Below are positions 1 to 33,025 of a stretch of DNA of 33,025 nt, piece by piece. Numbering within the stretch: position 1 is the stretch's first letter; every line of letters begins with the position of its first letter. A model generated the notes under the pieces. The model saw only the letters and a list, made by a program, of their open reading frames with translations. It had not been told where the DNA came from and did not search any database. Source of the stretch: Deltaproteobacteria bacterium (GTDB taxonomy: Bacteria > Desulfobacterota > Desulfobacteria > Desulfobacterales > C00003060); NCBI GenBank assembly GCA_003647275.1, contig QMMN01000027.1, positions 1 through 33,025 of the forward strand, written 5' to 3'. The translations under genes and the position numbers were made by a program.

Positions 1-31
1 CACCCTGCGGGAAAGCCGATGATACCGCATC

Positions 32-98
32 TGCTGCGTTGTCAAGGGTTCGGCGTAAATTACTACAGCCTCACCCTTGACGCCTTGCATCTGCAGCA
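32..98. repeat. Imperfect inverted repeat at left edge
   Basis: The arm at 32-49 (TGCTGC, then GTCAAGGGT) is matched in reverse complement by the arm at 73-98 (ACCCTTGAC, then GCAGCA). The second arm carries about eight extra bases between the two matching blocks. The 23-bp centre has no coding sense. This looks like a dispersed intergenic repeat or a hairpin upstream of the RelA/SpoT gene. No coding sequence is recognisable in 1-170. What lies further left is unknown. Confidence 0.4.
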
Positions 99-170
99 TC
101 CTCGACTTTTGCAACGTTAGGGTTTACTTGTGTCCAATGTCTTATCAGGGCAAAGCATAAGGGGGCTTTG

Positions 171-1226
171 ATGGAAGAGCGCGAGTTTTTTGAAAAGTAT
201 AATATCAACGAAAGTGGTTTCAATAAAGCTGGATTAAATTGGGATGAACTGATTACCATCAAGAACGATCACATCAAGAACCGAGATAGATTGGAGGCTG
301 CTGCCAGATATGTGGAAGAACGGTTAAAATCAATCGAACAAGTACATACAATTAAAACGAGGATCAAAGATCCCGAACACTTAATAGAAAAAATAGTCAG
401 AAGAACAATTCAAGATCCAACCCTGAGGATAGACGTTGATAATTATCATGAAGTTATTACCGATTTAGTTGGTGTTAGGATACTACACCTATTTAAAGAG
501 GACTGGGAAAGCATTCATGAGTTCATCGTCGGCACATGGGATTTGAAAGAAAAGCCAGTTGCCAACGTTTGCAGAGGAGATCATGAAGAATTCATCAATA
601 AATTTGAGAAAAGGGGGTGTGCCATTAATACACATCCTTTTGGGTATCGTTCGGTTCATTATTTGGTTTCCTTTGAACCGTCAAGGGTAGAATCAACGAT
701 CGTGGAGATCCAGGTGCGTACAATTCTTGAAGAGGCATGGTGTGAAATAGACCATAAAATTCGTTATCCATACGGGGTTGATAACCCTATTTTATCACCG
801 TACCTGGTGATTCTTAATCGGTTAGTGGGTAATGCCGATGAAATGGGATCATTCATCAAACTTCTTCAAAAAGAAGTTAATAAAAAGCACCAAGAATATG
901 AAAGACAGGCAGGGGAAAGCAGTAATCTCATAAAAGATCTTGAAAATAAGCTTCATGCATTACAAATCGAGGCCAGAGAGAAGGAATTACTGGAAGAAAG
1001 GGTCAAATCTTTAGAGGCGCAACTCGCTTCCGTAACAACAATGCCACATTATGAATACAAGGCCGACGGCTTTACCACTTACACGCCAAACCTGTCTGCT
1101 TCAGCCGAGGCCAAGGGCCCCCCAACCAATCGTGTGATCGACCCCAACGACAGAAAAAAAAATATGGATTCCCTGAGAAAGCCAGTGATTACTGGCAACA
1201 AACACCTTCAGCTTGCAAAAAATTAG
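171..1226 (+). CDS. RelA/SpoT-domain (p)ppGpp synthetase-like protein
   Basis: This 351-residue protein has a RelA/SpoT nucleotidyltransferase domain at about residues 45-225. Visible family motifs are TRIKDPEHLIEKI (substrate-binding lysine/arginine region), DLVGVRIL (metal-binding Asp), GYRSVHY, and EIQVRT with the catalytic Glu, followed by AWCEIDH and a Tyr. The set is complete, so an active alarmone (pppGpp/ppGpp or pppApp) synthetase is plausible. No HD hydrolase, TGS or ACT domain is present, so it is not a full-length RSH. Residues 225-290 form a Glu/Lys-rich coiled coil, and the last 50 are polar and probably disordered. ATG at 171 was preferred to the overlapping TTG at 168 because GGGGG lies at 161-165. 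The gene is clearly more AT-rich than the GT genes after it, which suggests separate acquisition. It could be a housekeeping small alarmone synthetase or a toxic/defence-type one; no antitoxin gene is adjacent within the window. Confidence 0.8.
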   Translation: MEEREFFEKYNINESGFNKAGLNWDELITIKNDHIKNRDRLEAAARYVEERLKSIEQVHTIKTRIKDPEHLIEKIVRRTIQDPTLRIDVDNYHEVITDLVGVRILHLFKEDWESIHEFIVGTWDLKEKPVANVCRGDHEEFINKFEKRGCAINTHPFGYRSVHYLVSFEPSRVESTIVEIQVRTILEEAWCEIDHKIRYPYGVDNPILSPYLVILNRLVGNADEMGSFIKLLQKEVNKKHQEYERQAGESSNLIKDLENKLHALQIEAREKELLEERVKSLEAQLASVTTMPHYEYKADGFTTYTPNLSASAEAKGPPTNRVIDPNDRKKNMDSLRKPVITGNKHLQLAKN

Positions 1227-1313
1227 GTTTCCTTTTTCCGGCGAGGTAATGCCTCTCCCTTCCCGGTCATGGGGGCTCTTTTAGAACATATTGTATATAA
1301 AAGGGAAGTCATC

Positions 1314-3599
1314 ATGAATCGAGGTGGATTATACCCTGAGAGTCCAAATACCATTGCCTTGATTGGCAATCATTTGCCGCGGAAATGCGGCATTGCTACC
1401 TTTACGACTGATCTCTTGGCGGCTCTTTCAGTTGAGGCCCCCGAGATGGACTGCTGGGCAGTGGTCATGAACGATGTGCCTGAAGGTTATTTGTATCCGC
1501 CTCAGGTACGCTTTGAGTTGAACTATAAGAATCTAGCTGATTACCGTCTGGCGGCTGATTTTTTGAACATGAATCAGGTCGATGCGGTGTGCCTGCAGCA
1601 CGAGTTTGGGATTTTTGGAGGTGATAACGGCAGTTACATTTTTGAATTGCTTCAGAATCTGCGTATGCCAGTGGTGACCACTTTACACACTGTGTTCAGA
1701 GAGCCTAGCCCGGAACAAAAGGCCATCCTTGAAAAGCTGGGTCGTATCTCTGACCGGCTCGTGGTGATGAGCCACAAGGCTAAGGAGATCCTTAAAGAAG
1801 TTTACGGCATATCTGAGGAAAAGACTGTTTTGATTCATCACGGCATTCCGGACGTGCCCTTTGTTGACCCCAATTACTACAAGGATCAGTTTGGCGTGGA
1901 GGGGCGCAAGGTCATTTTAACCTTTGGTTTGGTTTCTCCGGGCAAGGGCATCGAGCACATGATCGATGCTTTGCCAGCGATTGCAAATAGGCATCCGGAA
2001 ACTGCTTACGTTGTTCTTGGTGCAACCCATCCTCATGTGAAAAGGGAGGAGGGCGAGTCTTACCGTCTTTCCCTCCAGCGCCGGGCAAGAGACCGTGGTG
2101 TGGAAAATCACCTTATCTTTCACAATAGGTTCGTGGACCTCAAGGAGTTGTGCGAGTTCTTGGGAGCCGCCGACATATACGTAACGCCTTATGTAAACAG
2201 AGAACAAATTGTTTCCGGTACGCTCGCCTATGCGCTCGGCGCTGGCAAGGCAGCTATCTCCACCCCGTACTGGTATGCCGAAGAGATGCTCGGTGATGGG
2301 AGAGGACGCATCGTTCCTTTCCGGGATTCGAATGCCCTGGCCGCTCAGGTGATTGATCTTTTAGACAACGAAGTTGAACGTCACGCCATGCGCAAGCGAG
2401 CCTACACCTTTTGCCGAAAAATGATCTGGAAAGAGGTGGCTCGACGCTATCTGGAACTTCTCATTGAGGTTAAGAATGAACGGGAACGGCGCCCTAGGGC
2501 CGCCTTCCATACCAAGACTCTACAGGCCACTTCACCTGAACTGCCGCAGCCCAAGCTTAACCATCTCAATGTGTTGACTGATGATACGGGGATACTACAA
2601 CATGCAAAGTTTATTGTGCCTGACCGTTCTCACGGCTACTGCACAGATGACAATGCACGAGCTTTAATCGTCGTGATGATGGCCCAGGATTTGCTCCCTG
2701 ACGACAACGAGTTGATGAATCTAGCCTGTCGGTACTTGGGTTTTTTGAACCATGCCTTTAACGAGACGAATGGTCGCTTCCGCAACTTCATGGGTTACGA
2801 CCGCCGGTGGTTCGAAGAAGAAGGCTCCGAGGACAGCCATGGTCGTGCGATTTGGGGTCTGGGCACGGCAGTGGCCCTGTCAAAATCGGAGAGTCTTACG
2901 GGGGTAGCCTTGAACATCTTTGAGCGGGCTCTGCCGGTCATGATTGACTTTCAGTTTCCAAGGGCCTGGGCCTTCGGTTTGATAGGCATTCACGCCTATC
3001 TAAGACGTTTTAGTGGTGACAGCGAGGTGCGACGGGTTCGAGAGACGCTGGCAAATAGACTCTTCGAACTTTACCAGTCCAATGCCACCGATGATTGGCC
3101 ATGGATAGAAGACACGGTCACCTACGCCAATGGTAAGATTCCGCATGCCCTCCTTATGTCTGGGCGATGGCTTCATCAGGGAGACATGATTGAGGCCGGT
3201 CTGCGTTCTCTAGAATGGCTTGTGCGCATTCAAACCGATTCCAGAGGACATTTTGTGCCGATTGGTAACCACGGTTGGTTTTCGCGAAATGGACAGCGGG
3301 CCAGATTCGATCAGCAGCCGATCGAAGCTCAAAACATGATTGATGCCTGCATAGAGGCCTACCACATTACCAGAGATAAAAAATGGATTGTTGAGGCTCG
3401 GCGCTGCTTCGACTGGTTCATGGGCAGAAATGACCTGAACGCCCCCTTGTATGATTATAGAACAGGAGGGTGTCGTGACGGCTTAACAGCTGATGGTGCA
3501 AACCAGAATCAGGGCGCAGAATCGACTCTGGCTTGGCTGCTTTCACTTTTGAATTTACACGCACTGGGTGGTTCGGAACCTGTGACTCAGCATCCATGA
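1314..3599 (+). CDS. Bimodular GT4 glycosyltransferase with C-terminal alpha-barrel-like domain
   Basis: This 761-residue protein is a retaining GT-B (GT4-like) glycosyltransferase at about residues 10-395. Seen are an N-terminal Rossmann start (ALIGNHLPRKCGIATFT), HEFGIFGG, TLHTVF, the mid-domain HHGIPD, LTFGLVSPGKG (phosphate/nucleotide-sugar binding region) and SGTLAYALGAGKAAIST in place of the usual EX7E segment. Residues 420-761 form a second, helix- and Trp-rich domain (CTDDNARALI, ESTLAWLLSL) resembling the (alpha/alpha)6-toroid modules of glycoside-processing enzymes; its activity is unknown. ATG 1314 was chosen over ATG 1269 because GGGAAG lies 7-8 nt upstream. There is no signal peptide or TM segment, so it is probably cytosolic. 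It heads the run GT-GT-GH130-GT/PMI-GH130, and its N terminus resembles the next gene's (CGIxTFT), so the two are likely paralogues. Sugar donor and acceptor are not deducible; context suggests mannose. Confidence 0.8.
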   Translation: MNRGGLYPESPNTIALIGNHLPRKCGIATFTTDLLAALSVEAPEMDCWAVVMNDVPEGYLYPPQVRFELNYKNLADYRLAADFLNMNQVDAVCLQHEFGIFGGDNGSYIFELLQNLRMPVVTTLHTVFREPSPEQKAILEKLGRISDRLVVMSHKAKEILKEVYGISEEKTVLIHHGIPDVPFVDPNYYKDQFGVEGRKVILTFGLVSPGKGIEHMIDALPAIANRHPETAYVVLGATHPHVKREEGESYRLSLQRRARDRGVENHLIFHNRFVDLKELCEFLGAADIYVTPYVNREQIVSGTLAYALGAGKAAISTPYWYAEEMLGDGRGRIVPFRDSNALAAQVIDLLDNEVERHAMRKRAYTFCRKMIWKEVARRYLELLIEVKNERERRPRAAFHTKTLQATSPELPQPKLNHLNVLTDDTGILQHAKFIVPDRSHGYCTDDNARALIVVMMAQDLLPDDNELMNLACRYLGFLNHAFNETNGRFRNFMGYDRRWFEEEGSEDSHGRAIWGLGTAVALSKSESLTGVALNIFERALPVMIDFQFPRAWAFGLIGIHAYLRRFSGDSEVRRVRETLANRLFELYQSNATDDWPWIEDTVTYANGKIPHALLMSGRWLHQGDMIEAGLRSLEWLVRIQTDSRGHFVPIGNHGWFSRNGQRARFDQQPIEAQNMIDACIEAYHITRDKKWIVEARRCFDWFMGRNDLNAPLYDYRTGGCRDGLTADGANQNQGAESTLAWLLSLLNLHALGGSEPVTQHP

Positions 3600-3636
3600 A
3601 TCGCCTAAAAAAGAGATCTGAACGAGGACGTGCGAT

Positions 3637-4863
3637 ATGTCTACCAATCCGATTGTTATGGTCAGCTCTTACCCGCCCCGTTTGTGCGGAATAGGCACTT
3701 TTACCGAGGAGGCACGCGAATTCATTCAGAAGGCCAGCCCGCAAAGAGACGTGTTCGTCATCAGCCATACCGACGGCCGGGGCGAGGGGGTTTTTCCCAT
3801 TATTAACATGACCCGCCATGACTGGTGGAAGGCTGTGGCGGAAAAGATTCAAGAACTCGACCCCTATGCGGTCCATCTGGAACACGAGTACGGCCTCTAC
3901 GAGTACCGCGACAAGCGGGGTATTGGGGACAACAACGAAGGCTTCCTTACACTTCTCCAGGCGATCAGTGACTACCCAATTGTGGTGGAACCGCACACTG
4001 TTCATGGGCGACTCAGGGACGCTGAGGCCAACTTCATTTATCACCTTTGTCAGAGAAGCGATGTCGTCCTTCTTAAATGTCACTATCAAAAATGGCGCCT
4101 GGACTGGACTTTTCCCGGACACGGATGGGAAACACCCCGAAACGTCATGGTCGTACCTCACGGCGCCCGGCCGGACAGACGTTGGGGCGTCCACGAAATA
4201 CCGGGATTGAGAAAGGAACTGGGTTTGGATGAGATGGGCCTCGCTAACCACGTGGTAGGCATGATCGGCTGGATTCAGTCCAACAAGCGGTGGGACATTT
4301 TGCTTTCCATGTGGGAGGAGATTCACGAAGAAATCCAGTGTCAGTGTGGCCAGGAATGGGATTTGTTAGCCGCCGGCGCCATGCGCGATCCAAATCACCA
4401 GGCCGATTATGAACGCTGGAAATCCGATGCCCTGGAACTGCAAAAGAAGGGCATTGCCCATTACTATGAGTTCATTCCTCGAGGTGACATCTATTATAAG
4501 ATGATGGCCGTATGCGATTTCATCGTCCTGCCATCCACCGACGAGACCCAGTCAGGTACATTGGCCCGAATCATCGCCCTGAACAAACCTTACATCACTT
4601 CCGCACCCATGGAAGGGCTGACCGCCCAGACATTGGAAAACGAAGGCGGCTTACTATTCACCACAAAGAATATGCTCAAGGAGAAGGTGATCCGACTGGC
4701 TTGCGACGAGGAGCTGCGATTAAAACTTGGTGAGAATCTAAAACGGTATCTGGACGAGGTCGTGTCCTGGGAGGTGGTCGCCAGACAGTACCTCCAAGCT
4801 TATGAGCTTGCCAGAGAGTCCAAGCAGTCTGGTCGACCCGTTATGCTGGACCTGGAGTTTTAG
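3637..4863 (+). CDS. GT4-like glycosyltransferase
   Basis: This 408-residue GT-B glycosyltransferase has only the transferase module. The N terminus (VSSYPPRLCGIGTFTEEA) closely matches the first GT of the cluster. HLEHEYGLYEYR, EPHTVHG and VPHGARPD follow in the same order as in that paralogue. The C-terminal nucleotide-sugar domain shows GMIGWIQSNKRW, then DFIVLPSTDETQSGTLARI, the region equivalent to the acidic EX7E segment. No signal peptide or membrane helix is present. It begins 37 bp after the upstream GT and ends 10 bp before a GH130 gene, so it is surely co-transcribed. The probable role is a second transferase in assembly of the same intracellular glycan. Donor, linkage and processivity cannot be read from the sequence. 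Confidence 0.8.
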   Translation: MSTNPIVMVSSYPPRLCGIGTFTEEAREFIQKASPQRDVFVISHTDGRGEGVFPIINMTRHDWWKAVAEKIQELDPYAVHLEHEYGLYEYRDKRGIGDNNEGFLTLLQAISDYPIVVEPHTVHGRLRDAEANFIYHLCQRSDVVLLKCHYQKWRLDWTFPGHGWETPRNVMVVPHGARPDRRWGVHEIPGLRKELGLDEMGLANHVVGMIGWIQSNKRWDILLSMWEEIHEEIQCQCGQEWDLLAAGAMRDPNHQADYERWKSDALELQKKGIAHYYEFIPRGDIYYKMMAVCDFIVLPSTDETQSGTLARIIALNKPYITSAPMEGLTAQTLENEGGLLFTTKNMLKEKVIRLACDEELRLKLGENLKRYLDEVVSWEVVARQYLQAYELARESKQSGRPVMLDLEF

Positions 4864-4873
4864 GGATGGCGAC

Positions 4874-5833
4874 ATGAACAATCCGCACTTTAAAGAGCTT
4901 TTTTGGCGTCACGCGGACAATCCTATCATTACTGCCAAGGACATCCCCTATCCGGCCAATGCTGTCTTTAATGCCGGTGCAACTAGGGTGGGCGACGAGA
5001 CACTGCTTTTGATGCGTGTTGAGGACAGACGGGGCATATCCCACCTGACTGTGGCTCGAAGCAAAGATGGGATTGGCAACTGGCGCATTGATAGTCGACC
5101 GACCATAATGCCCAGTCCAGATACCAACCCTGAGGAGATTTGGGGGATAGAAGATCCCAGGATAACCTACCTCGAGGACCAAGAGCGGTGGGTCATAGCC
5201 TATACAGCCTATTCGGAGGGTGGGCCTCTGGTCTCCCTGGCCACGACCGCTGATTTCAAGAAATTCGAACGCCTCGGCCCTGTTATGCCGCCGGAAGACA
5301 AGGATGCAGCCCTGCTTCCGGTTCGCTTTGCCGGACGCTGGGCCATGATTCACCGGCCGGTTGCCACCTTCCCGGCCACAGGCGCTCATATTTGGATCTC
5401 TTTTTCACCCGATCTTAAGCATTGGGGCGACCATCAGGTTCTCATTCACGCCCGAAAAGGCGGTTGGTGGGACGCTAACAAAATCGGCCTCTCACCCCCG
5501 CCGCTTGAGACCGACGAGGGTTGGTTGGTTCTCTACCATGGAGTCAGGATGACGGCTAGCGGGGCCATTTACCGACTGGGCCTGGCTCTTCTAGATTTAG
5601 AGGATCCCTGCCAGGTTATCGCCAGGTCTGACCAATGGGTCTTTGCACCCGAAGAAGAGTACGAGGTTTTCGGAGATGTTGACAAGGTCGTGTTCCCGTG
5701 CGGCTGGTTAGCCGATGGAGACACGGTACGACTCTATTATGGGGGAGCGGATACCTGTATAGCCTTGGCCACGGCCAGCCTTTCCGAGCTGCTGGCCTGG
5801 CTCAAGGATCACAACGCATATGCGGGGGAATAA
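4874..5833 (+). CDS. GH130-family glycoside phosphorylase (probable beta-mannoside phosphorylase), copy 1
   Basis: This is a 319-residue GH130 five-bladed beta-propeller. Visible are the N-terminal DNPIITAKDIPYPANAVFN, MRVEDRRG, IEDPRI with Asp94 as the probable proton donor, WISFSPDLKHWG, NKIGLSPPPL, LYHGV, YRLGLALLDLEDP, VVFPCG and the terminal YYGGAD. Known GH130 members phosphorolyse beta-1,4- or beta-1,2-mannosides to mannose-1-phosphate; a few are hydrolases. The start is ATG 4874, with AGGGA upstream and family similarity beginning soon after; a longer reading from 4802 would overlap the upstream GT. No signal peptide is present, so the substrate must be cytosolic. Only 2 bp separate its stop from the next ATG. 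Subfamily and linkage need phylogeny or assay. A second GH130 lies one gene downstream. Confidence 0.87.
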   Translation: MNNPHFKELFWRHADNPIITAKDIPYPANAVFNAGATRVGDETLLLMRVEDRRGISHLTVARSKDGIGNWRIDSRPTIMPSPDTNPEEIWGIEDPRITYLEDQERWVIAYTAYSEGGPLVSLATTADFKKFERLGPVMPPEDKDAALLPVRFAGRWAMIHRPVATFPATGAHIWISFSPDLKHWGDHQVLIHARKGGWWDANKIGLSPPPLETDEGWLVLYHGVRMTASGAIYRLGLALLDLEDPCQVIARSDQWVFAPEEEYEVFGDVDKVVFPCGWLADGDTVRLYYGGADTCIALATASLSELLAWLKDHNAYAGE

Positions 5834-5835
5834 CC

Positions 5836-7188
5836 ATGCACATTGCCATGCTTTCACCCATAGCCTGGCGAACGCCGCCCCGACACTACGGTCCCTGGGA
5901 GGGGGTGGTCTCCCTGTTGACCGAAGGTCTCGTCAAAAGAGGCGTGGACGTTACCCTGTTCGCCACCAAGGATTCTCGAACAAATGGGAGACTGGTTGGT
6001 GTCTGCCCCCATGGCTACGAGGAAGATAAAGGCATTTTGCCCAAGGTTTGGGAATGCTTGCATATCTCTGAGCTGTTCGAACGGGGAGACGAATTTGACC
6101 TCATTCACAATCACTTTGATTACTTGCCTCTTACCTATATGGGTATGACTTCCACCCCTGTCCTGACCACCATTCACGGTTTTTCGTCGCCCAAGATCCT
6201 GCCCGTGTACAAGAAATACAACCAAAGAGCCTATTACGTTTCCATCAGTGATGCCGACCGGAGTCCAGAGCTTGACTACATTTCTACGATTCACCATGGT
6301 ATCGACCTTAGCCAGTTTACCTTCAGGACTGAGCCGGGAGAGTACTTCCTCTTTTTCGGCCGAATCCACCACGACAAGGGTGCCAAAGAAGCCATTGAGA
6401 TCTCACAACGCGTTGGCAAAAAACTAATCATAGCCGGGATAGTCCAGGATGCGAACTATTTCGATCGCGAGGTTAGGCCTCATCTGAACGGGCATAATAT
6501 CATCTATGTAGGCAGCGCCAGCCCCAAGAAAAGAAACGACCTGCTGGGCGGGGCATACGCGTTGCTCCACCCCATCAACTTTGATGAGCCTTTCGGATTG
6601 TCCGTGATTGAGGCGATGGCCTGTGGTACACCTGTGGTCGCTTTCAACCGGGGCAGCATGCCTGAAGTGATTGCTGACGGTCGGACCGGTTTCCTGGTCT
6701 CATCGATCGAGGAGGCGGTCCTCAAGCTTGACCGGATCAGGAAGCTTGACAGGGCGGACTGTCGCAAGTGGGTGGAGGAAAGGTTTAGCGCCGACCGGAT
6801 GGTGGAAGACTATCTTCGGGTCTATGAAAAAATCCTGTCCGAGCGTAAACGTGAAGATCATCGACCCTGGGGTTACTATCATGTCCTGGCTGATGAGCCA
6901 AACCATAAGGTAAAAAGGATTATAGTCTACCCCGGTCAACGTCTGAGCCTTCAGCGCCACCGCCACAGGGCTGAACACTGGTACATCGTCGAGGGCCAGG
7001 CGGTTGTCACCCGCAACAAGGAGAAGATCCACCTTGGCAGTGGCCAGGCGGTGGACATACCTCAGGGGACGTGGCACCGGATCATGAACCCGGGCAATGA
7101 GAATATGGCCTTTATCGAGGTTCAAACCGGCGATTACTTCGGCGAGGACGACATCGAGCGCGTGGAGGATGATTATGGCCGGGTCTAA
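5836..7188 (+). CDS. GT4 glycosyltransferase fused to a type II phosphomannose isomerase cupin
   Basis: The 450-residue product is a fusion. Residues 1-335 are a GT4 transferase: MHIAMLSPIAWRTPP, HNHFDYLPL, TTIHGF, YVSISDADR, FFGRIHHDKGAKEAI, and a classical C-terminal EX7E segment in EPFGLSVIEAMACGTPVV. Residues 339-450 are a cupin of the type normally found at the C terminus of bifunctional mannose-1-phosphate guanylyltransferase/PMI (ManC/AlgA). It shows HRPWGYY, VKRIIVYPGQRLSLQ, HRHRAEHWYIVEG (metal ligands), IPQGTWHRI, and IEVQTGDYFGEDDIERVEDD. No guanylyltransferase domain is present. ATG 5836 directly follows the GH130 stop. The 3' end overlaps the next gene by 14 bp. The cupin may interconvert fructose-6-P and mannose-6-P or bind sugar phosphate; the fusion strongly ties the GT to mannose metabolism. 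The reading frame runs unbroken through the junction. Confidence 0.85.
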   Translation: MHIAMLSPIAWRTPPRHYGPWEGVVSLLTEGLVKRGVDVTLFATKDSRTNGRLVGVCPHGYEEDKGILPKVWECLHISELFERGDEFDLIHNHFDYLPLTYMGMTSTPVLTTIHGFSSPKILPVYKKYNQRAYYVSISDADRSPELDYISTIHHGIDLSQFTFRTEPGEYFLFFGRIHHDKGAKEAIEISQRVGKKLIIAGIVQDANYFDREVRPHLNGHNIIYVGSASPKKRNDLLGGAYALLHPINFDEPFGLSVIEAMACGTPVVAFNRGSMPEVIADGRTGFLVSSIEEAVLKLDRIRKLDRADCRKWVEERFSADRMVEDYLRVYEKILSERKREDHRPWGYYHVLADEPNHKVKRIIVYPGQRLSLQRHRHRAEHWYIVEGQAVVTRNKEKIHLGSGQAVDIPQGTWHRIMNPGNENMAFIEVQTGDYFGEDDIERVEDDYGRV

Positions 7189-8125
7189 CGAGCCCATTAT
7201 CAGGCGCTACCAGGGCAATCCAATCCTTACAGAGAACGATGTGCCGTATCCGGTGGAAACGGTCCACAACGCCGGAGTGGTCAGGCACGAAGGCCAATAC
7301 ATTATGCTTTTCAGGTCGCATCTACGAAACGGGCGTTCGATTATCGGACTGGCCGAAAGCGATGACGGTTTCCGATTTCGGGTACGGCCTGAGCCGTTTA
7401 TAACACCTGCAAAAAATGAACCCTTTGCTGCTTATGAGGAATTTGGCGTTGAAGACCCACGAATTTGCCACATTGACGGCGCCTACCTCATTACCTACAG
7501 CGCCTATTCCAGGCATGGCGTGAGGATCGCCCTTGCGAGAACAAATGACTTCGAAAAAGTCGAGCGTATGGCCCTGATCACACAGGCAGATTATCGCAAT
7601 GCGGTTATCTTTCCCGAGAGATTTGGCGGCCGCTATGCCCGGCTTGACCGACCTCATTCTGAAAGCTCCCCTTGGTCCATCTGGATATCTTTCTCGCCCG
7701 ATCTGATCCACTGGGGCGATTCCAGGGTTGTCATCAAACCGCTGCCCTATCACTGGGACGAAATGAAAATCGGCCCGGGGGCAACCCCGATAAAAACGGA
7801 GAAGGGCTGGCTCAACATCTTCCATGGCGTTTTTAAGACTATGAACGGCGCGGTCTATCGACTGGGAGCCGCCCTTCACGCCCTTGATGACCCTTCCAAG
7901 GTCCTGGGTGTGGCTGATGAATGGATTCTCCAGCCCGAGGACCGTTGGGAAGTGACTGGCTATGTCCACAATGTTGTTTTCACCTGCGGCGCAGTGGCCG
8001 AGGATGACGGGTCGCTCAAGATTTACTGGGGCGGTGCTGACACGGTCATGTGCGTTGGCACGGCCTGGATCGACGACCTGATTGCTTTATGTCTTAACAA
8101 GCCGCGACCGGCTTTGGGCGCGTAG
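7175..8125 (+). CDS. GH130-family glycoside phosphorylase, copy 2
   Basis: This 316-residue GH130 protein is clearly paralogous to the copy at 4874-5833 but divergent. Motifs are GNPILTENDVPYPVETVHN, LFRSHLRNG, VEDPRI with Asp94 at the same position as in copy 1, WISFSPDLIHWGDS, DEMKIGPGATPI, FHGVF, YRLGAALHALDDP, NVVFTCG and YWGGAD. ATG 7175 was chosen because GGAGG at 7164-7168 sits 6 nt before it; ATG 7169 is too close to that site. It overlaps the GT/PMI gene by 14 bp, implying translational coupling. No signal peptide is present. Two different GH130 enzymes in one operon recall the pairing, in the known beta-1,2-mannan systems, of one enzyme for long oligomannans and one for the disaccharide. 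That division of labour is inference here. Its 3' end overlaps the convergent SAM-hydrolase gene by 32 bp. Confidence 0.87.
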   Translation: MAGSNEPIIRRYQGNPILTENDVPYPVETVHNAGVVRHEGQYIMLFRSHLRNGRSIIGLAESDDGFRFRVRPEPFITPAKNEPFAAYEEFGVEDPRICHIDGAYLITYSAYSRHGVRIALARTNDFEKVERMALITQADYRNAVIFPERFGGRYARLDRPHSESSPWSIWISFSPDLIHWGDSRVVIKPLPYHWDEMKIGPGATPIKTEKGWLNIFHGVFKTMNGAVYRLGAALHALDDPSKVLGVADEWILQPEDRWEVTGYVHNVVFTCGAVAEDDGSLKIYWGGADTVMCVGTAWIDDLIALCLNKPRPALGA

Positions 8126-8942
8126 ACGAGGAAGGGAGCTTCACTTTGATGGTCTGGCCGATTCTGGCTTTAAAACAGTTGCTGGCATTTCCCTGGTTCA
8201 AAGAGATCTCAAGGAGGTTGCGGCTTCCAAAGATGGCGACTGGAGAACCGATCTTCACGCTGTCATAAGACTTTGACACCCCTTGAATCTTAGAGCTTCC
8301 CAGTTTGATCACAATTTTTTTTGATGTCTCTTGACCTTTAAAACTTTCAAGGGTTGCCTGATTGATATTTGTGATGAGGTTTCCAAAATGATCAATCGAT
8401 ATGATCGTGCCAACCAGTTCATCTTTGGCAGAGACAAAGGGAGCGGGCACATCGAGTTTGGTAACATCCTCAAGTGCAACCGGTTGTCCAAGGCATAGCA
8501 TATCAACACCCTTTGACAGGTAGGCTGCTGCCGGGGCAAATATATCACGGCCGTGAAACGTATCACTCACAGGCTTCAGAAAATACTTTCGATTGGTTAT
8601 AGCACAGATTTTTTTCGCCTTACCATGCTGTATGACCATGGTTAGGACACCATTGTCGGGTGCCACAAAGAAATGGCCTTCCTGTTCGAGGCAAATCACC
8701 TTTCTCTTTCCGCCAACACCGGGATCGACCACGACCACGTGAATGGAGCCCTTTGGGAAATACCTGAAAGAGGCATTGACCGTGAGGGCGGCCTGTCTAA
8801 CATCGTGTCTGTTAATGTTGTGAGTTATGTCAATGAGATGAACCCTGGGGTTTATAGACAGGATGACCCCCTTCATAACCCCAACGTACTCATCCTGAAG
8901 GCCAAAATCGGTCAGCAAGGTGATAACAGGGATCTTTTTCAT
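8094..8942 (-). CDS. SAM hydroxide adenosyltransferase (DUF62 family)
   Basis: This 282-residue protein begins ITLLTDFGLQDEYVGVMKG, the hallmark of the DUF62/SAM_adeno_trans family, followed by IDITHNINRHDVRQAA, VVVDPGVGG, FVAPDNGVL, FHGRDIFAPAAAYL and the C-terminal-domain signature DHFGNLITNI. Characterised members hydrolyse S-adenosylmethionine to adenosine and methionine using water/hydroxide; relatives are fluorinases and chlorinases. Nothing here indicates halide use. ATG 8942 was chosen because family similarity starts at once; a TTG at 8996 would add 18 atypical residues, and neither has a strong Shine-Dalgarno. The last 32 bp overlap the convergent GH130 gene. Length is near the family norm. 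Confidence 0.87.
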   Translation of the reverse strand: MKKIPVITLLTDFGLQDEYVGVMKGVILSINPRVHLIDITHNINRHDVRQAALTVNASFRYFPKGSIHVVVVDPGVGGKRKVICLEQEGHFFVAPDNGVLTMVIQHGKAKKICAITNRKYFLKPVSDTFHGRDIFAPAAAYLSKGVDMLCLGQPVALEDVTKLDVPAPFVSAKDELVGTIISIDHFGNLITNINQATLESFKGQETSKKIVIKLGSSKIQGVSKSYDSVKIGSPVAIFGSRNLLEISLNQGNASNCFKARIGQTIKVKLPSSSTRPKPVAAC

Positions 8943-9062
8943 ACTAAGATCAATCAAGAGAGATTCTCTTACCCGCGACCCTGCGTCTGTGCGCAATGCC
9001 TGCCCTGTAAGGAGGAACGAATTTACTGGGGTGAGAGGTAAAGATCCGGGCCCAGAGGACCC

Positions 9063-9106
9063 GGCCTTGGCTCAGCCCCCTCGAAGGGGGCCACAGTGAC
9101 CAAGCC
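9063..9106. repeat. Strong nested hairpin in ruvB to SAM-hydrolase gap
   Basis: A perfect 7-bp stem, GCCCCCT (9075-9081) and AGGGGGC (9085-9091) around CGA, sits inside an outer imperfect stem formed by GGCCTTGGCTCA (9063-9074) and TGACCAAGCC (9097-9106). No T-tract follows on either strand, so it is not a typical intrinsic terminator. It may be an mRNA stability or processing structure, or part of the adjacent repeat element. Confidence 0.45.
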
Positions 9107-9110
9107 AAGA

Positions 9111-9240
9111 GTGCCTAAAGTGAACTAAGGTGTCTAAAATGCCTAAAGTTAAGGAGGCGCTTTCAACGCACACAGATTTAATAACAACACAATTCCTCAA
9201 CCTTAGCTCACTTTAGCTCACGTTAGGCACTTTAGCTCAC
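9111..9240. repeat. Two mutually inverted arrays of a GTGNNCTAAA-like unit
   Basis: The left array (9111-9154) reads as about four degenerate 9-11 nt units of GTG..CTAAA on the plus strand. The right array (9201-9240) carries the same kind of unit on the minus strand (GTGAGCTAAA, GTGCCTAAC and so on). A 46-bp spacer separates them, so the RNA could fold into a long imperfect stem. Units vary in sequence and length, spacers are absent and no cas gene is near, so this is not CRISPR. It is probably a dispersed intergenic repeat element. Confidence 0.55.
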
Positions 9241-9442
9241 TTGTTTCATATATGGCAGAGCCATTGAACTCTGACCTGGCCCACAGGACCAGGTCTTCCA
9301 GGTTGAAATAAAATGTCCCATGATGGATGATCGGGCTATTAACCAAATCGCCCCCATCCAGATGTCGCTGGTCTTTTAGTGCTATAAAGATGTCTTCTGA
9401 CGGTTTCCTAAAAATTGAGTGGATAGCTTGTTTGGGCGACAG
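9218..9442 (-). pseudogene. Possible small gene or gene remnant after ruvB, lacking an ATG
   Basis: An open minus-strand frame follows ruvB by about 20 bp and reads in a protein-like way: LSPKQAIHSIFRKPSED, then ALKDQRHLDGGDLVNSP, then FYFNLEDLVLWARSEF. It has no ATG, GTG or TTG near its front: only CTG at 9442 is available before an in-frame TGA further upstream. Its last ten codons (ETSELKCLT and the stop) lie inside the right-hand repeat array, so the natural C terminus appears to have been replaced by repeat sequence. I do not recognise the family. It is either a decayed remnant with lost ends or a CTG-started small protein. The coding impression rests on composition alone. Confidence 0.35.
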
Positions 9443-9462
9443 CCCGTTATATGATCAAACTT

Positions 9463-10440
9463 TTATTTGAAAAGCCCTTGTTGAATCGGCAAACCAAAAT
9501 GTCGGTAGGCTTCTTCTGTGACCTTCCGGCCGGATGAGGTCCGAGTCAGGAACCCGATTTTCAATAAGTATGGCTCCACAACATCCACTAAGGTATCAGA
9601 CTCTTCCTGCAAGGTGGCTGCAATAGCCTCGATTCCCACGGGACCACCTTTGTAGAATTCTATGATGGCTTTCAAAAACTTTCTATCCAGGGCTGTAAGC
9701 CCCTTTTCGTCAACTTCTTCTAGTGCCAATGCATCCTGAACGGTTACCTTTCGGATGGCTCCATCTCCCCGCACCTGTGCAAAATCCCGTACCCGCCTCA
9801 AAAGTCTATTTACGATTCGAGGGGTGCCCCGTGAGCGGCAGGCAATCTCGTAAGCACCATCGTCGTCTATGTTAATGCCCAACAGGGCAGCCGAACGCTT
9901 GGCAATCCGGATCATGTCCTCTTCAGAATAGAAATCAAGGGTCCTGAATATCCCAAACCGCTCACGAAGGGGCGGTGAAAGTGATCCTGCTCGAGTCGTG
10001 GCCCCGACCAGAACAAACTGCTCCAGCCGATAACGGTGACTCCTGGCATGAATCCCTTTGTCAAAGATAAAATCGACCGCAAAGTCTTCCATGGCGGGAT
10101 AGAGAAATTCTTCTACGACCCTTGGAAGACGATGGATCTCATCAATAAACAGGACATGTCCTTTTTCCAGATGGGTCAGTATCCCCAAAAGATCGCCCCC
10201 TTTTTCCAGGGCCGGCCCAGAGGTTACGTTGATATTAACACCCATCTCCTCGGCAATAATGTGAGCAAGGGTTGTCTTTCCTAAACCAGGGGGGCCATGA
10301 AACAGGATGTGATCCAGAGGCTCTTTTCGCTTAAGGGCAGCCTCGATGGCAATCTTGAGGGTCTCCACCACCTTTGCCTGGCCAATATATTCGCCCAGAC
10401 GTTTTGGTCTGAGGTTGATAAATTGCGATGTTTCCTCCAT
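9463..10440 (-). CDS. ruvB: Holliday junction branch migration ATPase RuvB
   Basis: This 325-residue AAA+ motor of the RuvAB branch-migration complex works in homologous recombination and replication fork repair. It has the N-terminal [11 protein letters not shown], Walker [10 protein letters not shown] at residues 49-57, Walker B with DEIH at 100-103, the RuvB signature [17 protein letters not shown], and a C-terminal winged helix ([13 protein letters not shown], then [15 protein letters not shown]). It is full length. It is transcribed after ruvA with a 73-bp gap, last of ruvC-ruvA-ruvB. ATG 10440 gives a normal N terminus. Nothing anomalous was seen. Confidence 0.97.
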
Positions 10441-10513
10441 GTCTACAGACCCTTCAGAGAGCGTGGAATAAATGCCGTCATCAGGAACACTTTTTTGGGG
10501 CTATGATGTCCCA

Positions 10514-11131
10514 TCAGGAGACCTCCCCTCGATAGACTTCTTCAAACAGCTCCTCTGCTGTGGTGATGTTCTTATTCCTTTTCAGGGCAATGCCGATCAT
10601 CTCCTTGGCCTCTTTTACCTTATGGCCAAGCTGTTTTGTAAGGACCTCCAGAACCTGCTCTATGAAGTCTTCAGAAGGGGCAGCCTCAATGGGTTCTTCT
10701 GCCTGCCGGATTAAGGCGAATTTGGCCACCTTTCCCTCCAGGGTGGCCAGAATCTTCTGGGCCGTTCTGTTTCCGATTCCTTTCAACTGCTTGAGGAAGG
10801 CCGAGTCTCTTGATTCTATGGCCCTGGCAATTTCCCGAACCGGTAACGCAAGGGCCTGAACCGCTTTCATAGGTCCAATATCCTCGACCGATATGAAATG
10901 ACGGAAAAACTCACGCTCCACCTCTAAGTTGAAACCAATCAGGGTTGGCTTCGGCTGCCGCTCGGTTTGGTGATAGTAAATGTATAAGGCAACCTCTTCT
11001 CCAATCTTTTTGGAATGAAAGGTTTGTCTGACAAATGCGGGCAGGAGTATTTCGTAACCGACCTGATTGTTCAACAGCAAAATCCGATCGTCTTCCTTTT
11101 TTAGTAACTTACCTTCCAAATATGCGATCAT
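10514..11131 (-). CDS. ruvA: Holliday junction DNA-binding protein RuvA
   Basis: This 205-residue four-way-junction-binding subunit loads RuvB. It has the N-terminal OB fold (MIAYLEGKLLKKEDD, NNQVGYEILLP), the YYHQTERQPKPTLIGF segment, paired helix-hairpin-helix motifs (FISVEDIGPMKAVQAL and LKQLKGIGNRTAQKIL) and a C-terminal helical domain that contacts RuvB (IEQVLEVLTKQLGHKVKEA). Length is normal. It starts 18 bp after ruvC ends, so the two are co-transcribed, and ruvB follows. Confidence 0.96.
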   Translation of the reverse strand: MIAYLEGKLLKKEDDRILLLNNQVGYEILLPAFVRQTFHSKKIGEEVALYIYYHQTERQPKPTLIGFNLEVEREFFRHFISVEDIGPMKAVQALALPVREIARAIESRDSAFLKQLKGIGNRTAQKILATLEGKVAKFALIRQAEEPIEAAPSEDFIEQVLEVLTKQLGHKVKEAKEMIGIALKRNKNITTAEELFEEVYRGEVS

Positions 11132-11149
11132 CGACTGCTGCCTCTGTTA

Positions 11150-11635
11150 TCACAGATGCCTGAACAGGCCTACCAGGGCAAGGGCGATAGCGTCGGAAGC
11201 GTGCGACGGGGTAATGGGTGTATCTCTTTTCAAAAGATGTCTGACCGCCCTTTCCATCTGATTCTTGGTAGCATTTCCGTTTCCTGTCAGTATGCGTTTG
11301 ACCTCCCTTACAGGGACTTCTATTGTTGTCACGCCACACTGAAAGCATGCTAGAAGAACGACCCCACAGACTTTGCCCAGGGTAATGCCTGATTTGGGAT
11401 ATTGCTTGAGGGAAAAGATATCTTCAATGACCATCAAGTCGGGTTTTTCGGAATTCAGAATGGAACAAAGCTCGGAAAAGATATGGTGAAGCCTTTTGGG
11501 CAATATTTCAGCCTTTGAGGTTCGGATCGTACCAAAGGCATAATCTCCAACCTGGGAACCAGACCCCTGGACAACCCCAAAACCCGTATCAGCCAAGCCA
11601 GGATCTATGCCAATAACCTTAAGTGCTGGGTTCAA
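11150..11635 (-). CDS. ruvC: Crossover junction endodeoxyribonuclease RuvC
   Basis: This 161-residue RNase H-fold resolvase cleaves Holliday junctions. The metal-binding catalytic set is visible: Asp11 in VIGIDPG, Glu71 in MVIED, and His145/Asp148 in SHASDAIALAL. The His variant at the third position occurs in other RuvC proteins. VKRILTGNGNATKNQM is the DNA-binding region. ATG 11635 lies 22 bp after the cpoB stop, so ruvCAB appears to be read directly after the tol-pal operon, with no obvious terminator between. Confidence 0.96.
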   Translation of the reverse strand: MNPALKVIGIDPGLADTGFGVVQGSGSQVGDYAFGTIRTSKAEILPKRLHHIFSELCSILNSEKPDLMVIEDIFSLKQYPKSGITLGKVCGVVLLACFQCGVTTIEVPVREVKRILTGNGNATKNQMERAVRHLLKRDTPITPSHASDAIALALVGLFRHL

Positions 11636-11657
11636 ACGCAGGTTTCAGCCCTATTCA

Positions 11658-12536
11658 TCATTTTAACATTTTCAACTTCTTCTTGGCGATATTCGCTTCA
11701 TTGGAATCTGGGTACTTTCGAATCAGTTCCTTCAGGATGAGTCTTGCATTGGCTTTATCACCAAGATTCAAAAAGGCAAATCCTTGCTTAAGCAGGGCAC
11801 TGAGGGTCTTATTCCCCTTGGGGTAGTTTTCAATCACCTTTTGATATTCTAATATGGCCTTTTCGTACCACTTCTCCCGATAGTAGATTTCCCCAAGCCA
11901 GAACTGCGCATTATCAGCCTGATTCGACTTCGGGTACTGTTTCAAGAAGGACCGAAACAATTCTCGTGCATCCTCATACTCACCCTGGTCGAAGCATTGT
12001 TTGGCCCTGGCATAAAGGTCTTCAGGGGTTTCTGCTACCGCATGTTGTTCCTTTTTCGTCCCGGTAATATCCGTATCCGAAGAGACAAGTTTTTCTGAAG
12101 GCTCCATGCCCAGATATTGTTCTATTCGAACAATCCGGTCCAGGCTGTTTTGAACAGATTTTTCCAGGCTTTTCCAGTGTTCCTCACGTCTACCCTTTAA
12201 TTCGGCTAAGCCAAGTATTCCTTTCCGGGCATTATATTGGCCTTTTTCCAGCTCTCCTCGAAGCTGGCACATTTCGTCTCGGATATCGTTAACCAGTGCA
12301 TGCAGTTCGGCATGTCTGCTGCGCCAGGCCTCGTCAGCGTTTAACTGGTCCTCGTGATAATGTGCCACTTCAGACCGAAGTGATGCCCTGTCTGCCTCGG
12401 CCTTCGAAACCTTTTGCTCTAAGGCTATGACCCGGTCATTGAGCACGACAAGATCTTGCTGGAGGGCACAACCACCAGATGAAATCAGCACGGTTATCAT
12501 CAGGAGGACCCATGGTGCCACCATCTTTGCATGCAT
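11658..12536 (-). CDS. cpoB: CpoB/YbgF-like TPR protein, putative lipoprotein
   Basis: This 292-residue protein ends the Tol-Pal block. The N terminus has a hydrophobic segment and a lipobox-like SSGGC with Cys23, so it is probably a lipoprotein, whereas the E. coli homologue is soluble periplasmic. Residues 28-130 are coiled coil (VLNDRVIALEQKVSKAEAD), the trimerising region of the family. Residues 168-292 hold three TPR repeats (YARAKQCFDQGEYEDARELF, AQFWLGEIYYREKWYEKAI, LLKQGFAFLNLGDKANARL). In E. coli, CpoB links Tol function to PBP1B during septal peptidoglycan synthesis. It lies 173 bp after pal, with a strong hairpin in that gap. Confidence 0.88.
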   Translation of the reverse strand: MHAKMVAPWVLLMITVLISSGGCALQQDLVVLNDRVIALEQKVSKAEADRASLRSEVAHYHEDQLNADEAWRSRHAELHALVNDIRDEMCQLRGELEKGQYNARKGILGLAELKGRREEHWKSLEKSVQNSLDRIVRIEQYLGMEPSEKLVSSDTDITGTKKEQHAVAETPEDLYARAKQCFDQGEYEDARELFRSFLKQYPKSNQADNAQFWLGEIYYREKWYEKAILEYQKVIENYPKGNKTLSALLKQGFAFLNLGDKANARLILKELIRKYPDSNEANIAKKKLKMLK

Positions 12537-12649
12537 AAACTCAAACCTTTACAAGCTGCAAATTAGCGCACTTCAGGCAGGCTCAGACATTAGATTCTTG
12601 CGCAAGGGTATTGCTTCCTTTTTTGGGAGAAAAAAATGGAGCGCGGCAT

Positions 12650-12683
12650 TTCCATTTATCCCCTGAAAAAGGGATGAATGGAA
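12650..12683 (-). promoter_or_regulatory. Hairpin between pal and cpoB
   Basis: TTCCATTTATCCC (12650-12662) and GGGATGAATGGAA (12671-12683) pair over 13 positions with one G-T type mismatch, enclosing an 8-nt loop. On the minus-strand transcript it follows pal. A T7 run occurs only about a dozen bases further on, so it is a poor intrinsic terminator. It is more likely a partial terminator, attenuator or 3'-end protector allowing more pal than cpoB mRNA. Confidence 0.5.
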
Positions 12684-12709
12684 GCATCGATGATGATCGT
12701 AATCGTCTT

Positions 12710-13285
12710 TCAGTCTATAACAAAATGGGCCCGTCTGTTCTTGGCCCATGCCTCTTCATTGTGGCGTGGGTCAACAGGCCTTTCCTCGCCATAGCTAATT
12801 GTTGTTAAGCGTTCCCGCGCAATGCCGAGATCCACCAGAAAGCTTTTAGCACTTTGAGCACGCCGATCTCCAAGGGCCATATTATACTCGTTGGTCCCGC
12901 GCTCGTCACAATGGCCTTCAATAATAACCGATATGTCAGGGTGTGCCATAAGCCATTTTGCCTTATGCCTGAGAATTTCCTTTGCCTCAGGGAGGAGCCT
13001 CGATTTGTCAAACTCAAAGTGGATGTCTTCATTCAGGAATCTTTCCCTCTCGGCCATCTCTTCACGCTCCCTGCGCTGCCGCCTGGCTTGTGCCCGCAGC
13101 CGTTCTTCCTGTAAGCGCTGTTCTTCTAAGGCCTTCTGGGCCTCTTCAGCCGCCTTAGCCTCTGCTTCTGCTGCAGTCAGTGCCCCAGGCTCAGATGTAA
13201 CCGGTCTTTTGGCACAGGAAGCTGCAAACATGAGCACCGGAATTACGAACAAAAGCGCCAAGCCTGTCCAGAACCGTTTTGTCAT
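12710..13285 (-). CDS. pal: Peptidoglycan-associated lipoprotein Pal
   Basis: This 191-residue outer-membrane lipoprotein has the signal [20 protein letters not shown] and a lipobox ending at Cys24 (FAASC). Residues 45-85 form a highly charged Ala/Glu/Arg coiled-coil linker, longer than in E. coli Pal. The OmpA-like domain follows: [53 protein letters not shown] and NRRAHFVI, including the Asp/Arg pair that binds diaminopimelate. ATG 13285 was chosen because AGAGGAGG precedes it and the signal peptide begins there; the longer reading from 13318 lacks support. It is separated from tolB by 223 bp, which could hold its own promoter. Confidence 0.94.
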
Positions 13286-13385
13286 TGTTCTACCTCCTCT
13301 GAAGCAAAAGTTAAACATTCACACATACGCGCTATTGCCCAAATACATCAATTTACGCCCTGTTGATTTGCGATGTTCACCGCAT

Positions 13386-13395
13386 GTGTATACAC
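13386..13395. promoter_or_regulatory. Perfect 10-bp palindrome upstream of pal
   Basis: GTGTATACAC is a perfect palindrome in the 223-bp gap between tolB and pal. A TTGACT hexamer (minus strand, 13430-13435) lies some 35 bp upstream in the pal direction, without a convincing -10. It may be an operator, but a 10-bp palindrome can arise by chance. Confidence 0.2.
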
Positions 13396-13508
13396 TTGAA
13401 ATTTTCTAATTACTTGAAGCCTGGAAAAAAGTCAAGTACTCAAATATGTTCAAATAGCACAATCTCAAAGGGATTTGAAGCTGCGGGGAATGCGCTTGCT
13501 GTGCATTT

Positions 13509-14855
13509 TCAATCACCGGAAAGTCGGGGTGACCAACTTGGGTTTGTCTGTTCGCCTTCAAGGAGCAACAGACGACGCTGGTTCGTCCCATTAGCATTCA
13601 TGACATAGATCCTGGATGGCCCTTCCCTGGTGGAGCTAAAAGCAATGAGGGATCCGTCCGGAGACCAGGTGGGCGATTCATTGTCTCCAGCCTCACGGGT
13701 CAATTGAATCGGCCCGTTTCCGTTTACCCCGATCAGGTAAATATCAAGGTGACCATTTTTCAATCCCACATACGCTATGTCGTTGCCACGGGGTGACCAT
13801 TGAGGTGAGCTGTTGTAATCCCCTTCGTAGGTCAGCCTGCGAACCTCTCCGTTTTCCATGCTCTTGATAAAGATTTGAGGAGTTCCTGATCGGTTTGAAA
13901 CAAAGGCAAATGCTTTACCATCAGGCGACCACGTTGGGGCCACATCAATGCCCCAATAGTGTGTCAACTTTCTCATGATCTTTCCGTTTCCACTCAACAG
14001 GTATATGGCTGGATTGCCTTCATACGAAAGTGAAGCTGCCAGTGCAAACTGTCCTGGGACCCATGCCGGTGTAATGCTTGATCCCTCGAGAGCAACCACC
14101 GTGCCACGCTGTTCTTTAATATTTCTGATATAAAGTTCTGGTTTCCTACGTCTGTAGTCCGTATAGGCCAACCACTTGCCATCTGAGGACCACGCGGGAA
14201 ACAGGGTAATCGTTCCGGTATTGGTAAACTGTATTGGGTTGTATCCGTCAAAATCCGCAATAAAGATCTCCTTATTTCCTGTTGTGGTTGACACAAAAGC
14301 AATCCGGGTATTGAAAATACCTGGGTGGCCAGTCAGACGAAGAATAACCTCATCACAGAAGCGATGGATCATGCGCCGATGATCTTTTAGTCGACCCGTA
14401 TACCGCTTGCCCACGATCAGACGGCCGCCAAAGGTGTCAAAGAGCCGAAGTTCGATCTTAAGCACATCCTTCTGATATTGAAACCCGCCTTTGATCAGGA
14501 GTTCGGCCCCGACATCGGTCCAGTTCTTAAAATTGATCGTGTGTTGCAAAAGGCCTGCTTGTTGGGGGTCCTCCAGAAAGGATTCACGGTCCAGTATCTT
14601 GAAAAAACCCGTAAATTTGATTGTTTCTGCCAAGAGATCAGATAGCATCTTGGCAAGCTGAGCCTGCTTCTGTTTTGCAGCCATGTCCTTGAAAATCGGG
14701 ATGGCGGTTGGAATTTTCCTCAGGTACGGAGCATTGATATCAATATAGACCCGTGCCTGGCAAGGTCTGTTTGAACAGAGCTCAACTGTGATAAAGAGTA
14801 CAAAAAGTACGGCTATATGACATCTTTTCAGTTTCTTACAACATATTGAAATCAT
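13509..14855 (-). CDS. tolB: Tol-Pal system periplasmic protein TolB
   Basis: The protein has 448 residues. An N-terminal signal peptide (LKRCHIAVLFVLFITVEL, cleaved near CQA/RVYIDI) is followed by the TolB N-terminal domain (FFKILDRESFLEDP, GAELLIKGGFQY, YTGRLKDHRRMIHRFCDEV) and a six-bladed beta-propeller. The propeller repeats are of the type WSPDGKWLAYT, WSPDGKAFAFVSNRSGTPQI, WSPRGNDIAYV and WSPDGSLIAFSSTR. TolB binds Pal and the TolA C terminus in the periplasm. Length is normal. It is co-oriented and follows tolA by 64 bp. Confidence 0.95.
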   Translation of the reverse strand: MISICCKKLKRCHIAVLFVLFITVELCSNRPCQARVYIDINAPYLRKIPTAIPIFKDMAAKQKQAQLAKMLSDLLAETIKFTGFFKILDRESFLEDPQQAGLLQHTINFKNWTDVGAELLIKGGFQYQKDVLKIELRLFDTFGGRLIVGKRYTGRLKDHRRMIHRFCDEVILRLTGHPGIFNTRIAFVSTTTGNKEIFIADFDGYNPIQFTNTGTITLFPAWSSDGKWLAYTDYRRRKPELYIRNIKEQRGTVVALEGSSITPAWVPGQFALAASLSYEGNPAIYLLSGNGKIMRKLTHYWGIDVAPTWSPDGKAFAFVSNRSGTPQIFIKSMENGEVRRLTYEGDYNSSPQWSPRGNDIAYVGLKNGHLDIYLIGVNGNGPIQLTREAGDNESPTWSPDGSLIAFSSTREGPSRIYVMNANGTNQRRLLLLEGEQTNPSWSPRLSGD

Positions 14856-14919
14856 AGCTTATTGCCCCAAATAATGCATTAGAGCCCCTTCTTCATCCAA
14901 AAGAAAATAAACGGCAAAA

Positions 14920-15753
14920 TCAGAACCTTTTTTGCAACTCAGAAAGGTTGAATCTGAACCCAACCTCGTAAAAGGGGCCTAGATGTCCTTTGGGCAAAGG
15001 CGGTAATGGATCTGATTTTTTCACAGCCTTAAACACCGAATCATCAAAATAGCTGTTGCCCGACCTTTTTTCAAACCAGATATCTCGTATTTCGCCTTCC
15101 TTCATGATCTTCACAATAATGGTAGCCTCTAAATTTGTGCGGCCCCGAACCATCTCCTCGGAAAAAGCCCAATTTTTTTGTATCCGATGCCAGATTTCAG
15201 CGTTGTAAATATCCAGAAGTTCCAGTGCTTTTTTACTTGTTCCACTTCTGGCTATACCGCCCCTCATGACAACCCCTCCAGAACCTTCGACTTGCTTCCT
15301 TAATTGACCAATGGCCTGAAGCACCGGTTGGGGTCTTGATTTGGGGGCCTCCTTTTCAATCCTTTCAATTGCACGGCTGATCACCCTGGACGCATTGTAG
15401 GTCTTGGACTTAAGCGATTTTTTTACTTGCAATGGGCTTGGAGCCGTGGATACAGGCTTTGGAGGTTCCGGCTGTTCAACTGGCTTCACGAGTTTAGCAG
15501 GTGCTCCTTTTACCTCAGCCTGAGGAGGGGATACCTGCCCAGGACTTGCTTGTGGCTTGGATTCGATCTGAGGGAGACTTACCAGGTCCACCTCAACCGC
15601 AGAAGGTATGTATGGTCTGGTAAATCGCAACTCTGGCAGGAAGAGAACACCGGAAAAAAAAAGGATATGGCACAAAACAGAAAGAGCCGTCATTCCCACC
15701 CAGATTTGGACTGAGTCACCGCCCTGATTCAAAACATCTGTGCGGGCAGGCAT
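14920..15753 (-). CDS. tolA: TolA/TonB-family energy-transducing protein
   Basis: This 277-residue protein has one N-terminal TM helix (about residues 17-38, WVGMTALSVLCHILFFSGVL), a Pro/Lys-rich periplasm-spanning linker (40-160, PPKPVSTAPSPLQVKKSL) and a C-terminal TonB/TolA fold (IWHRIQKNWAFSEEMVRGR, ATIIVKIMKEGEIRDIWFE, DPLPPLPKG). It couples inner-membrane TolQR, powered by proton-motive force, to TolB-Pal. The linker is much shorter than in E. coli TolA and TonB-like in composition; tolQ-tolR-?-tolB-pal synteny decides for TolA. Confidence 0.88.
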   Translation of the reverse strand: MPARTDVLNQGGDSVQIWVGMTALSVLCHILFFSGVLFLPELRFTRPYIPSAVEVDLVSLPQIESKPQASPGQVSPPQAEVKGAPAKLVKPVEQPEPPKPVSTAPSPLQVKKSLKSKTYNASRVISRAIERIEKEAPKSRPQPVLQAIGQLRKQVEGSGGVVMRGGIARSGTSKKALELLDIYNAEIWHRIQKNWAFSEEMVRGRTNLEATIIVKIMKEGEIRDIWFEKRSGNSYFDDSVFKAVKKSDPLPPLPKGHLGPFYEVGFRFNLSELQKRF

Positions 15754-15770
15754 GAGTTCAGTTCTCTCCG

Positions 15771-16193
15771 CTATCCTCTATTACTGATCTCTTTCAGAGG
15801 CTCTGTGACCATTCCCAACTTTTCCACACCAGCGTTTTTTACCTCTGACATAACACGGACGACAACCCCGTAAGGTACGCTCTTGTCAGCACGGAGGTAA
15901 GCCTTCCGATCAGGACGGCCTTCATAGATTTTTTTTAGCTTTGCCTGCAGGGCCTCCAAAGACACCTTATAATCATTGATAAAAATCTGCTGGCTGCGGT
16001 CAATCGTGATGATTAGGTGCTCCTTTTCTGCTGAAAGGGGCTTGGAACTGGTTTGAGGCAGGGATACGGGTATCCCTTGCATCATCATAGGGGCTGTGAT
16101 CATAAAAATGATAAGCAGGACCAACATGACATCTACCAGAGGCGTTACGTTGATATCCGACATAAAAGGGCTGTTGCCTCCTTGCATGGCCAT
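15771..16193 (-). CDS. tolR: Biopolymer transport protein TolR/ExbD
   Basis: The protein has 140 residues. A short cytoplasmic N terminus with SDINVTPLVDVMLVLLIIFM holds the conserved Asp in the TM helix (about residue 25) that serves proton conduction. The periplasmic dimerisation domain follows (IDRSQQIFINDYKVSLEAL, YLRADKSVPYGVVVRVM). It forms the TolQR motor with the adjacent tolQ, whose stop is 4 bp upstream, implying tight coupling. ExbD is the alternative name of the family; the operon makes TolR the right call. Confidence 0.95.
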   Translation of the reverse strand: MAMQGGNSPFMSDINVTPLVDVMLVLLIIFMITAPMMMQGIPVSLPQTSSKPLSAEKEHLIITIDRSQQIFINDYKVSLEALQAKLKKIYEGRPDRKAYLRADKSVPYGVVVRVMSEVKNAGVEKLGMVTEPLKEISNRG

Positions 16194-16197
16194 GCCT

Positions 16198-16923
16198 CTA
16201 CTTTCCCTTTCGTCTTATCAGGTCTCGTTCTATAAGGTTCAAAAAGTCGGCTGAGAAATTATGCATTTCTGATTCCAGAATTCGGACCTTATTTGTAAAA
16301 TAGTTATAAGCAACAACAGCCGGTATTGCAGCCGCCAATCCGGCGGCTGTGGCGATGAGCGCCTCTGAAATACCGGGTGCCACCACAGCCAAATTGGCAG
16401 ACCCCCTCAGGCCAATCCCTCGAAAGGCATTCATGATTCCCCACACCGTACCGAAAAGACCAATGAAAGGGGTTGTATTTCCAGTCGTTGCCAAGAAGGG
16501 GAGGGCCTTGCCCAGTCCAGTCAATTCCACGTTTACAGCTCTCCTAAGCGCCCGCTTGATATTGTCAACTGCAACCATCTTTTGACTCAGCGACGCCTCG
16601 TCTGCCCTGTCGCTGCCTCCAGAGGATGATTGTGATTTGTTCACCTTTCTATGCTCAACATAAGCAACACGAAACACCCTGGCGACGGGGCTGTACCCGA
16701 GGTGCTTTGAGGCTGAATAAGCCTCGGAAAGGCCGGGGCTATTCCAAAAGAGTTCAAGAAAATAGGCTGATTCTTTGCGCGCTTTTCTTATGAATCGATA
16801 TTTGGTAAAGATAATCGCCCATGAGGTGATTGAGAAGAACAACAGAAGGAGCAGGACGAGACGTACCATGGGTCCTGCATGGAGAATCATCTGGACGATA
16901 TCGTTGGTGGTTGGGACTGGCAT
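16198..16923 (-). CDS. tolQ: Tol-Pal system proton channel TolQ
   Basis: This 241-residue MotA/TolQ/ExbB-family inner-membrane protein has TM1 at about 18-38 (MVRLVLLLLLFFSITSWAII), TM2 with the conserved LATTGNTTPFIGLFGTVWGI, and TM3 with ALIATAAGLAAAIPAVVAYN, carrying the pore Thr/Ala positions. ATG 16923 was preferred because GAGGAG lies just upstream; the longer reading to 16959 has no ribosome site and adds 12 non-family residues. It is the first gene of the tol operon, with a sigma70-like promoter about 55-80 bp upstream. Confidence 0.94.
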   Translation of the reverse strand: MPVPTTNDIVQMILHAGPMVRLVLLLLLFFSITSWAIIFTKYRFIRKARKESAYFLELFWNSPGLSEAYSASKHLGYSPVARVFRVAYVEHRKVNKSQSSSGGSDRADEASLSQKMVAVDNIKRALRRAVNVELTGLGKALPFLATTGNTTPFIGLFGTVWGIMNAFRGIGLRGSANLAVVAPGISEALIATAAGLAAAIPAVVAYNYFTNKVRILESEMHNFSADFLNLIERDLIRRKGK

Positions 16924-16976
16924 GCTCTCCTCACACACAGCGCTTTCAGGACAAAACAAATAAGTATATCTAAAAA

Positions 16977-17005
16977 AAATTACATGAGATTCATCAGAGT
17001 GTCAA
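16977..17005 (-). promoter_or_regulatory. Sigma70-like promoter of the tol operon
   Basis: On the minus strand, TTGACA (17000-17005) is followed after exactly 17 nt by TAATTT (16977-16982), in an AT-rich stretch about 55 bp before the tolQ start. The -35 is a perfect match and the -10 matches 4 of 6. It is in the right place and orientation to drive tolQRAB-pal-cpoB and possibly ruvCAB. Confidence 0.5.
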
Positions 17006-17066
17006 GTCATTTTCAGGTTGCCTTTGTCGCCCTGATTGTATAAATTATAAAATAGTGGAATTAAAC

Positions 17067-17148
17067 AGGCTGTTGCCTAAATCGCCATGATATCGTTCTT
17101 TGCGGCGTTTTTCTGAAAGCCAATTACGCAGTTGTTTGGCAACAGCCT
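17067..17148. repeat. Inverted repeat flanking the tolQ/HD-gene divergent gap
   Basis: AGGCTGTTGCCTAA (17067-17080) and TTTGGCAACAGCCT (17135-17148) are inverted copies matching at 13 of 14 positions, 54 bp apart. The segment between contains no ORF. The second arm lies only 27 bp before the HD-domain gene. The size and inverted ends suggest a tiny non-autonomous element or a dispersed intergenic repeat. Confidence 0.45.
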
Positions 17149-17174
17149 AAGGGCCTTAGCTTTGAGGATGATAT

Positions 17175-17726
17175 ATGAAAGCCATAGCAAACCTGCTTTT
17201 TGAAGCCAGGATCTTAAAAGACATTCCCAGATCCGGGTTTCATTTCTTGGGATCGGGTGACGAATCAGTGGCCGAGCATAGCTTCATGACGACCTTCATC
17301 GCCTATGTTTTTTCCCAGATTGTCCCTGAAGCGAACGCCCTTAAACTCCTTCAGATGTGCTTGATACATGATCTCACCGAGGCCAGAATCGGAGATCTCA
17401 ATTATGTCCAAAAGAAGTATCTTTCGGCGGATGAAACCCGGGCTACTTCAGACCTTACCAAAGACCTATCCTTTGGTAAGGATGTGGCGGCTCTCCTTGG
17501 GGAGTTTAATGCGGGAAAGACCCTTGAGGCCCAGCTTGCGCACGACGCAGACCAACTGGCGCTCATCCTGGAACTGAAGGCCTTGTATGATGCAGGGAAC
17601 AATAGGCCCCGCACCTGGCTTCCGCATGTGGTAGATCGGCTGAAGACCGGTGTCGGTCAATCTCTGGCAAAGCAAATCCTGAAGACCGCATCGGATGAGT
17701 GGTGGTTTGAAGATAAGGCGGATTGA
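17175..17726 (+). CDS. HD-domain phosphohydrolase (YfbR/HDDC2-like 5'-deoxynucleotidase family)
   Basis: This 183-residue protein is a stand-alone HD domain. Metal ligands are visible: His35 in SVAEHSF, His65-Asp66 in CLIHDLTEARIGD, and Asp124 in AHDADQLALILE. The arrangement ESVAEHS...HDLxEARIGD matches the YfbR/HDDC2 group, whose studied members dephosphorylate deoxynucleoside 5'-monophosphates. Substrate preference cannot be read here. The start is ATG 17175, where the family N terminus begins. It precedes holB by 107 bp, and that gap contains two hairpins. Confidence 0.82.
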   Translation: MKAIANLLFEARILKDIPRSGFHFLGSGDESVAEHSFMTTFIAYVFSQIVPEANALKLLQMCLIHDLTEARIGDLNYVQKKYLSADETRATSDLTKDLSFGKDVAALLGEFNAGKTLEAQLAHDADQLALILELKALYDAGNNRPRTWLPHVVDRLKTGVGQSLAKQILKTASDEWWFEDKAD

Positions 17727-17782
17727 AGCCCTCGCCCACAGGGCGGGGGGGCCCGGTAAGGAAACAGTCTATTTTCAGATAG

Positions 17783-17821
17783 CTTCCCCTGATCACGCTT
17801 ACAAGGCGGGATCAAGGGAAG
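17783..17821 (+). promoter_or_regulatory. Hairpin in the holB leader
   Basis: CTTCCCCTGATC (17783-17794) and GATCAAGGGAAG (17810-17821) pair at 11 of 12 positions around a 15-nt loop, ending 12 bp before the holB ATG. The downstream arm lies close to the ribosome-binding region, so it could limit translation. A shorter GC hairpin (CGCCC/GGGCG, 17733-17745) sits just after the HD gene. Neither has a T-tract. Confidence 0.45.
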
Positions 17822-17833
17822 CAGGCCGGTCAG

Positions 17834-18817
17834 ATGAGATTTGAATCTATTATTGGCCAAGAAAGGCCCATCCGGTTCTTAACCAAAATGCTTCAAAAAG
17901 GGATCGTTCCCCACGCCTTGTTGTTTACAGGGGTGGATGGAATCGGCAAGCAAACAACGGCCAGGGCCTTGGGCATGGCTCTCAACTGCTTGAGCCCTGT
18001 GGGGGTATCGGCCTGCGGAGCATGTCGATCGTGTCAAAAGGTGATTTCCGGCACCCACCCGGATATCATCACCGTAAGACCGGAGGGTGCCTTTGTCAAG
18101 ATTGAACAGGTCCGGGCTGTGTCCAGGCAACTGAGATTTGCGCCCCTTGAGGGAGGCTGGCGCGTGGTAATCATCAATGATGCACAGTGCATGAATCCTG
18201 AGGCATCGAATGCTATTCTCAAGATTTTAGAGGAACCGCCCAAACGCACGGTCATCATCCTTACGGCAAGTCAGCCGACAGACCTGCTGCCCACCGTTGT
18301 CTCCAGGTGCCAGCAAATCAGCTTCAGGCCGATCCCATTTGAAAAGGTTGCTGATGTGCTTGGGGAGAGACAGGGGCTTGATAGACAGACAGCAACAGCG
18401 CTTGCTGTATCGACCAAGGGGAGCTTGGGTAGAGCCTTGTCGGTGGACCCAGAAAAGTGGCTGGTTTGGCGCAAGCACCTCCTTGAGCAAATTGGGTCTG
18501 TTTCTACAAAATCGATGCAGGGCATTTTAGGCTTTGCCGAAACGCTGGCACGAGATAAAGATCGACTGATCGATGCCCTGGATATCATCATGACCTGGTT
18601 CAGGGACATCCTTATGTGCAAGTTCTCTTCTGAAAGGTTGATTAACAAGGACTTTATGGCTAAAATCCAGCGTGTATCACAGGGACGGTCGGTCAATGAG
18701 CTTTTAAAAAAGGTAGACGCTGTGTATGCAGCACAGACTGCTATTTCGAAAAACGCAAATCCTCGCCTGGCCTTAGAGGTGATGATGATGCGTCTTTGTT
18801 TGGCTGATCAACCATAG
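17834..18817 (+). CDS. holB: DNA polymerase III clamp-loader subunit delta'
   Basis: This 327-residue clamp-loader AAA+ protein has P-loop GVDGIGKQT (33-41), a four-Cys zinc site (Cys52, 61, 64, 67: ACGACRSC), INDAQCMNPEASNAILKILE in the Walker B region, EEPPKRT, and the sensor-1 segment VVSRCQQISFRP with the SRC arginine-finger motif. The C-terminal collar domain has NANPRLALEVMMMRL. Many delta' proteins lack a functional P-loop; this one keeps GK, so DnaX-like or dual function cannot be excluded, but length and synteny with the PSP1 protein and metG support HolB. Confidence 0.9.
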   Translation: MRFESIIGQERPIRFLTKMLQKGIVPHALLFTGVDGIGKQTTARALGMALNCLSPVGVSACGACRSCQKVISGTHPDIITVRPEGAFVKIEQVRAVSRQLRFAPLEGGWRVVIINDAQCMNPEASNAILKILEEPPKRTVIILTASQPTDLLPTVVSRCQQISFRPIPFEKVADVLGERQGLDRQTATALAVSTKGSLGRALSVDPEKWLVWRKHLLEQIGSVSTKSMQGILGFAETLARDKDRLIDALDIIMTWFRDILMCKFSSERLINKDFMAKIQRVSQGRSVNELLKKVDAVYAAQTAISKNANPRLALEVMMMRLCLADQP

Positions 18818-18838
18818 GCACTCTTTTTGGGAGATGTT

Positions 18839-19645
18839 ATGGGTAAGATTGTTGGCGTCAGATTCAGGCCAGGAGGCAAGATATACAATTTTGATGCAGG
18901 CCTCTTTGTGCTGTCTCCTGGCAGTCATGTGATTGTGGAAACCGAGCAGGGCTTGGCGTTTGGCACCGTGGTTACACCTCCTGTGTCTGCTGGGGAGCAG
19001 GCGTTCAAAATCTCCTTAAAGATGGTGTATCGCTTAGCAAATGATGAGGACCTCGCTCAGCATAGAAAGAATGTTGAACTGGAGAAGTCAGCCCATACAT
19101 ATTGTCTGAAATGCATCGATGAATTAGGGCTTGAAATGAACCTCGTGTCTGTCCAAAGTCTGTTCGATGGAACCAAGCTGACTTTTTATTATACGGCCGA
19201 TAGCCGCGTCGATTTTCGTGAGTTGGTCAAGATGCTGGTTAAGGCCTATCGGGTGCGCATTGAAATGCGCCAGATCGGCGTGCGTAATCGAGCTAAGATG
19301 TGCGACGGTGTCGGAAGATGTGGCCATGAACTGTGCTGTTCTGCCTTTATGAAGGACTTTGAACCAGTATCAATCCGCATGGCCAAAGAGCAAGGTCTGT
19401 TACTGAATCCTACCAAGATTTCAGGATTGTGTGGACGACTCATGTGCTGTTTGGCTTTCGAATATGACGCTTACTGTGACCACAAACGCAAATTCCCGGA
19501 TTGCGGAAAGCGGGTTCGGACCAAAATGGGGAGCGGAAAGGTTGTCAGACAGAACGTATTGAAAAACTCGATTACCATCAAGGCGGATGAGGGACATGAG
19601 TTTGATGTGGGATTGAACGAGATAATCGAACAGACAAATTCGTGA
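18839..19645 (+). CDS. PSP1-domain protein (RicT/YaaT-like)
   Basis: This 268-residue PSP1 family protein begins IVGVRFRPGGKIYNFDAG. The Cys-rich core is CDGVGRCGHELCCSAFM, then SGLCGRLMCCLAFEYDAY. In Bacillus, RicT (YaaT) forms with RicA and RicF an iron-sulfur complex that promotes RNase Y processing; the Cys pattern fits cluster binding. RicA/RicF partners are not seen here. ATG 18839 was chosen because GGGAG lies 6 nt upstream; the TTG at 18827 would overlap that site. The setting holB-PSP1-metG is a common bacterial neighbourhood. Confidence 0.87.
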   Translation: MGKIVGVRFRPGGKIYNFDAGLFVLSPGSHVIVETEQGLAFGTVVTPPVSAGEQAFKISLKMVYRLANDEDLAQHRKNVELEKSAHTYCLKCIDELGLEMNLVSVQSLFDGTKLTFYYTADSRVDFRELVKMLVKAYRVRIEMRQIGVRNRAKMCDGVGRCGHELCCSAFMKDFEPVSIRMAKEQGLLLNPTKISGLCGRLMCCLAFEYDAYCDHKRKFPDCGKRVRTKMGSGKVVRQNVLKNSITIKADEGHEFDVGLNEIIEQTNS

Positions 19646-19701
19646 AAATGCCCAACGAGCATATTATCATATCAGCAAAGTCAAGCTAAGAGGAAAACTA
19701 T

Positions 19702-21624
19702 ATGCCTGAACCATTTTACATTACAACCCCCATCTATTACGTAAATGCTAGGCCACACCTGGGCCATGCTTACACCACGGTCGTAGCCGATGTTCTGAAT
19801 CGATTTCACCAGATGTTAGGTCAGGAGAGCTACTTTCTGACAGGAACCGACGAACATGGCGACAAAGTGGTCCGCGCGGCCAAGGAGGAAGGCTTGAGTC
19901 CACTGGCTTATGTGGACCAGATCAGTGAACTTTTCAAAGCATTGTGGCCTGAACTCGATGTGGCGTATGATTGCTTCATACGCACCACAGACCCGGCTCA
20001 CATCAAGGTCGTCAGGGAGATCCTACAGAAAATCTATGATGCCGGAGATATTTACTTCAGCGAATACGAAGGTGCATACTGTTTTGGGTGTGAACGTTTT
20101 TATACGGAACGCGAACTAGTGGATGGCAGATGCCCGGACCACAAAACGATTCCCGAAGTGATCAGGGAATCAAATTACTTTTTCAGGATGAGCCGATACC
20201 AGGACTGGCTTATCGAGTACATGGAGACACACCCGGATTTCATTAGGCCGGAGCGTTATCGGAACGAGGTGCTCGCTTTTTTGCGCGAACCCTTAGAGGA
20301 TCTGTGTATATCCCGTCCCAAGACAAGGCTTCAATGGGGTATCACACTTCCATTTGATGAGCAGTATGTCACGTATGTCTGGTTTGACGCCCTTTTAAAC
20401 TATGTCTCTGCATTGGGATATCCAGACGGTGAGCCTTTCAAGAAATTCTGGCCGACTGTCCAGCACCTGATAGCCAAGGATATTCTCAAACCACACGGTA
20501 TATACTGGCCCATCATGTTAAAAGCGGCGGGTATTCCGCTGTACCGGCACCTGAATGTCCATGGTTACTGGAATGTGGACGAAAGCAAGATGTCGAAGAG
20601 TCTTGGCAATGTAGTGGATCCGCTTGAGTTGAAAAATATATATGGCTCAGATGCGTTTCGCTATTTTTTGATGCGGGAGATGGTCTTTGGCCTTGATTCG
20701 AATTTTAGCGAAGAGGCTTTGATTCAGCGCTTCAATTCGGATCTGGCAAATGACCTTGGAAACCTCTTTAGCCGAAGCCTGACTATGGTTCACAAGTATT
20801 TCAAAGGGATTGTACCACAGGAGGGAGCCGGCACAGAGAGCGAGCTGAATTTAGGCTTGAAAGCCGATGCTGAGAAGGCGGTTGAAGATTACCAAAGGGC
20901 CATGGAAGATCTTGCTTTCCACAAGGCCCTGGCCGCTGTTTGGGAATTTATCAACCGTATTAACAAATACATAGACGTAACTGCCCCATGGGAACTTGCC
21001 AAGAGAAAGTCCCAGCACCAACAGCTCCAGAAGGTACTTTACAATATCCTGGAAGGTCTCCGCATCATTGCAGGGCTTATTTATCCCATGATGCCGCGGG
21101 CTGCCCGGCTTATGCAGGCACACCTCGAGTTGCCATCGGGAGACGCCTTTCAGAAACTCGAAGACCTCAAGGTCTGGGGGCGAACCATCCCCGGAACAAA
21201 GCTTCCAAAAACGGTGACCTTGTTTCCGAGAATTGTCCTTGACGAACCCGGAAACAGGGCTCGGGAAACTGTTAAGCCCGCCGGCACATCGCCCGCCGCG
21301 AAGCCTGAGATCTCCATGAAGGTCTTTGAGCAGATGGATCTTCGGGTCGCTACAGTGCTTCATGCTGAGCCTGTGCCAAGGTCCCAAAAGCTTCTCAAAT
21401 TGAAGGTCGATGTGGGAGAAGAGCGGACGATTGTTGCAGGCATTGCAGAAAGCTACCAGCCGGAAGATCTGATCGGAAAGCAGGTGGTCATTGTAGCGAA
21501 TCTCAAGCCAGCCAAGCTTATGGGCATCTTGTCACGGGGGATGGCCTTAACGGCCGCCGACAAGGACACCTGTAGATTGATCACGGTGGACGGTCCTTGT
21601 GAGCCGGGCACGCCCCTCACCTAG
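19702..21624 (+). CDS. metG: Methionyl-tRNA synthetase with C-terminal tRNA-binding domain
   Basis: This 640-residue class I synthetase has a HIGH-like motif in NARPHLGHAYTT, and a zinc knuckle with CFGCERF and CPDH (about residues 128-148). RPKTRLQWGITLPFDEQYVTYVWFDALLNY and KMSKSLGN follow in order, then the anticodon-binding helical domain (NRINKYIDVTAPWELAK). Residues 535-640 are an EMAP-II/Trbp-like tRNA-binding domain (FEQMDLRVATVLHAEPVP, KQVVIVANLKPAKLMGILSRGM). It charges tRNA-Met. No anomaly; it follows the PSP1 gene by 56 bp. The single zinc knuckle resembles the shorter bacterial MetRS subtype. Confidence 0.96.
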   Translation: MPEPFYITTPIYYVNARPHLGHAYTTVVADVLNRFHQMLGQESYFLTGTDEHGDKVVRAAKEEGLSPLAYVDQISELFKALWPELDVAYDCFIRTTDPAHIKVVREILQKIYDAGDIYFSEYEGAYCFGCERFYTERELVDGRCPDHKTIPEVIRESNYFFRMSRYQDWLIEYMETHPDFIRPERYRNEVLAFLREPLEDLCISRPKTRLQWGITLPFDEQYVTYVWFDALLNYVSALGYPDGEPFKKFWPTVQHLIAKDILKPHGIYWPIMLKAAGIPLYRHLNVHGYWNVDESKMSKSLGNVVDPLELKNIYGSDAFRYFLMREMVFGLDSNFSEEALIQRFNSDLANDLGNLFSRSLTMVHKYFKGIVPQEGAGTESELNLGLKADAEKAVEDYQRAMEDLAFHKALAAVWEFINRINKYIDVTAPWELAKRKSQHQQLQKVLYNILEGLRIIAGLIYPMMPRAARLMQAHLELPSGDAFQKLEDLKVWGRTIPGTKLPKTVTLFPRIVLDEPGNRARETVKPAGTSPAAKPEISMKVFEQMDLRVATVLHAEPVPRSQKLLKLKVDVGEERTIVAGIAESYQPEDLIGKQVVIVANLKPAKLMGILSRGMALTAADKDTCRLITVDGPCEPGTPLT

Positions 21625-21928
21625 TTTCCATCCATAAATGGCTCTTTTTGTCGCAGGCGATGTTTCACGCCGATGAGCGGTGTTATCCGTGGATCTTCGT
21701 CTGTCTGCCCCGTGAATCCAACGCTATTCCACTGGGATCGAAAAAATCGCTCATTGATGACCGGCCCGCTTCACTTGATCCCATCATGTCTCATCACATG
21801 TATTAATATTTTCTATGCTATAGGTGTGATCTTATTGATATTAAATATTGGACTTTCTCGACGTTGTTTTATAATTTTTAGTATTTAATGTTGCTTGGCG
21901 CTTATTTTATAATGAAAGGAGAGACCTG
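21625..21928. other. 304-bp intergenic region, metG to yedE
   Basis: The first half shows no convincing gene or terminator: a 71-codon frame at 21673-21888 has no ribosome site and runs into the promoter region. From about 21795 the sequence becomes strongly AT-rich and carries the promoter-like hexamers for the selenium operon. This composition shift marks the start of a new transcription unit. Confidence 0.6.
21848..21875 (+). promoter_or_regulatory. Candidate promoter of the selenium operon
   Basis: TTGGAC (21848-21853), a 16-nt spacer and a perfect TATAAT (21870-21875) lie about 55 bp before yedE, in an AT-rich stretch. The -35 matches only TTG. A second TATAAT at 21908-21913 is too close to the start codon to be the main -10. 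Confidence 0.4.
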
Positions 21929-23020
21929 ATGGGGCAGATGAAAAACTTTTTTGGCTCTCGGTGGGGTATTATCTCTGTTGGGGCGTTTATTGGTGTGCTT
22001 GCGCCTCTACTTCAAAAGTTAGGCAATCCTGGCAATATGGGCGTGTGTGTGGCATGCTTTGAAAGGGACATTGCAGGGGCCATCGGCCTGCATCGTGCAG
22101 GTGTGGTGCAATACTTGCGGCCCGAGATCCTGGGGTTTGTTCTGGGTTCCTTGATTGCTGCCTATGCCTCTAAAGAGTTTAGGCCCCGTGCGGGTTCTGC
22201 TCCCATTGTGCGCTTTGTGTTGGGCGCGTTTGCCATGATCGGTGCATTGGTTTTTCTCGGATGTCCCTGGCGGGCCATGCTGCGTCTTTCTGCGGGTGAC
22301 TGGAACGCCATCCTTGGTCTCCTTGGACTGATCGGTGGCATATGGATCGGCACACTTTTCCTCAAGGGTGGTTATAATCTTGGCCGGAGCCAGAAGACAT
22401 ATACATCTGTGGGCTGGCTCATGCCCCTGATCATGCTAGGGTTTCTTGTGCTCCTATTTATGTTCCCGCAGGTCAAGGGCGAGGCAAAAAATGGAATTCT
22501 TTTTTACAGCACCAAGGGACCAGGGGCCATGCATGCGCCCATTGTGATCTCTCTGATTGTAAGCCTTGCCATCGGGTTTTTGGCGCAACGTAGCCGATTT
22601 TGCACCATGGGGGCTTTTCGAGACCTGATCTTGTTTCGCATACCCCATCTTTTCTACGGTGTGGTGGCACTGATTGCCTTCGCCTTTCTAACCAACCTGA
22701 TCCTGGGGCAGTTTCATGCGGGATTTGCAAATCAACCGGTTGCCCATACCATGCATCTGTGGAACTTCAGCGGCATGGTCTTGGCGGGCCTGGCTTTTTG
22801 CCTGGCCGGTGGCTGCCCAGGCCGTCAGTTGTTCCTGGCGGGGGAAGGCGATGGTGATGCGGCCGTCTTTGTCCTGGGTATGATTGTTGGGGCAGCCTTC
22901 GCCCACAACTTCTCGCTGGCCAGCTCACCCAGGGGGGTTGGCCCGCATGGGATTGCCGCGGTCATCATTGGTTTGCTGGTCTGCTCTTTTATTGGGCTCA
23001 CCATGAGACAAAAGGCCTAA
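21929..23020 (+). CDS. yedE: YedE-family putative selenium transporter
   Basis: This 363-residue polytopic membrane protein of the YeeE/YedE family has about nine to ten hydrophobic segments. Conserved Cys motifs typical of the selenium-linked subgroup are NMGVCVACFERDIAGA, FLGCPWRAMLRL, RSRFCTMGAFRDLIL and AGGCPGRQLFLAG. Family members move thiosulfate-like sulfur or selenium species; the selenium-linked YedE tracks with SelD in comparative genomics. A strong AGGAG site precedes ATG 21929. It is first in a tight run with yedF, a DUF3343 protein, a kinase-fold protein and selD, which makes a selenium substrate likely; transport itself is not shown by sequence. Confidence 0.9.
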   Translation: MGQMKNFFGSRWGIISVGAFIGVLAPLLQKLGNPGNMGVCVACFERDIAGAIGLHRAGVVQYLRPEILGFVLGSLIAAYASKEFRPRAGSAPIVRFVLGAFAMIGALVFLGCPWRAMLRLSAGDWNAILGLLGLIGGIWIGTLFLKGGYNLGRSQKTYTSVGWLMPLIMLGFLVLLFMFPQVKGEAKNGILFYSTKGPGAMHAPIVISLIVSLAIGFLAQRSRFCTMGAFRDLILFRIPHLFYGVVALIAFAFLTNLILGQFHAGFANQPVAHTMHLWNFSGMVLAGLAFCLAGGCPGRQLFLAGEGDGDAAVFVLGMIVGAAFAHNFSLASSPRGVGPHGIAAVIIGLLVCSFIGLTMRQKA

Positions 23021-23037
23021 CAAGGAAGGAGATTACA

Positions 23038-23256
23038 ATGCCAGAAATAGTCGATGCAAGCGGACTGTCCTGCCCACAGCCTGTGCTTATGACGCTGAAC
23101 AGGATTAAGGCGCTCAATAAAGGGGAAATCGAAGTTTTGGTTGACACGGAGACCTCCAAGGAAAACGTAAGCCGCGCGGCCCAAAGTCAGGGCTGGGAGG
23201 TGGCCGAAGTCACCGAGTCAGCTACAGGGTACAGGATCCTGATCAAGAAAGGGTAA
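23038..23256 (+). CDS. yedF: YedF-type TusA-family selenium/sulfur carrier
   Basis: This 72-residue SirA/TusA fold protein has the CPxP motif at Cys12 (LSCPQPVLMTL), followed by the two-helix, four-strand pattern (KGEIEVLVDTETSKENV, GYRILIKKG). TusA proteins carry persulfide sulfur on this Cys; the YedF subgroup next to YedE/SelD is thought to carry selenium. It has only the TusA-like half; longer YedF proteins carry a C-terminal DsrE-like domain, absent here. GGAAGGAG precedes the ATG, 17 bp after yedE. It probably accepts selenium after import and delivers it toward SelD. Confidence 0.9.
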   Translation: MPEIVDASGLSCPQPVLMTLNRIKALNKGEIEVLVDTETSKENVSRAAQSQGWEVAEVTESATGYRILIKKG

Positions 23257-23263
23257 AGAAATC

Positions 23264-23812
23264 TTGGCGTTCAAAGTCTTCAAACGCAAGAAAAGGACCG
23301 CACCCAAGGAAAAGAGTCCGGATCGGGGGTTACTTTCCTTTCACAATACGAGCGAGGTCATCAAAGCTGAATCCCTTTTAAGGGAGAAGGGGTGGGAGGT
23401 CCGTGTCATGGGCCCCCCGCCCGAGTTGCGGACTGGCTGCGATCTGGTCATTGAATTTCCCCTGGTTGAACAGTTGAATATATTGAGGCTTTTGGAAGAA
23501 AATAAAATCGCGCCCTTAGAAGTCGTTCCAGTGGATGATCCGCTTCTCAAGCCAGTAGGACTTTTTAAAACAACGGACTACGGGCAATACCTGATGGTTC
23601 GAGCGGCCAACATGAAACTTACGATAGACAAAGAGTCGCTGAGAATCGTTAATATTTCAGGGGGGGGTTGCCCGGACGTGCCTTACCTGGGAGCAAAATT
23701 GGTCGGAAAAGACCTCCGACAAGCGTCGCCTCCGAGGGAACTTGGCCATACCCTTTGTGGGTATGCCCTGCAACTGGCTTATGAGGAGATAAAGCGGCAA
23801 TGCTCGCTCTGA
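23264..23812 (+). CDS. DUF3343 (putative Se/S carrier-like) protein with C-terminal extension
   Basis: This 182-residue protein starts at TTG 23264, 7 bp after yedF; no ATG allows the full domain, and the ribosome site is weak, so translational coupling is likely. After a basic N-terminal tail, residues 24-90 match DUF3343: LLSFHNTSEVIKAESLLREK, VRVMGPPPELRTGCDLVIEF with one Cys. Residues 105-182 form an unassigned domain containing VNISGGGCPDVPYLGAKLVG and ELGHTLCGYALQLAYEE, with two further Cys. DUF3343 genes often sit beside yedF and selD and are annotated as putative Se/S carriers; function is unproven. The 3' end overlaps the next gene by 13 bp. Confidence 0.75.
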   Translation: MAFKVFKRKKRTAPKEKSPDRGLLSFHNTSEVIKAESLLREKGWEVRVMGPPPELRTGCDLVIEFPLVEQLNILRLLEENKIAPLEVVPVDDPLLKPVGLFKTTDYGQYLMVRAANMKLTIDKESLRIVNISGGGCPDVPYLGAKLVGKDLRQASPPRELGHTLCGYALQLAYEEIKRQCSL

Positions 23813-24753
23813 TCGGAACCGTTCCTAAAGAAGATTTTCCCTTGGTCTCGGGAACCGCTGTATTGAAGGGTGGTTCTTTGTCCTTGAACGGTTACCAAAT
23901 ATCAGTGAATCGTGGCACACCCGCACTGATCGCTGCAACATCCATGGTATGCGAGACCCTCGGCCTCCCCAGGCCTTTTTCGTTTCTCGTGGGAGATATC
24001 GGCTTAGGAGATGGCAGCAGAAAGCTGTACAGGCACCTAAAAAGCCATCTTCCATCCCTGGGCGCCAGGATTATCGCCTTTCATTATCTTCAGCCTGATG
24101 TTGACTGGCATAACCGGATTTTGTGGGCACTGGAAGAACAGGGTAATCTCCCAGTGCTCATTGCTGATGCAGGATACATGTATGCGGCCAAGATGAGCGG
24201 TTTTGCTGCGAGCTACGATCTTTTTACGCCTGATATCGGAGAACTGGCCTTTTTGGCCGATGAAGTAGCACCCCACCCCTTTTACACCCGCGGCTTTATC
24301 CTGCATGAAGAAGACAATGTCCCCGGTTTGATTAAAAGGGCCTTTGAAGGGGGAAATGCGGCCAAGACACTATTGATCAAGGGATCAAAAGATTATATAT
24401 GTACCAAAGAGCGTGTCCTGGCGACTGTTGACACCCCAAGGGTGGAGACCCTGGAGCCCATTGGAGGCACAGGGGATACCCTGACCGGTATGGTAGCAGC
24501 CCTCACATATGGGGGATACCCTGTGGCAGAGGCAGCGATTCTGGCTGCCAGGGCGAATCGCTTGGCGGGGGCACTGGCCAATCCAACACCCGCAACCCAA
24601 GTTGTTGACATTGTTGAAAGGATTCCAAAGGCCCTGGAGGCAGTCCTGGATGAGGCAGGCAAGGTCCGCGAACAAATATTCCCCACCACTTGCTGCAGGG
24701 AGCTTCCATACAAAAGAGCACTCATAGATACTTATGCCAAAGGATCATGTTAA
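23800..24753 (+). CDS. NnrD/YjeF-C-like ribokinase-fold protein in selenium operon
   Basis: The protein has 317 residues. The C-terminal half shows ribokinase-superfamily ATP/ADP-site features of the NAD(P)H-hydrate dehydratase type: LFTPDIGELAFLADE, LLIKGSKDYIC, IGGTGDTLTGMVAALTYGG with the catalytic Asp, then AAILAARANRLAGALA. The N-terminal 60 residues (GTVPKEDFPLVSGTAVLKGG) do not match classic NnrD, and there is no NnrE epimerase domain. It sits between DUF3343 and selD, overlapping both (13 and 20 bp), so it is firmly in the operon. Either it repairs NAD(P)HX, or it is a kinase-fold enzyme repurposed in selenium handling; I cannot decide. The Cys pair near the C terminus (TTCCREL) is notable. 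Confidence 0.65.
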   Translation: MLALIGTVPKEDFPLVSGTAVLKGGSLSLNGYQISVNRGTPALIAATSMVCETLGLPRPFSFLVGDIGLGDGSRKLYRHLKSHLPSLGARIIAFHYLQPDVDWHNRILWALEEQGNLPVLIADAGYMYAAKMSGFAASYDLFTPDIGELAFLADEVAPHPFYTRGFILHEEDNVPGLIKRAFEGGNAAKTLLIKGSKDYICTKERVLATVDTPRVETLEPIGGTGDTLTGMVAALTYGGYPVAEAAILAARANRLAGALANPTPATQVVDIVERIPKALEAVLDEAGKVREQIFPTTCCRELPYKRALIDTYAKGSC

Positions 24754-25801
24754 TCTAACTGAAAAAGTCAGAGCCTCGGGCTGAGCAGCCAAGCTGAGTC
24801 CAGGGGACCTGGAAGCGGTGATGAAGGACCTTCCTGTGAGCAGCGATCCCCATCTCCTTGTGGGGATTGAGACATCTGATGACGCAGGCATCTATAAACT
24901 GAGCGATGATGTGGCCCTGGTACAAACCCTGGATTTTTTCACACCTATTGTCGATGATCCCTATCACTTTGGCCGCATTGCGGCAGCCAATGCTTTAAGC
25001 GATGTCTATGCCATGGGTGGCAGGCCGATGACAGCAATGAACATTGTCTGTTTTCCAGTCACAGATATGTCCAAGGAAATTCTCAAGGAGATTCTTCGAG
25101 GAGGACTGGAGAAGATTCATGAGGCGGGTGCTGTCCTGGTGGGCGGCCATAGCGTGGATGACCAGGAACTAAAATATGGCCTTTCTGTGACAGGCATTGT
25201 GCATCCTGAGAAATTCTTGACCAATCAAGGTGCTAAAGCCGGAGATCAACTTATCCTGACCAAACCCATCGGAACAGGTATCATTGCCACGGCCGTTAAA
25301 GGGAAGCTGGCCAGCCAAAAGGCCCTGGAAGCCATGATTGAGGTTTGCTCAACCCTGAATAAAAAAGCCTCTGAGGTCATGCTAAAACATGAGGCGCATG
25401 CCTGCACGGATGTGACCGGCTTTGGCCTGGGGGGACACCTTTTGGAAATGGCCAGAGGAAGTCACGTGGAGATCGCCATCCACGCCGAAAAGATCCCCAT
25501 CATGCCTGAAGCCAAAGAATACGCCTTGATGGGCCTGATCCCGGCTGGAAGTTATGCGACCAAACATTTCTGCGAGCACATGGTAGAGATTAAACCCGAG
25601 GTGGAAACGGTCTTCACAGATCTTGTCTTTGATCCTCAGACTTCAGGGGGCCTGGTCATCTCCATTGGGCCGGATAAGGCTGGGGCCTGCCTTAAAGAAT
25701 TGAAAGGCGAAGGCTCTCGATCGGCAGCGATCATCGGTGAGATCGTGGGCCCCCATCCAAAGGGAAAATTGCAAATTACCTACGAGCGTTCTTTGCCTTA
25801 A
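24734..25801 (+). CDS. selD: Selenophosphate synthetase SelD, selenocysteine-containing
   Basis: This 355-residue enzyme makes selenophosphate from selenide and ATP for tRNA-Sec and selenouridine synthesis. Read from ATG 24734, codon 17 is TGA (24782-24784) in GUAAKLSP, exactly where E. coli SelD has catalytic Cys17 and with the essential Lys20 kept. SelD is a selenoprotein in several anaerobes. A hairpin right after the TGA fits a bacterial SECIS. Downstream motifs are PHLLVGIETSDDAGIYKL, DFFTPIVDDPYHFGRIAAAN, GGHSVDDQELKYGLSVTG, DVTGFGLGGHLLEM and FDPQTSGGLVI. A GTG at 24818 yields an open frame but would lose the catalytic N terminus. The start overlaps the upstream gene by 20 bp. selA, selB and selC are not in the window. 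Confidence 0.94.
24799..24813 (+). promoter_or_regulatory. Bacterial SECIS-like hairpin for Sec17 of selD
   Basis: TCCAGG (24799-24804) and CCTGGA (24808-24813) form a perfect 6-bp stem with the tri-loop GGA. The loop begins 20 nt after the TGA (24782-24784). Known bacterial SECIS elements have a small apical loop with G in the first two positions, some 16-37 nt after UGA; this meets both criteria. It would recruit SelB with Sec-tRNA to decode the UGA. Confidence 0.75.
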
Positions 25802-26026
25802 TCAAACACCTTTTTGGTATTGTGCCAGCGTATCTTTTGCCGCGGAAAGGCGCTCATTGGCCCGTAAAACAATCTCAGATGCCTTTCTGATCCTTGTGGC
25901 TATTTCAGCCAACCCCTCAGATTCCAGCCTTTCTGCCACCCTTAGATATTCACTTGTGTGATCGCGATTGTGTCTGATCCAGTGATCGACCAGAATCATT
26001 AAACGTTTTGTTTCATCCCTTTGCAT
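25802..26026 (-). CDS. Small helical His-patterned protein facing selD
   Basis: This 74-residue, probably all-helical protein (RLMILVDHWIRHNRDHTSEY, then ERLESEGLAEIATRI, then VLRANERLSAAKDTLAQY) begins at ATG 26026, preceded by a near-perfect AAAGGAGG, good evidence that it is real. His15, His19 and His23 are spaced i, i+4, i+8 on one helix face with Glu26 nearby, a pattern suited to metal binding. Small proteins of the form HWIxHNxxH occur as uncharacterised families in anaerobes; function unknown. Its stop abuts the selD stop with no gap (convergent), so transcription of each could run antisense into the other. Confidence 0.72.
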   Translation of the reverse strand: MQRDETKRLMILVDHWIRHNRDHTSEYLRVAERLESEGLAEIATRIRKASEIVLRANERLSAAKDTLAQYQKGV

Positions 26027-26143
26027 GACAACCTCCTTTGTGTTTTTCTATGAATCCCGCTGCTGATTGTAAAAAAGATCCCTCTGGACAGTGCACAGAA
26101 TCCACTGGAAGCCCTTTGACTCGATGTGATATGAGTATGAAAA

Positions 26144-27493
26144 ATGGAAACTGAGCTGAATAGATGCAAGCGGTGCGGCCAATGCATGAGTGCGTGCCCT
26201 GTTTACCAGACGACCTTCCGAGAAGTTGATGTGGCCCGTGGAAAATTGGCTCTCCTGGAATGTGTAAAAGAGGGAACCCTCAGGTGGTCAAGCCGCTTTG
26301 AAGAAATCCTTTCGCGATGCCTTCTGTGCGGTGCATGCGCTCAGGTTTGTGCAAACAGGGTTCAGACCACTTTGATGATCCAATCGGGTCGCCAGTGGTT
26401 CTTTGCGGCCGGAAAGAAACCCAAATCGCGCAGGACAGTCCTCAGGAACGTCAGGAAAGGGCACTTGCCCGCCAAAGTCCTTCTCAAAGGTGGCGCGCTC
26501 CTCCAGGCCCTGGTGTGCAAAAAGATTCCCGAGACGAGCGGTCTCCATCTTCGATTTCCTCTCTCGTTTTTTACCGAAAGGCACACCGTTCCCCCCATTG
26601 CCTGGACCCCTTTTCTGGATGACTTCCGACCCCGGCCAGACGTCAGCGCAGAAGGCCCACGAATTGGATTTTTTGTGGGTTGCGGTGCCAACTATCTCTT
26701 TCCAGAGATGGCGTGGGCCCTTGTACGCATCTTGCGGCAGATAGGAGGAACTCTATTCATACCCCGGGACCAGGTTTGCTGTGGGCTACCTGCCTTCGTC
26801 TCCGGTGATACCAAAACCGCCCGAAAGTTGGCCCGAAAGAATATTGAGGTGTTTGCATCTTTGAAGCTTGATGCCATTTTGACCGTGTGTGCCTCCTGTG
26901 GGTCCCATCTCAAGGCTTTGGCGTCGCTGTTTGCCGACGATCCTTCATCCTGTGATGCTGCAGCCTCAATGGCTCAAAAGCACATGGACGCTATGGCCTT
27001 TCTGGTAGACCATCTTGGCCTTGAGGCATACCTTAAGACCCTTCATTCGGGTGAAGCCCCGGGCAGCACAGGGACCTTGCGCGTGGCCTACCATGACCCT
27101 TGTCATCTAAGAATCGGGCAGGGAATCACACAGGCCCCCAGAAGACTCCTTACGGCGGTACCCGGGGTGCAACTGGTGGAAGCCCCACACCCCGGCCAAT
27201 GTTGTGGCCACGGAGGGGATTTTAACCTTTTTCATTTCTCCCTGTCGATGAAAATTCTGGACCGGCGGATGCAGGACTTGGAAAAGGTGAAACCCGACAG
27301 GATTGTAACGGGTTGCACCGGGTGTCTTTTGCAGTTTGCCGAGGGAATAGGCCGACGGGGTCTGGCTGGAAGAATCAAGGTTTGCCACCCTCTGGTGCTG
27401 GTGGAAAGGGCTATTGCACCCTGTCCGATTCCAGCCCAGTCTCGAAAAAATCTTCCAGTATTTCAAGCTGAAGATACTGATCCTGCGCAATAG
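26144..27493 (+). CDS. GlcF/HdrD-like iron-sulfur (CCG-domain) oxidoreductase subunit
   Basis: This 449-residue protein has two N-terminal [4Fe-4S] motifs: Cys8/11/14/18 (CKRCGQCMSACP) and Cys59/62/65/69 (CLLCGACAQVC). Two CCG (DUF3400-type) cysteine-rich domains follow: VCCGLPAFVSGD with CASCGSHLK, and YHDPCHL, QCCGHGGDFN with GCTGCLLQF. The order matches glycolate oxidase iron-sulfur subunit GlcF and lactate-oxidase or HdrD-like proteins, which pass electrons from a flavin dehydrogenase to quinones or disulfides. No FAD subunit (GlcD) is adjacent, so the donor is unknown. ATG 26144 has a poor ribosome site but gives the expected N terminus. The last 83 bp overlap the convergent Cys-rich gene. 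Confidence 0.85.
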   Translation: METELNRCKRCGQCMSACPVYQTTFREVDVARGKLALLECVKEGTLRWSSRFEEILSRCLLCGACAQVCANRVQTTLMIQSGRQWFFAAGKKPKSRRTVLRNVRKGHLPAKVLLKGGALLQALVCKKIPETSGLHLRFPLSFFTERHTVPPIAWTPFLDDFRPRPDVSAEGPRIGFFVGCGANYLFPEMAWALVRILRQIGGTLFIPRDQVCCGLPAFVSGDTKTARKLARKNIEVFASLKLDAILTVCASCGSHLKALASLFADDPSSCDAAASMAQKHMDAMAFLVDHLGLEAYLKTLHSGEAPGSTGTLRVAYHDPCHLRIGQGITQAPRRLLTAVPGVQLVEAPHPGQCCGHGGDFNLFHFSLSMKILDRRMQDLEKVKPDRIVTGCTGCLLQFAEGIGRRGLAGRIKVCHPLVLVERAIAPCPIPAQSRKNLPVFQAEDTDPAQ

Positions 27494-27611
27494 CGCAACG
27501 AATATTTAACTGACACCAATTCCGGCAGAGGGTGTCGTCAGGATCGTAGTGCCCAAAGCAGTCGAACTTGTCTTTTAAGAGCTTTGGATCAAGAATCGTT
27601 TTTCTCATCAT
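27411..27611 (-). CDS. Small four-Cys protein
   Basis: This 66-residue protein (65 if the second ATG at 27608 is used) has four Cys in a compact block (Cys18, 29, 33, 39: FDCFGHYDPDDTLC, RNWCQLNIRCAI) with acidic and aromatic residues. This looks like a zinc or Fe-S site followed by an amphipathic helix (YLQLEILEDFFE). I do not recognise a named family. Its start overlaps the end of the upstream phosphatase gene by 20-23 bp, implying coupling, and its end overlaps the convergent Fe-S gene by 83 bp. The non-random Cys spacing and operon position argue it is real despite no clear ribosome site. Confidence 0.6.
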   Translation of the reverse strand: MMRKTILDPKLLKDKFDCFGHYDPDDTLCRNWCQLNIRCAIAQDQYLQLEILEDFFETGLESDRVQ

Positions 27612-28383
27612 ACGTTAACAGCGCCACCATCTCGTGGTGGATATGGCCATTTGTTGCTACAATTTCTTTTTTTTCGATGCCATAAGGTCGATTTGAAAAG
27701 TCGGAAATGGTTGCTCCGGCTTCCTGGGCGATGACCATACCAGCTGCTGTATCCCATGGGGCCAGATTTTGTTCCCAGAAACCGTCAAATCTGCCACAGG
27801 CCACATAACATAAATCCAGGGCCGCTGACCCCAGCCGGCGAATCCCCTGGGCAGCCATGAGGGATCGCTCGAGACGGCAAATCAACGGTCGTATCACGGG
27901 CTGCAAGTCATAGGGAAAGCCCGTGACCAGTAAACTTTCACGAAGACGCTTTGTGCTGGAGACATGAATGGGTCGGCCATTGAGCGATGCGCCCTGACCT
28001 CGGGTACCGCAGAAGAGTTCCCCTGTAACCGGATTCAAGACCAACCCAAATACAATATCCCCTTCAAAAGCAAAGGCAATGGACAGACAAAACCAGGGTA
28101 AGTGATGAGCATAATTGGTGGTCCCATCTAAGGGATCTATAATCCACTCATACGGGTCTGTCCCCGGAGTGACACCACTTTCCTCGGCTAAGATGCTGTG
28201 GTCTGGGAAAACAGCCCGGATGAGCTGAATGATGGCACTTTCAGAGGCCAAGTCGGCTTCGGTGACCAAATCAATAGCGCCTTTTTTTTCGACTGTATGG
28301 GTTTTGCCCCAGTAATTTTGAAGGATTTCGCCTGCCCGAGCTGCGGCGGCCAGGCCGATGTTCCTGATTTTTCCCAGCTCCAC
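27589..28383 (-). CDS. Inositol monophosphatase family protein (SuhB-like)
   Basis: This 264-residue Li+-sensitive Mg-dependent sugar-phosphatase fold has LVTEADLASE, the EES metal motif (Glu67-Glu68), WIIDPLDGTTNYAHHLP (Asp83, Asp86) and the C-terminal LAPWDTAAGMVIAQEAGA. It dephosphorylates inositol-1-phosphate or related sugar phosphates, possibly also acting in rRNA processing like E. coli SuhB; substrate not deducible. The start is GTG 28383, placed where family similarity begins. A weak TTGACT/TATACA pair with a 15-nt spacer lies just upstream (28394-28420, minus strand). Confidence 0.9.
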   Translation of the reverse strand: MELGKIRNIGLAAAARAGEILQNYWGKTHTVEKKGAIDLVTEADLASESAIIQLIRAVFPDHSILAEESGVTPGTDPYEWIIDPLDGTTNYAHHLPWFCLSIAFAFEGDIVFGLVLNPVTGELFCGTRGQGASLNGRPIHVSSTKRLRESLLVTGFPYDLQPVIRPLICRLERSLMAAQGIRRLGSAALDLCYVACGRFDGFWEQNLAPWDTAAGMVIAQEAGATISDFSNRPYGIEKKEIVATNGHIHHEMVALLTYDEKNDS

Positions 28384-28471
28384 AACCTAAATTTGTATAA
28401 GATCCTAACCGTAAAGTCAATAATATAATCACGGTCTGTTGCCCAAACAACCATACACACACGCAAAACCT

Positions 28472-29212
28472 CTATGTCCCGAGCACATCCTGTACGAAAC
28501 GGCTCATCCGTTTAAAGTGGGTCCCTTTCCAGTAAGCCCGATGACAGGCAGTACACAAAAAAAACGCTCGGTAGGTGGCCTTCACCCTTTCGGGGAGCCT
28601 GTGGGCAACCTCTTGCCTTGATGTGGGTTCGAGTAGCCCATTGCAGTAAAGACATCTTGAAAAGGGGCGTACTTCAGCGTATAGATCCAGACGCTGGAAG
28701 ATCGATTTAAGCTGCATTCTGGTATCAACATCTCTGACCAGAATCCCGCGGGTTATGGGTTTGCGCTTCAAAAGATGTTTGCTCCGAGTTAGCAACACTC
28801 GATTTTCCTGAACAGAGAGCTTGATGAGGGCATTCGGGTTGAAGTCGTTGTTATAGAACGTGTCAAATCCAAAAAGCCGCAGGTACCTTGCCAGCTTGCC
28901 AAGGTGGACGTCTGCGATGAATCTGACATGTCGTAGCGGCCTTGGCCCGAGGCGCCTGAAAGGCCTAATATCGAAAGATTCAAAAACAGGGTAGACACTG
29001 ACCCGCTCTCCACCTTCAAGGGGGTACGTGAAGTCCACCGACACACCATTTACAAGGATCAGGTCAACCTCGGTATAGGGGACGCCCAGGGATCCAATCA
29101 CTTCCTTGACCGTGCTGTTTGGACTGAAAGAGACGGGAAAATCCTTCTTCCTCTTTTCCCTTGGGAGAAATTCATTCAGCTCTTCATAGAAGCGAAAGGT
29201 TACTTGCGGCAT
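28472..29212 (-). CDS. Mut7-C RNase-domain protein with N-terminal ubiquitin-like domain
   Basis: This 246-residue protein has, at residues 1-78, a beta-grasp Mut7-C_ub domain (VTFRFYEELNEFLP, SVDFTYPLEGGERVSVYPVF). Residues 95-180 are the Mut7-C PIN-like nuclease fold (RFIADVHLGKLARYLRLFGF with Asp101, LLTRSKHLLKR, GILVRDVDTRMQL). A zinc ribbon follows with Cys187/190 (CLYC) and Cys220/223 (CTAC). The family is predicted to be an RNase, with the ubiquitin-like domain possibly resembling ThiS/MoaD; no characterised function is firmly known. ATG 29212 begins directly at the domain. The divergent recD2 gene lies 236 bp away. Confidence 0.88.
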   Translation of the reverse strand: MPQVTFRFYEELNEFLPREKRKKDFPVSFSPNSTVKEVIGSLGVPYTEVDLILVNGVSVDFTYPLEGGERVSVYPVFESFDIRPFRRLGPRPLRHVRFIADVHLGKLARYLRLFGFDTFYNNDFNPNALIKLSVQENRVLLTRSKHLLKRKPITRGILVRDVDTRMQLKSIFQRLDLYAEVRPFSRCLYCNGLLEPTSRQEVAHRLPERVKATYRAFFLCTACHRAYWKGTHFKRMSRFVQDVLGT

Positions 29213-29304
29213 TAAAATATCCTATCAGACGTAGTTGTAATACTCAATGGGAAACGATTTGGCCGAAGGCTGATAAAGGCTGGCAAGAAGGGCGTTCAAA
29301 TCGA

Positions 29305-29333
29305 TTGACATATTGCTCTGCGTTCGTTAACCT
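29305..29333 (+). promoter_or_regulatory. Candidate sigma70 promoter for recD2
   Basis: TTGACA (29305-29310), a 17-nt spacer and TAACCT (29328-29333) lie 115 bp before the recD2 start. The -35 is perfect; the -10 matches only three positions. It sits in the 236-bp divergent gap, which otherwise shows only a short CCCCT/AGGGG stem. Confidence 0.35.
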
Positions 29334-29448
29334 ATTCAAAATACGTCTAATTACTTACTATGCCCCTTGCGTAACAATACAGGGGTAAGAGGAGTAGTTT
29401 CCCTTACCTCAATAATGAAGAACTGTTATCATTGTGCAGGAATCCTTT

Positions 29449-31623
29449 ATGACAAAAACCCTGGAAGGCCACCTGGAACGGATTGTCTACCATAACGAGG
29501 ACAACCACTACACAGTAGCCAAGTTAAAGGTCAGGGGAAACCCCGAACTGGTGACAGTCGTAGGCCAACTGACAGGGATCACGCTGGGCGAGGTATTGAG
29601 GCTCTGGGGAGACTGGGAGACCCATCCCAAATATGGACAGCAGTTTAAGGCCACTGGCTATCGTGTCAGTCTTCCCGCCCAGATCCACGGAATTCAAAAG
29701 TACCTGGGGTCAGGCCTGATCAAGGGGATTGGCCCTGAGATGGCAAAGCGATTGGTGGAACGCTTTGGTACCAAGACCCTGGAGGTCATTGAACATTCTC
29801 CTGATGATCTCCTCGGCGTCAAAGGGATTGGCGAAAAGCGACTTCAGATGATTCTCAAGGCCTGGGAAGGTCAAAGAGAAATCAGGGACGTGATGATCTT
29901 TCTTCAGGGCCACGGGGTGAGCACCGGCTATAGCGCCAAGATATTCAAGCAGTACGGCCATGATGCTATCCGGGTGGTGCGGGAAAACCCTTACCGGCTG
30001 GCATCTGACATATTCGGCATCGGCTTTCTCATTGCTGACCGCATTGCAGAAAAAGTCGGCATTGCCAAAGATGCCATGATACGGGCTGAAGCGGGCATCA
30101 TTCATGTGTTGGAAAAGATGTCTAATGAGGGACATATGTTTGTCCTGTATGATCAACTACAGGATCGGGCTGAAACGCTCCTTGAGATAGACCGCACCGT
30201 GCTTGAGACGGCTGTGGAAAATCTGGCGGCGTCGGGGCGCATTGTCCTGGAAGACTTTCACCTTGAGAATGATCCGTCCAAGGCGATGACAGCGGTCTAC
30301 CTGAAAACTTTTTATGCGGCCGAGGTGGGATTGGCCAACCGCCTTAAGGCCCTGTTTTCTGTCCCCGTCAAGGCCCTTGGTATGGATGCTGGGCGTATAG
30401 AAAGATTAATTCAATACAGACTGGCCATCATGCTTGCAAAAGAACAATGGTTTGGCCTGCATACAGCACTTTCCCATAAGGTGTCGATTATTACGGGTGG
30501 ACCTGGGACGGGTAAGACGACCTTGGTCAAGGCTATCCTGGCGGTCTTTGAGGCAGCCGGAAAGCAGGTTGTGCTTTGTGCACCAACGGGCCGGGCGGCC
30601 AAAAGGCTTTCGGAGGTCACAGGCCATGAGGCAAAAACGATCCATCGTCTTCTCGTGTATAACTTCAAAAGCGGCGGGTTTCAAAAAAACGAAAAAGACC
30701 CATTGGATGCTGATGTGGTGATTGTGGATGAGGCATCCATGGTCGATACCTTTTTGATGTATCACCTGGTTAAGGCGGTTCCCATGACTGCCGTGCTAAT
30801 CCTGGTGGGCGATGTCTATCAGCTTCCTTCTGTGGGGCCTGGAAATGTGCTTCGGGATATGATCGACTCCAATCAGGTCGCTGTTGTATTTTTAAAAGAG
30901 ATCTTCAGACAGGCCCAGAAGAGTCTGATCATCGTAAATGCCCACAGGATCAACCAGGGGTTTCCCCCAACAATGCCAGATTCCAACCGTGATACCTTGG
31001 AGGATTTTTACTTTATCGAGCAAGAGGATCCCGAAAAGGTGCTTTCAATCATCTTGGAGCTTTGCTGTGAGCGGATTCCAGGTCGTTTTAAGCTTGACCC
31101 CTTGTCAGACATCCAGGTGCTGAGCCCCATGCACAAGGGGATTGTCGGCACAACGAACCTTAATCGCGTGCTTCAACAGGCTCTGAATCCTTCCAACGAC
31201 ACGATTGAGCGTATGGGACGTACCTTTAAGTGCCGGGACAAGGTCATGCAGGTTAGAAATAATTATGGAAAAGAAGTCTTCAACGGGGATATTGGAACCA
31301 TCAGCCGCATTGATCGCGATATGCAAAAAATCACTGTGGAATACGATGGCCGGGCTGTCGACTATGAGTTTGGTGAACTCGACGAGCTTGTTCTGGCCTA
31401 TGCCGTGTCCGTGCACAAATCCCAGGGCTCAGAATATAGGGCTGTGATCCTACCGGTGATGATTCAACACTTTATGCTGCTTCAGAGAAACCTTGTATAT
31501 ACCGGGGTGACCCGTGCAAAAGAGTTGGTTGTGCTCATTGGAACCAAGCAAGCCCTGGCCATTGCCTTGCGAAACGACACCCCGAAAAAGCGCATGACCC
31601 GCCTTTGCGAACGGATGCAGTGA
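29449..31623 (+). CDS. recD2: RecD2-type ATP-dependent DNA helicase
   Basis: This 724-residue SF1B 5'-3' helicase has an N-terminal OB-like region (LEGHLERIVYHNEDNHYTVA), tandem helix-hairpin-helix (GLIKGIGPEMAKRLVERF, LLGVKGIGEKRLQMIL, IFGIGFLIADRIAEKVG), Walker A GGPGTGKTT, APTGRAAKRL, VDEASMVD (Walker B), GDVYQLPSVGPGNVL, KEIFRQAQKS, and C-terminal YAVSVHKSQGSEY with VYTGVTRAKELVVL. The N-terminal extension marks RecD2 rather than the RecBCD subunit. ATG 29449 has AGGA upstream; the GTG at 29434 overlaps that site. It probably acts in repair outside RecBCD. galE follows by 21 bp. Confidence 0.93.
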   Translation: MTKTLEGHLERIVYHNEDNHYTVAKLKVRGNPELVTVVGQLTGITLGEVLRLWGDWETHPKYGQQFKATGYRVSLPAQIHGIQKYLGSGLIKGIGPEMAKRLVERFGTKTLEVIEHSPDDLLGVKGIGEKRLQMILKAWEGQREIRDVMIFLQGHGVSTGYSAKIFKQYGHDAIRVVRENPYRLASDIFGIGFLIADRIAEKVGIAKDAMIRAEAGIIHVLEKMSNEGHMFVLYDQLQDRAETLLEIDRTVLETAVENLAASGRIVLEDFHLENDPSKAMTAVYLKTFYAAEVGLANRLKALFSVPVKALGMDAGRIERLIQYRLAIMLAKEQWFGLHTALSHKVSIITGGPGTGKTTLVKAILAVFEAAGKQVVLCAPTGRAAKRLSEVTGHEAKTIHRLLVYNFKSGGFQKNEKDPLDADVVIVDEASMVDTFLMYHLVKAVPMTAVLILVGDVYQLPSVGPGNVLRDMIDSNQVAVVFLKEIFRQAQKSLIIVNAHRINQGFPPTMPDSNRDTLEDFYFIEQEDPEKVLSIILELCCERIPGRFKLDPLSDIQVLSPMHKGIVGTTNLNRVLQQALNPSNDTIERMGRTFKCRDKVMQVRNNYGKEVFNGDIGTISRIDRDMQKITVEYDGRAVDYEFGELDELVLAYAVSVHKSQGSEYRAVILPVMIQHFMLLQRNLVYTGVTRAKELVVLIGTKQALAIALRNDTPKKRMTRLCERMQ

Positions 31624-31644
31624 AAGGATTCAGGAGCATTTGCC

Positions 31645-32634
31645 ATGAAAGACATCTTGGTTGTGGGTGGCGCCGGATATATTGGTTCACATATGGCCAA
31701 GTGCCTTTTCAGGAAGGGTTACAGGCCGATCGTTCTTGACAACCTTGTTTGTGGCCACCATGGGGCGGTAAAGTATGGGCCTTTTTTCCAGGGTTCCATA
31801 AATGATGCCAGCCTGCTTCATAAAATATTTTCAGACTATGCCATCTCAGCCGTCATGCACTTTGCTGCCTTCTGTTATGTCGGGGAATCGGTCAAGGAAC
31901 CGGCCAAATACTACCAGAATAATGTGGCCAACACCCTGGCCCTCCTTGAGGTCATGGTTGAAAGGAATATCGGCCGCTTCATATTTTCATCTTCTTGTGC
32001 GATTTACGGGGAGCCGGTTGAAATCCCTATAGCCGAGGACCACCCTCAAGAACCGATCAATCCGTACGGCAGGACCAAAGTCATGGTTGAACAGATACTG
32101 GACGATTTCAGGAAGGCCTATGGGGTGGAATCGGTTTGTCTCCGGTATTTTAATGCGGCTGGCGCAGACCCTGATGGTGAGTTGGGAGAAGATCACGATC
32201 CAGAAACACATCTTATCCCGCTGGTTCTTAAGGCTGCCCTTGGTCAGCGGCCCCTGATAGAGATCTTCGGGGATGACTATCCAACCCCGGACGGCACATG
32301 TATCCGGGATTACATTCACATCAATGACTTAGCTCAAGCCCACCTACTTGCCTTAGAGCGGTTGTTTGCAGGCTCGCCGGGCGGACAATACAATCTCGGA
32401 AATGGTGAGGGTTATTCGGTGAAACAGGTCATTGAAATCGCCCGGCGTGTAACCGGCAAAGAGATTCCAGCAAGAGTTGTGGCAAGGCGCCCTGGCGACC
32501 CCGCCGTCCTTATCAGTTCGAGTCAAAAAGCCATGAAGGATCTGGGCTGGCGGCCGGAATTTCCTGACCTTGAGACGATTGTAGAAACTGCCTGGACCTG
32601 GCACAAAAACAATCCTAATGGCTATAATACGTGA
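31645..32634 (+). CDS. galE: UDP-glucose 4-epimerase
   Basis: This 329-residue extended SDR enzyme has the NAD-binding GGAGYIGSH (residues 8-16), MHFAAFCYVGESV, FSSSCAIYGEP, catalytic Tyr141 and Lys145 in NPYGRTK, RYFNAAGADPDGELGEDHDPETHLIP, FGDDYPTPDGTCIRDYIHI and YNLGNGEGYS. It interconverts UDP-glucose and UDP-galactose, feeding surface polysaccharides. In most GalE proteins SSSATVYG stands where this has SSSCAIYG. It follows recD2 closely and precedes cysC; together with cysC this may begin a polysaccharide-related cluster continuing past the window. Confidence 0.93.
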   Translation: MKDILVVGGAGYIGSHMAKCLFRKGYRPIVLDNLVCGHHGAVKYGPFFQGSINDASLLHKIFSDYAISAVMHFAAFCYVGESVKEPAKYYQNNVANTLALLEVMVERNIGRFIFSSSCAIYGEPVEIPIAEDHPQEPINPYGRTKVMVEQILDDFRKAYGVESVCLRYFNAAGADPDGELGEDHDPETHLIPLVLKAALGQRPLIEIFGDDYPTPDGTCIRDYIHINDLAQAHLLALERLFAGSPGGQYNLGNGEGYSVKQVIEIARRVTGKEIPARVVARRPGDPAVLISSSQKAMKDLGWRPEFPDLETIVETAWTWHKNNPNGYNT

Positions 32635-32642
32635 AAGTGAAA

Positions 32643-32717
32643 TTGCGTTAGACACAACAGACACGAAAGACACAATGAGCTCGACAAACACAACGAGCCC
32701 AATAAATACAATCTAAC
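32643..32717. repeat. Degenerate GACACAA-type repeat between galE and cysC
   Basis: The gap holds repeated 9-10 nt units of the type GACACAACA, GACACGAAA, GACACAATG, then degenerate ACAAACACAACGAG and AATAAATACAA. It is flanked by inverted GCGTTAGA (32645-32652) and TCTAACG (32712-32718). The build (short phased degenerate units, inverted ends) is like the element at 9111-9240 but with different sequence. It is not CRISPR. Confidence 0.4.
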
Positions 32718-32730
32718 GGAGACCTGTAAA

Positions 32731-33025
32731 GTGGAAAAAATAGCACAAAATAACCATATCACCTGGTTCGACGGCTACGTCTCTTGCAAGGATCGAGAAA
32801 GGCTGCATGGCCACAGGGGAGCGGTCATTTGGTTTACAGGCCTTTCGGCCTCCGGCAAATCAACCATTGCCCACTTGGTTGAAAAAGAGCTGCATAGCCG
32901 GGGTTGCTCCACCTATGTACTTGACGGGGACAATGTTCGGCACGGCCTTTGCTCAGATCTATCATTTCGGCCTGAAGACAGAGCTGAAAACATCCGCCGA
33001 ATTGGCGAGATGATCAAACTGTTCG
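32731..33025 (+). CDS. cysC: Adenylylsulfate kinase CysC (5' part, cut by window end)
   Basis: This begins at GTG 32731 with GGAG 9 nt upstream; 98 codons are visible. It shows [21 protein letters not shown], then the P-loop [33 protein letters not shown] and [12 protein letters not shown], all hallmarks of APS kinase, which phosphorylates adenylylsulfate to PAPS. In sulfate reducers APS normally goes to AprAB, so an APS kinase beside galE suggests PAPS for sulfation of polysaccharides or other acceptors; this is inference. The N terminus shows no fused sulfurylase domain. The remaining ~100 residues lie outside. Confidence 0.93.

Follow-up and report, generated by a model that had tools for sequence, protein, structure and literature searches.

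The window analysed here, a stretch of 33,025 nucleotides, probably carries an S23-less satellite, which belongs to a family of small dispersed elements that lie between genes and resemble the intervening sequences (IVSs) of rRNA. In what we consider the best explanation of our data, a full member of this family has a gene for S23, a four-helix-bundle protein, enclosed by two inverted arrays whose short unit (mostly 7 bp, but 9 or 10 bp here) is private to the element. Such a member usually sits in the spacer of two same-direction genes and is read in their direction. Copies with and without the S23 gene share their unit in the genome of the window (G000, 96% complete), where they have spread to sites unrelated to each other, and S23 genes of many phyla are set in the same architecture.

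The window element lies between ruvB and a gene for a SAM hydroxide adenosyltransferase. Its two inverted arrays of four units each (Table 1) are as the sequence-only reading had described them. The left array reads GTGCCTAAA GTGAACTAAG GTGTCTAAA ATGCCTAAA and then GTTAAGGA; on the other strand, the right array reads GTGAGCTAAA GTGCCTAAC GTGAGCTAAA GTGAGCTAAG and then GTTGAGGA. The units come in two lengths, A of 10 bp (GTGARCTAAA) and B of 9 bp (GTGYCTAAA), and the inward end of both arrays is GTTRAGGA. The spacing of 46 bp given earlier holds if GTTAAGGA is counted into the left array; between the unit arrays themselves it is 54 bp. Single GTG..CTAAA units, with one mismatch allowed, occur 22 times in the window, and 21.1 are expected by chance. 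Hence, the special feature of the site is the tandem and inverted layout. The complementary ends of the arrays could form a long stem, as in an IVS. Positions 8900 to 9700 gave no Rfam match up to E = 1.

Table 1. The window element, its parts and its neighbours (positions in the window)
Feature	Position	Strand	Remark
SAM hydroxide adenosyltransferase gene	8094–8996	−	downstream neighbour of the element
275-bp dispersed repeat around both arrays	9038–9312		only copy seen with both ends
Left hairpin, CCGGGCCCAGAGGACCCGG	9046–9064	+	
Left array	9111–9147	+	units of 9-10-9-9 bp (B A B B)
Inner end of left array, GTTAAGGA	9148–9155	+	
54-bp core	9148–9201		no S23 gene; includes GGCGCTTTCAACGC
Inner end of right array, GTTGAGGA	9194–9201	−	
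Right array	9202–9240	−	units of 10-9-10-10 bp (A B A A, outside in)
74-codon open frame	9218–9442	−	no ATG; ends within right array
Right hairpin, CCTGGCCCACAGGACCAGG	9275–9293	+	same orientation as left hairpin
ruvB	9463–10440	−	upstream neighbour in the sense of transcription

Both arrays are held by a 275-bp repeat that is dispersed in the genome. All six left ends of this repeat start with GTAAAGATCC and all six right ends finish at GTTGAAATAA(A), one of them two bases longer; the contexts are different in every case. There are ten more partial copies, most of them truncated by contig ends. Because half-copies at contig ends may be two halves of one, the copy number is at least six in the genome. 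The copies reach past the arrays, so the arrays are not the ends of these copies. The unrelated flanks and identical ends of the other copies support the earlier claim that a repeat element arrived in the spacer. Further support comes from the genus relatives, where a GTG array is missing 3' of ruvB in 14 of 14 genomes (the contigs of two, G002 and G004, end less than 300 bp from ruvB). In 10 of the 14 the adenosyltransferase gene comes after ruvB, and one relative (G005) carries an array pair on the opposite side of ruvB. We also observed that the spacer downstream of ruvB holds inverted pairs of quite different units in G003 (L109, TGGAGTRNT type) and G014 (L112, GATGCTG type), with scores of 21 and 14 against shuffle maxima of 11 and 9. 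One further locus of G000 (L072, contig C101) joins the left flank of the element on contig C42 to the core of the window element; this junction reflects either recombination between arrays or an assembly error. The direct orientation of the two hairpins suggested an element like IS200/605. We rejected this candidate, as G000 has no Y1 transposase and the flanks are not conserved.

The sequence-only reading had proposed a search of the genome for further arrays. G000 contains 31 occurrences of the tandem pattern GTGNNCTAARGTGNNCTAA and none of the reversed control pattern. Across 40 searched genomes the pattern is present in 19, the genome of the window included: 16 of 22 from the genus and 3 of 18 from elsewhere in the order, with the control at zero in every genome. 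In the fetched parts of G000 our parser recovered 33 paired-array elements, and a further 17 arms had no partner, many of them at contig ends. Cores with their arrays recur at unrelated sites, unit numbers vary between copies, and by eye no shortened S23 genes are seen in the cores of S23-less copies. Per-genome counts of arrays and of S23 genes do not run parallel across the genus. At three loci (L032, L039 and L040) heptamer arrays of the GTCATTR and GATTGAC types lie directly outside the GTG..CTAAA arrays, as if elements were nested.

The two ends of these elements are not equivalent. In 30 of the 33 S23-less elements, one array has A as its innermost unit and the opposite array has B (mean 15.7 and maximum 28 in 100,000 shufflings); counted once per distinct pair of core ends, the rule holds in 20 of 23. 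The A arm is the upstream one in 17 of 22 scorable codirectional cases. The elements also have a preferred position. After eight of the 33 were dropped because their flanks were too short or held no frame, 23 of the 25 scored cases lie between codirectional genes and none between convergent ones.

The window element is tied to S23 through the genes that sit between arrays of the same unit. The first instance was a locus of another genome (L165 in G013), where an S23 gene lies inside GTG..CTAAA arrays. G000 itself has three such genes (on contigs C24, C21 and C60), with pair scores of 23, 25 and 28. Loci L264 to L266 match PF05635, the "23S rRNA-intervening sequence protein" or S23 family, at 72–73 bits (cut-off 33.8). 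A profile built from 22 S23 proteins matches the structures 2gsc and 2rld, and the closest named S23 relatives are Desulfobacterota.

The pair score measures inverted similarity between the 250 bp on each side of an S23 gene, with a threshold of at least 13. Arms need not be tandem arrays to score, and a few high-scoring pairs are aperiodic. The threshold is reached at 107 of 145 S23 loci from many phyla (38 fall below it) and in about 0–5% of controls. Of the 28 loci from the genus and order, 22 reach it, compared to 1 of 149 and 0 of 27 control ORFs and 13 of 2000 random windows; among 38 further loci it is 31. A scan of genomes from many phyla, Methanophagales archaea included, gave 54 of 79, with controls from the same loci at 7 of 135 for ORFs and 20 of 840 for windows. 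The genus and order search contributed 66 loci (28 plus 38 fetched), leaving out weak matches, contig-end fragments (e.g., L154 and L163) and others. The scan contributed 80 loci, less L229, whose flank is too short. Near relatives are counted separately, so that not all loci are independent.

Each element has its own unit, common to both arms and different between elements. The arm period is 7 in 60 of 86 arms, and periods of 8, 9 and 10 bp are also present. G outnumbers C in the upstream arm at 72 of 87 loci and is outnumbered at 11. Units resemble each other only where the S23 proteins do. Among 18 pairs of S23 proteins with more than 75% identity, 72% have a unit similarity of at least 0.6; among pairs below 60% identity it is 0–1%. 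High unit similarity is thus confined to S23 identities above about 60–75%. GTG..CTAAA arrays accompany the S23 subtype KRTRKFAVRII... in G000 (three loci), G004, G005, G006, G007, G013 and G023. An exception is L285, one of two S23 loci in G005, with a score of only 7. The pairing in G000 ties the window element to the S23 subtype of its own genome.

S23 elements take the same kind of position as the S23-less ones. At 89 of 95 loci the S23 gene and its upstream neighbour are codirectional (85 of 95 if ORFs open at the edge are treated otherwise), against a baseline of 57 of 77 for neighbouring gene pairs in the same loci. Low-scoring S23 loci show the same bias (30 of 32). The arm starts no more than 15 nt from the upstream stop codon in 51 of 89 cases, compared to a fraction of 0.133 for random starts. 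Homology between the three S23 loci of G000 ends at the arms; it extends about 80 bp past the matched gene on the upstream side and about 65 bp on the downstream side. Loci from different genomes with 69–87% S23 identity (e.g., L137, L185 and L186) likewise share about 50–120 bp upstream and 70–96 bp downstream and then nothing that can be aligned. There are also orthologous sites with long shared flanks (e.g., L275/L276 and L265/L282). Four LSU rRNA motifs are absent from all 145 S23 loci, and the elements therefore appear to lie outside rRNA.

Some arms reach into neighbouring frames. The upstream arm of L266 can encode the end of the frame that precedes it (KVPKVPKVR, stop); its 9-bp units translate as Val-Pro-Lys, and stop codons come with the 10-bp units. 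At L264 the upstream gene seems to terminate within the array (KIESA, stop), and the element may have replaced or extended the C-terminus of that gene. Repeated fragments of S23 genes (profile positions 1–36) at several contig ends of G003 suggest a multi-copy remnant.

The family leads to a prediction about published repeats. Excerpts of PMC4692102 describe GGGAATC heptamers in Xanthomonas, with 70–75 convergent pairs per genome, near stop codons and mostly between codirectional genes. In these three respects they resemble the S23-less elements. If they are S23-less members, then a genome that has such pairs should hold an S23 gene between GGGAATC arrays. Three tandem GGGAATC units occur in one of 369 genomes (G409), where one site is a convergent pair. 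In this single case the prediction holds: the one S23 match of G409 lies between inverted GGGAATC arrays, with a score of 22. The element (L330, 1449–1925) begins right after the stop of a biotin-carrier gene identified with Pfam, and ends right before the start of the next gene. We take the latter to encode biotin carboxylase. The array encodes the start of the S23 frame (MGNRES...), which is apparently shifted after 64 positions. The excerpts of PMC4692102 treat the heptamers as G-quadruplex repeats and draw no S23 link, whereas in G409 they surround an S23 gene.

How might such elements move? We infer that the arrays are what matters for movement, and that S23-less copies move in trans with a role for S23. 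An S23 oligomer could bind a hairpin or cruciform formed by its own arrays and, together with some further enzyme, carry the array element to new spacers; S23-less copies would be moved in trans. A DNA-level process, such as template switching at a hairpin, could keep the two arms alike. The reverse transcriptase family RVT_1 (PF00078), present in 12 of 23 searched genomes, has no match in G000, and we therefore rejected a diversity-generating retroelement, a retron and a reverse transcriptase acting in trans.

A wider proposal, to which we give somewhat less than even credence, is that all these cases belong to one minimal class of mobile element, an S23 gene with private inverted arrays of 7–10 bp units, found in operon spacers across bacteria and archaea. 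S23 would recognise the unit, and hence both would change together. The IVSs of rRNA, several orphan heptamer repeats and the S23 genes in cas loci would be branches of this class, and S23-less pairs its satellites.

One could also argue for non-coding repeats of an ordinary kind: hairpins at the ends of genes would serve to stabilise or process the mRNA of operons and would have spread by recombination, with S23 hitch-hiking. The location between codirectional genes and beside stop codons agrees with this, and so does the folding of the 275-nt strand as RNA (z of −5.6 for the minus and −4.75 for the plus strand). It would leave unexplained why inverted repeats, mostly arrays of private units, accompany 107 of the 145 S23 genes and only a few percent of controls. 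Nor do we see selection for pairing in the sense RNA. Mismatches between arms are of the G-U type in S23-sense RNA in 57 cases versus 75 (p = 0.14), which is no excess and does not support an RNA stem kept by selection. That the arms are alike is thus more readily attributed to DNA-level copying. We consider the non-coding reading unlikely.

It is also rather improbable that the elements are MITE-type miniature transposons of an ordinary DNA transposase, with array ends by chance and S23 as cargo. Sharp ends and many copies would fit, as would the fixed difference between the arms in 30 of 33 elements, since transposons with unlike ends show such differences. However, no target-site duplication is visible in the flanks of the single complete copy (9038–9312). 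Unit and period also vary between elements and S23 is constant, which a single transposase binding site would forbid.

Plain replication slippage, in which short repeats lengthen and hairpins mirror them without any element or any movement, would account for copies that differ in unit number and for a unit common to both arms. It is very improbable, given identical cores with arrays at unrelated sites and S23 genes with arrays in unrelated contexts. From a 74-codon frame ending in the array, the sequence-only reading had a repeat invade or erode a small gene located 3' of ruvB. This can hardly be right, because the frame has no homologue beyond repeat copies, Pfam gives no match and nothing similar follows ruvB in the genus relatives. 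The frame is there, and the right array does supply its last codons and stop. Codons 43/45 to 74 are the repeat itself, and in the fetched loci the frame matches only other repeat copies (next best match E = 1.1). We judge it to be a chance frame that runs into the repeat, not a gene.

The origin, mobility and protein function of rRNA IVSs have been open for more than 25 years (PMC4990558). S23 genes have also been reported in cas loci (18 genes, in excerpts of PMC3936711). Should a widespread spacer element carry S23 genes as its cargo, the IVS question could be tested in ordinary operons, with numerous natural copies, units that match and S23-less satellites that occur naturally. The same explanation would then cover the unexplained heptamer repeats and the S23 genes in cas loci.

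Among known systems, REP and REPIN elements with their RAYTs, and MITEs, are likewise small, multi-copy and inverted, and lie in spacers. Unlike them, the elements described here end in arrays of 9/10-bp units, and their genome has no Y1 transposase; no target duplication is visible at our one complete copy. The Y1 (RAYT) family PF01797 has no match in G000, which speaks against a REP or REPIN identity, and has matches in 5 of 14 control genomes. The STRR of cyanobacteria are tandem heptanucleotide repeats in spacers, like our arrays, and we know of no inverted pairs among them. The TAACTGA repeats of Beggiatoaceae are intergenic heptamers at gene borders as well, and their mobility has been considered (excerpts of PMC4679880). 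They differ in being direct repeats, with only one inverted pair reported in these excerpts, and that paper nowhere uses the term S23. In open-licence papers we did not find the wider S23-array pattern described, though its pieces are. Searches there for the unit sequences gave papers that look unrelated, and those for S23 with repeats or heptamers gave PMC4990558 as the one paper that links them.

The closest comparison is the IVS in the 23S rRNA of Coxiella burnetii. According to excerpts of PMC4990558, it carries an S23 frame, 28-bp inverted ends that form a stem, and two to three tandem GACAGAT heptamers ahead of the frame; it is cut out by RNase III, has been called selfish, and its mobility was proposed earlier. 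Four heptamers also make 28 bp. The IVS is like our S23 elements in its S23 gene, inverted ends and tandem heptamers. It differs in sitting in 23S rRNA, whereas our elements have protein genes on both sides and the 54-bp core of the window copy lacks an S23 frame. Three S23 loci of G000 do have the S23 frame inside, as long-type IVSs do. The rRNA IVSs with an S23 frame may thus be members of the family that landed in rRNA genes, a link that comes from one paper, in excerpts (PMC4990558). Since S23 genes in G000 are flanked by the same kind of array, the rRNA inserts look like one branch of a wider class of elements.
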